Shown here in pieces: positions 1 through 64,000 of a stretch of 64,000 nt of DNA. Source of the DNA: Clostridium sp. NkU-1 (GTDB lineage: Bacteria; Bacillota_A; Clostridia; Lachnospirales; Lachnospiraceae); assembly GCA_001312405.1 (NCBI GenBank), contig BBDR01000012.1:62001-126000 (forward strand). The letters are read 5' to 3'. Position 1 is the stretch's first letter; every line of letters begins with the position of its first letter. A program made the position numbers and the translations under genes. The notes beneath the pieces were generated by a model, which was not told the DNA's origin, made no database searches, and worked only from the letters and a program-made list of their open reading frames with translations.

Positions 1-1146
1 GAACCATGGAAAAATCATTGTAATCCCGCTCCATATCCCCATGCTTCCTGGAATACACATAAAAACAGAATCCTTCCCTGTTTTTATTGGAAATCCCCCC
101 CGCAGAACGTTATCCACATAGGTCTGCTTACAATAGGCATCAAACACCGGATCAGAGGTTTTCGTGTGGATAAAGCTTCCCAGTTCCCGCGTTTTTTCAG
201 CTGCACTGATGTATTTCTCTTCGAAATAGCTCCTGTCTAATTGGCCATCCCCATAATCGGACAGAAGCTTCTTAGAAGAGGCCTGACCTGCACAGTATTC
301 CAGCCTACAGACTCTCCGGCAGACAAGACCCTGGTCAGACAGGAAAAGCCGGAAGGTACAAGATTTTGGGTGATCTGCCTTTTTTTGAAGAAGCTCCTCA
401 AGACTGTGGCGGATCAGACCCAACGGATGTTCCATTGCCGTATCATATTCAAACACAAGCTCAGGATCAGCAATAATGGGAAGCAACTGGCCGGATTCTG
501 ATAAGGAGAGAAGGAAATTGCCTTCTTTCACCTTTGAAACAACTGCTGAATCCCCTGTGCTGTACCGCACCCGGTAATAAGGCATCCGCTTCTCCACATC
601 CTCCACCTGCATCCAGGCCTTCATGGTCTGGGCTATTTCCTTCATTTCTTTTAATCCGATTCCATAAGGGATGACTTCTGGCATTCCATCCAGTATCTGA
701 AGGTCCAGCTCCTGTTTGGAGATGTTTTGTATGGTCACCCGTCTCACCAGACCGGCAACCGCTTCATCGGGAAGGGTATAATACAGGACATTGGTTTTTA
801 AGCCTCTTTCTTCGTTGATTTCTTCCAGCTCCAGTTCATTCATGCCCACATACATACGGGTTTTCACAGAGTCCAGGCGAAATGGCTCGTATACCTCACT
901 CCCAACCTTTATAAAGGTGCGAAACCCCATATTCCTCACAAGCTGGTATGCCTGATGGGCCGGATAAAATTCCATAATGGAATGATTCTTGTTTTCCACA
1001 CCAAAGCTTGCAACTGCCTGGCCCCGGTTCGTATAGAAACACCAGAGAGGAATACCGTAAATTCCGCTGATTCCAGGCAGAAAGCTTGAGAATACCGGTT
1101 TCTGATTATAATCTTCTATCGTAAATCTTCCTTTTGAATCAAACAT
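1..1146 (-). CDS. Large glycoside phosphorylase-like protein (GH94 clade), N-terminal part
   Basis: The reading frame starts with ATG at 1146, behind AAAGGATG, and runs off the left edge, so only about 380 N-terminal residues are visible. Early blocks such as [18 protein letters not shown] and the later [16 protein letters not shown] resemble large cellobiose-phosphorylase-like proteins, including 1,2-beta-oligoglucan phosphorylases; this family call is from memory. The frame breaks near the edge, around a T run at about 40-70 and a run of seven C at about 95-105. It sits directly downstream of an ABC sugar importer on the same strand, which suggests cytoplasmic phosphorolysis of an imported beta-glucan oligosaccharide. 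The exact substrate cannot be told. Confidence 0.6.
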
Positions 1147-1153
1147 TATTTCA

Positions 1154-1974
1154 TCATCCTTTCACCGCACCTGCAACCAGGCTATCCTGAATCTGATTGC
1201 TCAGCATAAAATAAATAACAATGGTGGGCAGGGTGGCAATGACCATGCCCGCTCCGATCAGACCCCAATCAGTGGAATATTGGCCCGCAAAGGACATGAT
1301 TCCCACGGGCAAGGTACGGTACCGGTCGCTGTCCACAAAGGTATTGGCTAACATCAGCTCATTCCAGGTTCCTAAAAAGGTAAAAATAGAAGCAGTGGCA
1401 ACCGCCGGCTTGACGATGGGAAGTATAATGGCTGCAAAGCACCGGAAAATCCCGCAGCCGTCAATACAGGCTGCCTCTTCTATTTCTATGGGGATGCTTT
1501 TGTAAAATCCGATTAATATCATGATGCTCATGGGAAGAGCTCCCGAAATATAAGGAATAAGCAGCCCTAAGTATCCTCCCTTTAATCCAGTTTTATCAAG
1601 TACCTGAAACAGGGGCAGCAGGGCGGCCTGGGCCGGAATCATAATTCCCAATGCGAAAACTCCAAATACCAGGGATTTTAGCTTCCATTTCATTCTGGCT
1701 ATGGCATAAGCAGCATGGCAGATAAAATCCCTGCAACAGCCACGGTGGCCATGGAATAAAATATGGAGTTTAAAAAGTACCGGATTAAGTTTGTCTGGGT
1801 AAACGCATTTCCGTAATTTTCCCATCTCCAGATCTGGGGAAGCCCGATGGGGTTTTCTCCAAATATTTCTCCATTGCTTTTTAAGGAAAAGGTAAAAAGC
1901 CAATATAAGGGAAAAAGCTGAGTCAGTGCAATGAGGCACAGCAGCAAAAACTTTATCTTTTTTTTCATCTTCAT
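1154..1974 (-). CDS. Carbohydrate ABC transporter permease, MalG/LacG type (frameshifted)
   Basis: This is the second inner-membrane permease of a CUT1 sugar importer. The N-terminus (MKMKKKIKFLLL) gives a first membrane helix. The C-terminal half holds the EAA loop (EEAACIDGCG, then LPIVKPAV), which contacts the ATPase. The two halves lie in different frames, joined by an indel near 1700-1720; corrected length is about 273 residues, normal for MalG-type permeases. GAGGAG precedes the start, and the ATG overlaps the stop of the upstream permease by 4 bp, so the two are translationally coupled. No ATPase gene is present in this cluster. Confidence 0.85.
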
Positions 1975-2884
1975 AGGACCGTCTCCTCATTTATATGGCT
2001 GATGCATTTTCTTCCGCTTTTTTTAAACAGCCTGCTCACAATAAAGGTAAGCAGCAGGCATTCTACTACAATGAAAAATGCCTGTGCGCTTCCATACCCG
2101 TATAGGCCTCTGCGGAATAAATTGTTGTACATCAGGGTTGCAGGCACTTCACTGGCATGGTTTGGGCCGCCTCCGGTCATGACATAGATTAAGTCAAAGG
2201 CTCTTAGGGAACCGGTAATGGAGAATATGACACAGGTCTTGATAACCGGAGCTAAGAGGGGCAGGGTAATCTTTGTATTCACCTGCCACTTGCTGGCGCC
2301 ATCAATTTGGGCCGCCTCATAATAATCCTGGGAAATGGCCTTGATCCCTGCATAAAAATCAGCATATGATAACCGATGTACTGCCACACCGCAGGAATCA
2401 GAGTGGAGAGAAATGCAGTTTTTGGATTGGAAAGCCAGGAATAGGTAAAATCAGAGGCTCCCAGGGCGCGGATCAGCTGGTTTAAAAGTCCATATTCGCT
2501 GTTGAACATTTTCATCCAAAGCTGGCCGATTACCATACTGGAAATAACCACCGGTAAAAAGTAAACGGTACGAAAGAACTTTTCTCCTTTTACCCCTCTT
2601 GCCAGGACCATAGCCAGAAAAAGGGAGATGGGCAGCTGAATGAGTAAGGATGCGCCCACTAAAAGAAAGGAATTTAAAACGGCCTTTACAAAGTGGCGAT
2701 CCTCTGCAAACAGCCTTATGTAATTTCCATGTCCGATAAACTTCATTTTCCCCATGCCATCGTACTGGAACAAACTGTAGGCTCCGGAAATAAAGAGGGG
2801 AATCATACTAAAGCTGATAAACAGGATGAGCGCAGGCAGCACAAAGCAGGCCACAAATCTCTTTTTTCCCAACATGTTATTCAT
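1971..2884 (-). CDS. Carbohydrate ABC transporter permease, MalF/UgpA type (frameshifted)
   Basis: First permease of the CUT1 importer, with several hydrophobic helices. The EAA loop is visible as YYEAAQIDGASKWQ followed by ITLPLLAP. The frame breaks at about 2365 in a T5 run; adding one T restores MLIFYAGIKAIS, the expected family sequence. Corrected length is about 305 residues, typical. I chose the ATG at 2884 because AGGAGA lies at good spacing before it; an in-frame TTG lies two codons upstream. It is placed between the substrate-binding protein and the second permease, the usual order. Confidence 0.87.
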
Positions 2885-2906
2885 GATCAATCTCCTTTGG
2901 GCAAAA

Positions 2907-2940
2907 ATGGGTATCGCCTGTTTCTGTAAGCGATACCCCC
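2907..2940 (-). terminator. Intercistronic hairpin after the sugar-binding-protein gene
   Basis: A perfect 9-bp inverted repeat, GGGTATCGC / GCGATACCC, with a 12-nt loop is followed on the minus strand by ATTTTT. It lies between the binding-protein stop and the first permease. Such leaky terminator or mRNA-stabilising hairpins commonly raise the ratio of binding protein to permease. Confidence 0.6.
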
Positions 2941-2951
2941 TTTGCTCTTAC

Positions 2952-4277
2952 TTACTTATTAATAGCTGCTTCATGTTCCTTTATAAACTCCCCCGTATCG
3001 GCGCCTGGAGCGACAGGGTCTGCACCTGTTCATTGTGAATGGTGGCAGGCTCCGCATCAAGAGAGGTATCCCATGCAAGGACTGAGGTCTTTCCTTGGGA
3101 AAGAAGATCCTTGATCTGTACGAAAAGAGGATTTAAGCCCTTTTCATCCACCTCTGTTTTCCAGCCGCTGAAGCCTGTGCCTGACTCATAAGCAGCTTCT
3201 CCCATCTTTTCGTTTATGTAGATTGCGAATTTAGCAGCCTCCTCCGGGTTCTTTGTGCTCTTATTTACCCAGAAGGATTCTACGAATCCGCCGCAATAAT
3301 CGGTTTCATTTCCTTTGCCGGTAATCATGGGAATCTTCATTGCCACCACATCCTCCGGATTGATGGTAACGGCTTTATCTGTATAAATGCCGTTAGCAAA
3401 CCAGCTTCCAATAAGCCTCATGGCGGCCCTTCCCGTGCCAAAGGCTGCATTGGCATCATCGTTGCCCTGCTCCAGAGGATTGGCTCCAAATGCGCCCATC
3501 TTGTATAATTCCTGGACCTTATCAGCTGCTTCCGCATAGCCATCTCCTTCAAAGGGAGCCTGAACGGAGAGCATCTTGTTGATTTCCTCTGCCCCTACAG
3601 TTCGCAGTGCCAGCGCCTGATAGATAAATGCCGCATTCCAGCCATCCTTTGCGCCGGAAGCCAAAGGAGTTACCCCTTCAAGGGCCTTCAGCTTTTCAAC
3701 TGCGGATACCAGTTTGTCATATGTATCAGGAAGCTCTGCTCCTGCCTGTTCGAATAAGGCCTTATTGCAGTATAAGGTCATGTACCAGGAAAAGGAAGGA
3801 AGAGAATAGGCTTTTCCATTGTATTCAAAAGCTGCTGTAGAGCCTTCCAGAAGTTTTCCCTTAATCTCATCTGTGATATAGGAATCCAGAGGAAGGAGTT
3901 TATCCGCATTGACCATCTTTTTTGCGGTTCCTGCCCCCCAGTAATAGAACACATCAATTCCCTTTGCATCTCCTGCAAACTCCGCGGAGATCTTCGTCTT
4001 ATAAGCCTCTGTATCCAGAGTCTGGGTGTTGATTTCCACATCGGGATTTTCCGCCAGGTAAGCAGCAACCGCCTCATCATATTTTTTTCTTAAGTTCATT
4101 GGTATCATTGGACCACTGGTGCCAGACATTTAACACCGTCTTTTCTGTCTTTCCCTCCCCTGAACTGCCGGCGTTTGTTGGAGCGACACTGCCTTTGCTT
4201 CCACAGCCTGTCATGCCTGCTGCCAGGGCTGCCGTAAGTGCCACGGCTGAAACTCTTTTTAATAAACCTTTTTTCAT
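2952..4277 (-). CDS. Sugar ABC transporter substrate-binding lipoprotein (two frameshifts)
   Basis: Extracytoplasmic family-1 solute-binding protein. It begins MKKGLLKRVSAVAL with a lipobox-like GMTGC, so it is predicted to be lipid-anchored. Frame break 1 is at about 4085 in a run of seven A (NELKKK continues as KYDEAVAAY when one A is removed). Break 2 is near 3000; after it the true C-terminus reads EFIKEHEAAINK and stops at 2952. Corrected length is about 440 residues, normal for the family. It heads the importer operon and lies directly downstream of the YesM/YesN genes, which probably control it. Confidence 0.85.
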
Positions 4278-4381
4278 ATCAATCTCCTCCTGGGTTTTCT
4301 TTGTTTCCTTCTGATACCAGTATACCGAAACTCTTTTTTTAACTCAATTTAATATTTTGACCCAAAAGGTTAGAAATTTTA

Positions 4382-5950
4382 CTACCTTTGCTTAAACTCC
4401 TTAACGGTTACTCCCACATGCTTTTTAAAGCAGATGCCAAAGTAATGGGAATCCCGGAATCCCACCTTTTCTGCTATTTCGTATACCTTGAAATCCGTTG
4501 TATTAAGAAGGCGGATGCTCTCTTCAATCCTTTTTTTCAGGACATATTCAATCAGGCTCTGACCTGTCTCCTTTTTAAATACCCTGCTTAAGTAGCTTTC
4601 ATTGGAAAAGACCGCCGAAGCTACAGTTTTAAGAGAAAGCACGGGATCGCAAAAGTTTTCATCGATATATTCCAGGGCCTCGTTTACCACCTTATTTCCC
4701 TGCTTTGCTTTCTTGCTGTTATGATAGTTGAGAATCATACGGATGGATTCATCCAAAAACGGACGGCACTCTTCCACCGTTTGTATGGACTGTATGGATT
4801 CATACAGACGGTCTTCTCCTATGAGCTGTTCCAGGCTGACCCCATACTTATTAAGGGTACTTCCGGCCTTAGACATTAGATCCATAACCGTAAGCCTTAA
4901 ATATTCCACTTCTGTTACTCTTGAGTTCCGGACTCCTTCCACATAATCCCCGATTGCAGCAGACACCCTGTCGGAAATTCCATTGGTCAGGGAAAAAAGG
5001 AAGTCCCCCCAGTCAAAGGCCAGCTTATCCGGATTTTTTTCCATAATATGCATATATTCTTCGTACGTGATGATCCGGTTATCCCCTAAAAGCACCGATG
5101 CGCTTAGGGCATGTTCCGACTCAGCAAAGGACTCTGCAATCCCCCCATAGCCTTCATGGCTTCGGCTGATTCCAATGGTGGAACCAATGCAGTTTTCCCT
5201 CAGTCTCTGATGGATCTGCCTCGCAATTTCCCCGCTGTCCTTTAAGCGCCTGGCCGTACAAAACAAGATGATATTTTTCATGTAATGAAGAAAGGATATG
5301 GTTCCGTCAATGGGATCCCTGCCAAGGAGTTCCATGGCCCTTTTATGGAGGCTGCCGTCTGCTCCCCCTGACCGTTCCTCTTTTAAGTGGAGATTTAAGC
5401 AGCAGCACCCTTCTAGCAGCGCTTCACAGCCATAGGCAAGAAGCTTTTTCTCCGCTTCCTCCTCACTGGTCCGCTTTTCCACCAGCCGCTGAAAGAAGCT
5501 TTCCATTAAGATGTCCTGGTCGGCAGAAACACTCTGCTTTAACATCTCCACCTCCTTGCGGCGGGCCTTTTCCTTTAAGATTTTCCCTCTGATCTTAAGT
5601 ACGATTTCCTTCAGCTCATTCATATCAATGGGTTTTAAAAGAAAATCTTCTACTCCAAGCTTTACCGCACGCCTTGCGTATTCAAATTCCCGGTATCCTG
5701 TGATCATAATTACATGAATGCTCTCATCCAAAACGGAAATATGTTCCGCCAGCTCCAGACCATCCATATGGGGCATATTAATATCGGTTAAAACCAACTC
5801 CGGTTTTCTGTATTTTATAAATTCCAAGGCTTCCGTACCGGAGGAAGCCTCCCCAATGACTGAAAATCCATGATCTTCCCAAGGAAATCCTCTTTTGATC
5901 AGCACCCGTTCCAGTTTTTCATCATCCACAATCAGTACCTTGATCTCCAT
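4382..5950 (-). CDS. YesN-type response regulator, REC plus AraC HTH
   Basis: Intact, 522 residues. The N-terminal receiver domain (about 1-120) shows the acidic pair VDDE, phosphoacceptor Asp in LVLTDINMPHMDG and the conserved Lys in LLKPIDM. A middle region of unclear fold is followed by a C-terminal AraC/XylS double helix-turn-helix (about 420-522) containing ESYLSRVFKKETGQS and EIAEKVGFRDSHYF. The start overlaps the kinase 3' end by 29 bp, so the two are co-translated. The position upstream of a sugar importer fits the known role of YesMN-type pairs in sensing oligosaccharides and activating neighbouring uptake genes. Confidence 0.93.
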   Translation of the reverse strand: MEIKVLIVDDEKLERVLIKRGFPWEDHGFSVIGEASSGTEALEFIKYRKPELVLTDINMPHMDGLELAEHISVLDESIHVIMITGYREFEYARRAVKLGVEDFLLKPIDMNELKEIVLKIRGKILKEKARRKEVEMLKQSVSADQDILMESFFQRLVEKRTSEEEAEKKLLAYGCEALLEGCCCLNLHLKEERSGGADGSLHKRAMELLGRDPIDGTISFLHYMKNIILFCTARRLKDSGEIARQIHQRLRENCIGSTIGISRSHEGYGGIAESFAESEHALSASVLLGDNRIITYEEYMHIMEKNPDKLAFDWGDFLFSLTNGISDRVSAAIGDYVEGVRNSRVTEVEYLRLTVMDLMSKAGSTLNKYGVSLEQLIGEDRLYESIQSIQTVEECRPFLDESIRMILNYHNSKKAKQGNKVVNEALEYIDENFCDPVLSLKTVASAVFSNESYLSRVFKKETGQSLIEYVLKKRIEESIRLLNTTDFKVYEIAEKVGFRDSHYFGICFKKHVGVTVKEFKQR

Positions 5951-7661
5951 GTTCCAACCCCTTTGCTTCCATACGCTTTACTCTTACTGCTATTTCTGTC
6001 CCATTTCCGATCTCACTGTGGATAAGGACCGGCTGCCTGATTCCATGGTAGAGGGTAATCCGCTGCATCAGGTTATAAAGGCCAAATCCCGACTTACCGG
6101 TCACTGTCCTCCCTTCCATGATTTCTTCGATCTTTTCCTCGCTCATGCCTACCCCGTCATCAGACACCAGAAAAATAATTTCATCCTCATCGGAAAAGGT
6201 CTTGATGGAAATGGTTCCTTTTCCTTCCCTTGGCTTGATCCCATGGTGGACGGCGTTCTCTACCAAAGGCTGTAAAAGCAGCTTTAATATCCTGCAGTCC
6301 TTCACCTCTTCTTCCACGTCCACCTCTACCTTTATTTCATTGTCATAGCGGATATTTAAGATGGTCAAATAGCTTTGTATACAACTTATTTCATCCTTTA
6401 CCGTAATAAAATCCAATCCGCTGTTTAAGCTGTTCCTGTAAAAACTGCCCAGGGCCTGAGTCATTTTAAAGCAATTATCATAATCCCGCATGAGTGCAAG
6501 CGCGGATACCGCATCAAGGGTATTATAAAGGAAATGGGGATTAATCTGAGCCTGAAGCAGATCCAGTTCCACCTTTGCAATGATCTGCTCTTCTTCCTTT
6601 ACTTTTTGGATCAGGTTTTTAATGGATCTTGCCATATGATTAAATACCCGTTTTAGATTATTGATTTCATTTTTCTGCTGGTCCACCTCCATTTCATCAA
6701 ACTGGCCCTTTTCCACCAACATCATATGCTTTTCCACCTTTAACAGGGGATGGAAGATAAAACGGGTGAGCATGACCGAACAGACAAAGACAAACGCAAC
6801 ATTCATACACATGATCAGCAGGATAACGGTGGAATAATAGGGCGCCATGGCAGTCATATTATCCAGCTGAAAGGATCCGGCCAGCTTCCAGTTTTCGATG
6901 CCAATGTCCTGGGTGATCACCAGCCGGTTCTCACCAGTCCGCTGTCCGGCATTCCCAGGGGCCACAATGTATTCATCTTCATTGCCCAGGATGTAAAAAT
7001 CACTGTCACTGGAATTGCTGACCCCATTAAAGTAATTGCGTATTGTTTCCTCATTGACCGTAACCAGCAGGATGGCCAGAGGCTTATATGTATTTTCATC
7101 CCGGATTTCCCGGATATAGGTAATATAAGGAGTGTCTCCATAAAATTCAATGACCCCCTCGCTGCCTTTCATAAAAAAACCGTTTCCCCTGCGCTCACTT
7201 AGATGCCGGTACCACTCGGATTCCAGAATCTTTTCTCCGTATATGCCCTTGGGCGTCTTTTTATAAGAGCTGTACACATTATGATAGGAATCCATAATCA
7301 GGACGCTGGAAATATATTCCCCTGACAGGATCATATTCACCAGACTCTGCTTGATGGTTCTCTGGATAGACGGATCAATGGCCCTGTTATCCACATTTCT
7401 TAAAGCCTCCTGAACATTTCTATCAAAATAGATCAGGTTTGAGAACTGGGTCACATTATCAAAGATCAGGGATAAATTTCCCTTAAGGGCGCTGACCGTC
7501 TGAGTGCCTGCTCCCATAATTTCTCTTTTCGTGTAGGAGCTGTTAATGACAGACAGGACCGAAAAGGTGATTACAAAGGATAATAATACGACCGTTAAAT
7601 ACATAATCAGGATCTTTGTCTTAATCCTCATGTTCTTCCATGCAGCCATCAGACCAGTCAT
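5922..7661 (-). CDS. YesM-type sensor histidine kinase
   Basis: Intact, 579 residues. Order: membrane helix (about 18-40), extracellular sensor region, second membrane helix (about 280-305), HAMP linker, then a His_kinase domain with phosphoacceptor His in QINPHFLYNTLD and a HATPase domain with LVENAVHHGIKP (N box) and SDDGVGM (G1). This is the architecture of clostridial and bacillar YesM kinases that work with AraC-type regulators. It is co-transcribed with the response regulator at 4382-5950; the ligand is probably a sugar bound outside the cell. Confidence 0.93.
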   Translation of the reverse strand: MTGLMAAWKNMRIKTKILIMYLTVVLLSFVITFSVLSVINSSYTKREIMGAGTQTVSALKGNLSLIFDNVTQFSNLIYFDRNVQEALRNVDNRAIDPSIQRTIKQSLVNMILSGEYISSVLIMDSYHNVYSSYKKTPKGIYGEKILESEWYRHLSERRGNGFFMKGSEGVIEFYGDTPYITYIREIRDENTYKPLAILLVTVNEETIRNYFNGVSNSSDSDFYILGNEDEYIVAPGNAGQRTGENRLVITQDIGIENWKLAGSFQLDNMTAMAPYYSTVILLIMCMNVAFVFVCSVMLTRFIFHPLLKVEKHMMLVEKGQFDEMEVDQQKNEINNLKRVFNHMARSIKNLIQKVKEEEQIIAKVELDLLQAQINPHFLYNTLDAVSALALMRDYDNCFKMTQALGSFYRNSLNSGLDFITVKDEISCIQSYLTILNIRYDNEIKVEVDVEEEVKDCRILKLLLQPLVENAVHHGIKPREGKGTISIKTFSDEDEIIFLVSDDGVGMSEEKIEEIMEGRTVTGKSGFGLYNLMQRITLYHGIRQPVLIHSEIGNGTEIAVRVKRMEAKGLEHGDQGTDCG

Positions 7662-7719
7662 AGCAGCCTCCCATAAATATGATTTTTCACCCTTATTCTA
7701 GCGAGTTTGGCATGGGATG

Positions 7720-8125
7720 TCAAAAGAAAGTTCGGATTGCCTCTATCTGCTCCCTGTTTAAAAACTCAGTCGGGGAATTCTTATCGCAGGTATCCTGATT
7801 TTCAATAATCAGGACACTCCCTTCCTCATCCAGGGCATGAGTGTGCCAGACACCTTTCTTCACGTTATAGAGCTGGTTTTTTTTACCATTTTCACACATT
7901 CCATCTCTCCTGGCCGTTCTCCATTCCCTCCTGAAATCAGGACGCAGCTGCCTTCCAGCAATACAAATACCTCATCTGTTTCCAGGTGTCTCTGCATGGA
8001 ATCCAGGTTTTCTGCTCTTACGTCATCGCAAAACTTAAGCACTGCCACTCTCCATGTCTGATAATCCACAAGAGGGTATATCCCTCTTGCGAAATCTTAA
8101 TGATATCAATCAATTCTCTTTCCAT
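7720..8125 (-). CDS. Small cupin-like protein (two frameshifts)
   Basis: Reconstructed length is about 134 residues. ATG at 8125 follows a clear AGGAGG. Break 1 lies in a short C run near 8083 and break 2 in the A8 run at about 7880; after correction the protein continues through KKGVWHTHALDEEGSV and ends EQIEAIRTFF. The pattern of a glycine-rich turn region (LEGSCVLISGGNG) and later His residues suggests a single cupin barrel. It lies between the phosphorylase at 8192-10897 and the YesM gene on the same strand. Function is unknown; a sugar-binding or isomerase-like role is possible but unproven. Confidence 0.6.
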
Positions 8126-8191
8126 TCTGTCCTCCTAAATAAAGCAAATATTCCTAATCCGTTCCTATACCTGGCGTTAAACACTGACCGC

Positions 8192-10897
8192 TTATACTGC
8201 ATTTAAATCAACCGTGATGGTATGAAGCTCCTGATCCGGTAATTTTAATAGTTCTTCTCTTTTAATGTTCCATTCCCCACCAAGGCTTTGGCAGGGAATC
8301 CCATTCAATGAAATACCGGTTATTCCATAAGTATCCGGGTCTAAATTCCGGGGATTTTTGTAAATAATCTTTACGTTTTTTCCGGCAAATATTAGAGAAA
8401 CCGAAGCCTCATGCTGATTGTCAAACTGTTCCTTCAAAAGCTGGGGCTTAAAAACCAGATTCCCATAATACCCTCTGATTCCAAACATCTGAGTGACAAC
8501 CGTAACCAGATACCAGCTTGCGGCTCCTGTCAGATAGTGATACATTCCTCTTCCCCTGGCATTCACATATTCAGGAATTCCCGGATATATCCTGCTCTTT
8601 TCGGAATCGCTGCAATGGTCAAATAAGGATATGAGGGCATGATATCCTTCCTTTGACGCGTTTCGCCTGTACAAGGCATTCCCAAACATGGTGGCCATAT
8701 GGGAGAATACTGCTCCGTTTTCCTTGTGTCCATAAGCAAAACCAAACATCCTGCCTAAATCCATTTTTACCTCGTGGAAATCCGTATTTAAACGGTATCC
8801 TCCGATTTCCTCTCTGTAAAGATAAGCATCGGAAGCCTTCATGATCTCCTTCACCTGCCGGTCCGTTGCAACTCCCGACATGAGGGAAAACACCTGGCTG
8901 GTGAGCATCATGCGAACCCCTGCTTCTGTTTCACCCTCCACTTTGTTTCCGGAATTGTCGTAGTATCCGTTGTACCAGCCAAACCCTTCCCTTGAAGTGG
9001 TCCATTCCGTTTCCCGTATATGATCGTATATCCAGGAAGCCTTTGTCCGCAAATCCTCCTGAAGTTTCTCTCCTTTTATCATTGCCTTTTTTCCGGAAAT
9101 GGAGTGGGAGCAGCTTTCGCAATAACGAATCAGCATTTCCTGTTTCTTCCCGATGTCATCATAAACTGTCCTGTCTTCTGCCATAAGCTGCCTCATTTCT
9201 TCGGCAACTTCAAATTCTTCCACTCCCTGTTCTTTCAGTTTTTCCAGGAAATCGGCAAGCCCCTTTAAGTTATACCCATACATACAGGTAAAGGCTACGC
9301 TCTCCCCTCTCCGGGAAGCTAAGTCCAGGGCATCATTCCAGTCTGCGCCCCTGAGCCTGATGTGGTTATGCTCTCCCACATCGTAAAAGGATGTGAGGTT
9401 TTGAACCAGCAGATGTTCCAGGAGGGTTCCTGAATAAACCTGGTCCTTGTCATCCCGCAGCCGTTCCCCGTCTTCTGTCTTCCACTTAAGATCCTTTTCC
9501 TCTCCGCGGCAGACCTGCATATCCTTAAAATAGCTGTTGTTTTCCAGCAGGATCCCAAGATCCCCGGTTTGGTGGATGTATAATTCCGTGGTCAAAAAGG
9601 GCCATACCCCATGGTCCATCCAGACCCTTGTAATGTTGTTTCTATCTGCAATAAACTCTCCCTGCCCGCTTCCAATGATCGTCGCATTGGTCCCATCCAT
9701 CCGCACCCCGCCAAAGTTATCAATTAACATCTGGCGGACCCCTGACGAGTCCATCATTAGCAATGCCAGGCAGTCCTGCCATAAGTCTCTCCAGCCCCGT
9801 CCGCCTTTTCCATAGTCATGATGGGGCAAAAAAAGAGCAGCCGTAAATTCTCCGCAGCATGGGCTGAAAGCTTACCCACCGCATCCAGCGGTCAAAAATG
9901 GAGTTACCTGTGTGAAACCTCACATTGACCTTTTGGTTCCAATATTCTGCTGTTTGTTTCCTGCACCTGTCAAATGCTGTTTCATTAAGAAACTGCTCAC
10001 AGCTATGTATCAGTTCTTCTTCCGTGTCTCCATATCCCATAGCTACAAGATAAGTTATCTTTTCCTTAGGCCCTATCCGGCATTCCTGGAAACAAAGCCC
10101 TCCCAGAGCTTCATAACCGCCTGTCTCAAAATCCAACCCCTGAGGCTTTAAAGGGATTTCATACAAGGCTTTTGGATTTTCAAGATTGCCGCCTTCCCCT
10201 GTAAAATCCTCTAAAACCGGGTAATACCCCACAGGATGCTGGGAGTCATTCCCACCGAACACGCCGTAAGCCCGGTGGTTTCTCTTATGGCCCCGTTCAT
10301 CAAAAGTCATAGTGGGAGTCACAATGACTCCGGAAGACTTCGTCTTAATTCGATGGAGAAGGGAGGTTACATGCCGGTGGTCCCTGATATTATCCGCAGA
10401 CCGGGCATAGAGAGGAATGGCCGTAACGATCTGAAGACTTTTATATTCTTCCGAGATATTTTCTATCTGGATTTTCATCAGCTCCACCCTCTCCCCGGTG
10501 GCCGGAACAAGGCTGCTGATTGACCCTTTGATACCCAGTTGTTTTGAAGTTCTGGTTAGCTTATGATGCATAAAGCCCGCTTCCACAGCCACCTCTTCCT
10601 TGTTTTCAGAAAAAAAGCCGGGCCTGCTGCCAGGAAGAACGGCCGGTCAGGGACCACAATACCGCCCCGTCAACCCTGCACCATACATTTCTGGAGGATT
10701 TGTCATTATGTAGATTTTCACAGCTGACCGGAGGCATAAAAAAAGGAATTTTGATCCATCTTACTGTCCCCTCCCAGATCAGGAGATACACAGCTCATTA
10801 CCCCGGACTCATTTGCCAGGGGAAAATACAAATAGCTGGTCAGATCCGGATTTTCCATATAAAAATCGCCCTGATTTCCTATAAACTCATATTTCAT
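8192..10897 (-). CDS. GH94-family disaccharide/oligosaccharide phosphorylase (three or more frameshifts)
   Basis: About 900 residues after reconstruction. Pieces in order: N-terminal beta-sandwich (MKYEFIGNQGDFYMENP), a middle linker, then the (alpha/alpha)6 catalytic barrel with GRGWRDLWQD and RGADWNDALD. The latter resembles the active-site region of GH94 phosphorylases. Breaks fall in T7-T8 runs near 10735, 10608 and 9828. The length fits laminaribiose or cellobiose phosphorylase better than the 1100-residue oligoglucan enzymes. It would split an imported beta-glucoside with phosphate to give a sugar 1-phosphate. GGATGGG before 10897 favours that start; an in-frame ATG also exists at 10918. 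Confidence 0.75.
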
Positions 10898-11094
10898 CCC
10901 AATATCCCATCCTTTCATACCGGTAGTTTTCTTAAAGTATATCCCAGGTGGATGGATTACTGAATTTAATTATTTTGCTGAAAAGGTAATTTTTTTTACT
11001 TTATCAAATTTCTTTCGGTAAAACTCCACTCCCCTGCGTTGCTTTTCAGCCTTAGATTGATTATAATGAATTTAATTCTTGAAAGGAGAACCCC

Positions 11095-11891
11095 ATGCTG
11101 CCAGATTATCATTTTCACACAAATTTCTCAGGAGATTCCCAAACTCCCATGCGGACCCAGCTGGAACGGGCCATAAGCCTTGGAATGACATCCCTCTGTG
11201 TTACGGACCACCATGATTATGACGTGGACTCTGTCATCGATTTTACCCTTCAGACAGACCAGTATTTTGAAGCAATGTCTGCCTTAAGAGAAGAATACAA
11301 AGGCCGGATCGACCTTCGCATAGGGATCGAGCTGGGACTTCAGACTCATTTAAAGGAATACTACAGGGAACTGTTATCAGGCTATCCCTTTGATTTCGTC
11401 ATCGGCTCCACCCATTTTATTAACAGAAAGGATCCTGCTTATCCGGAGTTTTTTTGAAGGAAGAGGAGAACAGAAGGCATATCTTCAGTATTTCCAGGCC
11501 ACACTGGATAATGTGAAAAATATAGACAACTATGACGTGGCAGCCATATCGACTACATTGTCCGTTATGGCCCAAATAAGGCTCTTTACTACAGCTACGA
11601 AGCATACCGGGATATTCTTGATGATATTTTAAGAGAAATTATAGAGCGGGGAAAAGGAATTGAATGCAACACGGCCGGTTTCCGAAAAGGGATCGGACAG
11701 CCAAACCCATGTGCTGATGTTTTAAAGCGTTATAAGGAATTAGGCGGGGAGATCATAACCATCGGTTCCGACGCCATATACCGGAAGATTTGGGAGCAGA
11801 CTTTCAGACAGCCAGAGAACTTCTAAGGCAATGCGGATTTTCTTATTATACGGAATTTCTCGGACGAAATCCGGAATTTAAGCCCCTTTAA
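11095..11891 (+). CDS. PHP-domain phosphatase, histidinol-phosphatase HisK-like (three frameshifts)
   Basis: Metal-binding PHP motifs are present in order: HFHT near the N-terminus, TDHHD, IGSTHF and, after frame repair, GSDAH near the C-terminus. Breaks occur at the T7 run at about 11450, near 11545 and at about 11772, where one C is missing. Corrected length is about 265 residues, normal for HisK-type histidinol phosphatases. GAAAGGAG precedes the start. No other his genes are visible, so substrate assignment as histidinol phosphate is by family only. Confidence 0.75.
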
Positions 11892-11930
11892 ACAAATCAG
11901 AGAAACAATACCTGGAATTGGAGAATTGCC

Positions 11931-12588
11931 ATGAATGTATTTGATATTATCGGCCCTGTTATGATCGGGCCTTCCAGCTCCCATACGGCTGGTGCTGCCC
12001 GTATCGGCAAAACGGCTGCCCTGCTTTAGGTGCTCCTGTGGCAAAGGCAGATATCCTGTTCCACGGATCCTTTGCTAAAACATATAAAGGGCACGGCACA
12101 GACAAAGCCATTGTGGGAGGAATCTTAAAGCTGGATCCCTGGGACCCGGGAATCCGCACAAGCCTTGAAACAGCGAAAGAGCAAGGGATATCCGTCACCA
12201 TCCACAACGGTAACATTGAAAATGCCCATCCAAACACGGCGCTGGTCACCCTTACCTCGGATCAGGCAGCAGCATCTCCGTCCAGGGAGCATCGGTGGGA
12301 GGCGGCAACATCGTCATAAACAAGGTAAATGACATGGAGGTTTATTTTACCGGGCAGAATACCACCCTGATCGTCATGCATCAGGATATTCCCGGCATCA
12401 TCGCCCATGTTACGAACCTGGTGGCCGCGGGCAATGCCAACATCTGCAATTTCCGCTTAAACAGGCAGGAAAAGCGGGGACTTGCCATCATGACCATTGA
12501 AATGGATTCTGTTGTTGACCAGTCCCTGGTTTCGCAGATCCAGACCATCCCTCATGTATACAATACGATTTTGTTAAAATTAAACTGA
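11931..12588 (+). CDS. sdaAB: L-serine dehydratase, beta subunit (two frameshifts)
   Basis: Deaminates L-serine to pyruvate and ammonia together with the alpha subunit encoded next. The N-terminus [21 protein letters not shown] is the family signature, with the Ser-Ser-His-Thr loop near the Fe-S cofactor. The C-terminus (about 145-218) is an ACT domain starting [18 protein letters not shown]. Breaks near 12025 (one T missing in LLLGAP) and near 12262 (one T missing) restore a continuous protein of about 220 residues. The alpha-subunit gene starts 13 bp after its stop. Confidence 0.88.
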
Positions 12589-12601
12589 TCAGGAGGAACC
12601 T

Positions 12602-13501
12602 ATGCAGTTAAAATATAATTCCGTGGAAGAGCTTGTATCAGCTGCTTCATCTTCCAATAAAAAAAATATCGGAAATTGTGCTTAAGCAGCAGGCCGAGGA
12701 TATGGAAACCCCTGAGGAAGCCGTCTACTCCACCATGGAAAACAGCTTTGAGGTCATGAAAGAGTCTGTCTTAAACGGCATGGATAAGACACTCCGTTCT
12801 TCCAGCGGACTTTCCGGAGGGGCTGCTGCCAAATTAAAAAAAGGCGGTGGATGAAGGAAAAAAACCATTACGGCCATCTTCTTGGCAACGCCATTAGCAT
12901 GGCCCTGGCGGTGACGGAATACAACTCCTGCATGGGACAGATCGTGGCTGCACCTACGGCAGGCTCCTGCGGAGTCATACCGTCAGCACTTATTTCCGTG
13001 ATGGAAGAATTTGACTTGCCAAAGCATGATATCATCATGTCCCTGTTCACCGCATCGGCCATTGGTATGGTCATTGCCAAATGCGCCAGCATCGCCGGAG
13101 CTGAGGGAGGATGCCAGGCAGAGGTTGGATCAGCATCCGCCATGGCAGCGGCGGCTCTTACGGAAATCTTTGGAGGAACGCCCCAGATGGTTTCCGACAG
13201 CTGTGCCATTGCCTTAAAAAATACCATGGGCCTGGTCTGCGACCCGGTGGCAGGACTGGTAGAGGTTCCCTGTATCAAGCGCAATGCCATGGGAGTTGCC
13301 AATGCCTTTACCGCCTCAGAGCTTGCCTGTGCCGGAATCACAAGCGCCATTCCTGCAGATGAGGTGATCCTGGCTATGAAGCAGGTGGGCGACCTCATGT
13401 CTTCCGCCTTAAAGGAAACCTCAGAGGGCGGCCTTGCCGCAACCCCTACCGGCTGCCGCCTGCGCAGGCAGATCTTTGGTTCTGATTCCGGTTCCCTATG
13501 A
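12602..13501 (+). CDS. sdaAA: L-serine dehydratase, alpha subunit (frameshifted)
   Basis: Catalytic subunit that carries the 4Fe-4S cluster. Visible blocks are GQIVAAPTAGSCGVIP, GCQAEVGSASAMAA and CDPVAGLVEVPCIKRN, which include the cluster-binding cysteines of the family. AGGAGG precedes ATG at 12602. Breaks lie in A-rich runs at about 12660 and 12840. Corrected length is about 299 residues, typical. Its 3' end overlaps the convergent YcxB-like gene by 6 bp. Confidence 0.88.
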
Positions 13502-13988
13502 AGCCGTTCTCCTTCCGGCTGTCTTGATCTTTGAGACAACATAGGCATAAAACTCATCTTTTTCTTCTTTTAATACCCTGGTCGTCAGTACAAACCCATG
13601 GGTAGAATCGGAAAAAATCAGGATCATATTGGGTTTCCTCGCAATTCTCTTGATTTTTTCCCATCTGATTTCCGAACATTTCTCTCCCATTTTAACATGG
13701 ATTCCCTGATCATCAAAGCACACCAGGGTGTCCTGACTGATGGCTGCCGCCTGCTTCCACGCCTTCCAGTAAACTAAAACAGGCTGAATCAAAGGGAACA
13801 GGCAAAAGGCCAGTATGATACAGATTTTGAAAAAAAAGGCCGTTTGAATTCCATCTGACGGTCCCAAGCACAAAAACCGCGGTGGTGAAAATGATATTGC
13901 AAACTCCTACCAGAGAGCCATAAATATAATACATGGATAACTGCCAGATATCCGCCGCTGTGTTCCGATATGTATATTCGAACTTCAT
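13496..13988 (-). CDS. YcxB-like membrane protein (frameshifted)
   Basis: About 164 residues after correcting one base in the A8 run near 13830. The start MKFEYTYRN at 13988 follows GGGAGG. Two membrane helices (about 25-75) precede a soluble C-terminal part beginning ISQDTLVCFDDQGIH. This layout matches the poorly characterised YcxB-like family (PF14317), recognised by overall pattern. No function can be assigned. Confidence 0.65.
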
Positions 13989-14033
13989 TGCGTTCCTCCC
14001 TTTCATCATGAAAGCATACCCCAAGGGTATTTC

Positions 14034-14083
14034 TTTAAAAAAATAGAATCAGGCATTAATCGAAAGAAATGCCTGATTCCATA
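14034..14083 (-). terminator. Rho-independent terminator of the TRAP operon
   Basis: The inverted repeat GAATCAGGCATT / AATGCCTGATTC is followed on the minus strand by TATTTTTTT. It lies about 50 bp past the DctM stop, so it ends the dctP-dctQ-dctM transcript. Confidence 0.85.
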
Positions 14084-14134
14084 ACCTGTTTATTGGATCA
14101 AATTACCGTTGCCCACAGGATAGGCGCAGGATCG

Positions 14135-15428
14135 TTATTTCATTAACAAAGACGGCAGCCCCAGGCTGATAGCAGGTATAAAGGTGATCAGCAGGAGCGT
14201 GATAATCATACAAAGATAAAAAGGAAGCGTCGCCTTAACCACCTTTTCCATCGGAAGTTTGGCTACAGCAGAACCTATAAATAACACGGCGCCTACGGGA
14301 GGAGTCAGAAGTCCGATACCGCAGTTCAACACCACAATAATACCGAACTGGACCGGATCAATGCCGATAGAGGTTGCGATAGGCAGTAAAATAGGTGTTG
14401 CAATGAGGATAATCGGAGACATATCCATAATACACCCCAATACCAGAAGGATCAGATTCAAAAGCAATGCCAGCAGAATCGGATTGTCGGTTATTCCGGT
14501 AATAGCACTTGCAGCCAGATCCGGAACATGCAGGGTGGTCAGGCAATATCCAAATACATTAGAGGTTGCGATCAGGATAAGCACAATGGCAAGGGTATTG
14601 ACGCAATCCTCCATAACCTTCCATACACCCTTCCAGTCCAGGCCTTTGTAAATGAACACGCTGACGAGCAGGCTGTAGATAACTGCAATGGCTGCAGATT
14701 CTGTTGCCGTAAACACGCCGCCTACCACACCAAACACAACGATCAGTACGGCTGCCAGGGCCCAGAAGGAAACTCCAAGCTGTTTCACAAGATTCTTAAT
14801 GCTGAATTTATCTCCCTTGGGATAGTTTCTCTTGACTGAGATAATATAAGAACCGATCATGAGAGACAGTGCAAGAAGCGCTCCTGGAATATAACCTGCC
14901 AGGAACAGGCTTCCAACAGAGATTCCCCCTGCCGTAGTTGCATAAATGACCATGTTATGGCTGGGCGGCACCAGAAGCCCCTCACAGGAGGAGGTAATGG
15001 TTACTGCCGTTGAAAAATCATCATCATAGCCCTGTTCCACCATCATAGGGATCAGAATGGATCCTAAAGAAGCCGTATCAGCAGCGGCGGAACCGGAAAT
15101 TCCTCCAAAGAAATACGAAGCAACAATATTAACCATAGCCATTCCGCCCCGCATCCAGCCGACACAGGCATTAGCTAAAGCAATAAGCTTTTCCGAAATA
15201 CCTCCGGAGCCCATTAATACTCCCATGGTAATAAAGAACGGTACTGCCATCAGGCTGAAGGAGCTGATTCCCTTTACCATCTGCTGGCAGATAATGGTGA
15301 AAGATTTGCCTTGGGAAAGTAGGCAGAATACTGCAGAAAGAGCTACTGCATAAGCAATGGGAAAACGAAGCAGAACCATCAGAAAAAAAGCTTCCCAGTA
15401 AGATCAGGATTACCATATTGCTACTCAT
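14135..15428 (-). CDS. dctM: TRAP transporter large permease, DctM type (frameshifted)
   Basis: Large membrane subunit of a sodium-driven TRAP importer, about 430 residues and 11-12 predicted helices. Typical blocks include FFGGISGSAAADTASLG and CGIGLLTPPVGAVLF. The first residues (MSSNMVILILLGSFF) join the main frame after a one-base correction in the T7 run near 15388. Its ATG overlaps the stop of the small permease (TGATG), so translation is coupled. Together with DctQ and DctP it imports a small acidic or sugar-acid substrate that cannot be identified here. Confidence 0.92.
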
Positions 15429-15952
15429 CACAGATTCCCCTCCTTTACATAAAGACTTTTTATGTGGTTATACAAAGCCTCTGTTTCAAAAATAATCATA
15501 GCCGCACCTGCCAGAGGAACCGGAAAATACATCCAGAATCTGGAGAGCCATGGCATGCTGGTATAAAATCCCTTGGCTCCAATACCAGAAGCATATTTCC
15601 AGCCTACCGTCAGCATGATGACCGCCAGAGCAAAAATAGCCAAATCCGCCAGGATATCCAGCCCTTTTATCAGATTCTTCGGCAGATAAGCGTCAAAAGC
15701 TGTCATACGGATATGGGAGCCCTTTCGGATAGCAAGAGCTGCGGAAAGAACGGCCATATAGCACATAAAGGTCAGAACAATCTCCTCGCTCCATGCAGGA
15801 TCAGGTATAAATGAAATATATCGGCCCGCAACCGACATACTGGTTATCAGAACATCGCCGATCAAAAGCAGCTTACAGACTAACAGAACAAATTTATAGG
15901 TTATGTCATAAGCCGGCTTTATTTTATCAATCGTTTTAAATATTTCTGGCAT
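15428..15952 (-). CDS. dctQ: TRAP transporter small permease, DctQ type
   Basis: Intact, 174 residues with four predicted helices, the normal DctQ layout. Conserved features include WSEEIVLTFMCYMAVL and RKGSHIRMTAFD. It joins the large permease to form the membrane part of the TRAP importer and lies 66 bp downstream of the binding-protein gene on the same strand. Confidence 0.92.
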   Translation of the reverse strand: MPEIFKTIDKIKPAYDITYKFVLLVCKLLLIGDVLITSMSVAGRYISFIPDPAWSEEIVLTFMCYMAVLSAALAIRKGSHIRMTAFDAYLPKNLIKGLDILADLAIFALAVIMLTVGWKYASGIGAKGFYTSMPWLSRFWMYFPVPLAGAAMIIFETEALYNHIKSLYVKEGNL

Positions 15953-16018
15953 AAAGATCCCCTTTCTAATGATCAGGCACAGAAGTCCAAGGATTCTGTG
16001 CCCTTCTTTTAAAGTTGA

Positions 16019-17092
16019 TTATTTCATATCAAGGATCTGCTGATAAAGGTCTGCGTTCTCCTTTGTGTTTTCAGAAATAACATCCTTGCATGCTTCCTGC
16101 CATGGTGCGATGTCGGTAACCTCTACCACATTGACTCCTGCTGCCTTCAGCTCATCCAATACCTCATTTTCTGCATCCTGGGAAAGCTTTTTATTAAAGT
16201 CTGATGCGTATTTGGCTGCCTCGGTCATAGCCTTCTGCTGGTTCTCAGTCAGCTTATCCCATGCATCATCAGTGATAATAACCTGAATGGCCCCCAGAGT
16301 ATGTCCATCCAGAATCAGATTTGGAGCAACTTCCTGGAATGCATTGCCTTTATAGTTTGCGATGGGCTGCTCCGCAGCATCCACAACACCGGTCTGAAGA
16401 GCTGAATAAAGCTCATTCATGCTGACTACAGTCGGGTTTGCACCCAAAGCGCTTACCATGCCCGTCATGACCGGATCACTGGAAACGCGGATCTTCATTC
16501 CCTTTAAATCTTCCATGCCGTTTACCGGATTCTTTGAGAAGAAATGGCGGAAGCCCTCCTCTCCATAGAAAAGGCCCCTTACCCCCAATTCCAGATCATT
16601 AGGTTCCATTAAGAATTCCGGAGCCAGATCACTGTCTACGAATTTCCAGAAATGGTCCCGGCCTGTGAAGGTATAAGGAACGGACAGAAGCTTGGATTTG
16701 GTCGCACCGTAGCTGGTCAGCGCAAATGCAGAGATCCGGGACATATCGATGGTACCGCCGCCCCCAAGCATGGTATCAAGAACGTCATTTTCCGCGCCCA
16801 GAACACCGCTTGCCTGAAGATCGATCTTAATGGATCCGCCGGACAGTTCTTCCACTTTATCCTTAAATGCCTGGTCGGTCTTTCCTACGATCGTATCCAG
16901 GGGATTAACCTCGGCATACACCAATGTGACCTGGGGATCTGCAGAAGCCGCCTCCTTGGATTCCTCCCCTTTTTGGGTTTCTCCAACAGCTGCCCCTGTA
17001 GTGGAAGTATCTTTAGCCGAACCACTACATGCCGCCAGAGTTACAGCTGCCATCGCAGCCAACATTAAAATACCTAAACCTCTTCTTTTCAT
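16019..17092 (-). CDS. dctP: TRAP transporter solute-binding lipoprotein, DctP type
   Basis: Intact, about 357 residues. I chose ATG at 17092 (MKRRGLGILML), preceded by GGAGGG; upstream in-frame codons add 14 unlikely residues. The lipobox-like LAAC indicates a lipid anchor. The binding fold is typical: IRVSSDPVMTGMVSALGA and the conserved NELYSALQTGVVDAAEQP, which in the family holds a substrate-carboxylate Arg nearby. It delivers substrate to the DctQM permease encoded downstream. Confidence 0.93.
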   Translation of the reverse strand: MKRRGLGILMLAAMAAVTLAACSGSAKDTSTTGAAVGETQKGEESKEAASADPQVTLVYAEVNPLDTIVGKTDQAFKDKVEELSGGSIKIDLQASGVLGAENDVLDTMLGGGGTIDMSRISAFALTSYGATKSKLLSVPYTFTGRDHFWKFVDSDLAPEFLMEPNDLELGVRGLFYGEEGFRHFFSKNPVNGMEDLKGMKIRVSSDPVMTGMVSALGANPTVVSMNELYSALQTGVVDAAEQPIANYKGNAFQEVAPNLILDGHTLGAIQVIITDDAWDKLTENQQKAMTEAAKYASDFNKKLSQDAENEVLDELKAAGVNVVEVTDIAPWQEACKDVISENTKENADLYQQILDMK

Positions 17093-17248
17093 GTATAAAC
17101 CCTCCTTTTTTTTCATCCTATCATAAGCAGACATTGGGTGCTATCGTAAATTTTTAAGAATCATAGCATTATTTTAACATCTTTTTAACGGAAACAGTGC
17201 GTATCTTTACGAAATATTAACACTCTCCCATATTTATTGGTATATAAA

Positions 17249-17299
17249 AAGAGAAGCACTGCCCGCGACTGTCCTTCAGCCATGGTGCAATGCTCCTCT
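17249..17299 (-). terminator. Possible terminator after argH
   Basis: AGAGAAGCACTGC and GCAATGCTCCTCT form an imperfect 13-bp stem (11 pairs) with a loop of about 23 nt, just beyond the argH stop. On the minus strand it is followed by a short T run. The long loop lowers confidence. Confidence 0.45.
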
Positions 17300-17318
17300 T
17301 CCGGCAATTTTCCGTATT

Positions 17319-18690
17319 TTATTCTTCAAGCCTTTTCTTATAAATCTCTATGACCTTTTTCATTGCTTCCTGGCCTGGTGCTCCGATTGTCATCCTCTTT
17401 TCCACACAGGTCTTTAAGCTGATGGCCTCATAAATATCTTTCTCAAACACCGGACTGATGGCCTTATACTCTTCCAGGCTCATATCATCAAGGGCAATTC
17501 CCTTTCCAATACAGAAAAGCACAAGCTGTCCCACGATTCCATGGGCATCCCGAAAAGCCACCCCATGATTTACCAGATAATCAGCCGCATCTGTTGCATT
17601 GGTAAAGCCATTTTTTTGCGCTGGCCTCCATCACATCCTTTCGGAAGGTCATGGTGGAAATCATTCCTGTAAACAGGGCAAGGCAGCCTTTTACCGTGTC
17701 AATGGCGTCAAAGGCAAGCTCCTTATCCTCCTGCATATCCTTATTATAAGCAAGGGGAATTCCCTTCATGGTGGTCAAAAGCGACACCAGGGCGCCGTAA
17801 ACCCTGCCGGTCTTTCCCCTGATCAGTTCCGCAATGTCCGGGTTCTTCTTCTGAGGCATGATGCTGCTTCCGGTGCTGTAGGAATCATCAATTTCCACAA
17901 AACGGTATTCATTGGTATTCCAGATGATGATCTCTTCGCAGAATCTGCTTAAATGCATGGCAATGGTGGATAAAGCGCTTAAAAGCTCGATTAAGTAATC
18001 CCTGTCAGCCACGGAATCCATGCTGTTAAGAGTCGGTCCTGCAAAGCCTAAAAGCTCTGCCGTATATTCTGTCCAGGGGATAAGTAGTTCCGGCCAGGGC
18101 GCCGGACCCAAGGGGACAGTAGTTCATCCTTTTTTTGATGTCATAAAGGCGGGAACGGTCCCTGTCAAACATTTCAAAATAAGCACCTAAGTGGTGAGCC
18201 AGGGTGATTGGCTGAGCTTTCTGCAAATGGGTAAATCCAGGCATATAGGTGTCAAGATTTTCTTCCATGAGCTTTAAAAGCTCCGAAAGAAGCCCTTCCA
18301 CCAGAACAGAAAGTTCATCGATCTCATCCCTTGTATACAGCTTCATATCAAGAGCCACCTGGTCATTACGGCTCCGTCCGGTGTGAAGGCGCTTTCCTGC
18401 CTCCCCGATCCGTTCCGTTAAAACTGCTTCCACGAAAGAATGAATGTCTTCATGCTCTCCCGTTATTGCCAGGCTCCACTTTCTATATCCTCCCGGATCT
18501 CCATAAGGCCCTTTACGATCTTATCCCTGTCTTCCTCTGTAAGAAGCCCTTGTTTCGCAAGCATCTTCACATGAGCAATGCTGCCCTCAATATCCTGATG
18601 ATAGAATTTTTGGTCAAATGATATGGATGCATTAAAATTGTGAACCAGCTGATTGGTTTCTTTTGTGAAGCGTCCGCCCCATAGTTTCAT
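17319..18690 (-). CDS. argH: Argininosuccinate lyase (three or more frameshifts)
   Basis: Last step of arginine synthesis: argininosuccinate to arginine and fumarate. The start [13 protein letters not shown] and the superfamily signature [12 protein letters not shown] are diagnostic; [12 protein letters not shown] and the His of [13 protein letters not shown] form other active-site parts. Frames switch near 18465, 18110 and 17615. Corrected length is about 457 residues, normal. No other arg genes are adjacent. Confidence 0.92.
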
Positions 18691-18733
18691 AATTGAAATC
18701 TCCTCTTTCCTTTATTCTCGTGAAGGCAAATTT

Positions 18734-21626
18734 TTAACCTGTGGAATGAACCCTCATGGGTCTGTGCTTTTTTCCTTTTCCTGCGGATACACCTGCAAGT
18801 ATCAGCAGAAAGACCACGCTTCCAGCTGTAATGATGCCGCCTGTTTTAAGTCCCTGAGGCATATATTCCAGAGAAATATCATGGGTACCGGCAATCACAT
18901 GGACGCTTAAAAACGTATCAAATATTTTATAAGGCTCCACTATTTTTCCATCGACCCTGACGGTCCAGCCCTTGTCATAGGGAATGCTTAAAAACAGCAG
19001 CCCGGCCTTATCGGCCGTAACCGTTCCCTGTATCTGTGTATCCGTCCATTTTGTAAGTTCCATGGAATTCCTGTTTAAAATGTTATACACAGACTCAAGG
19101 CCTTCAGGCAGAAAGCGGTAAGCGGCCGCTACCAGATCCTGATCATTGTCATCGTTGCGCAGGGTGATCTCTTCCCCTGATTTTAAATAGCCCAGTTCCA
19201 GCAGGTAGCCGCGGCTCACATTATCAAAGCTTTTGGTCTTTTCTCCCAACTGAGCGTTTACCTTTTCCACCTTTTTATTGCTGACAAACACATAATAGTC
19301 TCCATCAGCCTCCGGTGTAAAGCTAAAGCTGGTTCCGGTGATTTCGCTTGGAACCTCAGAAAGCACAGGGCTGGCACCTAATACCACGGAAAGATCATTC
19401 TGAACCTCCGCCGGATTTGTCAGTTCCAGCTGCCAGTTATTCTCAAGGTCATAAGGCATCATAAATCCAAGAGACAAGGCATAGGTGTTTTCACGGAGAT
19501 ACATCTCATCCTTTGAAGAAACCGGCACAGATATGCCGTCATCCTCTATTTCCTCAGAGTACAGCCCGTATTTGACCGCAAAAAGGGAATCTACCAGAGG
19601 CGTGCTTCCTGTAATGCTGTAAGCATTGGTGGAGCTTTCACAGCCCAGCTTTTTAAAGAAAGCCGTAAGGTCTGAATTGGCTGTGGAAGAAAAGAGAGAG
19701 ACCGTTGGGAAGTTCATCCAGGCTCCGTCATTCTTGGTTTTGCGGGTGACCTTTTCGATCCTGTAAAAAGAGGTCCCCGGCATCAGGCTGTCTGCCAGTT
19801 CAGAAGACGCATTATTATCCTTCACATAACTGGTCCTGCTGGTCGTCGTCACACTGGTGACTGTGGTATTAACCGCGGCTTCCAGGGAAATCACGCCAAG
19901 GGTCAGAAGCACCAGCACATTCCGGCTGATCCCTTTCTGGTAAAGGTTTATAAGGCCGGCATAAATGGAAAGGAACAAAATAGCCACGTAAAATACGGAA
20001 AAATGGTAAGCCTCATCCGTTATAAGCTTCTGCGCCATCAAAACAAAGATCACCGAAGCAAAAAAAGCCATTACTACATGCTTCCATGGAATTTCGTGCA
20101 AGTGGATATAAGCCTGATAGCAGGTAAACAGCATGAGGAAAATATAAATAAAGGACTGTCTGCATGGCAGGCTGTTGGGATAATGAAATCCATGCCAGAT
20201 AAAATTCAGTGTATTAACGGAAAAGCTGGCAAAGAAAAAGAGCAGCAGGGAGCACATAACAATCTTTTCCTTCTGCCTGATCTGCCTGCAGCCCAGGTAA
20301 AGAAGGAAAAACATGAGGACTGCCACACCACAGTATATATTAGGCCAGTGATCCAGTCCGATTTCCGGCTCCACCGCCGGAAGATGTCTGGCAATCATGT
20401 CAAATATGGAAAAGTAGGAACTGATTGTCTGGGGAAAATTAAAATCTCCAGAAGCAGTTGACTGCAGCGCGTAAATCTCCGGAAGCAGAACTACTGCTGA
20501 AAGACCTCCTGCCAGCAGGGAAAACAGGGCAAACAGCCCCCCGCGGATGAGGATTTCCTTCCAGGATTTTAAACCTTCTAATATAAGAAGAGCAATAAAA
20601 TAAAATACCATAAAAATACATATCATAATCGATATGTAATAATTAGATAAAATCGACAATCCCAGTGTTAAACAATATAAAAAAACACTTCTTTTCTTTT
20701 ACCAGCCTCTCAAGGCCCAGCATAATAAGCGGGAAGAGAAGAATGCAATCCAGCCACATGATATTCCAGCTGTAAGCCGCCATATATCCGGACAAAGCAT
20801 AGAAAATGCCAAAGAAAGCGACTCCAAAATCCATGGTCCTGTTATGCCTGCGCAGATACCAGGAAAAGGAAAGACCGCTTAACCCGATCTTAAATACGAT
20901 CATATAGGTCATAAACTCTATGACATAATTCTTCGGACAAAGTACCAGCAGCCAGTTTAAAGGACTTGCCAGATAATAGGCATAAAGAGCTGCAAAATTC
21001 ACGCCCATGCCGATGTCCCAGCTGTACAGAAGGCTTCCTCCATGGGTCAGCTTATAGCGGAACTCAGAAAAGAAGGGAGCATACTGGTGATACATATCAG
21101 TCCTTAAAAAGCTTTCTTCGCCAAAAGGAAAAATTCCCCGCTGGGCAAATATGATGATCATGATCACCATCGGCACAAAAAATGCTGCTAAAAGTCCATC
21201 GGAAGGCCTTACCAGACTGACCGCTTTCCCTTCTTTCTTACCGGATGCCCTTTCTTTAAAGCTTTCCAACTGCCCTATTTCCAATTCTTCCTCATCTTCA
21301 TCGTCTTCTGGTTCCTCGGAGATGTCCAGGAAATTCTGATCAGGAACAGTCTCTTTCTCCTGTTCTAAGTCCTCTCCATAATCCATATCCCCGTCAAACA
21401 GCTCCTCCAACCCGTCAACCGGAATATCAAGGTGTATACCTGGTGCTGAAGCCAGATCAAATTCCTGCTCCGCTCTCTCCCCCTGAGGATCGAAAGCCAC
21501 CCTTTCCTCTTCATTTCCTTCTTTCAAGTCTTTTTCCCCTGTTGTATTTTCTTTTTCACCTGATGTCATTTGCAGTATATCCTCTAGTTCTTTCGATATC
21601 TTTTCAATCTCGTCATCGTGTTCCAT
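18734..21626 (-). CDS. YfhO-family membrane protein with acidic N-terminal extension (frameshifted)
   Basis: About 960 residues in all. The first 150 residues are strikingly acidic (EEPEDDEDEEELEIGQ) and probably cytoplasmic. Then come many helices of the YfhO type (Pfam bacterial membrane protein YfhO), with GMGVNFAALYAYYLASP and the LSNYY block, and a C-terminal extracellular beta-rich part ending in a last helix. One base in the T7 run near 20680 restores CLTLGLSILSNYY. YfhO proteins are thought to act in cell-surface glycan or lipoteichoic-acid glycosylation. The gene is followed 15 bp upstream-wise by gtrA on the same strand, which supports a glycan role. Confidence 0.85.
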
Positions 21627-21641
21627 TTCATATACCTCTCT

Positions 21642-22067
21642 TTACAGGGGTTCTTCCTCTCTCTTCCGGAATATGAAGGCCTTGCTGAATCCATAGTTTG
21701 CAATCACAACGACCACGGATACCAGGATTTTACTTACATATTCATCCATTTTGAGCCAGGAAACCATAATCACCATAAGAACCATTTCCATGACGCCTGA
21801 CGCTGCTCTGCATGCGGTAAACGAAAGAATCTCCTTCATGACAAAGCACAGATGCAGGTCATAGCTTTGAAATACAAAGATTTTATTTACAATAAAAGCA
21901 AACAGGACGGAAACCACCCATGCTGCCGCGGTTGCGGCCCGGTAATCGATGCCGGTCCTCACCATTAACCAATAGACAACCCAGTTTACCAGGGTCGTCA
22001 GCACTCCAAATATCAAATAGGAAATGACTTCCCGGTTCATGACCTTGTCCCAGATTTTTCTAATCAT
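21642..22067 (-). CDS. GtrA-family membrane protein
   Basis: Intact, 141 residues, four predicted helices. The start region YLIFGVLTTLVNWVVYW and the block FIVNKIFVFQ are typical of GtrA/DPMS-like proteins (PF04138). They are proposed to help flip or place polyprenyl-linked sugars for surface glycan decoration. The stop is 15 bp before the YfhO-type gene, so the two form an operon. Confidence 0.9.
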   Translation of the reverse strand: MIRKIWDKVMNREVISYLIFGVLTTLVNWVVYWLMVRTGIDYRAATAAAWVVSVLFAFIVNKIFVFQSYDLHLCFVMKEILSFTACRAASGVMEMVLMVIMVSWLKMDEYVSKILVSVVVVIANYGFSKAFIFRKREEEPL

Positions 22068-22090
22068 CCTTTTTCTCCTGTAAAACTACA

Positions 22091-22203
22091 TTTCCTCTTT
22101 TATGCCCACGCTTTCTGGGCATATAGGTATACCCGAAGGGTGTTTCCTCTTTTATGCCCACGCTTTCTGGGCATGCAGGTATACCCGCAGGGTATTTCCT
22201 CTA
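22091..22203. repeat. 52-bp tandem repeat, two copies plus a partial third
   Basis: Copies at 22091-22142 and 22143-22194 differ at only a few positions; a third starts at 22195 with TTTCCTCT. Each unit holds two small palindromes, TGCCCA-TGGGCA and TACCC-GGGTA. Read on the minus strand, a unit carries an ATG followed by codons for MPRKRGHKRGN. It sits between apbE and gtrA. A similar piece (ATACCCCAAGGGTATTTC) occurs at about 14011-14029. Confidence 0.85.
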
Positions 22204-22237
22204 TTGTATTATAGGGAAAGAAAATTGTAAAGGGATT

Positions 22238-23241
22238 CTAAGGCTTCCCAGCCAGAAACTCCCTGGCTCCCTGGGAATAGTGAACCTCACCATCCTCTGT
22301 AATGAACACGCCGTACACGCCGTCCGTGGAATCTAGAAGCTCCATTCCCTTTTTAAGTCCAAGGGAAAAACAGGTGGTGGAAAGGGCATCCCCGTCAGCA
22401 GACAGCTCTGATAAAATGGTTACTGACACCAGCCCGTTATCATATGGATACCCATCCCCTGGGTTTAGAATATGATGGTAGTTCACCCCATCCTTTTCAA
22501 AATGCCGCTCATACACCCCGGAGGATACCACTGACATATCATTGATATTCAGGGTTTCTATGGTTTCATTCCGGTCTGCATAAGGCTTTTGAAGGCCGAT
22601 TTTAAATGGCGTGCCGTCAGGCCTCTGCCCCACACAAAGAACATTTCCGCCCAGATTAATGATAGCGCTCTTTACTCCCTGTTCTAAGAGAAAATCCTTC
22701 ATCCGGTCCGCAATATACCCCTTGGCTATTGCCCCAAAATCAAGGGAAGTATCTGGGGATAAAAATGTAAGGGAATTTCCCTCAAGCTTTAAATTCCGGT
22801 AATCAACCTTTTTCCTGGCCTCCTGGATCTTCTCATCAGGCGGTACAACCGGATCAGGGGATGTGAAATCCCATAGGGAGGACAAAGGTTCCACAGTAAT
22901 ATCAAAAGCCCCATCCGAGATTTGGGAATAATAAAGGCCCTTGGAAAGAAGAGCCTCCACATCCGGGGATACTGTCACAGTCTTTTCACTGGCAGGCCTG
23001 TGATTTAACTTGTAAACCTCACTGCCCTCAATGGTTTTGCTGAAAATATTTTCATAGGATTGGCACAAATCCAGACAGTCAGATAAAATTTCAGGATCGT
23101 CCATATCATAAAGAGTCACAGTCACAAAGGTATTCAGCATAAAACCGGTCTTGCTTAGAGGCTCTACCCTTCTTTCACAGCCCATGAGCAAGAGCGAAGC
23201 CATACCTGTGAGCAAAACAACTGCTCTCCATTTTTTTTCAT
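22238..23241 (-). CDS. apbE: FAD:protein FMN transferase, ApbE-like lipoprotein (start disturbed)
   Basis: About 334 residues. Lipobox LLLMGC marks a lipoprotein. Family blocks: TFVTVTLYD, DFGAIAKGYIADR (FAD and metal site) and INLGGNVLCVGQRP; the C-terminal part keeps SADGDALSTTCFSLG. It attaches FMN to Thr residues of Rnf/Nqr-type or other flavoproteins outside the membrane. The likely start is ATG at 23241, which forms an ATGA overlap with the cbiK stop, but an A8 run (probably nine A in reality) puts it out of frame. The only in-frame ATG is far upstream inside cbiK. Confidence 0.88.
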
Positions 23242-24035
23242 TCCATAGCCTCCAGCTTCTTATATGCTTCTCTGGCATGATCCAGGAACATGCGGCGGAC
23301 TCCCTCCAGTTCTCCCATGCCCTTTAACCGGCAGACTACCTGATAGCCTTCCGACTCTAACTGGCTTTTCCAGGACTCTTCCCCTTCTCCTGCCATATCA
23401 TTGTGAGCATGGTCACCGGAAACGATCATAAGGGGCTGGAGCACCATCCGGCTGGAACCGGTCTTTTTCACCTCTTCTTTTACGGCTTCAAAGGCTGGCT
23501 CCGCCTCCACGGTTCCTATATGATACCTGCCGTATCCGTTTTGCTTTAAAACCTCCGCCAGGCGGGGATAACACTCATTGGCTTCATGCTCCGTGCCATG
23601 TCCCATGAATATGATCTCCGTTCCCTCCCGGTCATATTCCTTAGTATCCTCTGCCAGCACGCTGCAAAGCCTTTCATAATCCTCTTCTTCTGAAAGCAGC
23701 GGCTTTCCCCACAGGATCCGCTTAAACCGGTTCTCATATTGTTTCACTGCAGCCACCATGCAGTCATTTTCTTCCCCTCCCATAACCAAGGTAGGCTGTA
23801 CGATCACCCGCTGAAATCCTTCCAGCGCCAGCTTTTCCAAAGCCTCCTCCACACTGTCTATATAAATATTGTCCCGTTTTTTCAATATTCCAATAATGAT
23901 CCGGCTTGTAAATGCCCGTCGAAGCTCATATTCCGGAAATTCATCCTTTATGGCCTGCTCAATGGCTCTATGGTCTTTTTTTCTGCTTTCCTGATAGCTT
24001 GTTCCAAAGCTCACTACTAAAATTGCCTGCTTCAT
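23238..24035 (-). CDS. cbiK: Anaerobic cobalt chelatase, CbiK-like
   Basis: Intact, 265 residues. It begins AILVVSFGTSYQESR, typical of sirohydrochlorin cobaltochelatase CbiK. The metal-binding His lie in FMGHGTEHEAN and SGDHAHNDMAG. It inserts cobalt into sirohydrochlorin in anaerobic cobalamin synthesis; related proteins can chelate iron or nickel. No further cobalamin genes are nearby. It is translationally coupled to apbE. Confidence 0.9.
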   Translation of the reverse strand: MKQAILVVSFGTSYQESRKKDHRAIEQAIKDEFPEYELRRAFTSRIIIGILKKRDNIYIDSVEEALEKLALEGFQRVIVQPTLVMGGEENDCMVAAVKQYENRFKRILWGKPLLSEEEDYERLCSVLAEDTKEYDREGTEIIFMGHGTEHEANECYPRLAEVLKQNGYGRYHIGTVEAEPAFEAVKEEVKKTGSSRMVLQPLMIVSGDHAHNDMAGEGEESWKSQLESEGYQVVCRLKGMGELEGVRRMFLDHAREAYKKLEAME

Positions 24036-24166
24036 TCTGTTATCCCATACTTTCTATTATAGTTCGTCCATACCCTTCATAATTTGGCGGGGGTTTGACT
24101 GAATTTTAACCATTTTCCCGATTACCATATCATAGATGAACTTTGCTGTCAAACCTCTTTTCACGC

Positions 24167-24204
24167 ACAGCAGGCGCAAAACCATAAGGTTCTGCGCCTG
24201 CTGC
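24167..24204 (-). terminator. Terminator of the alcohol dehydrogenase gene
   Basis: A 16-bp stem (CAGCAGGCGCAAAACC / GGTTCTGCGCCTGCTG, one mismatch) with a short loop lies 30 bp past the dehydrogenase stop. The T tract is weak, but the stem is very stable. Confidence 0.7.
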
Positions 24205-24233
24205 ACACATTGCATTCATTTGCTGGAGATTAC

Positions 24234-25423
24234 TTAAAAATCTACCTCTTTATCATAGTAACAACAGGTTAACAGTTTCTCCATCTCAGCGGGCGTAATC
24301 GTCCTTGGATTGGAGCCGGTGCATGCATCACCTACTGCCAGCTCTGCTACTGTCTTTAGTTTATCATTGAACTCTGCTTCGTCAATGATTCCGCCTTCAT
24401 AGTCCTTAATACAAGCAGGAATATCCAGCTTTTCGTTCATGGAACGGATCTCTGCGATCAATGCATCAACCAGCTCCTCATCATTATTCCCCTTCAGATC
24501 AATAAAGCGGGCAATCTCTGCGTAACGCTTTGCACCCTCAGGATCCTTGGAATTAAACTTAATTACCTTTGGCAGATACATGGCGTTTGCACAGCCATGG
24601 ACAATATGTCCCCCTGAATAAGCGGCGCCTGTCTTATGTGCCATGGAATGAACAATTCCCAAAAGGGCATTGGAGAATGCCATACCGGCCAGACACTGGG
24701 CATTATGCATACGGCACGTGCTTCCTTGTTTCCATTATAAGAATCAATTAAGTCATTATGTATCATCTTGATAGCATGAAGGGCCAGAGGATCGGTGTAA
24801 TCACAATGAAGCGTGGATACGTAAGCTTCGATCGCATGAGTCATGGCATCCATACCTGTATGGGCGGTCAGCTTCTGAGGCATGGTCTCAGCCAAGTCCG
24901 GATCAACGATTGCAATATCCGGTGTGATGTTGAAATCTGCCAGCGGATATTTCACTCCCTTTTTATAGTCCGTAATTACGCTGAATGCCGTTACCTCGGT
25001 AGCCGTACCAGAGGTGGACGGAATGGCGCAGAATTTCGCCTTTGTTCTCAGAGTGGGGAAATTAAAGGGAATGCATAAGTCTTCAAATGTGGTATCAGGA
25101 TACTCATAGAATGCCCACATTGCTTTTGCCGCATCAATAGGAGATCCTCCGCCGATGGCTACAATCCAATCCGGTCCAAACTCCCGCATCATTTCAGCGC
25201 CCTTCATCACCGTATCCACACTGGGATCCGGCTCTACGCCTTCAAACAGCTTTACTTCCATTCCGGCTTCCTTTAAACAGGCTACCACCCTGTCAAGAAA
25301 TCCAAAACGTTTCATGGAACCGCCGCCTACGACCACGATTGCCTTTTTTCCTTTTATATTCTTAAGCTCTTCCAGGGCGCCCTTTCCGTGATATAAGTCT
25401 CTCGGTAATGTAAATCTAGCCAT
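24234..25423 (-). CDS. Iron-containing alcohol dehydrogenase (frameshifted)
   Basis: Group III metal-dependent alcohol dehydrogenase, about 390 residues. The NAD(P) site shows GGGSPIDAAKAM. Fe ligands fall in HTGMDAMTHAIEAY (Asp/His) and in the His-rich HSMAHKTG and GGHIVHGCANAM blocks. The frame shifts at about 24712 and resumes at MHNAQCLAGMAF. It is similar to clostridial ethanol/butanol dehydrogenases that reoxidise NAD(P)H during fermentation. A LysR regulator and the redox sensor Rex are encoded just upstream. Confidence 0.9.
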
Positions 25424-25506
25424 CGCATAATCCTCCTTGTAAAATTCCAGTTCTTTGTTATAACTATATTGTAGCTTAACAAGCTGGAAAATACAAAGGT
25501 AAAAAG

Positions 25507-26469
25507 CTATATATCAGTATATAAATACTGATATATATTTAACATTCTTATTTCAAAAAAAATATTCTTCACTGTTTCCAGTTCGTTTAAAAATCCTTTA
25601 TCCCAGGCCGAAAAAGAATACCCCTTCCTGTAAATCAACACATCCCGGAAGGTGCCTGCCTTTTTCCTGCACTGCCGTTCTACCAGGTCATATCTTTTAA
25701 GAAGCTCTTCCGGCATGGGAGAAACCCACATATATGTATGAGGATCTTCCAGCAAAAGATTGAACTGGCTTCCCCTCTCAAACACATAAACACGTTTTGG
25801 GGACTCCAAAGGCCTCCCCTTCTTTTCAAAATTCTCCCGGCGGCCTAACGCTCCGTCACCATGGACAATTTCTATATACGGCATCAAATCCTCTCCCGTG
25901 ATTTCCTCTTTTCCTGCCAATGGATGATCCGCAGACATGAGAAGCCTTAGGGAGTATTCCAAAACCGGTTCCATGAGAAGGCCTTTTGCCGCTGCCGTCT
26001 GGGCATAATGCCCTTCCAAAGAAGACTGATACCGGATGATTCCCAGATTATATTCTCTGGTTTCCACATCCTTTAAGGTATCTGCGGAATTCGTCTCCCT
26101 CAGCCAGACATTCATTCCCTCTTCCCGGCAAAGGCTTTGGATAAATCTGGAAAAGGCAAGGCTTAAATAGCTTGCCCTTGGCATGGAAAGGGAAAATTCC
26201 ACCCCGCTTACCTCATCCGGCTTATATAAATGTTCCATCATCTCGATCTGGTCCAGGACATTTCTGGCATGCTCCAGAAAGATCCTTCCCCTTGCCGTAG
26301 GAACCACGCCTTTGGAAGTCCGTCTGAAAATCGGCGCTCCAAGCTTTCTTCCAGGGTTTTGATCGCCTTGCTCAAATTAGGCTGGTCCATGTAAAGATTG
26401 GCGGCTGCCTGGGTGATGGAGCCTGTTTTTTTCCACCTCAACGGCATATTGTAACAATACGGTATTCAA
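25507..26469 (-). CDS. LysR-family transcriptional regulator, TTG start (two frameshifts)
   Basis: About 320 residues. I place the start at TTG 26469, because AGGAGG lies just before it and the frame then reads NTVLLQYAVEVEKTGSITQA. The N-terminal winged helix contains ITQAAANLYMDQPNLSKAIK; the C-terminal LysR substrate domain begins near FSLSMPRASYLSLAF. Breaks are in the A6 run at about 26431 and near 26325. The next genes are the iron alcohol dehydrogenase (downstream) and rex (upstream, 17 bp), so it may control the dehydrogenase. Confidence 0.82.
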
Positions 26470-26486
26470 TTATCTTCCTCCTTTGT

Positions 26487-27148
26487 CTACTGACTGCCTT
26501 CCTTGTCCGCCTCATATAGATATTTGGACAAAGCTGCCAGCGACACAGCCATGTTCTCATTCTGTACCAGCACATGGTCGGGCACGGTCAAGTGGGTGGG
26601 AGCGAAATTCCATATGGCCTTTACACCTCCGTCTACCAGGCGGTTGCATACCTCCTGGGCACATTCCGCAGGAACCGTGATGATGCCGATGTGTATGTTC
26701 ATTCTCTGGCAGAGGTTTTCCAGCTTTTCCATGGGAAGAACCGGCTTTCCTCCTGTTTTTGTATTCACCCTTCTTCCATCAGAATCAAATGCCAGGACAA
26801 TCTCCACTCCATACTGCTCAAACCCTTTATAAGACAGAAGGCTTTGCCCAGGGATCCGACTCCTACCAGAGCCGCCTGATTCGTATTATGAAACCCTAAA
26901 AATTCCTCCATGTCTCTGATTAAATCCTTCACCATATACCCCAATTTGGGCTTTCCGGCTGTTTTTGCCACCATTGCCAGATCCTTGCGCACCTGAACCT
27001 CATTAAGCTGAAGATCCAGGGCAATGACCGGCGCCGATATTGTCTCTGTTCCTTCCCGGTATTTCCGTTCCAGATAATGATGATACATGGGAAGGCGCTC
27101 CAAAGTCTTCCTGGATATTCCTCCCACCATGTTTTTTTTCTCTTCCAT
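26487..27148 (-). CDS. rex: Redox-sensing transcriptional repressor Rex (frameshifted)
   Basis: About 215 residues. N-terminal winged helix: RLPMYHHYLERK and LNEVQVRKDLAMV. C-terminal Rossmann domain: the NAD(H) loop is ALVGVGSLGKA, followed after a one-base break at about 26840 by VLAFDSDGRRV. The end reads IWNFAPTHLTVP, conserved in Rex. It senses the NADH/NAD ratio and represses fermentation genes. I chose the start MEEKKNMVGG at 27148; the longer frame adds 18 residues without a good RBS. Confidence 0.92.
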
Positions 27149-27225
27149 AAGCGTGTACCCCCACCTTTTTTTAACAAAAGGATTCTTCATTTCTCTTAAC
27201 ATTCAAAGCTTTTACATTCCAGTTC

Positions 27226-28275
27226 TTAAGACTTCCCGGCATCATGAAGGTCCGTAAGAAGCATGGCATCACCAAAACTAAAGAAACGGTACTCCTCTTT
27301 AATGGCTTCCTCATAGGCATGAAGCACATGATCCCGCCCTGCAAGAGCGGATACCAGCATCACCAGCGTAGATTCCGGCAAGTGAAAATTCGTGATCAGG
27401 CAATCCAGGAGCTTAAAACGGTATCCGGGATAAATAAAGATTTCCGTCCACCCGCTTCCTGCCTTTAAAATCCCCTCTTCTGTGGAAGCAGATTCCACTG
27501 TACGGCAGCTGGTCGTTCCCACACAGACGATGCGGCCGCCATTTTTCTTCGCGTTATTGACCTTTTTCGCTTCTTCCTCTTCTATAATATAGAACTCAGA
27601 GTGCATATGATGGGCTTCGATCTCATCCACCTTTACCGGACGAAAGGTTCCAAGCCCTACGTGGAGAGTCACATGAGCGATGTCTACTCCCATATCTTCA
27701 ATTTCCTTTAGCAGCTCTTTTGTAAAATGCAGACCCGCTGTAGGTGCAGCCGCTGATCCCTCATGCTTTGCATAAACCGTCTGATAACGGTTCTTGTCCT
27801 TTAGCTGGTGGGTAATGTAAGGAGGCAGAGGCATCTGTCCCAAACGGTCCAGTATCTCTTCAAAAATCCCTTCATAGGAGAACTGGATAAGACGGTTTCC
27901 TTCTTCCACCACATCGATTACGGTTCCCTTTAACAGGCCCTCCCCAAAGGAGATCACCGTTCCTATTTTTGCCTTTTTCCCAGGCTTTACAAGGGTTTCC
28001 CAAATGTCGTTTTCTCTTCTCTTTAATAAGAGAATTTCTATCTTCGCTTCGGTCCCCTCTTTCACTCCAAACAATCTTGCTGGAATGACCTTGGTATCAT
28101 TGATGACCAGACAATCCCCTTTCCGTAAGTAGGAAAGGATGTCCCTAAAATGTCTGTGCTGAATCTCTCCTGTGTGTTTATCTAATACCAGAAGCCTGGA
28201 AGCAGAACGGTCCTCAAGGGGATCCTGTGCAATCAGCTCCTGGGGCAGATCAAAATAAAAGTCCCTAACATTCAT
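27226..28275 (-). CDS. queA: S-adenosylmethionine:tRNA ribosyltransferase-isomerase
   Basis: Intact, about 349 residues from ATG 28275 with GGAG upstream. It makes epoxyqueuosine from preQ1-modified tRNA. Typical blocks: [19 protein letters not shown] at the start, [28 protein letters not shown] and [16 protein letters not shown]. The frame is open about 40 codons upstream but overlaps the 3' end of the preceding gene, so the internal ATG is preferred. Confidence 0.95.
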
Positions 28276-28339
28276 AAATCTGTATTCTCCTTTGCCAAAA
28301 ATGCTCCTCTGCAGGGTGCCACGCAGAGAAGCATCTGTT

Positions 28340-29099
28340 TTACGTATTGTTTGTTTGGCTGCCTGAATCGGTTGTTTCTTCCGTCTCTTCCTTCTCATCC
28401 ATCAGAATGTGATAGACAGCCAGAAGATTTTCGTCAGACTTTAAGGCCTTCTCAAGACTGTCGTTTACCTCTTTTGCCTGCTTTTGCACGGCATCAGACT
28501 TGTTTGCCCCTTCCATGAACTCAGACTGCTCTGCGCTGGTATCTGAAACCAGATAATAGCTTCCATCTGCTGCTGTTTTTACATAGCATACAACCATGCT
28601 GGGAGCTAAGGTTTCCGCCTGACGGAATTTGATATCAAATCTGGCATATACCACGTATTCGTCCTCTTCCAATCCGGTCGCCGTATAGCATACCAGGTTC
28701 TCAAAACTCTGGTAGAATTTCACTTCTTCTTCCATTCTGGTTCCCTGTTCTCTCAGTTCCTCTTCCGAATAGGTATTACCATATACCTTTGAAAGAGCCT
28801 CTATATCGCAGGTTTTCCTGGCTTTAAAATAAGCTTCCATCAGATCATGAATCGCCGGTATGGCCTCTTCCTGCAGCGTGATCTCTTTCTTTGCTGATGA
28901 TGCCGTACTTTCATCCTCACCAGCAGATGAATCCACCGTAGATACATGAGCCGGATTATTACCTGTCTGCTGGGGCTTATCCAAAACAACAACGGCAAAA
29001 ATCAGTATAATCGCTGCCAAGGGAAAAAAACAGAAACTTTAGCAGCCGTCTGCCATCTTCCTTGGAACACTTTTTCCATTTTTCAAATAAGTCCTTCAT
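28340..29099 (-). CDS. Membrane-anchored protein of unknown function (frameshifted)
   Basis: About 252 residues once one T is removed from the T7 run near 29030. ATG 29099 follows GGAGG. A short positively charged N-terminus ([18 protein letters not shown]) leads into one helix ([17 protein letters not shown]), a Ser/Glu-rich linker, then an extracellular domain resembling the NTF2-like fold by its pattern. The C-terminus is Glu/Thr-rich. I do not recognise the family. It is 65 bp upstream of queA on the same strand. Confidence 0.65.
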
Positions 29100-29212
29100 A
29101 TGGGCTTGACCTCCTGGAGAATCAATCTCCTTTTTATTCTAACAAAAAAAACAGACAAAAATCAACAAATACTATTGCGCTTTAAAAGAATCTATAGTAG
29201 AATATAAAAGAT

Positions 29213-29284
29213 GCATCTGTAGCTCAGTGGATAGAGCAGTGGCCTCCGGAGCCGCGTGCGTAGGTTCGATTCCTATCAGATGCA
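29213..29284 (+). tRNA. tRNA-Arg (anticodon CCG)
   Basis: A full cloverleaf can be drawn: acceptor GCATCTG/CAGATGC, D stem GCTC/GAGC, anticodon stem GTGGC/GCCGC around the loop CTCCGGA, and T arm TAGGTTCGATTCCTA. The anticodon is CCG. T-rich sequence follows. A broken integrase gene points at its 3' end, the usual arrangement for elements integrated at tRNA genes. Confidence 0.95.
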
Positions 29285-29447
29285 TTTTTTTATTTGTCAA
29301 TTTTTATTCCTCTAAAGGCCTTATTTTATAAGGACTTTCTCGTATTTATCAGCTTTTCGCGAATCTTCCCATTTCCCGGATTTTACTGGTTTCTACTGGT
29401 TTTTGCTGAAAGATAATGGGTCAGATTATGGGTCAAAAAAATCACCA

Positions 29448-30215
29448 TTAAATCTTGGAGATACCGGACATTACATCTGTCATTTGATCATTCAAAACGT
29501 GGATATATGTGCTGTATGTAGTATTAATATCAGCGTGTCCTAAGAGTTTGCTGACAACGCTTATCTCTGTTCCTGCTTTTAACAGTATGGAAGCAAACGT
29601 ATGTCTGAGCACATGAATTGTATAATCCTCCGCTCCTACCACACCAAGAACGCTCTTAAAAGTCCGCAAAATATTCCTCTTAGATATATAGCAACTGTTT
29701 TCATCCAAAATTCGGCATAATCTCGGAAAGATGTGGATTCCACTTTTACAGTATATTTTGTCCTGTCCTCATTATATTCCTTAATTTTACGCTTTAGCTC
29801 TTTTTCATTTTGTCCCTACCAAAGCCAAAAATTCCCTGTAAATCAGCTTTGTTGTAGCTAGTGTCAAGATTTTTTTCGCAAAATGTATTTCAGCCGTTAG
29901 GTAGCCAGTGGTCAGCCGGCTATGATATCAGACTGATTCTGGAGATCCAATTCTTTCAGATGCTCCATATTCATGTAGCGCTTTGTTCCCCATTGGGTTC
30001 CAGCTACGTGTCGCAGCTTTTATATTTCTTCTGCCATTCTTTGCAGATTCGTCCTGCACCCAAGTGCCATAACGACCATCACATAATTTTACAATATTAA
30101 ATCTGTGGGTTTCTTTGACTTTTTGTATTAACCCAATATTAGCCTTTTCTGAAATTTCATTTAAATCAAGCATGCCACTTTCAACGGCATACTTTAAGAT
30201 TTCTTCTTGAGTCAA
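29448..30215 (-). pseudogene. Tyrosine recombinase (integrase), decayed with internal loss
   Basis: The 5' part (29928-30215) reads MTQEEILKYAVESGMLDL and then a charged region like the N-terminal arm of Lachnospiraceae integrases. The 3' part (29448-29708) holds the catalytic core end: HVLRHTF (His-x-x-Arg), LLGHAD (His) and the TTYSTYIHV Tyr region. The middle is scrambled and several hundred bases short: the whole is 768 bp where about 1200 are expected. This is more damage than a homopolymer error explains, so I call it a pseudogene. It points at the tRNA-Arg 160 bp away. Confidence 0.75.
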
Positions 30216-30649
30216 TCAAACCACTCCTTCAACATTGTATAAATATATTTAATAATAGCCTGAACTAACAATTGTTTGTAAGATTATAGCATAAATGGAA
30301 GCATGACGGTATTTCCACATTTTGGATATTCAAAAGTATATTTCGCGTAGCAAAATGTTTCATTTCCTTATAATATAAGACCCCTATTTCGCTTTCGTAC
30401 AAATCTGAAATATCATAGGCAGTAAAACTTTTAATACCCTTTTCTTCCTATATGAATCTACCAAGGTGACCGTGACAACTGGGTATGGTGAACCTGATGT
30501 AATAACATAAAGTGAAAATCATAATACAGATAAATTGTAAGACTTTGTCGTTTCTCGTACAATAATGCGATATTATTTTTCTGTTAATTTAAGTAAATAT
30601 GATATAATAGCATTAGTATTAGCAACAATTTAAAAAAAGGAGGAGAACA
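30216..30649. other. AT-rich intergenic stretch without a recognisable gene
   Basis: No open frame with a good start and RBS was seen. The last 60 bases contain a plausible promoter (TATGATATAATAG, a TATAAT-like -10) for the secreted-protein gene, and the strong RBS AAAGGAGGAGA at its end. Confidence 0.5.
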
Positions 30650-31256
30650 ATGCACAAAAAAATACATAAAATTAGCACGATTTTTTTATCTGTAATATTA
30701 TCTTTATCACTTATGAATGTAGTTTTCGCCAAAGAAGTATCATACTATGGAGAACGTTCAATCACTGCTGAGCCAGAAGGAATAGTATTAGAAGTAGATT
30801 CCCAAGATGAGTTTGAAGCGCTAGTACAGGAGATTGAGGAAGGTAATGCACGTGCCAATAAAATGTGGGAGGCAGCTAAATCTAGAGCTGTGTCTCCAAA
30901 TAATGAATCATTTTTAGAAAATCCTTTAATTGCACCAAGGTCTTATGGATCTACAAACTATACATACAGGTTCGATAGTAACCATAAGATTGGGTTAATC
31001 CTTCGTTATGATACATCTTCTAGTGGAGGAGTAAAACATTTTACAGATGTGCATGATTTTTTTAGTTAAGCCACATAATGACTCTACTGGTGTTGATGAT
31101 GTATATTGGGAGTATAGTTATTTAGACAGCAAACGTACTGTTGCTGTAAATACCTCCTTCATTGTATCGATTCTAAAAGATGATGGCTTATATCATAATT
31201 ACGATGTTACAAAGTATATAGAATATTATGCTTCTGGTGGTGCTAATGGATATTAA
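30650..31256 (+). CDS. Secreted protein of unknown function (frameshifted)
   Basis: Strong RBS (AAAGGAGGAG) precedes ATG 30650. The N-terminus MHKKIHKISTIFLSVILS ending at VFAKE is a clear Sec signal peptide with cleavage after the Ala. The frame breaks in the T7 run at about 31060, after which it continues VKPHNDSTGVDDVYW and ends YYASGGANGY, giving about 202 residues. The mature part is acidic at first and then aromatic-rich. I do not recognise the family. A small two-helix membrane protein gene overlaps its stop, and both lie in the AT-rich tRNA-linked island. Confidence 0.7.
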
Positions 31257-31429
31257 AAAAATACTTACTGCCTATACTTATATCATTATTTTCAGTACCT
31301 CTTAGTTATATAGCAACAAGACTTATGATGTCGGCACCATTTTTAGTTAACTACAATACTACAGTGTGTCTGTTTACTTTATCATTTAATGTAACTTCCC
31401 TAATTTTAATAATTACTCAGAAAAAATAA
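31246..31429 (+). CDS. Small two-helix membrane protein (frameshifted)
   Basis: ATG 31246 overlaps the 3' end of the secreted-protein gene (ATGGATATTAA), which suggests coupling. Removing one A from the A7 run at about 31255 gives about 60 residues: MDIKKYLLPILISLFS, a short polar turn with VNYNTT, then a second helix, ending ITQKK. Size and layout resemble small immunity or toxin-like membrane proteins, but there is no direct match. A strong terminator follows 15 bp after the stop. Confidence 0.55.
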
Positions 31430-31443
31430 TTGCTAATACTATT

Positions 31444-31471
31444 GAGCATCGGACTATCCGGTGCTCTTTTA
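31444..31471 (+). terminator. Rho-independent terminator
   Basis: GAGCATCGGA / TCCGGTGCTC forms a 10-bp stem (one G-T type pair) with a 3-nt loop, followed by TTTTATT. It ends the secreted protein/small membrane protein transcript. Confidence 0.9.
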
Positions 31472-31552
31472 TTCTATTATTGGGGACTGAAATTATTTGA
31501 TTGAAGTTTCTGATATTAGTTTCTTGGGTGTATCAGTACCTTACCATTTAAG

Positions 31553-31798
31553 CTACAGATAACAAAATCGCACTCCATTCAACACATTTAAGCGTCCATA
31601 AATCCATTTTAATTTCGTACCAAAACAAGTCTGCTCTAATACCATTACAAGCCCATTACGGGTCAAATAATAACGTGCATATTCATTATGGCAGCAGGTA
31701 ATTCGTTTGGAAGTATTTAATTCTTTTGCGATTTCGTCAAGTGTCATATTCAAGGCGCCGTCTTGGCATCTTGTGCCACCATGTTTATACCCCCTCAA
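31553..31798 (-). pseudogene. Fragment with a possible helix-turn-helix
   Basis: The frame contains MTLDEIAKELNTSKR, which looks like the first part of a helix-turn-helix, then an unrelated-looking tail. No clear RBS precedes it. It may be the remnant of a phage or element regulator within the island. Confidence that it is translated is low. Confidence 0.25.
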
Positions 31799-31875
31799 AT
31801 TTATTAAAAATTTTGCCGTTTTAAGTGTTTATCTCTTTATTTTTAACACATACTACTCTTAATTGGAGGTATCCC

Positions 31876-32871
31876 ATGTTTCCAGATAAGATTTATTACG
31901 AACCAGAATCCCTTGAATATGAGTTGGGTAAGTGTCTAAAGGAAAAATACAGCACGATTCCATGGATTCCTATTAAGAGCCACAATAAAATAGACGAGCT
32001 GCGAACCCGCCCAAACAGTGATTTTCCGGCCATGAAGCACCATCTCATCATAGGAGTCCGCAAAACCCACAACTACGTTCCCAATCATAAAGTATCGGAT
32101 TTTCTTGTACCTTATACCTCGTCCGGCTGCACCGCCATGTGCCACTACTGCTATCTGGTATGCAACTACAACAAATGCGCTTATTTGCGTTTGTTTGTAA
32201 ACCGGGAGCAGATGCTGAAAAAAATCATGGACCACGGGGCCCGCTCTGAAAAAAATTATACCTATGAGATAGGAAGCAACAGTGATCTTGTTCTTGAAAA
32301 TACTATAACCGGAAATCTGGCCTGGACAATTGAAAATTTCAGTAAGAGCAACTATGGATTTCTCACCTTCCCAACGAAATTCAATAAGGTGGACCCCCTT
32401 CTTGGCATCAGCCACGGCGGACGTGTCATCATGCGGATGAGTGTCAACCCCCAGCCCATCATCACCCGGTTTGAACCGGGTACCTCCGGCTTAGATGCCA
32501 GAATTACCGCCTTAAACAGTATGTGTGACGCCGGATACCGGGTAGGACTTTTGATTGCTCCCATCATTATGACCGAAGACTGGAAAGATCTGTATTCTCA
32601 ACTGATTGATACGCTCTCAGACCGGCTTTCCAAAAAGGTAAGGGAACAGGCACCCATTGAAATCATTTTCATGACCTACAGCTATGTTCAAAACGCAATC
32701 AACACAGAGGCATTTCCTCAGGCAGAACGCCTTTATGACAAAGAACTCATGACCGGGCGGGGAAGGGGAAAATACTGCTACCGTGATGATTTAAGAAGCG
32801 GCGGGGAACAGTTTTTAAGACAGCAAATCGAAGAAAAGCTAAGAGGGATGACGATTTTATATGTAGTTTAA
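31876..32871 (+). CDS. splB: Spore photoproduct lyase
   Basis: Intact, about 331 residues from ATG 31876 with TTGGAGG upstream. This radical-SAM enzyme reverses the thymine dimer-like spore photoproduct during germination. The cluster motif C-x3-C-x2-C is seen as GCTAMCHYCYL. Other family blocks: PNHKVSDFLVPYTSSGC and RMSVNPQPIITRFEPGT. The C-terminal block GRGRGKYCYRDDLRS is also typical. It marks the host as spore-forming. It lies inside an AT-rich region but its own composition is like the core genome. Confidence 0.95.
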   Translation: MFPDKIYYEPESLEYELGKCLKEKYSTIPWIPIKSHNKIDELRTRPNSDFPAMKHHLIIGVRKTHNYVPNHKVSDFLVPYTSSGCTAMCHYCYLVCNYNKCAYLRLFVNREQMLKKIMDHGARSEKNYTYEIGSNSDLVLENTITGNLAWTIENFSKSNYGFLTFPTKFNKVDPLLGISHGGRVIMRMSVNPQPIITRFEPGTSGLDARITALNSMCDAGYRVGLLIAPIIMTEDWKDLYSQLIDTLSDRLSKKVREQAPIEIIFMTYSYVQNAINTEAFPQAERLYDKELMTGRGRGKYCYRDDLRSGGEQFLRQQIEEKLRGMTILYVV

Positions 32872-33457
32872 AAACACACCCGACTGTTCTTTCTTCAGAA
32901 ATTATATTATAATGTGAAGAGTATCAACAGATATACCTATTTGTGAGGCGAGTTGTTCTTGTGTTGTAGACTCCGAATTATTCGTTGTCTTAAATCTATT
33001 GTTACCATGCTCAACTCGCTATATAGGATTATAAGCATTTGCATATATATACATAATTATTATATTCATATTCATTCTTTGTTTTATAATAACATTCGAA
33101 CTCAATAATATATTTTTTTCAATATTATACATTTTTATTCACTATTAAGTATTCTTCCTAAAACCCAACAAATCCTTATAACCTAAGCATTTTTTTCAAT
33201 ATTATATTATATTTTAATTGTATATATAATTATCGATTTATGCAAATATTAGTTCGGCAATGAGTTCGTGGCTTCATAGCATTTACAAGGCTTTTCGAAT
33301 CATCTGGCAATTCAAAATCGTCACTTATTCACTCTAAATAGCCTATAATAAACTCTCTTAAGTTATGGCACCATCAATACTTTTATTACGGCAACAGGAC
33401 AAAAGGAAAAGCACCTCCTAAAGATTCCTCTCTGTCTGGTACTCTCTTAATATTACA
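32872..33457. other. AT-rich region with no recognisable gene
   Basis: About 590 bp, very AT-rich, with stop codons in all frames. No hairpin with T tract and no tRNA were seen. It is likely decayed element DNA. Confidence 0.5.
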
Positions 33458-33600
33458 TTAATTAATAAAATCTTCTGGATCAATTTCCAGTCTGTCAAAT
33501 AACTCTGTCCATTCATTGTCCGAATGTTGAAAATCTATATCTCCGTTGTCACTGCCTCCATGCAGCCTATAGCACATGAATCAACAGTCATGTACATATC
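33458..33600 (-). pseudogene. Short acidic phage-like remnant
   Basis: The minus strand reads NEWTELFDRLEIDPEDFIN before a stop at 33458. Upstream residues (MYMTVDSCAIG) are in another frame, so one indel separates them. Too little remains to name the family. It lies close to the gp10-like fragment and probably comes from the same element. Confidence 0.35.
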
Positions 33601-33645
33601 CAACATTTACATAAACTCATTATTGATCCATTGCTTGGCTCGACC

Positions 33646-33831
33646 TTAACTGATGAACGCAAAAAAATCATATTGCCTTCGGTAGTATTTTGGATTATAA
33701 TCATTGTAATACCCTTGCAGAAAATAATTCAATGTCTGATCGACTCTTTCTGTCATCACGTCAACCATACCTAACATAGTAGGTTTTAAAGCAGCAGCCA
33801 ATTCATTCATATCACTTACTCTCTTTGCCAT
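33646..33831 (-). CDS. Phage HK97 gp10-like protein, short
   Basis: From ATG 33831, preceded by AAGGAA, the frame encodes MAKRVSDMNELAAALKPTM and continues with an amphipathic region rich in Tyr (GYYNDYNPKYYRR), about 61 residues. The beginning resembles HK97 gp10-type head-tail proteins of Firmicutes phages, which are usually about 130-150 residues, so this looks truncated. It is evidence of prophage material in the island. Confidence 0.45.
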   Translation of the reverse strand: MAKRVSDMNELAAALKPTMLGMVDVMTERVDQTLNYFLQGYYNDYNPKYYRRQYDFFAFIS

Positions 33832-34171
33832 AATTCTTTGTTCCTTCCTTTTCCGTTTTTTTACATCAAATGAAACCCTTGTTTCAAGATACACCTTTAC
33901 AATGCCTCTAGAACGCGCTGGAATCGTCGTATTGACATTTGAAGCTAAGGTATGGGAAAACTGTTTACGTTTACAGTTTAAGGCATTAAAATAAGCCCAC
34001 ATACTCCTATTTCTACAAGCATATGGACTTATTCAGATGCCAAATATGTTAATGGGGCAATAATGGGTCAGATTGATCATTGCCTATGTCTAATCGTTGA
34101 TTTTACGTTTCCAACCATTTTTCTATCTCTTACTGTATTTATTTGAAAGCGGAATCGCCACAGTTGTTCAA

Positions 34172-34420
34172 TTACCAATTTATCAGCTCCTGAAGTCTCT
34201 TCATGTCTCTATGCTCAAATCCCAGCTCTTTTAATGCCTTAAAAATACCTTCTGCGCATCCCCAATGCCTGTCTGATTTTCTCTGATTCCTTTCACATCT
34301 GTACATATCATCAATTTTAAAATACTGCCTTACAATTTCAAATTCTTTTCTTGACTGTTCTGCTAGTCTGATAGCCTCGTATAGCAAATTCTCACATATA
34401 GAAGTTTCATGTTGTGTCAT
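34172..34420 (-). CDS. Small protein of unknown function
   Basis: 82 residues with AGGAGG 8 bp before ATG 34420, so it is likely a real gene. It is charged and predicted helical; CENLLYEAIRLAEQSRKEF is a typical amphipathic stretch, and CAEGIFKALKELGF follows. No membrane segment or signal. I do not recognise it. Confidence 0.55.
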   Translation of the reverse strand: MTQHETSICENLLYEAIRLAEQSRKEFEIVRQYFKIDDMYRCERNQRKSDRHWGCAEGIFKALKELGFEHRDMKRLQELINW

Positions 34421-34639
34421 AGTGCAATCCTCCTTGTGCTAAACTATAATATAATTTTAATAGCATAGGGAATGGTAATAATTTCCAGTTTCAGCACAAG
34501 ACTTGCTTTTCAGTTACTCAAAATAACCCTGTTTCCCCTATTCAGAGGAAAAAATAATATTGTCTTTTACCTGCACTTCTATTACTACTGTAATTCTGCA
34601 ACAAGCAGTTTACATAAACAAAACTAAGGAGGTATACAT

Positions 34640-35603
34640 ATGCTATACGAAACATTTCTGGAAACTGTAAAACAATCTATGAAAGAAAGGCTGGGGCCGG
34701 AATTCACCTTATTGCTCCAACCCATCACCAAGAACAACGCTTATCCTTCATGGGCTTTGCATCAGGAAAGCGGACGAACGGGCAGCCCCCACCATCTATT
34801 TAAACCATTTCTATGAGTCATATCAAAAGGGCAGACCTTTTCATGCCATCCTGGATGACATCATGGCTCTTTACCAAAACAGTCCTCTGCCGGATAACCT
34901 TCCCATTGAAGAATTCCTGTCACAGGAACAGATCATGGAAAAAGTCATCTTCCGCCTTATCAATGAGCCGGCCAACCGGGAACTACTAAAAGAAATCCCA
35001 CATATTACCTATCCGGAGCTGGATCTTTCCATTATATTCTACATTTCCTTTCAAAAAGACGAAGACAGTCTCATTACCGCCCTCATCCACAACCGTCATC
35101 TAAAAGCCTGGAACCGGTCTGCAGAAGACATACACCTGGCAGCCAGATTAAATACTCCCCGCCTTTTTCCTTCCCGCATCCGCTCTCTTCCCGAAGCCAT
35201 AAAAGATATTATAACAAGGTCATCCGAGCACGAAATAAATGAAGATGCCATAGAAGAGTTCTTTAATGCTTCCCCCCTGTCTCCTCCCATGTATGTGCTG
35301 TCCAATTCCTCTGGAATAAGCGGGGCCGGCTGCCTGCTTTATGAAGGCATATTAAAAGACTTCGCATCATGCAGCGGCAGCGATTTGATCATACTGCCCT
35401 CCAGCATTCACGAAGTCCTTATCATTCCATATAGTGAAACTATCTCTTTTGACGAATTAGCAGAAACCGTTTTCTCCATTAACCAGGAAGAAGTACCGGA
35501 AGAAGACCGTCTGTCCAATCACATCTATTTCTATTCCAGAAGCAGCGATAAGCTGACCATTGCATTCACTTCTTCTGCCCCAATCGGAACAAAGAATCCA
35601 TGA
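34640..35603 (+). CDS. DUF5688 family protein (frameshifted)
   Basis: About 320 residues. ATG 34640 follows AAGGAGG. The N-terminus MLYETFLETVKQSMKERLG and, after a one-base repair near 34750, LHGLCIRKADERAAPTIYL match the DUF5688 family, which is common in Lachnospiraceae and of unknown function (call from memory). The C-terminal half includes SGISGAGCLLYEGILKDFA and ILPSSIHEVLIIP, perhaps a metal- or peptide-related fold. Its 3' end overlaps the convergent yjjB-like gene by 38 bp. Confidence 0.7.
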
Positions 35604-35985
35604 TAAAAATAGCCATTGCTATGGCACCTGAAATCTGAAGTGTTTCCACCAGATAATGGCTGGAAAGCTCCGGGTTATTTGCAATCACATATGACACGCT
35701 CCGGTAAATGGACGCTCCTGGAACCGACGGCAGGATGCCTGCCACCAGAAACACCGTGACCGGAGCTTTAAAAATCCGCGCAAAGATATGGCTGGATAAA
35801 GCCACCAGCAGACTGGATAAAAAAGCCGCGGCAATGACAGACCCGGCTGCGGCATGCACCAAAAGATAGACAAGCCAACTGGCCGCGCCGATTCCTCCCG
35901 CTAAAACTACATGCTTCTTTGGAAGCTCCAAAATCAGAGAAAAGCTGATAACAGCCAGGAAAGCCCCAATCGTCTGTACTACCAT
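35566..35985 (-). CDS. Threonine/serine exporter, ThrE_2/YjjB-like subunit
   Basis: About 139 residues from ATG 35985, which has AGGAGG in front, and about five helices. Conserved blocks: LPKKHVVLAGGIGAASWL and LVAGILPSVPGASIYRS, typical of the ThrE_2 (PF12821) family. It overlaps the ThrE-type gene upstream. In many bacteria the two halves of the exporter are separate genes like here; in actinobacteria they are fused. Confidence 0.85.
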   Translation of the reverse strand: MVVQTIGAFLAVISFSLILELPKKHVVLAGGIGAASWLVYLLVHAAAGSVIAAAFLSSLLVALSSHIFARIFKAPVTVFLVAGILPSVPGASIYRSVSYVIANNPELSSHYLVETLQISGAIAMAIFIMDSLFRLGQKK

Positions 35986-36756
35986 GAAAGCCCTCCTGTC
36001 AGCCACTGAAATAAGCCCATGCCCGCTCCCACGCCTGCTGCCACTGCCAGAGCGATCACTACCGCCTCCATGATCCTGGCTGTTCCCGATGCATAGTCTC
36101 CATTTAAGGTATCCCTAATCGCCGTTGTGAATATAACACCAGGAACCAGAGGCATGATTGCACCGATGATGATAATGTCACTTTTGATTCCAGGCATAAG
36201 CCATTGTTCCATAAACAGGGTGGTAATTGCAATTAAGAACGCGCAGACTCCATTGGCGCAGAAGTCATTGAGCCTGATCCTTACAGAAACCTCCATGGCT
36301 GCTGCTAAGGAAAAACCGGTCACAGCCGCTGCCAGGCAGTCCCTTGCTCCTCCGCCCAAAAGCAGAGTAAAAAACACTGCCACACCCATGACTCCAACAT
36401 CCTTTAGTCTCCTGCCGTACTGAACCGAATTCTGAATCTCCTTCAGCCTGCCATAAGCTTCCTCCACGGTTATGCGGTCCTCACAGAGCATTCTGGAAAC
36501 ATCATTGACCAGATAGACCCTGTTTAAGTTGGTGGATCTTATAGTAACCCTTCTGGCTACGGTTATCGCCTCAATGGCAGGATCGTTAAGGGACGCAAAG
36601 ATCCCTGTGGAAAAAAACAATGGCTTCCGCAGAATCTCTGCCCGCCTTTCGTAAAATGTGGTCAATGGTATTCTCCACCCGGTAAATTTCCGCTCCGCTC
36701 ACCAGCATAATCTCACCAGCCAGAACCGCAGTTTCCACAAGCAGCTTATCATTCAT
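35979..36756 (-). CDS. Threonine/serine exporter, ThrE/YjjP-like subunit (frameshifted)
   Basis: About 258 residues. It begins NDKLLVETAVLAGEIMLVSG and, after one base is removed from the T7 run near 36620, continues SLNDPAIEAITVARRV. This soluble N-terminal half and the five-helix C-terminal half are typical of the ThrE family (PF06738). The ATG overlaps the feoB stop (ATGA), so it is translationally coupled to the ferrous iron transporter. Confidence 0.87.
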
Positions 36757-38775
36757 AGGCTTATTCCTCTAAATATTAAGTTTAAAAAAATTAAACTTCC
36801 AATCTGAAATACCAGTACAGAAGCGGCCCAGGCCACTGCCAGCTGGAAAAACACCATGCCAAGGTCCATTTCATCGAACCCGTTTCCTTTTTAATGGTTG
36901 CCACCGCCGCAATACAGGGGGAATACAGGAGACAGAAAATCATAAGGCATAAGCATTCACTCCGCCAAAACCAACCCCCCCAAGAATCGAAGACAGTTCT
37001 CCCATTCCTGCTGCAGAATTTATATTGTTGATTCCAAACAGGACGGAAAAACTGGAAACCACCACTTCCTTTGCAGAAAGCCCGGAAATAAGAGCCACTG
37101 CGATTCTCCAGTCTCCAAGGCCGGCGGGCTGAGTACAGGAACTAAAACACGCCCAATGGCAGCTGCAAAGCTTTTTGACACATCTGCCACAAATCCCGAC
37201 GGCCCGGTGTTTAAAACAAACCAAAGCACAATGGTGGCAAGGAAAATAGTGTTCCTGCCTTACCCAGATAATCCTTTACTTTGTCCCATACATAAATCGT
37301 TACCGTCCTCCCGTTTGGAGTCTTATATTCGGGAAGCTCAATAAGAAGAGTATCCTCTTCCTCTGCCTTATGCCTTAAGTGAGTCACATAAGCAATGGTA
37401 ATAGCCACCATTAATCCGATAAGGTACAGGGAATAAGCTACGATCAAAGCATGTTCCGGAAAGAACATCTGGGAAAACAGTACGTAAATAGGGAGTCTGG
37501 CTGAGCAGGACATAAAAGGCGTAATTAAAATAGTTCTTTTCCTGTCCTTTTCACTGGGAAGGGACCTGGCAGCCATAACTGCCGGAACCGTACAGCCAAA
37601 CCCCAGAAGCATGGGAAGGAAAGCCTTTCCGGAAAGCCCTACCCGTCCCATGATCTCATTCATAACATAGGCAACCCTTGCCATATATCCGCTGTCTTCC
37701 AAAAAAGCCAGCGCAAGGAACAAAATAAAGATATTGGGCAGGAATGTGAGAATCCCTCCTACTCCGGCTATAATTCCGTCTACCACCAGGGACGTGATCC
37801 AGGCAGAGGCATGGATGCTTTCCATAAACTGATTCATATAGACAGAAAGCAGGCTTAAGGCAACTTCAAAATACCCCTTTAAAAAATCACCCACAGTAAA
37901 AGTCAAAAAGAACACCAGTGCCATGATACCCAGGAAAAACGGCAGTCCCAAAATTGGATGGGTCAGATATTCATCGATCTTATCTGTAAATGCTGCCTTT
38001 TGTTCTTTATTCACCAGGCATTCATGGATGATGCTTTCTATATAATCGTATTTTTGGTTGATGATTTCCTTCTCATAATTATGGTCTATAATATTGCTTA
38101 AATCAAGGGGGTGATCCTCCCATACCTCCTCATCATATTCCAGGAACTTGATGGCATGCACCTTAGATTGTCCATGCTTCCGTAATGGGCCTTTAACACG
38201 ATCTCTATCTTGGAAATTTTATTCTCGATTTTAGGTGTATAATTTACGACCACACCTTGAGGGCCTTCTTCATAATGATGAACTACCGCATGAAGCAGCA
38301 CATCAAGTCCGGTCCGTTTTCTTGCAGAAACAGGAACCACAGGAATGGAGCCAAGCATCTCAGGAAGGCGGTGCAAGTCAATTTCCATTCCCCTGTCCTC
38401 AACAATGTCCATCATGTTAAGGGCTAAAATGACCGGTTTTTTTAGTTCCAGAAGCTGAAGGGTTAAATACAGATTCCGTTCCAGGGATGAAGCGTCCACC
38501 ACATTGATGATCACATCCACTTCTCCGCTTTCCAAGCATTTCCTGGTTACTTTTTCTTCCAGGGTATAACAGGTCAGGCTGTAAATCCCAGGCGTGTCGA
38601 TTACCCGGATGGGACGTCCCTTGTAGCTGGTTTCTCCTTCCACTCTCTCCACGGTAACGCCAGGCCAGTTGGCCACCTTAAGCTTTGCTCCTGTAAAAGC
38701 ATTGAATAAGGTTGTTTTTCCGCAGTTTGGGTTTCCCACAAACCCGACACGAATCGTTCCTTTTTCCTCACTCAT
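36753..38775 (-). CDS. feoB: Ferrous iron transport protein B (five or more frameshifts)
   Basis: About 675 residues. N-terminal G domain: GNPNCGKTTLFN (G1), WPGVTVE (G2), DTPGIYSL (G3), LNMMD (G4). Then a membrane part with two Gate motifs, including GFGCTVPAVMAARSL and, in the second half, SGLSAKEVVVSSFSVL. Breaks lie near 38155, 37215, 37130, 36945 and 36870; the end reads LNLIFRGISL. It imports Fe2+ under anoxic conditions with FeoA, whose gene overlaps its start by 8 bp. Confidence 0.92.
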
Positions 38776-39001
38776 GTTCCACAGCCTCCCTGATTTCAAT
38801 TCCTTCCGATATCCTTCTCCCAAGAGCGAGGCGGGTGCCCCTGACCTTGATAATCACAGTGCCGCTTCCCTTCTTATTCATCAGGGTAACTGGCGTCAGT
38901 TCATTAACTCCAAGGGCTTCTAACCGCCTGGTGATGGTATCTTTTACCATCACGCTGTAAACGATGTAGGTTTTTCCGATTTCTCCTTCATGTAGCTTCA
39001 T
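38768..39001 (-). CDS. feoA: Ferrous iron transport protein A
   Basis: Intact, 77 residues, a small SH3-like protein. It begins MKLHEGEIGKTYIVYSV and includes RRLEALGVNELTPVTLM and the C-terminal GTRLALGRRISEGIEI, typical for FeoA. It supports FeoB, whose start codon lies inside its last codons. Confidence 0.92.
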   Translation of the reverse strand: MKLHEGEIGKTYIVYSVMVKDTITRRLEALGVNELTPVTLMNKKGSGTVIIKVRGTRLALGRRISEGIEIREAVEHE

Positions 39002-39141
39002 AATAATCTCCTCTGGATGCAGCCATTTTATGCCAATGGCGTTCCAAGGCTCCTGCCTTAGATGCGTCCATTGAGATTTTACTCTTATTGAGAATCACTG
39101 TCAATACCATTCACCCGTTCCGGGCAACAATTTTTAGTCCC

Positions 39142-41128
39142 TTAATCATCCATATCCTGAAGCATCTTTTTCACCTGAACCATCCGGTCACGCAGCCTTG
39201 CCGCCTCTTCAAAATTAAGCTCTGCCGCTGCCTGGTGCATCTTCTTTGTAAGCTCTTTGGCAAGCTTTTCCAGTTCCTTTGCATCCATGGATTCCGGATC
39301 CTTCTTAAAATCCTTCTCCTCTTCAATGGCTGCCTTTGAGATGGCAATGAGGTCACGGACCGACTTCTTGATGGTAGTAGGAGTGATCCCGTGTTCTTCG
39401 TTATAGCGCTGCTGAATGGCTCTCCTTCGGTTTGTCTCCTCAATCGCCACGCGCATGGAATCAGTCACCCGATCCGCATACATGATTACATGGCCCTCAG
39501 AGTTTCTGGCCGCCCTTCCAATGGTCTGGATCAGAGATGTCTCCGAGCGGAGAAAGCCTTCCTTATCTGCATCCAGAATAGCCACCAGAGTGATCTCCGG
39601 AATATCAAGGCCCTCCCGCAGCAGGTTGATTCCCACCAGTACATCAAATACATCCAGACGCATGTCCCGGATAATTTCGGAACGCTCCAGGGTATCGATG
39701 TCGGAGTGGAGGTATTTTACCCGGATTCCCACCTCTCTCATATAATCGGTCAGATCCTCGGCCATACGTTTTGTCAGGGTGGTGATCAGAATCTTGTTTT
39801 TCTTTTCCACTTCCTTATTTACCTCGGAAACCAGATCATCGATCTGTCCTTCTACTGGTCTGACATCGATTTCAGGATCAAGAAGCCCTGTAGGCCGGAT
39901 GATCTGCTCCACCCTTAAAAGCTCATGCTCTGCCTCATAAACAGAGGGCGTAGCAGAAACGAACATCATCTGATTGATCTTGGATTCAAATTCCTCAAAA
40001 TTCAAGGGCCTGTTATCAAGGGCTGATGGAAGGCGGAAGCCAAAATTCACAAGTGTTGTCTTTCTGGAACGGTCTCCTGCAAACATGCCCCGTACCTGAG
40101 GCAGGGTAATGTGGGATTCATCCACCATGATAAGAAAATCATCGCGGAAATAATCGATCAGGGTACAGGGAGGCTCTCCCGGCTTGCTTCCGACCAAATG
40201 CCTGGAATAGTTTTCAATTCCAGAACAAAAGCCGGTTTCCTTCATCATCTCCACATCAAAATTCGTCCGTTCCGAAATCCTCTGCGCCTCTAACAGCTTG
40301 TCCTCGCTCTTAAAATAGGCCACCTGTTCCTTTAATTCCTCCAGAATGGTCTGTGCTGCACGCTCCATCTTCTCCCTGGACACAACATAATGGGAAGCCG
40401 GAAAGATTGCCACATGTCCCAGATCCGCCCGGATCTCCCCCGTCAGGGTATCTATCTCCGTAATACGTTCCACTTCATCTCCGAAAAACTCGATCCGGTA
40501 AGCCTCGCTGCCGGAATAAGCCGGGAATATCTCTACCACATCTCCTCTTACCCGGAAGGTCCCCCGCCTGAAATCCATATCATTCCGGTCATACTGGATA
40601 TCAATCAGCTTATGGACCACCTCATCCCGGTCCTTTATCATGCCAGGTCTTAAGGAAATAACCATTTCCTTATAATCAATGGGGCTTCCCAGGCCATAAA
40701 TACAGGAAACCGATGCCACGATGATCACATCGCTCCGCTCCGAAAGAGCAGCCGTAGCCGAATGCCTGAGCTTATCAATCTCATCATTAATCGCCGAATC
40801 CTTCTCAATATAGGTATCCGTAGAAGGCACATAAGCCTCCGGCTGGTAATAATCATAATAGGAAACAAAATACTCCACCGCATTTTCGGGAAAAAAATTC
40901 CTTGAACTCGCCGTAAAGCTGGGCTGCAAGCGTCTTATTATGAGCGATGATGAGAGTAGGCCTTTGCAGCTTCTGGATTACATTTGCCATGGTAAAGGTC
41001 TTTCCAGAGCCGGTAACTCCCAGTAAAGTCTGGAATTGATTGCCCTCTTTGAATCCTTTCACAAGCTGGTCAATGGCCTCTGGCTGGTCACCGGTAGGGG
41101 CATATTCTGAATGTAATATAAAGTCCAT
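39142..41128 (-). CDS. uvrB: UvrABC excision nuclease subunit B (frameshifted)
   Basis: About 662 residues, normal length. Walker A is [13 protein letters not shown]; the beta-hairpin starts [12 protein letters not shown]; helicase motifs include [13 protein letters not shown] and [14 protein letters not shown]; the C-terminal UVR domain contains [15 protein letters not shown]. One base in the T7 run near 40895 joins EFKEFF to [15 protein letters not shown] precedes ATG 41128. A LexA-type box lies upstream, so SOS control is likely. Confidence 0.95.
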
Positions 41129-41150
41129 GATTATTTCACCTCCAAATCCT

Positions 41151-41210
41151 TTTTGCATAGGCGGCCGCCAGATGGCAACGCATATCCGCCTGGCGGCTGC
41201 CTATGCAAAA
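41151..41210. repeat. Long inverted repeat in the uvrB 5' leader
   Basis: TTTTGCATAGGCGGCCGCCA and TGGCGGCTGCCTATGCAAAA pair over about 20 bp with one or two mismatches; the loop is about 20 nt. It lies between the uvrB promoter and its RBS, so the mRNA leader would carry a very stable hairpin. It may be a dispersed palindromic element or a regulatory leader. Confidence 0.75.
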
Positions 41211-41231
41211 ATAACAATGTCTGTCACTGCC

Positions 41232-41283
41232 AATTATAGCATATGGCTGAAAGAAAGTATAGCCAAACAAGGAACATCTGTTC
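41232..41283 (-). promoter_or_regulatory. uvrB promoter region with LexA (SOS) box
   Basis: GGAACATCTGTTCT at 41271-41284 contains a perfect GAAC-N4-GTTC, the Gram-positive LexA consensus core. On the minus strand a TATAAT -10 (41232-41237) lies downstream of it. The -35 is not obvious. Position and direction fit SOS repression of uvrB. Confidence 0.8.
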
Positions 41284-41354
41284 TTTTGTATTGAAATTCT
41301 TCTCCTTTTAGTATATCATACATCCTATACTACGAAACAGCAGGAGGACAATTT

Positions 41355-42377
41355 ATGTACAGCTTTAATAATGACTATAGCGAAGGTGCCCATCCAAAGA
41401 TTTTGGAAGCAATGATCAATGCCAATTTAATCCAAAATAGCGGATACGGGCTGGATGACCATTGCAGCAGGGCCCGGGCTCTCATCAGACAGGAAATCGG
41501 CAGAGAGGATGTTGATGTCCATTTTATCGTCGGCGGCACCCAGACCAATCTGATCACCATCGCCACTGCCCTGCGTCCCTGGCAGGCGGTCATCGCAACG
41601 GATAAGGGCCATATAAACGTCCATGAGACAGGAGCCATCGAAGCCACCGGGCACAAGGTCTTAGCCATGCCAAGCGAAGACGGAAAGCTGACTCCTGCCC
41701 ATATCCAGAAAGCCCTGGACCTTCATACCGATGAGCACATGGTGCAGCCAAAGATGGTCTATATTTCCAACTCAACGGAGATCGGCACCCAATACAGCAA
41801 AGCAGAGCTGGAAGCCCTTCACCATATCTGCCGTCAAAAGGGACTTTACCTGTTTTTAGACGGAGCCCGCATTGGATCCGCACTTACAAGCTCTGTGAAT
41901 GATTTAACATTGCAGGATATTGCAAGGCTTACAGATGTATTTTATATCGGGGGAACAAAAGGAGGCGCTTTGTTCGGAGAAGCCCTTGTAATCTGCCATC
42001 AGGATTTAAAACCGGATTTCCGGTTTATGGTAAAGCAGAGGGGAGCCATGCTGGCAAAGGGCTGGCTGCTGGGTATCCAGTTTGAAGAGCTGTTTTCCAA
42101 TAACCTCTTCTATGATTTGGCTTCTCACTCGAATGATATGGCTGCCATTCTGAGAAAAGGAATTGAAACATGCGGATATTCCTTTTACTCGGATTCCACC
42201 ACAAACCAGCTTTTCCCGATATTTCCTGACCAGGTGATTGCAAAACTGGAAAAGGAATTCCTTTTCTCCATCCAGGAGCGGGTCGATGACAGTCATACTT
42301 CCATCCGGCTGGTTACCTCCTGGGCTACCAGTGAAGAAGCGTGCCGCCGGTTTATCAGTCTTCTGGAAACTTGCTGA
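41355..42377 (+). CDS. Threonine aldolase family PLP enzyme
   Basis: Intact, 340 residues with AGGAGGA before ATG 41355. Fold-type I aldolase/beta-eliminating lyase: start MYSFNNDYSEGAHPKIL, FIVGGTQTNLI, DGARIGSAL (PLP-binding Asp) and GGTKGGALFGEAL, where the Lys forms the Schiff base. It would split L-threonine or L-allo-threonine into glycine and acetaldehyde. Transcribed divergently from uvrB. Confidence 0.9.
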   Translation: MYSFNNDYSEGAHPKILEAMINANLIQNSGYGLDDHCSRARALIRQEIGREDVDVHFIVGGTQTNLITIATALRPWQAVIATDKGHINVHETGAIEATGHKVLAMPSEDGKLTPAHIQKALDLHTDEHMVQPKMVYISNSTEIGTQYSKAELEALHHICRQKGLYLFLDGARIGSALTSSVNDLTLQDIARLTDVFYIGGTKGGALFGEALVICHQDLKPDFRFMVKQRGAMLAKGWLLGIQFEELFSNNLFYDLASHSNDMAAILRKGIETCGYSFYSDSTTNQLFPIFPDQVIAKLEKEFLFSIQERVDDSHTSIRLVTSWATSEEACRRFISLLETC

Positions 42378-42545
42378 TTAAAAAACTTTAAGGAGACCCT
42401 CTAAGTAACATTATGGGGTACTTATTTCTTCTTTCTAGTTGCGCTTCAAGCGAGCGTGCATTTGCCAGCATTGCATTATACAGCAAAATATTATAAAATG
42501 TAAATGTGTCCTTACACAAATATAAAAGAAAAAGAGGAAATGAGA

Positions 42546-43113
42546 ATGAAAAAGAAGTTTTACTATGCGTCAGTGTCGCTGCTATGTTATCCCTAACAGC
42601 CTGTAGCAATGGCGTGTCACAAAAAGATTATGACAAACTAATTAGCGAAAAAGAAAAAAATTGAATCGGATTATTCCACTCTAGAAAAAGAATACGAAGA
42701 ATTAAATAAAAAGTATTTGGAAGATAAGGATAATAATTTAAAAACTACAAGTGATAATTTTACTCTCAGTAAAGTAAATGCCTGGGCTCAGACATCTTTT
42801 GGAGATTCTGCTTCCTGTTCCTTAGATGATAAAAAAACATCTTACTGTTCATGTACCATCAAATTATACAGCAAGTAATGTTCCAGAAATTTTAAGCGAT
42901 ATAAAAAATTCTTTATCCACATGGGTTGCTATTGACTCTCCCACTAGTAATACTACAGAATTTAATTACATTACTATTACTTTTTATGATAATAGTCAAG
43001 ATGGAATAATATCTTATACATTTGATAATAGCAATAAAGAATTCGAACTGAAAACTATCATGGGAAATTTACAAAAAGTAGAAGAAATTGTAAATGCAAT
43101 TCCTAAAAATTAA
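42546..43113 (+). CDS. Small lipoprotein with a coiled coil (several frameshifts)
   Basis: GAGGAAATGAG precedes ATG 42546. Restoring one G near 42573 gives MKKKFYYASVSAAMLSLTAC, a lipoprotein signal with LTAC lipobox. Residues about 28-60 (SEKEKIESDYSTLEKEYEEL) form a coiled coil, followed by an AT-rich globular domain ending VEEIVNAIPKN. Breaks also lie in A runs near 42656 and 42835. Total about 188 residues. Unknown function; composition is AT-richer than its neighbours. Confidence 0.65.
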
Positions 43114-43254
43114 TTATAATCTATCCTGACTGCAATTCCTGCACTTGACCAGCACAATACCAGAGGTTTTACCGGCACCAAAGGAAGGCTGCTGAAACAC
43201 TGGTCCCTTGCAGGATTGATAAGTAATTACAACATATCGATCCAAATGTATAAA

Positions 43255-43301
43255 AGCCCTCTATAGCCAGCAGTTAAATCTGCCGGCCATAGAAGGCTTC
43301 T
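43255..43301 (-). terminator. Terminator downstream of ctpA
   Basis: On the minus strand AAGCCTTCTATGGCCGGCAG and CTGCTGGCTATAGAGGGCTT form a long stem with a 6-nt loop, followed by TTATA. Two or three mismatches occur. It ends the ftsE-ftsX-ctpA transcript. Confidence 0.75.
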
Positions 43302-43324
43302 TTCTTTTACGATCCAGTTAAAAT

Positions 43325-44631
43325 CTAACGGTTCTCATTCAATGCTTTTATCGCTTCCACAAGCTGGTTATCTTCGCTATGCTCAATCTTGATCTTAGTC
43401 TTTAAATCCTCTTTTAAATCAACTGCAACATCCGGCTCCAGGCCCTTTCCATGAAGGTCAAAGCCGCTTGGAGTATAGTAATGGGCCACAGTCATCTTAA
43501 TAGCCGTACCATGGTCAAGAGGAAACAGTGTCTGGACAATTCCCTTTCCAAAGGTCTTTGTTCCCACCAGCTTCGCCTTGTCATAGGCCTTGAGAGCTCC
43601 TGAAAATACTTCGGAGGCACTGGCGGACTGACCATTAACTAATACAGCTATGGGTACGTCTACCTTATGGCCGTCAGAGGCGTAATACTGCTCTCCTTCT
43701 CCATACTTATCCGCCATATAAACCAGAAGCGTCTTATTCTTCTTGGTCCTTACCAGATTAGGATCTCCTTCGATTACCAGATCGTCCGGAAGAATGTAGT
43801 CCAGCATGGAAACCACTGCATCCACAACCCCTCCAGGATTATTTCTCAAATCCACGATCATCTTCTCCATACCCTGTTTTTCCAGATCATCGATGGCGTT
43901 CTTAAACTGACCTGCTGTTACCGTATCAAACTGGCTCACTGATATATATCCGATATTGTCTGCCAGCATTTCATGCTCTACCGTAGGAACCGTGATCTGA
44001 CGGCGCTCCATTGTCATATCAATGTAGGCTCCCGTATCCGGACGAAGGACTGTAACCGTTACAGACGTTCCTTCCGCCCCTTTGATATGATCCTTTACCA
44101 CCAGCTCTAAATCCATGCCGGTCACTTCCTGATCGCCTACCTTGTAGATTAAGTCGCCGGGCAGCATTCCTGCCTCAGCACCGGGCGTTCCTTCGAAGAC
44201 CTTGGTCACTGTGAGGATACCGGTAGCCGCGCTCTGGCTGACCATGACTCCGATTCCGCAGTATTCTCCAGCCGTGTCCTCTACCAGCTTCTCATATTCG
44301 TCTGCCGTATAGTAAACCGTATAAGGATCCTCAAGTCCATACAGCATTCCCTTGTATATCCAGTCTTCCACATTTTTCGTATCCTCATCAAAGAGGTAAT
44401 ACTTATCGATCACGCTCTGAATGGTCTGGATTTTGGCTACGATCCGGTTTAAATCCAGATTGCCTTCCTGGTTCTCCGCCTGGGCAGATTCGGCTGCCTG
44501 ATCTTTTCCATCAATTGCCGCCCTGCCGATCAGAAAAATCCCCAAAGACATACCCACAATAACAAGACCTGCCAATGTGGTCAGAAGCGCTCCTACTAGG
44601 CGCCCTTCCAAAATTTATTCTTACTTTCCAC
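43325..44631 (-). CDS. C-terminal processing peptidase, S41 family (frameshifted start)
   Basis: About 435 residues. The likely start is GTG 44631 (RBS AGGAG); the first 12 residues VESKNKFWKGAL join the main frame after adding one C near 44598. A helix anchors it to the membrane. A PDZ domain (GAEAGMLPGDLIYKVG) precedes the protease domain with Ser in NGQSASASEVFSGAL and Lys in GTKTFGKGIVQ, the Ser/Lys dyad. It lies in the ftsEX cluster, so it may process a cell-wall hydrolase or a signalling protein. Confidence 0.9.
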
Positions 44632-44653
44632 TGTTATTCTCCTATCTAGCTCT

Positions 44654-45070
44654 TTATGGGCTTACGTATTTCACCGGATTTACATGGCGGCCGTTTGCCT
44701 GATCCCAAAATGGAGACAAGGCCCTGTGGAATATCCAGTATAACCCACATTTGCAATTACCTGCCCCTGCCATACTTCCCGTTCATATTCAAAACCGGGA
44801 GCAGTGCATATAAACGGCATAAACTTCTCCGCCAAAAGAGATCATGATATATGCCGGCAGAATAACTGTATGTAGATGTGGCGGATTCCCAGCGTTAAAA
44901 CCGAAATGATACAGCTTAACGCGGGCAGAATCATATAAACTTAATATTCCCCATAGAAACCGTATTATACGTTTTTCCGGCCCAGAAAAGCTCTCTGATG
45001 GGCCTGATCCGTTTTCTGTAACTGGAAAGCTGAGAATCTTATTCCTGGACCGGATGTCATTCTCCGGCAT
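44654..45070 (-). pseudogene. M23 peptidase remnant
   Basis: The 3' part, after frame repairs near 44807 and 44700, reads EVYAVYMHCS, EVWQGQVIANVGYTGYST, then LHFGIR and NGRHVNPVKYVSP. That is the C-terminal half of a LytM/M23 peptidase, including the catalytic-type LHF His. The upstream half lacks the first HxxxD zinc motif and any coiled coil. Such a hydrolase gene normally sits between ftsX and ctpA at about three times this length, so this copy seems truncated. Confidence 0.6.
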
Positions 45071-45132
45071 TTTTTATCATATGCAGCAATGCTGCCAATA
45101 TATTCCCCGGTTCAAAAACTGGATTTCTTCCC

Positions 45133-46043
45133 TTATACCTTTAAATGCTTCCGGATGGTAAAGAAGCTTACAAAAAAATCCGATCCCAACGCCAAGAGCC
45201 AGCGCCGTTGCCGCCATATAGGGGAATATGGCTTCCACCGGAAGGAACTGAAACAGCCCTGATAAGATGCTGAACTTTGTGACCACATATTCAACTGTGG
45301 ACCGGTACAGAAAATAAATGGATACCAGAGGAATACAGGCACCTACCAGTCCGATGATAATTCCTTCTACCACAAAGGGAGCCCGGATCATATAATTGGT
45401 GGCGCCAATTAATTTCATGATCTGGTTTTCATTCTTCCGGAATGCCGCTGCCACTGAAATAGTATTGCTGATCAGGAATATGGCCACAGCCAATAAAACA
45501 CCGATGATCAGCATGGAAAGAACTCCGATCACCCTGCTTAAGCTGTTCATTCCTTCTGCTGCTGTTTTAGAATAATTGACCTTCCTGACACCGTCAATGC
45601 TCTTTAACCAGTCCACAACCTGGTCCTGATCCACCAGGTCCTTTAAAAATATGGTATAAGAAGCTGAATTGGCCAGCGGATTGTCCTCCTCAAATCCTTC
45701 TGCAAGATCCTGCATATCCCCGAAGTATTCCTGCTTCGCTTGCGCCCATGCATCCTCTGCCGAGGTGAATGTCACTTCCTTCACGTCGTCTCTGGCTTTG
45801 ATCTTATTGCCGATTTCCTTGATCTTGTTCGCGTCCAGCCCTTCATTAAAAAAACACCGTGATTCCCACCGTGCTTTCCGTATTCTTTATTACATATTGC
45901 ACGTTGATAACAATGGAAAAAAACAGGCAGAACAAAAAAATGCAGGCAGAAACCGTTGCAATGGATGCCAGGGAAAACAAAATGTTCCTGCATATATTAT
46001 TTACACCTTGTTTCAGGCAATACCAAAACGTACTAATTCTCAT
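45133..46043 (-). CDS. ftsX: Cell division ABC transporter permease FtsX (two frameshifts)
   Basis: About 303 residues. First helix near the N-terminus ([19 protein letters not shown]), then an extracellular domain, then three helices. Typical blocks: [16 protein letters not shown] (after correcting the T7 run near 45850) and [19 protein letters not shown]. The C-terminus reads [13 protein letters not shown] after a second break in the T7 run near 45175. With FtsE it activates cell-wall hydrolases at the septum. Confidence 0.92.
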
Positions 46044-46719
46044 ATGTATAACCGCCTTTTTTCTCATCGCTTATGATGGTTCCACGATCCATCACAATCA
46101 CCCGTTTTTTCATCCGGTCTACAATCTCCTGGCTATGGGTGACAACGATCACTGTTGTTCCCAGCTTGTTTACCTCATTCAACAGCTTCATGATCTCCAT
46201 GGAGTTGTGTCCATCCAGATTTCCGGTGGGCTCGTCTGCCAACAGGATTTCCGGACGGTTAATTAAAGCCCTGGCAATGGCAACACGCTGCTGCTCTCCG
46301 CCGGACAACTGCTGAGGAAAAAAACTTGTATTTTGAAGAAAGTCCCACCATCTTTAGCATGGCGGGAACCGATTCTTTTATGCTCCTTGTGGATGCTCCG
46401 ATTACCCGCTGCGCAAAAGCTACATTTTCGTAGACATTCCGATCTTTTAACAAACGAAAATCCTGGAAAACCATGCCGAGCTTCCGCCGGTATCTGGGAA
46501 TGAACCTCTGGGCATCTTGCTTAAATTCATATCATTCACAATAATCTTACCGGAGGTGGGTTCCACTTCTTTTAACAGCATTTTCAAGAGTGTGGATTTG
46601 CCTGACCCGCTGCGGCCAATGATAAAAACGAATTCCCCATCCTCAATAGTCATGCTGACATTACGCAGCGCCTTATTTCCGGCCTCATATGTTTTGCTTA
46701 CATTCCATAGTTCAATCAT
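46033..46719 (-). CDS. ftsE: Cell division ABC transporter ATPase FtsE (two frameshifts)
   Basis: About 228 residues. Walker [13 protein letters not shown], signature [15 protein letters not shown] (after one base is removed from the A7 run near 46320), Walker [13 protein letters not shown] and the switch His in VVTHSQE. A second break is near 46470. FtsX starts within its last codons. It powers FtsX. Confidence 0.93.
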
Positions 46720-46773
46720 TTCAGTCCTCTAATTTTTGTGCTTTGATTACTTTTGCTTTTGGGGGGGATTGGG

Positions 46774-46800
46774 AAAAAAGGCAGTTATACAACTGCTTTT
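46774..46800 (-). terminator. Terminator of the PucR-type regulator gene
   Basis: On the minus strand AGCAGTT-GTAT-AACTGCC is followed by TTTTTT. It lies about 60 bp beyond the stop at 46857. Confidence 0.8.
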
Positions 46801-46856
46801 GTGCAAGCACAACGCAGCTGCATAGCTGCCTCCTTCCGCACTGCTCTTAGCCAGCA

Positions 46857-47945
46857 TTAATAGTCCTGGTTCTCCATATATTTCATGTATTTTACTACCA
46901 TCAGGGCAATCTTAAAGGTGATGGCATCTTCAAATACGCGCAGATCCAGACCGGTGCTCTTCTGAAGCTTGTCTAAACGGTAAACAAGTGTATTTCTGTG
47001 AATATAAAGCTGTCTGGATGTCTCGGATACATTCAAGCTGTTCTCAAAGAATTTATTAATTGTTGTCAGAGTTTCCTCATCAAAATCATCCGGAGATTTT
47101 CCGTCAAAAATTTCTTTGATGAACATACGGCATAAAGGCAGCGGAAGCTGATAGATCAGACGTCCGATTCCCAGTTTGCTGTAGGCAACCACATTTTTAT
47201 TGCTGTAGAAAATCTTGCCAACATCCATGGCCATTTTGGCTTCCTTATAAGATCTGGAAACCTCTTTAATTTCGCTTACAATCGTACCGAATGCTACATG
47301 GACCTGGGTCATTGCCTCGGTATTGAGCATGTCCAAAACAGTGTTGGCTGTCTTTTCCAGATCCTCATAAGTTTCGCCTTCTTTTACTTCTTTTACAAGA
47401 ATGATGTTCTTCTCATCAACGGCGGTAACAAAATCTTTGGTCTTTGCAGCAAATAAGTTGCGGACTGTCTCCAGTGCATTCACATCTTTTTCATGCTGGG
47501 TTTCAATAATGAATACGACCCTCTTGATATTTGTTTCAATATGAAGTTTCTTTGCTCTGTTGTAGATGTCCACCAAAAGCAGATTGTCAAGCAATAAGTT
47601 CTTAATGAAATTATCCTTGTCAAATCTTTCTTTATACGCAACCAGCAAGCTCTGAATCTGGAAAGCGGCCAGCTTGCCGACCATATAAACATCATCACTT
47701 CCACCCTTTGCGAGAAGAATGTATTCTAACTGGTGCTCATCTAACACTTTAAAAAACTGATATCCCTGGATTACCTGGCTGTCGGCCGGAGAATCCACGA
47801 ACGCCAGGATTGAACTTTCATAATCTTCCGCATCAGGAAATGTGGTTGCCAGTACCTTTCCTTCTGTATCACAAATACACAGATCAATTCTCGTAATCCC
47901 TTTTAATCCTTCAATGGTTGTTTGAAGTATTTGATTCGAAATCAT
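46857..47945 (-). CDS. PucR/CdaR-family transcriptional regulator
   Basis: Intact, 362 residues. N-terminal sensory part of the CdaR sugar-diacid type, a middle GGDEF-like region and the C-terminal HTH_30 with NVSETSRQLYIHRNTLVYRL, the diagnostic motif. It lies just downstream of the MsmX-like ATPase gene, same strand, but separated by a terminator. It could govern carbohydrate use; the ligand is unknown. Confidence 0.88.
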   Translation of the reverse strand: MISNQILQTTIEGLKGITRIDLCICDTEGKVLATTFPDAEDYESSILAFVDSPADSQVIQGYQFFKVLDEHQLEYILLAKGGSDDVYMVGKLAAFQIQSLLVAYKERFDKDNFIKNLLLDNLLLVDIYNRAKKLHIETNIKRVVFIIETQHEKDVNALETVRNLFAAKTKDFVTAVDEKNIILVKEVKEGETYEDLEKTANTVLDMLNTEAMTQVHVAFGTIVSEIKEVSRSYKEAKMAMDVGKIFYSNKNVVAYSKLGIGRLIYQLPLPLCRMFIKEIFDGKSPDDFDEETLTTINKFFENSLNVSETSRQLYIHRNTLVYRLDKLQKSTGLDLRVFEDAITFKIALMVVKYMKYMENQDY

Positions 47946-48001
47946 GGCATATTCTCCTTTTTCGTAAATTTACCTTATTATATATTAAAGCAAAAAGAAA
48001 A

Positions 48002-48033
48002 AAAAAGCAAGCGGGTAGAATAACCGCTTGCTT
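48002..48033 (-). terminator. Strong terminator after the MsmX-like gene
   Basis: On the minus strand AAGCAAGCGG / CCGCTTGCTT forms a perfect 10-bp stem, loop of 8 nt, followed by TTTTTTTTTC. Confidence 0.92.
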
Positions 48034-48048
48034 AAAATTTCATAAAAT

Positions 48049-49162
48049 TTAATTTAAAACTACGATTTCTGTATCTTTATCGAATACATGGATCTTTGTT
48101 AAGTCAAGAGCCAGCTTAATGCTATCCCCAGGTCTTGCTGTTGTACGAGGATTTACTCTTGCAGTAAAGTTCACATCTTCTACATCAAAGTATAAGTAAA
48201 CTTCAGCGCCTAACAATTCATAAACTCTGATGGTAGCGTCAATTACGCTTTCCGGAGAAGATGCAAGGAAAGCTTCCTCATCATGTAAATCTTCCGGACG
48301 AATGCCTAAGACTACGGTCTTTCCGATGTAACCGGCATCCTCTAACTTTTTTTGCTTTTCCTTGGGGAAGAGCGATTGTATTTCCACCAAATGTTAAAGT
48401 AACGTCGCTTCCTCTCTTAGCTACAGTAGCTTCGATTAAGTTCATCTGAGGAGCTCCTATAAATCCTGCAACGAATTTGTTACCTGGCTTATCATATAAA
48501 TTCTGAGGAGAATCAACCTGCTGGATAACGCCATCCTTCATTACTACGATTCTGGTACCAAGGGTCATAGCCTCTGTCTGGTCATGGGTTACGTAGATAA
48601 TGGTTGCCTGAAGTCTCTGATGCAGCTTGGAAATCTCAATACGCATCTGGCCTCTCAGCTTGGCATCAAGGTTGGATAACGGCTCATCCATTAAGAATAC
48701 CTTAGGATTACGTACAATAGCACGTCCCATGGCAACACGCTGTCTTTGTCCACCGGATAAAGCCTTTGGCTTACGGTCTAACAAATGCTCAAGATCAAGG
48801 ATTCTTGCAGCTTCATGAACCAGCTTATCAATCTCGTCCTTTGGAGTTTTTCTCAATTTCAGACCAAACGCCATGTTATCGTATACTGTCATATGAGGAT
48901 ACAGAGCGTAATTCTGGAATACCATTGCGATATCTCTGTCTTTTGGCTCTACATCATTCATTAATTTCCCGTCAATGTAAAGTTCACCAGAAGAAATGTC
49001 TTCCAGACCTGCAATCATACGAAGGGTTGTGGATTTACCGCATCCGGAAGGTCCTACAAAAATGACGAACTCCTTATCAGCAATATCCAGATTAAAGTCC
49101 TTAACTGCTTCAAATCCGTTAGGATATCTCTTGACGATGTTTTTCAGTGATAAACTAGCCAT
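48049..49162 (-). CDS. msmX: Sugar ABC transporter ATPase, MsmX/UgpC type (frameshifted)
   Basis: About 370 residues. Walker [17 protein letters not shown], signature [14 protein letters not shown], Walker [15 protein letters not shown], then a C-terminal MalK-type regulatory domain with [15 protein letters not shown]. The frame shifts near 48370 in a C/G run, where [17 protein letters not shown] is restored. MsmX-type ATPases are stand-alone and energise several CUT1 importers that lack their own ATPase. The importer at 1-4 kb is such a case, so this is its likely partner. Confidence 0.93.
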
Positions 49163-49431
49163 TTACTAATCCTCCTAAAATAAAGTGTTTAAACTCTGAT
49201 CTGGACCGACAGCCCCCACAGCTGCGGCCCTTGTTACTGAAACAATCATACATGAATTATTTTTCTTTTACCATATTGCTATTTACCAAAATACATTTGG
49301 GGCTTTTGGCTAATTTGTATAACGGGTTTTAAAAATGATTGAAACGTCAAAATATCAGGAGAAACGCTCAGATATTTCTGTTTATATTCGATAGCCAAAG
49401 TGTATTTCCGCCCAGTTTTAGTCACAAATCA

Positions 49432-49464
49432 CAAGACGGCGCCAATAATCTTGGCACCGTCTTG
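49432..49464 (-). terminator. Terminator after the methyltransferase gene
   Basis: CAAGACGGCGCCAA / TTGGCACCGTCTTG forms a 14-bp stem (one mismatch) with a 5-nt loop, 20 bp past the methyltransferase stop. The T tract is weak. Confidence 0.75.
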
Positions 49465-49482
49465 TAAATCTTATCCGTTGTA

Positions 49483-50067
49483 TTATCGCTTTCTCACAAG
49501 AACGTTCACCCATTTTACGTCAGAATGACCAGAACGCACATCCTCTGTTTCCCAAAGCTTTACGATATCAAACCGCTCATTATCTCTTAAAAGTTCAGTC
49601 ATGGAATCCGCCGTAAAGTCACTGAAATACCGCTTTCCTCTAAATCCCTCAAAGTCTCCCAGTTTAAAAGACATGTAAAGGATTCCCTTATCATTTAAGG
49701 CCCTTGCTATCTTTGTAAGAATGTCAGACAGTTCCTTTTTCGGAGTGTGAAGTAAGGATGCACAGGCCCAGATTCCATCAAACACATTGTCAAAATCCAT
49801 TTGTTCAAATGTCATCTGAAGCACTTCCAGACCGGTATGGATTTCTGCCAGCTTACACATCTCTTCCGATGCATCAAGCGGCGTTACATCATATCCCAGC
49901 TCATAGAAAGACAGGCTGTCCCTGCCTGATCCACATCCCAAATCCAGAATCGTATCACCTTCTTCCAGAAGATCCAGAAATTCTTTCATAATTCCTGACA
50001 TATCCTGGTTCACTGTTTCTTCAAATTCCTTTGCTGCATACTTATTATAATAGTCTATCGAGTCCAA
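49483..50067 (-). CDS. Class I SAM-dependent methyltransferase
   Basis: Intact, 194 residues. SAM motif I is ILDLGCGSGRDSL; motif II region VTPLDASEEM; FDGIWACASLLHTP is the motif typical of small UbiE/TehB-like methyltransferases. Soluble; substrate unknown. It lies 28 bp downstream of the cvfB stop, same strand, and may be part of that operon. Confidence 0.88.
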   Translation of the reverse strand: MDSIDYYNKYAAKEFEETVNQDMSGIMKEFLDLLEEGDTILDLGCGSGRDSLSFYELGYDVTPLDASEEMCKLAEIHTGLEVLQMTFEQMDFDNVFDGIWACASLLHTPKKELSDILTKIARALNDKGILYMSFKLGDFEGFRGKRYFSDFTADSMTELLRDNERFDIVKLWETEDVRSGHSDVKWVNVLVRKR

Positions 50068-50095
50068 AATAATCCTCCTGTTATCCTTTTACCCG

Positions 50096-50934
50096 TTATT
50101 TGATTCTTTCGATTTTACTTTCCGTTATTCTGACTTTTCCTTCTTTCAGAAGATGTCCGATTGCCCGCTTAAATGCATTCTTACTCATAGAAAATTCCCG
50201 CTTGATAATCTCCGGTTCTGCCTTATCGGTAAATGGCAGGCTGCCGTCAAACTGTGTTTCTATGATCTCTAGAACCTTGTCGGAATCTGTATCCATCTGA
50301 ATATAAGCCTTCTGTCTGGGACTTAAATCCAGCTTTCCATCTTCTCTTACCTTAGTTACCCGTGCCGTTACCTCATCACCTTCCCGATAATTTTCAAACA
50401 CTTCTTTCCGGGGAATCAGCCCGTAATATTTATGATCTACTGCCACAAAGGCTCCCAGGCTTTCATTGATTTCATAAATAATCCCGGTCACCTGATCATC
50501 CTTTTTATAAGGTGACTGGTTGCTCATATAGGAATATACCTCATGGTAGCAGCCAATCGTTTGCTTTTGTCAATGTAAAGGGCCACCAGCACCTTCTCTC
50601 CCTGCCTTACCTTATGGGTCTGCTCCTTAAAAGGAAGAAGCAGATCCTTTTCTAGTCCCATATCGAGAAATGCGCCGATCTTACCCACTTCCTTCACGTC
50701 AAGCACAGCCGTTTCACCTGCCTGAAGCTTCGGTGCTGCCGTGGTGGCTATCAGCCGGTCCTCTGAATCCTTATAGATAAATACAGGGATACTGTCTCCA
50801 GGCCCAGCTCCCTCCGGTACCTGCTTTTTGGGCAGAAGCACAGAAACTTCACTGCCTGCTTCCTCTCCCAAATATACGCCGAACTCCTTGACCCTCTGTA
50901 CGACCAGGGTCTGCATCTTTCCTAATTCAATCAT
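50096..50934 (-). CDS. cvfB: CvfB-type S1 RNA-binding protein (frameshifted)
   Basis: About 279 residues. Two S1-like domains in the first half (MIELGKMQTLVVQRVKEFG, then VGKIGAFLDMGLEKDLLLP), a third one after the break (VTGIIYEINESLGAFVAV), and a C-terminal winged helix ending RITESKIERIK. The two halves are in different frames, joined by one base near 50525; an ATG lies at the joint, but CvfB is normally one protein. It is thought to affect RNA metabolism or virulence-gene expression. It starts 1 bp after the thioesterase stop, so the two are in an operon. Confidence 0.82.
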
Positions 50935-50935
50935 G

Positions 50936-51661
50936 TTACATCCTCTCTGCTGTTCCCCGCAGCCAGATGACTGCGTAAGCTGCTCCCCGTTCATCACACA
51001 GAGAAACCGTATACCCTTCCTCTGTCCGGCTTAAGCGGGGATAAACTGTATCTCCAAAGACTGCCGCTTTTTTATATTCCACTCTCAGTTCAGAGACCTC
51101 CACTTCATCCGGAAGCACCTCCCTGGCAATCTCTACATATTGAGCGTTATTGACATGATGGTTCGTATCAATATGATGTTTTCCAATGATGACCGGCTCT
51201 GTATCTTCATATTCCTCCGGCAATTGGATCTTACGGGAAGCATAGTCCATGGAAAGCCTTTTCTCACTGCCGCTTCCATATCCCCGGATGTCTTCCGGCT
51301 CAATTTTAACTGGGCGTCCCTTTTCCGTATCAAATAAAAACCATACGGAATTGGCTCTTACCAGATAGTTTCCATTCTGATCGCATATGGTAAAATTCCG
51401 GTATCCGTAAAACCCCTTAAAGTCATAGGGCCAGGTACCCACCACGATCTCCTCTCCCAGCACGGGATAACGGTCCACCACAATCTGCCAGGAGGAAAGC
51501 CACCATGCTTTATGACGGTCTGTTAAATAGGAAATCCCAAGGCCGATATCCTCAGACTGAAACGTAGAGCAATCCTGCAGATAATTCATAATACCTGTTA
51601 ATGTCAGTCTGCCGCACTCATCTGTTTCACTGTAACGGACCCTGCTACCGAATGTATACAT
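50936..51661 (-). CDS. Acyl-ACP thioesterase
   Basis: Intact, 241 residues from ATG 51661 (RBS GAGAGGTG). Two hotdog domains of the FatA/bacterial thioesterase type (PF01643). First: YSETDECGRLTLTGIMNYLQ. Second: HHIDTNHHVNNAQYVEIA, where Asn and His are active-site residues. It releases fatty acids from acyl carrier protein. The upstream in-frame ATG adds ten residues with no RBS. Confidence 0.88.
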   Translation of the reverse strand: MYTFGSRVRYSETDECGRLTLTGIMNYLQDCSTFQSEDIGLGISYLTDRHKAWWLSSWQIVVDRYPVLGEEIVVGTWPYDFKGFYGYRNFTICDQNGNYLVRANSVWFLFDTEKGRPVKIEPEDIRGYGSGSEKRLSMDYASRKIQLPEEYEDTEPVIIGKHHIDTNHHVNNAQYVEIAREVLPDEVEVSELRVEYKKAAVFGDTVYPRLSRTEEGYTVSLCDERGAAYAVIWLRGTAERM

Positions 51662-51805
51662 TTCACACCTCTCATCAAAATTATATAACATTATAAAGCA
51701 TTTTCATGCTCTTGTCCAGATAAACCCGAAAGAAGCCTGCCCTGGTTACCAGAGAAATTCTATCAAAAAAGAAAGTCTTAACAATTACTTAACAACCTGT
51801 AATAC

Positions 51806-51838
51806 AAAAAACGGAACCTTATAGGGTTCCGTTTTTCA
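51806..51838. terminator. Terminator between thioesterase promoter and tRNA-Gln
   Basis: AAAAACGGAACC / GGGTTCCGTTTTT forms a strong stem with a 5-nt loop, flanked by A and T runs on both sides, so it can work in both directions. It lies directly after the 3' end of the minus-strand tRNA-Gln. Confidence 0.85.
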
Positions 51839-51840
51839 GA

Positions 51841-51912
51841 CTGGGCTACAAGGATTCGAACCTTGAAAATGACGGAGTCAGAGTCCGTTGCCTTACCATT
51901 TGGCGATAGCCA
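51841..51912 (-). tRNA. tRNA-Gln (anticodon CTG), copy 1
   Basis: The minus strand folds as a tRNA with anticodon stem ACGGA/TCCGT around CTCTGAC, T arm CAAGGTTCGAATCCTTG. The anticodon is CTG. The variable loop has one more T than copy 2. At the 5' end only TGGCTA is present opposite TAGCCCA, so one G is missing from the acceptor stem. Confidence 0.88.
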
Positions 51913-52105
51913 TCAATACAACGAGGTTAATTATATCCGATGATTGAAAGACTGTCAAGTATTTTTTTTCCATTATTTTTATTTTTTTAAATCCCTGAAA
52001 AACGTTCCTTCTCCTGTAAAAAAAGGTGATTTGAAAAGTGGCCGCTAAAAGAAAAAAAGCCTCGACCTTCCTGCTGCCGCTGGAAGATCAAAACTCATCA
52101 GAAAA

Positions 52106-52176
52106 CTGGGCTACAAGGATTCGAACCTTGAAATGACGGAGTCAGAGTCCGTTGCCTTACCATTTGGCGATAGCCA
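52106..52176 (-). tRNA. tRNA-Gln (anticodon CTG), copy 2
   Basis: Near-identical to copy 1, one base shorter in the variable loop (CATTT). Same arms and the same missing G in the 5' acceptor strand. The upstream 20 bases (CAATG/CATTGATGGC) are also similar between the copies, which points to recent duplication. Confidence 0.9.
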
Positions 52177-52264
52177 TCAATGCAACGAATGTATTATACT
52201 ATAGCTTTTCATTCTGGTCAAGCATTTCTTTTATCTTTTTAAAGATCTTTTAAGAAACAGCCCG

Positions 52265-53731
52265 TCAGGAAGAGCTTCCCGTTTTGGAAGACTCTTCCTG
52301 GCTTTTTGTTGTACGGGTTTCTTCCGGAGAAACGTTCTTCCCGGTTTCCGGAATATTCTTCACTGTTTCAGACGTTTCTTCACTGGGAGTTGCCGGGGCC
52401 GTCTGATCCGGCTGGCTCGTATTCTCGCTCTCTTCTTCCGTCTCTTCCGGATCTGCATTCCCATCTCCGATCACAGGAGTCTCAAAGATTCCCTTTACGG
52501 TTGTCTGTTTCCCTATTTTAGGAGAAATGCCGCCCAGGGTAAAGGTATATTCCATTCCTCCCTGAAGCCCTGTCACATGAATCTCACAGGAGTAGGAATC
52601 TGTATCTCCCACTTTGGCGGAATAGGAATTTTTATCCCCGTCATTTATAGAGACTGTAGGATTTTTCCATTTTACTTTGGTTTTAAAATAAACCATGACA
52701 ACGCCGTTGTCATAATCCACATAATCGACTTTAATCTTTTCCGTTGATACAACTTCCTCTTCTGAGGTAGTCTCTTCCGCTGTAGTTGCCGCTGTGGGGG
52801 CGGTTGGCTGAGTTTGGGAGACTTGCGCCGGTGACTGGCTTTCTGTTTCCGAGGCAGATGCAGCCGTCTTGGATTCTTCCAGCCCAGAACTCTCCGCTAT
52901 GGTCTCCGGCTCCGTTGCAGCCTGGGTTGTATTCGCCGTGGTTGTTTCTTCCCCCGCAGCTGTCTTGCCCTCCACCGCATAAGAACGTTCTGTTATTACT
53001 TTTGCAATCTCTTCCATAGTAAGAGGCGCCAGTGCCTTCATATCATCCATGGAAAGAGAGGGATTCTGCAGGATCAGCTCCCTTAAAAAATAAGCTTTTC
53101 CATAAGAAATCTTATATTCCTCTGCCAGTTGCTTTACTTCATCCTCTTCCATGACCTGCTGGTCATACACAACTGCCTTCAGCTGTTTTTCCTCCAGTGT
53201 ATTGCGGATGTCATTTACCACCGCATGGCGAAGGCCCTGGGCCTTGCTGATGCTGTCATTGGACACAGTAACCAGAATCGCATTATCCAGCTCACTTAAA
53301 TAACCATGGGTAACCATGGAACCGATCACAGCGTTGACGGCCGTGTTCAAATCCACACCCTTTAAATCCATGTCCTGCATGATGCTTTCCCCATCTTCAT
53401 TGAGGGCCTTTGCAGCCAGGACCTTATTCCTTTTATTTACAGATAATTCCACGCTTGGATTTACATCAATTCCAATGACAGAATCAACCTTTCCATTTTG
53501 ATAAGTATAGGTTCCCCCTGCCAGAGCGATCATGCAAAAGCATGCAGCCACCAGGGTCGCAATGACCCTTTGTCTCAGGAAGAAAACGGAACGTTTTTCC
53601 TTCTCTGCCTTTATCTGAGGCGTACTCAAGTCAATCCGTTCCAAAACATTAGGAGTCAAGTCACTGGCCGCAGATTTTAAGCAGGCTTCAATCTGTTGTC
53701 TATTCAGTTGTCTGCGATTTAATTCAGCCAT
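52265..53731 (-). CDS. RsgI-like membrane anti-sigma factor
   Basis: Intact, 488 residues. Cytoplasmic N-terminus (about 1-50), one helix (VIATLVAACFCMIALAGG), then a domain with IGIDVNPSVELSVNKRNKV and GESIMQDMDLKGVDL, typical of RsgI-type anti-sigma factors. The extracellular part has a long Thr/Ser/Glu-rich linker (about 255-340), a beta-rich domain (about 345-420) and a second low-complexity tail. The partner ECF sigma factor is encoded 8 bp upstream. In clostridia RsgI proteins sense extracellular polysaccharides or stress. Confidence 0.85.
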   Translation of the reverse strand: MAELNRRQLNRQQIEACLKSAASDLTPNVLERIDLSTPQIKAEKEKRSVFFLRQRVIATLVAACFCMIALAGGTYTYQNGKVDSVIGIDVNPSVELSVNKRNKVLAAKALNEDGESIMQDMDLKGVDLNTAVNAVIGSMVTHGYLSELDNAILVTVSNDSISKAQGLRHAVVNDIRNTLEEKQLKAVVYDQQVMEEDEVKQLAEEYKISYGKAYFLRELILQNPSLSMDDMKALAPLTMEEIAKVITERSYAVEGKTAAGEETTTANTTQAATEPETIAESSGLEESKTAASASETESQSPAQVSQTQPTAPTAATTAEETTSEEEVVSTEKIKVDYVDYDNGVVMVYFKTKVKWKNPTVSINDGDKNSYSAKVGDTDSYSCEIHVTGLQGGMEYTFTLGGISPKIGKQTTVKGIFETPVIGDGNADPEETEEESENTSQPDQTAPATPSEETSETVKNIPETGKNVSPEETRTTKSQEESSKTGSSS

Positions 53732-53739
53732 CTTAAAGC

Positions 53740-54319
53740 CTACTCCTCTCTCAAATAATTTTCCAGTTTTTTCATTGCACGGTTATATCTGGAAAGAGCT
53801 GTAGCCAGAGGAATCTTAAGGCTGGCGGCGATCTCTCTGTGCTTCATACCTCCGGAGGTATGAAGGAGAACAATCTCCCTTTCCTCTTCCTTAAGAATCT
53901 GCAGAGCAGCAAGAAGCACCATCTTATCTGCCGCCATCTCAATATCAGGGCAGACTTCACCTGTTTCTGCTCCTGTTAAATCCTCCAGTGTAACATCCGA
54001 ATCATGTTTTTGCTCACGGAATTTCATATAGCACAGATTCCGCGCTATGGTAAACATCCATGCCAAAGGCTTCCCCTGGGATTTATAGCTTGACGCAGAA
54101 GTCCATATCTTAAGATATACCTCCTGCATGATCTCCTCTGCATCCTGGGGGTGCCTTACAATGGACAGGATAAAACTGTATATTGTCCGGTCCGTATTCT
54201 GATATAGCTGCCGAAAGGCCTCCTGGTCTCCAACCGCAACTTTTTTTTAGAAGCTCTTCGTCGCTCAAACGCCCATAATCCTCAGGCTCGCCAAGGCTCA
54301 TCAATCCCATAAATAACAT
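53740..54319 (-). CDS. ECF RNA polymerase sigma factor (frameshifted)
   Basis: About 192 residues. Region 2: HPQDAEEIMQEVYLKIWT and WMFTIARNLCYMKFREQ; region 4: LHTSGGMKHREIAASLKIP. The first residues (MSLGEPEDYGRLSDEELLKK) join this frame after one A is removed from an A8 run near 54245. AAAGGAAA lies upstream of ATG 54319. It is followed at 8 bp by its RsgI-like anti-sigma gene, so the pair is co-transcribed and probably autoregulated. Confidence 0.88.
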
Positions 54320-54395
54320 GGATCCGATTTCCTTTCTACTAAGTTAATGCGGAATACTGTCATCTTATTGCATAATCTGGAAAATTTTTATTACC

Positions 54396-55572
54396 TTATT
54401 TTTCCACTCCAAAACCGCTTTCCGCCGTTATGATCAGACAGCACCGTTTATCTATTTCGGTTACCTTTTTCGTGACTTCTTCCTTTAACCAATCCTTCTT
54501 TTCCCTGTCATATTCCCGGGGCACCACCAAATCAAAGATCAGATTGATCTGGTTTTTCCCCTCTATCATGCGGAAATCGTGGAAAGAAATTCTGGAATCT
54601 ATTTCCTCCAGCACTTGTTTCAGCATGTTCCCAAATTCCATAACCCTGGAATCTTTTGTCTCTACCGGGTCCATATGAATTACCAGAAATATTCCAAACT
54701 TCTTACTGCTTCCCTTTCAATGGTATCAATAATTTCGTGAGACACTTCTATATCAACATCATTAGGCACCTCTGCATGAATGGAAGCCATGCTCCTGGAA
54801 GGACCGTAGTTGTGTACAATTAAATCATGACTTCCTATAATACCGTCGTAGCTTTCTACAAATTCCGTGATCTCACCATATAGCTTCGGGTCAATGGGTT
54901 CTCCAATGAGAGGAGTAAGGGTATCCTTGGCAATCTTCACTCCTGCCCACATGACAATGACAGAAACCACAATCCCTATGATTCCGTCAATATTAAGCCC
55001 CCATATTCCATAAACCAGGATCGAAAGAATTGTGGCAGAAGTGGTTATTACGTCCCCAAGGGAATCTGCCGCCGTAGCCTTCATGACCGCGGACTGAATT
55101 CTTTTTCCCAGGGTATTGTTAAATAATGCCATCCAAAGCTTTACACAGACAGATAACAGCAATATGACTACAGATACAGCCTTAAACGTCATCTCTTCCG
55201 GATGAATGATTTTACCAATGGATGTTTTTAAAAAAAGAAAAACCTACCTGAATAACCAAAAAGGCTACAATAAAAGCAGCAATATACTCCACTCTTCCGT
55301 GTCCAAAGGGATGATCCTCATCCGCCGGCTTACCGGCCATCTTTACCCCTACAAACCCGACAACAGAAGAAGCAGCGTCAGAGAGGTTGTTAAAGGCATC
55401 TGCCATTACAGAGATGCTGCCCACCAGCATTCCAACAAAAAGCTTGGCGCCAAACAGCAGAACATTGCAGCAGATCCCCACAATACTTGCCATAAGCCCG
55501 TACCGTCCGCACCTGGGTATCCTCTGTATTTTTATACTCTCTAACAAATGTCCTAACTAAAAAATCTGTCAT
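54396..55572 (-). CDS. Cation diffusion facilitator (three frameshifts)
   Basis: About 390 residues. Six-helix CDF transporter: the first zinc-site Asp lies in SISVMADAFNNLSDAASSV, followed by DHPFGHGRVEYIAAF; the second site is in TAADSLGDVITTSAT. The C-terminal cytoplasmic domain (HVEVPNDVD-type: SIHAEVPNDVDIEVSHE) continues in another frame as MDPVETKDSRVMEF. Breaks near 55510, 55230 and 54690. It exports Zn2+, Mn2+ or Fe2+ in exchange for protons; the metal is not certain. Confidence 0.9.
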
Positions 55573-55689
55573 AGTACTCCTTTTCAGCGTTTATTCTCGT
55601 AAAAGAAACGAGCCAGGATAAAACCCGCTTGACTTTATCGATTACCCGCAGGGGGCAATACCCAATAGCTTACTGCCGGTATTAGACCC

Positions 55690-56428
55690 TTAATAGCGTA
55701 CCTGCTCGAGAAAAAGCCCTTCCGGCGGTGCCGTAAAGCCTGCCCCATTCCGGTCTTTTGCATTTAAGATCTCCTTCATCTCTTCCGCCTTACGCTGTCC
55801 TAATCCCACTTCGATCAGCGTGCCCGTTAAAATCCTGACCATATTATATAAAAAGCCGTTTCCCGTATAGCGTATCAGAAGCCGGCTGCCCTGCTGTTCA
55901 AAATCAATCCGCTTTAAAACCCTGACCGAAGATTTCTTCATTTTCCGGTTAGCGCAAAAGCTCTTAAAATCATGTTCACCTGCAAGAAAGGATGCGGCCC
56001 GTTCCATGGCCTCTATATCAAGCTCCTCAAATAATCCATAAATGTATTTTCTTTCAAATACCTGCTTCTTTTCTCCCATTTCGATCCGGTAAAGATAGGT
56101 TTTTTCCTTGGCATTAAGACGGCTGTGAAAGCGTTCCGCAGCTCGTTCCACGGTTTTTACCCGAATGTCTTCCGGAAGATACTGGTTTAAATATTCCATG
56201 ATCTCCTCTTCCTTCATCCTCGTATCCCCATGAAAATTAGCCACCTGAGCCAGCGCATGAACGCCTGCATCCGTTCGTCCTGAACCATGCACCTCCACTG
56301 CCTGTCCCATCATCCGCTCCAAAACATGTTCTATCTTCTTGTATGGTCTGTTCCGTATTTCCCTGTTTCTGCCAGCCGTCATAACGGCTTCCATCGTATT
56401 CCAGAATCATTCGATAATTTTTTGTCAT
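55690..56428 (-). CDS. truA: tRNA pseudouridine synthase A (frameshifted)
   Basis: About 246 residues. Catalytic Asp lies in GSGRTDAGVHALAQV; other blocks are MILEYDGSRYDGWQKQ and YTGNGFLYNMVRILTG. One base is missing near 56340 (TIQEKIEHVLE restored). It makes pseudouridine at positions 38-40 of tRNAs. Its ATG overlaps the stop of the VanZ-like gene by 4 bp. Confidence 0.94.
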
Positions 56429-56871
56429 ATTGTTTTCGACCTTCTTCTATATTTAAGCAGAAAAGCAGCCAGAAAAATTCCAAAAGCCACTCCTCCGCAA
56501 TCCAGCCACACATCAGATATCTGACCGGATCGTCCCTCTACCATAAGCTGTATGGTCTCATCTGCAAATGGTATCATAAATCCAGTTGTAAACCGGATAA
56601 AATATCTTCTCTCCGCCGGGAAGCCATAGGATCTTATACATCCGTACAGCAAAATCCCCAATAAGGTATATTCTGAAAAATGCCCGGTTTTACGGATTAT
56701 GTGCTCTGTCAGCCATTTGGCACTGATCCCCATGGATCCAAGTGATTCCTGTGCCACCCGAAGCACCCATCCGCTGTCCGCCGATGAGATATCCGCCGGC
56801 TTCATGGAATTTGAAAATATGAACAGGACATAAAGAACGGCCAGTGCCGTCCATATCGCCTTCTTTTTCAT
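56425..56871 (-). CDS. VanZ-family membrane protein
   Basis: Intact, about 148 residues. I chose ATG 56871 because AAGGTGA precedes it. Four helices; RKTGHFSEYTLLGILLYG and FADETIQLMVEGRSGQISD are the conserved VanZ-like blocks (His, Glu, Asp and Arg). Family role is unclear (teicoplanin resistance in one case). Translationally coupled to truA. Confidence 0.88.
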   Translation of the reverse strand: MKKKAIWTALAVLYVLFIFSNSMKPADISSADSGWVLRVAQESLGSMGISAKWLTEHIIRKTGHFSEYTLLGILLYGCIRSYGFPAERRYFIRFTTGFMIPFADETIQLMVEGRSGQISDVWLDCGGVAFGIFLAAFLLKYRRRSKTI

Positions 56872-57065
56872 AACCGTCACCTTAAAAACCCACTTTTTTC
56901 CGCAAGTTCCATGGTAAATGATAATACCTCCTGCTTTTCCAGCCCACAGCCAATCCGGATCATTCTCTCAGAAAAATACATAAATATTCTTCTCCTCAAT
57001 CTTCCATATTTTATCATAATTTCATCCATTATATTACAACAGCAGTTATAATACAAGGACAGGCA

Positions 57066-57116
57066 TTAAAAAAATCCCCAAAAACGGCCTAAAACCGCAC
57101 ATTTGGGGAAATTCCT
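57066..57116 (-). terminator. Terminator after the L,D-transpeptidase gene
   Basis: On the minus strand TTTCCCCAAA and TTTTGGGGA pair around a GC-rich inner arm (GCGGTTTTAGGCCG), followed by TTTTTTTAAT. It starts 2 bp past the stop. Confidence 0.85.
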
Positions 57117-57117
57117 T

Positions 57118-57729
57118 TTATGGTCCTATGGTAACTGGTACGCCTAAATTACAGTAGCTCCATAATACATCCATGTCATTATTGTCCACTGCAACGCAGC
57201 CATGAGTGGTTCCGTCAGGAACCCTGCAGCCATGAATCTCAATGGCTCCTCCAAGGGGCGTATCCCATGGCGGCTGCTTGCCTTCCTTATTGGCCTTTAT
57301 TATTTCATCTCTCTGGGCCTCTGTGATAATACCATCCGCATATCCTCTTTCCGCATCTTTAATGGCCGGATAGGAAAGGCCCAATGCAAGGTAAGCCACG
57401 CTCTTATCATTTCTGGTACATACATAGAACTCCCCGCTGGGTGTTCTCATATCTCCCTCTACCTTTTTATTTCCTTCTGCTGAAGCCGCGCCCAGGGAAA
57501 CCGGGTATTCGGCAATCAAGACTCCATTCTGCTTTAATGAAAGTGTCTTCGTTCTCTTGCTCACATATATGGTCACGTTATTTGTTGAACCGGAATTGCC
57601 GGAGGTAATATTGGCACCGGGACCGGATACCGGCTCTGCGTACCCTGTAACAAGGGAAGATGCCGCCAAAGCGATGACCAGAATGGCTGAGATAAGACAC
57701 TTATATCCTTTTCCTGCCCATTTCATCAT
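57118..57729 (-). CDS. L,D-transpeptidase (YkuD family), secreted
   Basis: Intact, about 203 residues. The start is ATG 57729 with AGGAG before it. Signal peptide LISAILVIALAASSLVTG ends near YAEP. The YkuD domain begins IYVSKRTKTLSLKQNG and carries the catalytic site as IEIHGC and, later, TTHGCVAVDNNDM (His and Cys). It cross-links peptidoglycan stems or attaches proteins to the wall. Confidence 0.92.
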   Translation of the reverse strand: MMKWAGKGYKCLISAILVIALAASSLVTGYAEPVSGPGANITSGNSGSTNNVTIYVSKRTKTLSLKQNGVLIAEYPVSLGAASAEGNKKVEGDMRTPSGEFYVCTRNDKSVAYLALGLSYPAIKDAERGYADGIITEAQRDEIIKANKEGKQPPWDTPLGGAIEIHGCRVPDGTTHGCVAVDNNDMDVLWSYCNLGVPVTIGP

Positions 57730-57835
57730 TCTTAACACTCCTTTTTTGTTACATTATACCATCCATTTTGGAAACTATCATTTACAATATTCTTACATTT
57801 CCATCCAAAATTTACCGTTTTATATATTCATCTGT

Positions 57836-58435
57836 TTAAATTAAGCATTGTAAATAGGCCAGCGCAGCATCCAGGCAGCCTTCCACTCCCACCAGACTGC
57901 TTTCCAGACAAAGGTGGTAATTCTGTGCCTTGCCCCATTCGCATCCGGTATAATACTGATAATAATCTCTTCTCTTTTTATCTATCTCACGGATCCGCTC
58001 TTCCATCACTTCCGGATTGACGCCTGTTTCAAGAGTATTCATCCGGTTAATCCGGTTTTCCATCTTGGCATACACAAACAAATTAATGCTGTTTTCCAGC
58101 ACTCTGTCCGCGCATCGTCCGACAATGATACAGGGGCCCTGTTCTGCCAGCTTTCGTATCACACGGGACTGGGCCAGAAAGATCTGATCTGACATGGAAA
58201 CTTCATAAACCGTGGAGAATGGAGAATAATGATACTGTTCAAAAGATTCCTGCTGAACGGGGAGATGTTCGTCATAATGCAGAAATGCCTCTTCTGCCAA
58301 ATCACTTTCTTCCGCAGATAAGGAAATTAAATCCTTATCATAGAATGGAAGTCCCAGCCTTTCAGCCAGCTTCATGCCCAACTCTCGTCCGCCGCTTCCA
58401 AACTCCCGGCTAATTGTAATCACCTTATCCAACAT
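57836..58435 (-). CDS. Cytidylate-kinase-like family protein
   Basis: Intact, 199 residues. P-loop-like ITISREFGSGGRELGMKLAERL, then FYDKDLIS; CIIVGRCADRVL is the second conserved block. This matches the cytidylate kinase-like family (PF13189), which differs from true Cmk. Phosphotransfer is presumed; the substrate is unknown. Monocistronic. Confidence 0.87.
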   Translation of the reverse strand: MLDKVITISREFGSGGRELGMKLAERLGLPFYDKDLISLSAEESDLAEEAFLHYDEHLPVQQESFEQYHYSPFSTVYEVSMSDQIFLAQSRVIRKLAEQGPCIIVGRCADRVLENSINLFVYAKMENRINRMNTLETGVNPEVMEERIREIDKKRRDYYQYYTGCEWGKAQNYHLCLESSLVGVEGCLDAALAYLQCLI

Positions 58436-58656
58436 ATGCTCCTCCTTATCTTCTGCTGAGTAATGCTCGTCTACCCATCATAGTTTCTGTATGGCAAGAT
58501 ATCTGCAAGGCTGTCAAATGGGCTTTGGATTTCCTGTTAATCTTTATAATCTTAATATATTTGCATTTTACCACATTCTTAAATGCATGTATACCACAAT
58601 TAAGTCCCTCTTATACACAGTCAAGGAAAATTCCGGAAAAGTATTGGGACAGAGAA

Positions 58657-58692
58657 AAGCCCTCCAATCGCAATTCTGCCATTGGAAGGCTT
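58657..58692 (-). terminator. Terminator of the TrmO-like gene
   Basis: AAGCCCTCCAAT / ATTGGAAGGCTT forms a 12-bp stem (one mismatch) with a 12-nt loop; on the minus strand it is followed by TTCTC. It lies about 65 bp past the TrmO-like stop. Confidence 0.7.
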
Positions 58693-58756
58693 ATAAAAGC
58701 ACGCTATTGTCAGCCTGCCGGCTGTTTGAACTTTATCTTATGGGTAATGCAGAGTG

Positions 58757-59233
58757 TTAAAAATTAAATACGTTTTCCCAATCAAATTGTTCTGATTCAT
58801 CTAAGCTTTTAGGCCAGTGACTGCACCATTCCGGCACATCGGGATTTTCAATTCTGTCAAAGCTTGGTGTGTACGGCTTTATATCAAGCACAGGCGTGCC
58901 GTCATTCGCATCAATATAGGCAATTTGAATGATGCCTTTTGAGAAGTTGATATCAATGACCTGTGCCGCAGTTAATGCAATAGGATTGGGCCGGACAGGC
59001 GACCTTGTGGCAAATATGCCCATGACAGCCGGAGCATTTTTATACGGCTGGGGTGTTTCAAGGGTACTTCTTGCTTCCTCATTATCAAAGTCACTGAACC
59101 ACCATATAACATTGATATGGCTAAATCCGTCCAGTGCCTTCAGCGCAGGAATATACTCTGGTTCAAGTTCAATGAACATTCCATCTTCGTTTACGCTGAT
59201 TTTGCCGATAGGGCTTACCTTAAAATTCTGCAT
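58757..59233 (-). CDS. TrmO-like tRNA methyltransferase (UPF0066/YaeB)
   Basis: Intact, 158 residues. I chose ATG 59233 (MQNFKVSPIGKISVNEDG) with GGAGGT in front. Typical blocks: ALDGFSHINVIWWFSDF, GIFATRSPVRPNPIALT and DILDIKPY-like VLDIKPYTPSFD. TrmO (YaeB/TsaA) methylates t6A37 of tRNA-Thr with SAM; short members such as this lack the C-terminal domain of E. coli TrmO. It is preceded by a MerR-type promoter (59276-59306) and a merR gene. Confidence 0.88.
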   Translation of the reverse strand: MQNFKVSPIGKISVNEDGMFIELEPEYIPALKALDGFSHINVIWWFSDFDNEEARSTLETPQPYKNAPAVMGIFATRSPVRPNPIALTAAQVIDINFSKGIIQIAYIDANDGTPVLDIKPYTPSFDRIENPDVPEWCSHWPKSLDESEQFDWENVFNF

Positions 59234-59275
59234 AATGCATACCTCCATAATTAAAATAAATTTACCTGCAAATTC

Positions 59276-59306
59276 AGTGTAGACCCTCACATCATGTGAG
59301 AGTCAA
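59276..59306 (-). promoter_or_regulatory. MerR-type promoter with 19-bp spacer and dyad operator
   Basis: On the minus strand TTGACT (-35) and TACACT (-10) are separated by exactly 19 bp, CTCACATGATGTGAGGGTC, which contain the dyad CTCACA-TGA-TGTGAG. Long-spaced promoters with a central dyad are the hallmark of MerR-family activation. Transcription would start about 35 bp before the TrmO-like ATG. The MerR gene next door is the obvious candidate regulator. Confidence 0.85.
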
Positions 59307-59313
59307 TAATAAA

Positions 59314-59342
59314 AAGCATCCTGCAAAATCTGCAGAATGCTT
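59314..59342 (-). terminator. Terminator of the MerR gene
   Basis: On the minus strand AAGCATTCTGCAGA / TGCAGGATGCTT form a stem of about 10 bp followed by TTTATTATT. It overlaps the MerR stop codon region, so the TrmO-like gene needs its own promoter. Confidence 0.8.
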
Positions 59343-60155
59343 ATATTTTCTCCAATGGTATCTGGATTTCAGTCAGGTAGTTTTGAGGGCTATCCTCATT
59401 CCAGGGTCCTCGATGGACAATCTGCCTGCTCTGTCCCCTCATTTTATATTGGTTATGTGCCTGCAGCCAGTCTGCAAAAGCAAGATATGCACCCTTTATG
59501 TTTTCAAAAGAGCCATATACCATAGTACAGGCCATAATGGGCACTGGTTCTGTATTTCTATAGGTAAAGCCACACAGATCCTTTCCTGTTCTGGCTACGG
59601 GAGCGCATATTTCAATGTCAACGCCCGTTTCTTTATAATCCGTATCATGATAGACCGCAAAGGTATTGGCTGAAATAGGGATATTATTTTCTTCTGCAAA
59701 GGCCGACATTTCTTTCCACAGCTGACCCTCGGCATAATAATCCCGGACCACCCGCCTTAAAGAAAACACCTGATAGCTGGGTATGGATTTAATGGAAACA
59801 TTGTAATGTATCGCAATCTTTTCCTGTAAAATATCTCTCTTTGCAAGCTCGATTTTAGATAGCCTGGCCTGCTCCGCTCTTATGGCATCCTCAATTTCCA
59901 GACGCTTATGATCAAGCTGATTTGTTATAAATTCATCATCCAATGATTAAGGGCATCCATAATTTCAGAGACTGTAAATCCTAAGTCCCGTAAGAATATT
60001 ATTTTATTTAAAACAGGGATCTGTTCTGTGGAATATAGCCTGTAGCCTGTAAATTTATCTATTTCCGCAGGTTTTAATAACCCTGTTTCATCGTAGTATC
60101 TTAGCATTCGAATCGATACCTGAGTTAATTTGGAAAACTCTCCTATTTTAAACAT
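59341..60155 (-). CDS. MerR-family regulator with GyrI-like effector domain (frameshifted)
   Basis: About 271 residues. ATG 60155 follows GGTGG. N-terminal winged helix: MFKIGEFSKLTQVSIRMLRY, with FTGYRLYSTEQIPVLN; a coiled-coil linker; C-terminal GyrI-like/AraC-binding domain (about 120-271) with MVYGSFENIKGAYLAFADWL. One missing T near 59942 joins the parts (ALNHLDDEFITN). Its structure is that of BmrR-type regulators that bind lipophilic drugs. It probably acts on the promoter at 59276-59306. Confidence 0.88.
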
Positions 60156-60381
60156 GTGCACCACCTCTATAAGGACTGATTATACCGCAAGCAGAATCAA
60201 ACTGCAAATATTATACATTCCTCATCTGCCGGTTGATCTTCAATGAGCTTCCGGGGAAAAGGCGTTATAAAAAAAATTTATGCAACATTATCCCGTTCTT
60301 ATTTGTATATAAGACATAACCGTAAAAAGAGGTTACTGAATAGTCACAAACATACCATGAAAACTGAAAGGAAAAATCATT

Positions 60382-61339
60382 ATGAAAAAAACTTACTGCG
60401 ATTGCCCTCTGCGCCGTCACGGCATTATCCTTTACCGCCTTCTCAAACAATGTTCCTGCAAAGAATAACATAAAGCAGAGAGACGATCAGGTCATCAAAG
60501 GCGATAACCTGAAAATTCCAAACCCTTTTACTGATTGCAAGGCCATTACAGATGTCCAGATACTTGCCGGTTTTACCCCATTGATCCCAACCAGCATTCC
60601 TGCTGATTATTCTCAGGATAAAATTCAGACCGTTAAAGATGAAATGGTGCAGATCATATATTCCAATGGTGAAAATAAAATAACTTTCCGCCAGGGAAAA
60701 GGCAGCGAAGATATCAGCGGCGACTATAACCAATATGCCGAGAGCAGCACCATGGCAGTCGGCAGCTTAACAGTATCAACCAAAGGCTGCAACGGAAAAG
60801 TAAATATTGCCGCCTGGACCAATGGGAAATACACCTTTGCTATTTCCGCAAATCCCGGCGGAGAAGGTCTTGACAATAAAGTAATCAGCGATATGATTAG
60901 CAGTATAAAAGCAGAGAGTGATATTGACGAAACAGTACAAATTCCCAATCCTTTTAAAGACTTTCAATCGATTGGGGATGCGGAAAAAATGGCCGGTTTC
61001 ACTCTGACCCTTCCTGAAAAAATGCCGAAAGGTTATGTACAGGAGTCCATCCAAGCCATTGCAGGTGATATGATACAGGTATTTTATAAAAATGGCGAAA
61101 AGAGAATTTTAATCCGTAAGGCAAAGGGAAATGAGGATATCAGCGGTGACTATAGCGAATATGGGGAAAACAGGACTTTAACTGTTGGCAGTTTACAGAT
61201 ATCGGCCAGAGGAAACCATGGCAAAGTAAATACCGTCACATGGGTAAATGGGGATTTCGCTTACTCTGTCTCTGCCGGATTTGATGAAGAAGGTTTTGAT
61301 ACAACTACGATCAGTGATATGGTAAGCGGTATCCGCTAG
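60382..61339 (+). CDS. Secreted protein with two DUF4367-like repeats (frameshifted start)
   Basis: About 318 residues. GAAAGG precedes ATG 60382. Correcting one base in the A7 run gives KLTAIALCAVTALSFTAFSNN, a Sec signal peptide. Two repeats of about 125 residues follow (about 50-175 and 185-310). Each starts with an IPNPF motif, carries SGDYNQYAESST or SGDYSEYGENRT and ends in a KVN-x6-NG segment and an ISDM motif. The same SGDY-type motif is found in the anti-sigma protein at 62039-62659. It is 77 bp upstream of the ECF sigma gene on the same strand. Confidence 0.75.
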
Positions 61340-61361
61340 AATAACAAAAGATGACAGAAAC

Positions 61362-61392
61362 ATGGCGATACTGTCAGTCACAGTACCGCCAT
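61362..61392 (+). promoter_or_regulatory. Intercistronic hairpin
   Basis: ATGGCGATACTGT / ACAGTACCGCCAT form a 13-bp stem (one mismatch) with a 5-nt loop between the DUF4367 repeat gene and the sigma gene. No T tract follows, so it is more likely a processing or attenuation site than a full terminator. Confidence 0.6.
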
Positions 61393-61415
61393 ACGTCTAT
61401 TCAAGGAGAGACTGT

Positions 61416-62049
61416 ATGATTGAACTATGTAAACTGCCCAGCGGACTATGGAAATGTATCAGTTTCCTAAAGGAGTTTATTTATTCGCTGTTATGCTTTG
61501 TGCTTTATGGGGACAAGTGGGAAAGCAGCAAAAAAAAGAACACCCATGCCCGACGCTTTGCGTTCTGCACAAATGAATGAACAGGCCGGGCGATTAATGA
61601 CAGACTATGGAAACCATGTTCTGCGCCTTGCATACTCTTATCTGCATAATATGAGTGATGCAGAGGACGTTTTGCAGGATACGCTGATACAATTTATTAA
61701 AACACAGCCTCAGTTTGAAACGGCTGACCATGAAAAAGCATGGGTTCTGCGTGTTGCGATAAACCTAAGCAAGAATAAGATTACCTACAACAAAATCCGA
61801 AAAACCGATGAACTTAGCGATACTTTGGCGGCAAATGAAACGGAGGATCTGACTTTTGTATGGGATGCAGTGAAACAACTGCCATCAAAATACAGAGAAG
61901 TTGTACACCTTTATTATTACGAGGGCTGCTCTACGGCTCAAGTCGCTTCCCTGCTATCCAAAAAGGAAGCAACGGTTCGTTCCTTGCTCCAAAGGGCCAG
62001 ATTAAAGCTTAAAGACGTGTTGAAGGAGGTGTATGATTTTGAAGAATAG
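61416..62049 (+). CDS. ECF RNA polymerase sigma factor, possible N-terminal extension (frameshifted)
   Basis: The best RBS (AAGGAGAG) precedes ATG 61416, but that frame ends at 61580; removing one A from the A8 run near 61535 joins it to the sigma frame. That adds about 45 residues including a hydrophobic stretch (FLKEFIYSLLCFVLYGD). Otherwise the protein starts at 61546 or 61576 without an RBS. Sigma blocks: LAYSYLHNMSDAEDVLQDT (region 2) and YYEGCSTAQVASLLSKKEAT (region 4). The anti-sigma gene overlaps its 3' end. Confidence 0.82.
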
Positions 62050-62659
62050 GTATGATAAAGTGATGAATAATCTTGAAGTCACTGTGGAAATGCGTGATAG
62101 AATCCTGACCAATATAAACAGACTTGATTGGAATAAAATTCCAATCAAGAGAATTCCTTTTTCCAATTACAAAAAGTACCTTTCCATCGCCGCTTGTTTC
62201 ATGCTTTTACTGGTTGGTTCTGTCTTTGTTCAAAACATGATCAATTGGACCAAGGAGCCGCCTCAGCAGGCAATCCCGGATATTGTAGAGTACCCTTCCG
62301 CTCATGAGCTGTCGAAAGCAGTTGGATTTACTGTAAAGGAAATTCAGGATGTACCGTTTGAAGTGCAAACGGTACAATATACCGCTTACTGGAAGGAGCT
62401 GTCGCAAATTCGGTACATTGGCCGGAATAATACGGTTGTATTAAGGATGGCTGCTGGCAGCAAGGATGTAAGCGGAGATTATACTGTATACACCGATATA
62501 AAAAGCATTACGGTCAACGGTCACAGTATCACATTAAAGGGGGATGCCAATAAGTATCGTACTGCAGTTTGGCAGGCCCAGGAATACTCATACTCTGTAC
62601 AGTTTACCGAAGGGATTTCTGAACAGGAAATGCTGAACACCTTACAGAGCGTGGAGTAA
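62039..62659 (+). CDS. Membrane anti-sigma factor with C-terminal DUF4367-like domain
   Basis: About 206 residues. I chose TTG 62039 because AGGAGG is 8 bp before it; ATG 62033 is too close to that RBS. Cytoplasmic part of about 45 residues, one helix (YLSIAACFMLLLVGSVFVQN), then an extracellular DUF4367-like domain beginning YPSAHELSKAVGFTVKEI, with VSGDYTVYTDIKSITVNG and ending TEGISEQEMLNTLQSVE. It probably holds the ECF sigma factor encoded upstream (11-bp overlap) at the membrane. Confidence 0.82.
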   Translation: MKNRYDKVMNNLEVTVEMRDRILTNINRLDWNKIPIKRIPFSNYKKYLSIAACFMLLLVGSVFVQNMINWTKEPPQQAIPDIVEYPSAHELSKAVGFTVKEIQDVPFEVQTVQYTAYWKELSQIRYIGRNNTVVLRMAAGSKDVSGDYTVYTDIKSITVNGHSITLKGDANKYRTAVWQAQEYSYSVQFTEGISEQEMLNTLQSVE

Positions 62660-62737
62660 CCGGCTGAAAAGATATTCAGAACAACGGCATGAGCTTTTAA
62701 TATCAATTTTCATAAAATAACAGGAGTGGCAATTAGC

Positions 62738-62831
62738 AATCCTCCAATAAGGATGTTTATAAAAATCACAATTGTTTAGCAAACAGCCAAACGATTACCG
62801 ATGAATTGTAAATAATCTTTATTGGAGGATT
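62738..62831 (+). promoter_or_regulatory. Inverted repeat masking the RBS of the TnpV-like gene
   Basis: AATCCTCCAATAAGGA (62738-62753) is almost perfectly complementary to TCTTTATTGGAGGATT (62816-62831), which contains the GGAGG of the next gene. The loop is 62 nt. In RNA the left arm would cover the RBS. Confidence 0.7.
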
Positions 62832-62837
62832 TGCTTT

Positions 62838-63169
62838 ATGGCAAAGTTTGAATTTGAATACACAGAGATTGATGGGTTATTGTATTCCAACATTGAAATT
62901 GACGGAAAAATTGAGTTTGACAACTTGGGTAAGTATGGACGACTTCGTCTGAATTACCTTCACGAACAAAAGCCGGGAATGTACAGGGAATTGCTTTTTA
63001 GCAGAAGTTGGTGGAGCATTGCATCAAGGTGGAAAGAGTAGCATTTGCCCGAGCAGAATGTATCCGCACCAACTATCTGAAACGCTATCCCATGCCCATG
63101 GAGGACACGATGGAGCGCATTCGCATCTCCACACAAGCGCAGGACATCGCGGATGGAATTGTAAATTAG
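62838..63169 (+). CDS. TnpV-like transposon protein (frameshifted)
   Basis: About 110 residues. ATG 62838 follows GGAGG at 12 bp. MAKFEFEYTEIDGLLYSNIE, then LGKYGRLRLNYLHEQKPGMY, and after a repair near 63003 KLVEHCIKVERVAFARAEC to the end DIADGIVN. The pattern resembles small TnpV-type proteins of conjugative transposons in Firmicutes, assigned from memory. Function unknown. It suggests that the right end of the window enters a mobile element. Confidence 0.6.
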
Positions 63170-63176
63170 GAAAATC

Positions 63177-63537
63177 TTAACTGATCCTTTTAGCCAACGT
63201 TGATAGTGGTTTCACGATTGTTTTCAAATCCGCAATAGCCTCATTTAATGTCGCTATATCCAACTCATCTATTGCCTTGGCAGCAACCATTATGCTTTCT
63301 TAAGCCGTTTGTGCTGTGTTGTTCATGTTCTCGGTCAGTTCTACCCAGTCGATTTCGGAAAGCTGTTCTGAAACGAAAGAAAGCTGATTTGTTACTGTAT
63401 CCAAGCTGCACAGAGCATCAGATGCATTTTTTTAACTCCTTATTGATTTGTATTGCTGTAAATAGAGTAGCGATGAAAATCCCAATAACCATGATGGCTA
63501 TTATGCGCAGCCAAACCGAAGTGCTTTTTTCATTCAT
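63177..63537 (-). pseudogene. Single-helix membrane protein with an in-frame stop
   Basis: ATG 63537 starts MNEKSTSVWLRIIAIMVIGI, one helix, then a coiled-coil-like tail. One A too many in the A7 run near 63430 breaks the frame (ELKNASDALCSLDT after repair). A TAA at 63300-63302 then interrupts a frame that goes on unchanged to LKTIVKPLSTLAKRIS, so this is a stop, not an indel. About 120 residues if read through. It overlaps the upstream gene by 8 bp. Unknown family. Confidence 0.5.
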
Positions 63538-64000
63538 CATCGTCTGTCACCTCCCGAGGCTCATTCGCTTTTACTCCGTTACTCTTTTTTGATTTCAGTC
63601 GATGAGCGCTAACGAGTGTAAACACCAGTAGCACAGCAACCGCGCCAAACGTGATGAGCAGCATATTGGATTGCTCCGGTGACTCCATTGCAAGCTGCAC
63701 CTCAGTTCCATCAACTGGAAAGAGCAAATAGCTCCCCATGCTTTCAGTATCAACCTTTTTCCACTGACCATCCGTATAGAGATAGATTGTGGTCTTCTTT
63801 GGGTTCCCGTTCAAGGGCTGATAACGAATTGTATGCTGCGCCGCCCCGTCATCCGGCATGGATATAAGCCAATACTCGTTTATATCATCAAGCGGGACAT
63901 CCGAAACATCTCCTTGTGTTACCTTAATCGTCTCATTCTGGGAGAATTGCCCATCGACAAGAATCACCGACTGCCCATTGTCCCGCAGTGCGGCGCTTGC
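63530..64000 (-). CDS. Membrane-anchored surface protein, C-terminal part
   Basis: The frame is open at the right edge and ends at 63530. The visible 157 residues are an extracellular beta-rich region (ALRDNGQSVILVDGQFSQNE, TTIYLYTDGQWKKVD) followed by one helix (NMLLITFGAVAVLLVFTLVS) and a short basic then acidic tail. That is a type I membrane protein, with its N-terminal domain outside the window. It is coupled to the small membrane-protein gene downstream. I do not recognise it. Confidence 0.65.
   Translation of the reverse strand, partial: ASAALRDNGQSVILVDGQFSQNETIKVTQGDVSDVPLDDINEYWLISMPDDGAAQHTIRYQPLNGNPKKTTIYLYTDGQWKKVDTESMGSYLLFPVDGTEVQLAMESPEQSNMLLITFGAVAVLLVFTLVSAHRLKSKKSNGVKANEPREVTDDDE

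Follow-up and report, generated by a model that had tools for sequence, protein, structure and literature searches.

A clostridial ECF sigma/anti-sigma module with a linked exported protein of the sensor's own domain family, DUF4367

In the window (the whole stretch of 64,000 nucleotides analysed here), a gene for an exported protein precedes an ECF sigma factor gene and its anti-sigma gene, which raises the question of why a domain of the kind that a membrane-bound anti-sigma factor displays should also be exported, in tandem, by its neighbour. The answer favoured here, tentatively and at a little below an even chance, is that the locus is a self-contained ECF module for sensing and neutralising something extracellular. 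The parts of the module, together with proteins from other genomes that lie under the same promoter, are collected in Table 1.

Table 1. Features of the module in the window, and proteins found under the same promoter elsewhere
Feature	Location	Strand	Remarks
ECF-type promoter TGCAAC-N17-TGTATA, 5' of the module	60281..60309	+	0 mismatches; sole exact site within the window
Exported two-repeat DUF4367 protein	60382..61339	+	signal peptide; no lipobox cysteine; ATG and body out of frame
DUF4367 repeat 1	60512..60910	+	limits approximate
DUF4367 repeat 2	60938..61336	+	limits approximate
Hairpin separating exported gene from sigma gene	61364..61390	+	81-nt stretch, folding z-score -2.9
ECF sigma factor	61416..62049	+	Sigma70_r2 8.6e-12; Sigma70_r4_2 3e-15
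Anti-sigma factor	62033..62659	+	N-terminal segment; 1 predicted transmembrane helix; external DUF4367 (residues 80-208)
Cystatin-like double repeat under promoter	L142 3516-4205		QVVAGTN
Cystatin-like double repeat under promoter	L167 743-1444		QVVAGTN
Cystatin-like double repeat under promoter	L192 175-888		QVVAGTN
Cystatin-like double repeat under promoter	L083 3120-4298		QVAAG
DUF4349 proteins after promoter	L101, L107, L171, L172, L174, L193, L202

The two halves of the exported protein were 46% identical across 136 residues (E 5e-50) and thus form a tandem repeat. Pairwise comparison of this protein with the external domain of the anti-sigma factor gave 27% identity across 113 residues (E 4e-13), the two local alignments of the exported repeats to that domain having E-values of 4e-13 and 5e-13, and profile-profile comparison gave a probability of 99.9% (E 7e-32). 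Both proteins passed the gathering cut-off of 22.1 bits for DUF4367 (PF14285), with 30.2 bits for the exported protein and 24.0 bits for the anti-sigma factor, in agreement with the initial annotation, according to which the upstream gene encodes two repeats of the anti-sigma's external domain type. The structure predictions that it had proposed gave, at high confidence, a common fold for each domain (strand, helix, seven strands, helix), not unrelated ones, and conserved residues, namely S-G, a later G, A-x-W, R and D, were common to the exported domain and the sensor. A sequence search of solved structures found none of a DUF4367 protein. The annotation had also regarded the repeats as a copy of the sensor, which did not hold: in a tree, 19 sampled sensor domains formed one clade, separate from the exported domains, so that the repeats did not arise recently from their own sensor; an origin of the exported gene by recent sensor duplication was rejected.

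ECF regions 2 and 4 were both found in the sigma factor, which matched TIGR02937 with 74.1 bits (cut-off 42.9). The anti-sigma gene lies directly 3' of the sigma gene, and its product has, by sequence and structure model, the architecture of the transmembrane anti-sigma type (N-terminal segment, transmembrane helix, external domain). The listed frame of the sigma gene is open from 61498, the N-terminal part (61416 to about 61530) is encoded in a different frame, and the gene probably starts at the ATG at 61416 rather than at 61498. Judged by eye, sigma relatives from Lacrimispora carry an N-terminal extension of about 45 residues ahead of region 2 (61416-61530 in the window). The hairpin between the exported gene and the sigma gene lies in an 81-nt stretch with a folding z-score of -2.9; counterparts were present in loci L081 (z -3.7) and L082 (z -2.9), and none was seen in L027 (z -0.1) or L083 (z 0.3). 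It may raise the expression of the first gene, and an attenuator is possible.

The ATG of the exported gene (60382) is out of frame with the signal peptide and the repeats, the break falling within a run of A residues right after the ATG. An intact full-length relative, P0002, which is 97% identical, is present on another contig. Compared with the related genome G009, single-base homopolymer differences also affect the adjacent MerR gene and, it appears, the region around the N-terminus of the sigma factor (in the comparison with L079). The MerR-family regulator itself (59341-60164, - strand) is split into two frames by its difference from G009, and this split and the nearby homopolymer differences indicate an error-prone assembly. 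Because of the intact relative and the similar differences close by, the break in the exported gene is read as a sequencing-type error, which it probably is, and a broken frame as real biology was set aside. The protein P0003 implies yet another length of the A run, though, judged from the protein sequence alone, it seems to be frame-shifted at its C-terminus as well; phase variation at the A run is possible.

Whether the linkage recurs was surveyed in loci found via the anti-sigma factor, counting only matches that had both a sigma gene and a DUF4367 signal. A DUF4367 gene adjoined 13 of the 20 DUF4367-type sigma/anti-sigma loci that were read with wide surroundings (present in G006, G009, G015, G022, G024, G096, G401, G219, G423, G560, G654, G677 and L028; absent in G202, G226, G247, G363, G575, G607 and G788). 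The count becomes 13 of 24 if four divergent loci are included that were seen with flanks of only about 0.5 to 1.5 kb and had no neighbour there (G064, G216, G290 and G208). Left out were the window, G145 (found via the exported protein), two loci at contig ends (G334 and G440), as well as 10 of the 48 match rows of the anti-sigma search, the places of which were unread; the remaining rows were either read or pointed to places already covered. The co-occurrence that the initial annotation had proposed to survey thus recurs beyond this locus. The nearest genomes belong to one genus, Lacrimispora (Lachnospiraceae, class Clostridia), in which 5 of 25 genomes have the anti-sigma factor, all 5 with a DUF4367 neighbour, while 8 of the 25 have the lipoprotein and no detected anti-sigma factor, one of these eight (G011) being just 67% complete. 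The arrangement extends from Lacrimispora to other families of the class, and related proteins are named from Paenibacillus. Contigs of equal length among the matches suggest that further linked pairs of exported protein and anti-sigma factor may exist, Paenibacillus included.

A promoter sequence was common to these loci. The motif TGCAAC-N17-TGTAT, derived by eye from 11 upstream regions, was found, when one mismatch among its 11 positions was allowed, 5' of 25 of the 27 module genes examined, for which start codons were placed manually, some of them after the motif was known. The two exceptions were L085, at a contig start with little upstream sequence, and L147, with an uncertain start codon. 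Among the 11 deriving regions, the promoter was missing at two internal starts of sigma genes, one in the window and one in L081; it was found in 14 of the 16 regions not used for its derivation. With patterns read backwards as the control, matches numbered 9 against 1 in 25 genomes and 16 against 0 in 298 genomes; 53 matches fell in 26 of 333 genomes, the control giving 2. Separate promoter copies precede the sigma gene and the exported gene in G015 and G145, and in G575, where the exported DUF4367 gene lies 1.9 Mb from the sigma gene, each has its own copy. Judging from this pattern, we propose that the sigma factor transcribes its own operon from TGCAAC-N17-TGTAT. Among the lipoprotein-only genomes the promoter was kept in two (G003 and G016) and lost or decayed in six of the eight; G007 has an additional promoter copy free of mismatches, after which comes a remnant that lacks a start codon.

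In other Clostridia, genes after the promoter encode sigma factors, serpins, a PrcB_C lipoprotein, a PepSY protein and lipoproteins assigned to no family. There were 49 distinct first open frames after promoter matches, some of which are chance matches inside genes; 20 of these were scanned, plus four (L100, L101, L107, identical to L160, and L149, identical to L163). The commonest named family was DUF4349 (7 of the 24 scanned, with a lipobox in 5 of the 7). Serpins stand behind the promoter in G324, G093 and G470, and at about 0.2 kb (G713) and about 2.8 kb (G544) downstream of a promoter copy; the presence of a serpin alone was not counted as evidence, since 144 of 333 genomes carry one. Three serpins near the promoter or its sigma gene, L197 (G470), L234 (G544) and L235 (G713), come from a single genus, g410, in which promoter copies number up to 9 per genome. 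In G607, a lipoprotein with two cystatin-like repeats, each containing QVVAGTNY, lies between the promoter and a DUF4367-type sigma/anti-sigma pair, and in G096 the first gene consists of two such repeats (QVAAG) fused to DUF4367. QxVxG is the signature of the cystatin inhibitory loop. The double repeats fell below the Pfam cystatin cut-off or were unmatched, and single members gave weak matches or none; when solved structures were searched with a profile of seven repeats, 12 matched up to E 1, of which 11 were cystatins (best E 0.0093).

The product of the first gene had been described at the outset as secreted and soluble. This holds for the window protein, which has a signal peptide and, like P0002, no lipobox cysteine, and for a minority of its relatives; it does not hold generally, as a pattern search of the best 120 among 1,060 relatives detected a lipobox in 82, at least 3 of the other 38 carrying one outside the searched stretch. 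About two dozen relatives of the two-repeat form, mostly of 303 to 324 residues, top the 1,060 matches, with sources including Anaerocolumna jejuensis, L. sphenoides, Clostridium merdae and unclassified Paenibacillus. Other relatives have a single repeat, sometimes preceded by a copper amine oxidase N-terminal-like domain. The pairs P0006/P0034, P0007/P0043 and P0013/P0053, each on contigs of equal length, suggest that some loci hold a two-repeat lipoprotein together with a single-repeat form free of a lipobox. One single-repeat DUF4367 protein without a lipobox, encoded at 4198-4773 of L080 (G015), lies 3' of the anti-sigma gene and has its own promoter. Three genomes of the genus encode separate DUF4367 proteins (L029, L030 and L031), open frames of about 240 residues with much stronger Pfam scores.

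The circumstance that related switches adjoin genes for enzyme inhibitors suggests a circuit that senses a harmful external agent and mops it up. Homology, linkage, a common promoter sequence, predicted export and retention without a detected sensor are read from the genomes; a common target, proteolytic activation and a neutralising function are what we infer. The anti-sigma factor would keep the sigma factor at the membrane and present its DUF4367 domain outside, where it would be engaged by an extracellular target; a hostile enzyme or another macromolecule is the likeliest candidate. The anti-sigma factor would then be lost, probably through regulated proteolysis, and the freed sigma factor would transcribe its own operon from the module promoter. 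The first product, an exported protein that is built of this domain, frequently as a tandem, and frequently carries a lipid anchor, would bind the same target and capture or inhibit it, closing a negative feedback loop. Sensing and capture is favoured over a shield like RseB, an ordinary regulon member and a pure decoy because the exported gene has the module promoter, its domain has residues conserved with the sensor, eight genomes retain it without a detected sensor and, in a few genomes elsewhere, inhibitor-like proteins occupy the same slot. A more far-reaching version, which we regard as distinctly doubtful, is an anti-enzyme immunity circuit of Clostridia, in which the DUF4367 domain of the anti-sigma factor would be a bait for extracellular proteases or wall enzymes, for example from competitors or the host, and the co-regulated DUF4367 protein an unrecognised inhibitor family, swappable with serpins and cystatin-like lipoproteins inside one ECF promoter class.

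Among the alternatives, the one that survives best, although unlikely, takes the exported protein as a partner like RseB, which would bind the external domain of the anti-sigma factor, block the site-1 protease and release upon signal binding. RpoE/RseA/RseB of E. coli and AlgU/MucA/MucB of Pseudomonas likewise encode sigma factor, anti-sigma factor and partner together, and DUF4367 may resemble the C-terminal domain of RseB; we know of no domain that RseA and RseB have in common. MucB has a half-barrel N-terminal domain and offers a precedent for a ligand-gated partner (PMC7400510). Neither RseB nor MucB has a convincing sequence relationship to the module's DUF4367 proteins. TM-scores were about 0.2, a Foldseek search with only the anti-sigma model had no match at E <=0.001 and listed RseB no higher than rank 16, and RseB was absent both from the Pfam matches of the window proteins up to E 1 and from the 25 of 112 families listed. 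Alignments to E. coli RseB by hhalign had E-values of 0.11 and 0.13. With a profile of 116 enterobacterial RseB sequences, the local score of 21.9 was higher than that of any of 60 column shuffles (best 19.6); the match, however, covered 17 columns at a probability of 3%, other runs of this comparison gave 0.1%, and the matched stretch was out of structural register by rough estimate. Sequence homology to RseB is thus unsupported. The first repeat is, moreover, another DUF4367 and no LolA-like half, and both the eight genomes without a detected anti-sigma factor and the missing neighbour at 7 of 20 anti-sigma loci argue against such a partner.

It is quite improbable that the exported protein is an ordinary regulon member with some envelope task, its domain common by ancestry only and its ligand different from the sensor's; the diverse lipoproteins behind the same promoter in other Clostridia and the separate clades would fit this, but not the observation that the neighbour of a DUF4367 sensor is itself DUF4367 in 13 of 20 loci. 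More improbable still is the decoy of the initial annotation, merely competing for the sensor's ligand and setting a threshold, for although the common domain, the valency raised by tandem copies and the lipobox-free lineage of the window would suit it, the protein is kept in the eight genus genomes without a detected sensor (the incomplete G011 among them), most of its best relatives have a lipobox, and protease-inhibitor-like genes hold the same slot elsewhere.

Several known systems resemble the module in part. The sensor domain of BlaR1 is related to beta-lactamase, the secreted product under its control; BlaR1 is not part of a sigma/anti-sigma pair, and its output is an enzyme. SigV/RsiV of Bacillus subtilis, in which the anti-sigma factor is a lysozyme receptor, likewise combines an ECF sigma factor with a membrane anti-sigma factor and an external sensor in Firmicutes, and to our knowledge no protein built from the RsiV sensor domain is co-encoded there. 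RsiV carries DUF4179 (PMC6066255), unlike the DUF4367 of the module; DUF4179 was not found in the anti-sigma factor of the window, in which DUF4367 was the sole Pfam family reported up to E 1. In SigP/RsiP/PbpP of Bacillus thuringiensis, a separate external protein, PbpP, is required for ECF activation; it is a penicillin-binding protein and, in contrast to the module's product, is not made from the anti-sigma domain (PMC8092216). Searches of the open-access literature found no paper on DUF4367 and none on a Lacrimispora anti-sigma factor; the one paper that came up for anti-sigma factors together with decoys and lipoproteins concerned Streptomyces proteomics. The parts are of known kinds and, as far as this search shows, the re-use of a sensor domain as a co-regulated exported product is a new arrangement.

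What emerges is an ECF design whose output protein consists of the domain that the sensor itself uses; for DUF4367, an uncharacterised family, this supplies a promoter sequence, a regulatory setting and a role that can be tested. If the inhibitor reading is true, DUF4367 would represent a new inhibitor fold, and these Clostridia would be able to induce a shield on their surface that protects them from enzymes. Elsewhere in the window, the gene at 57118-57738 on the - strand encodes an exported protein whose C-terminus contains HGC and, judged by eye, is L,D-transpeptidase-like, and a short frame at 62838-63164, apparently interrupted, seems to resemble transposon-encoded TnpV-type proteins.
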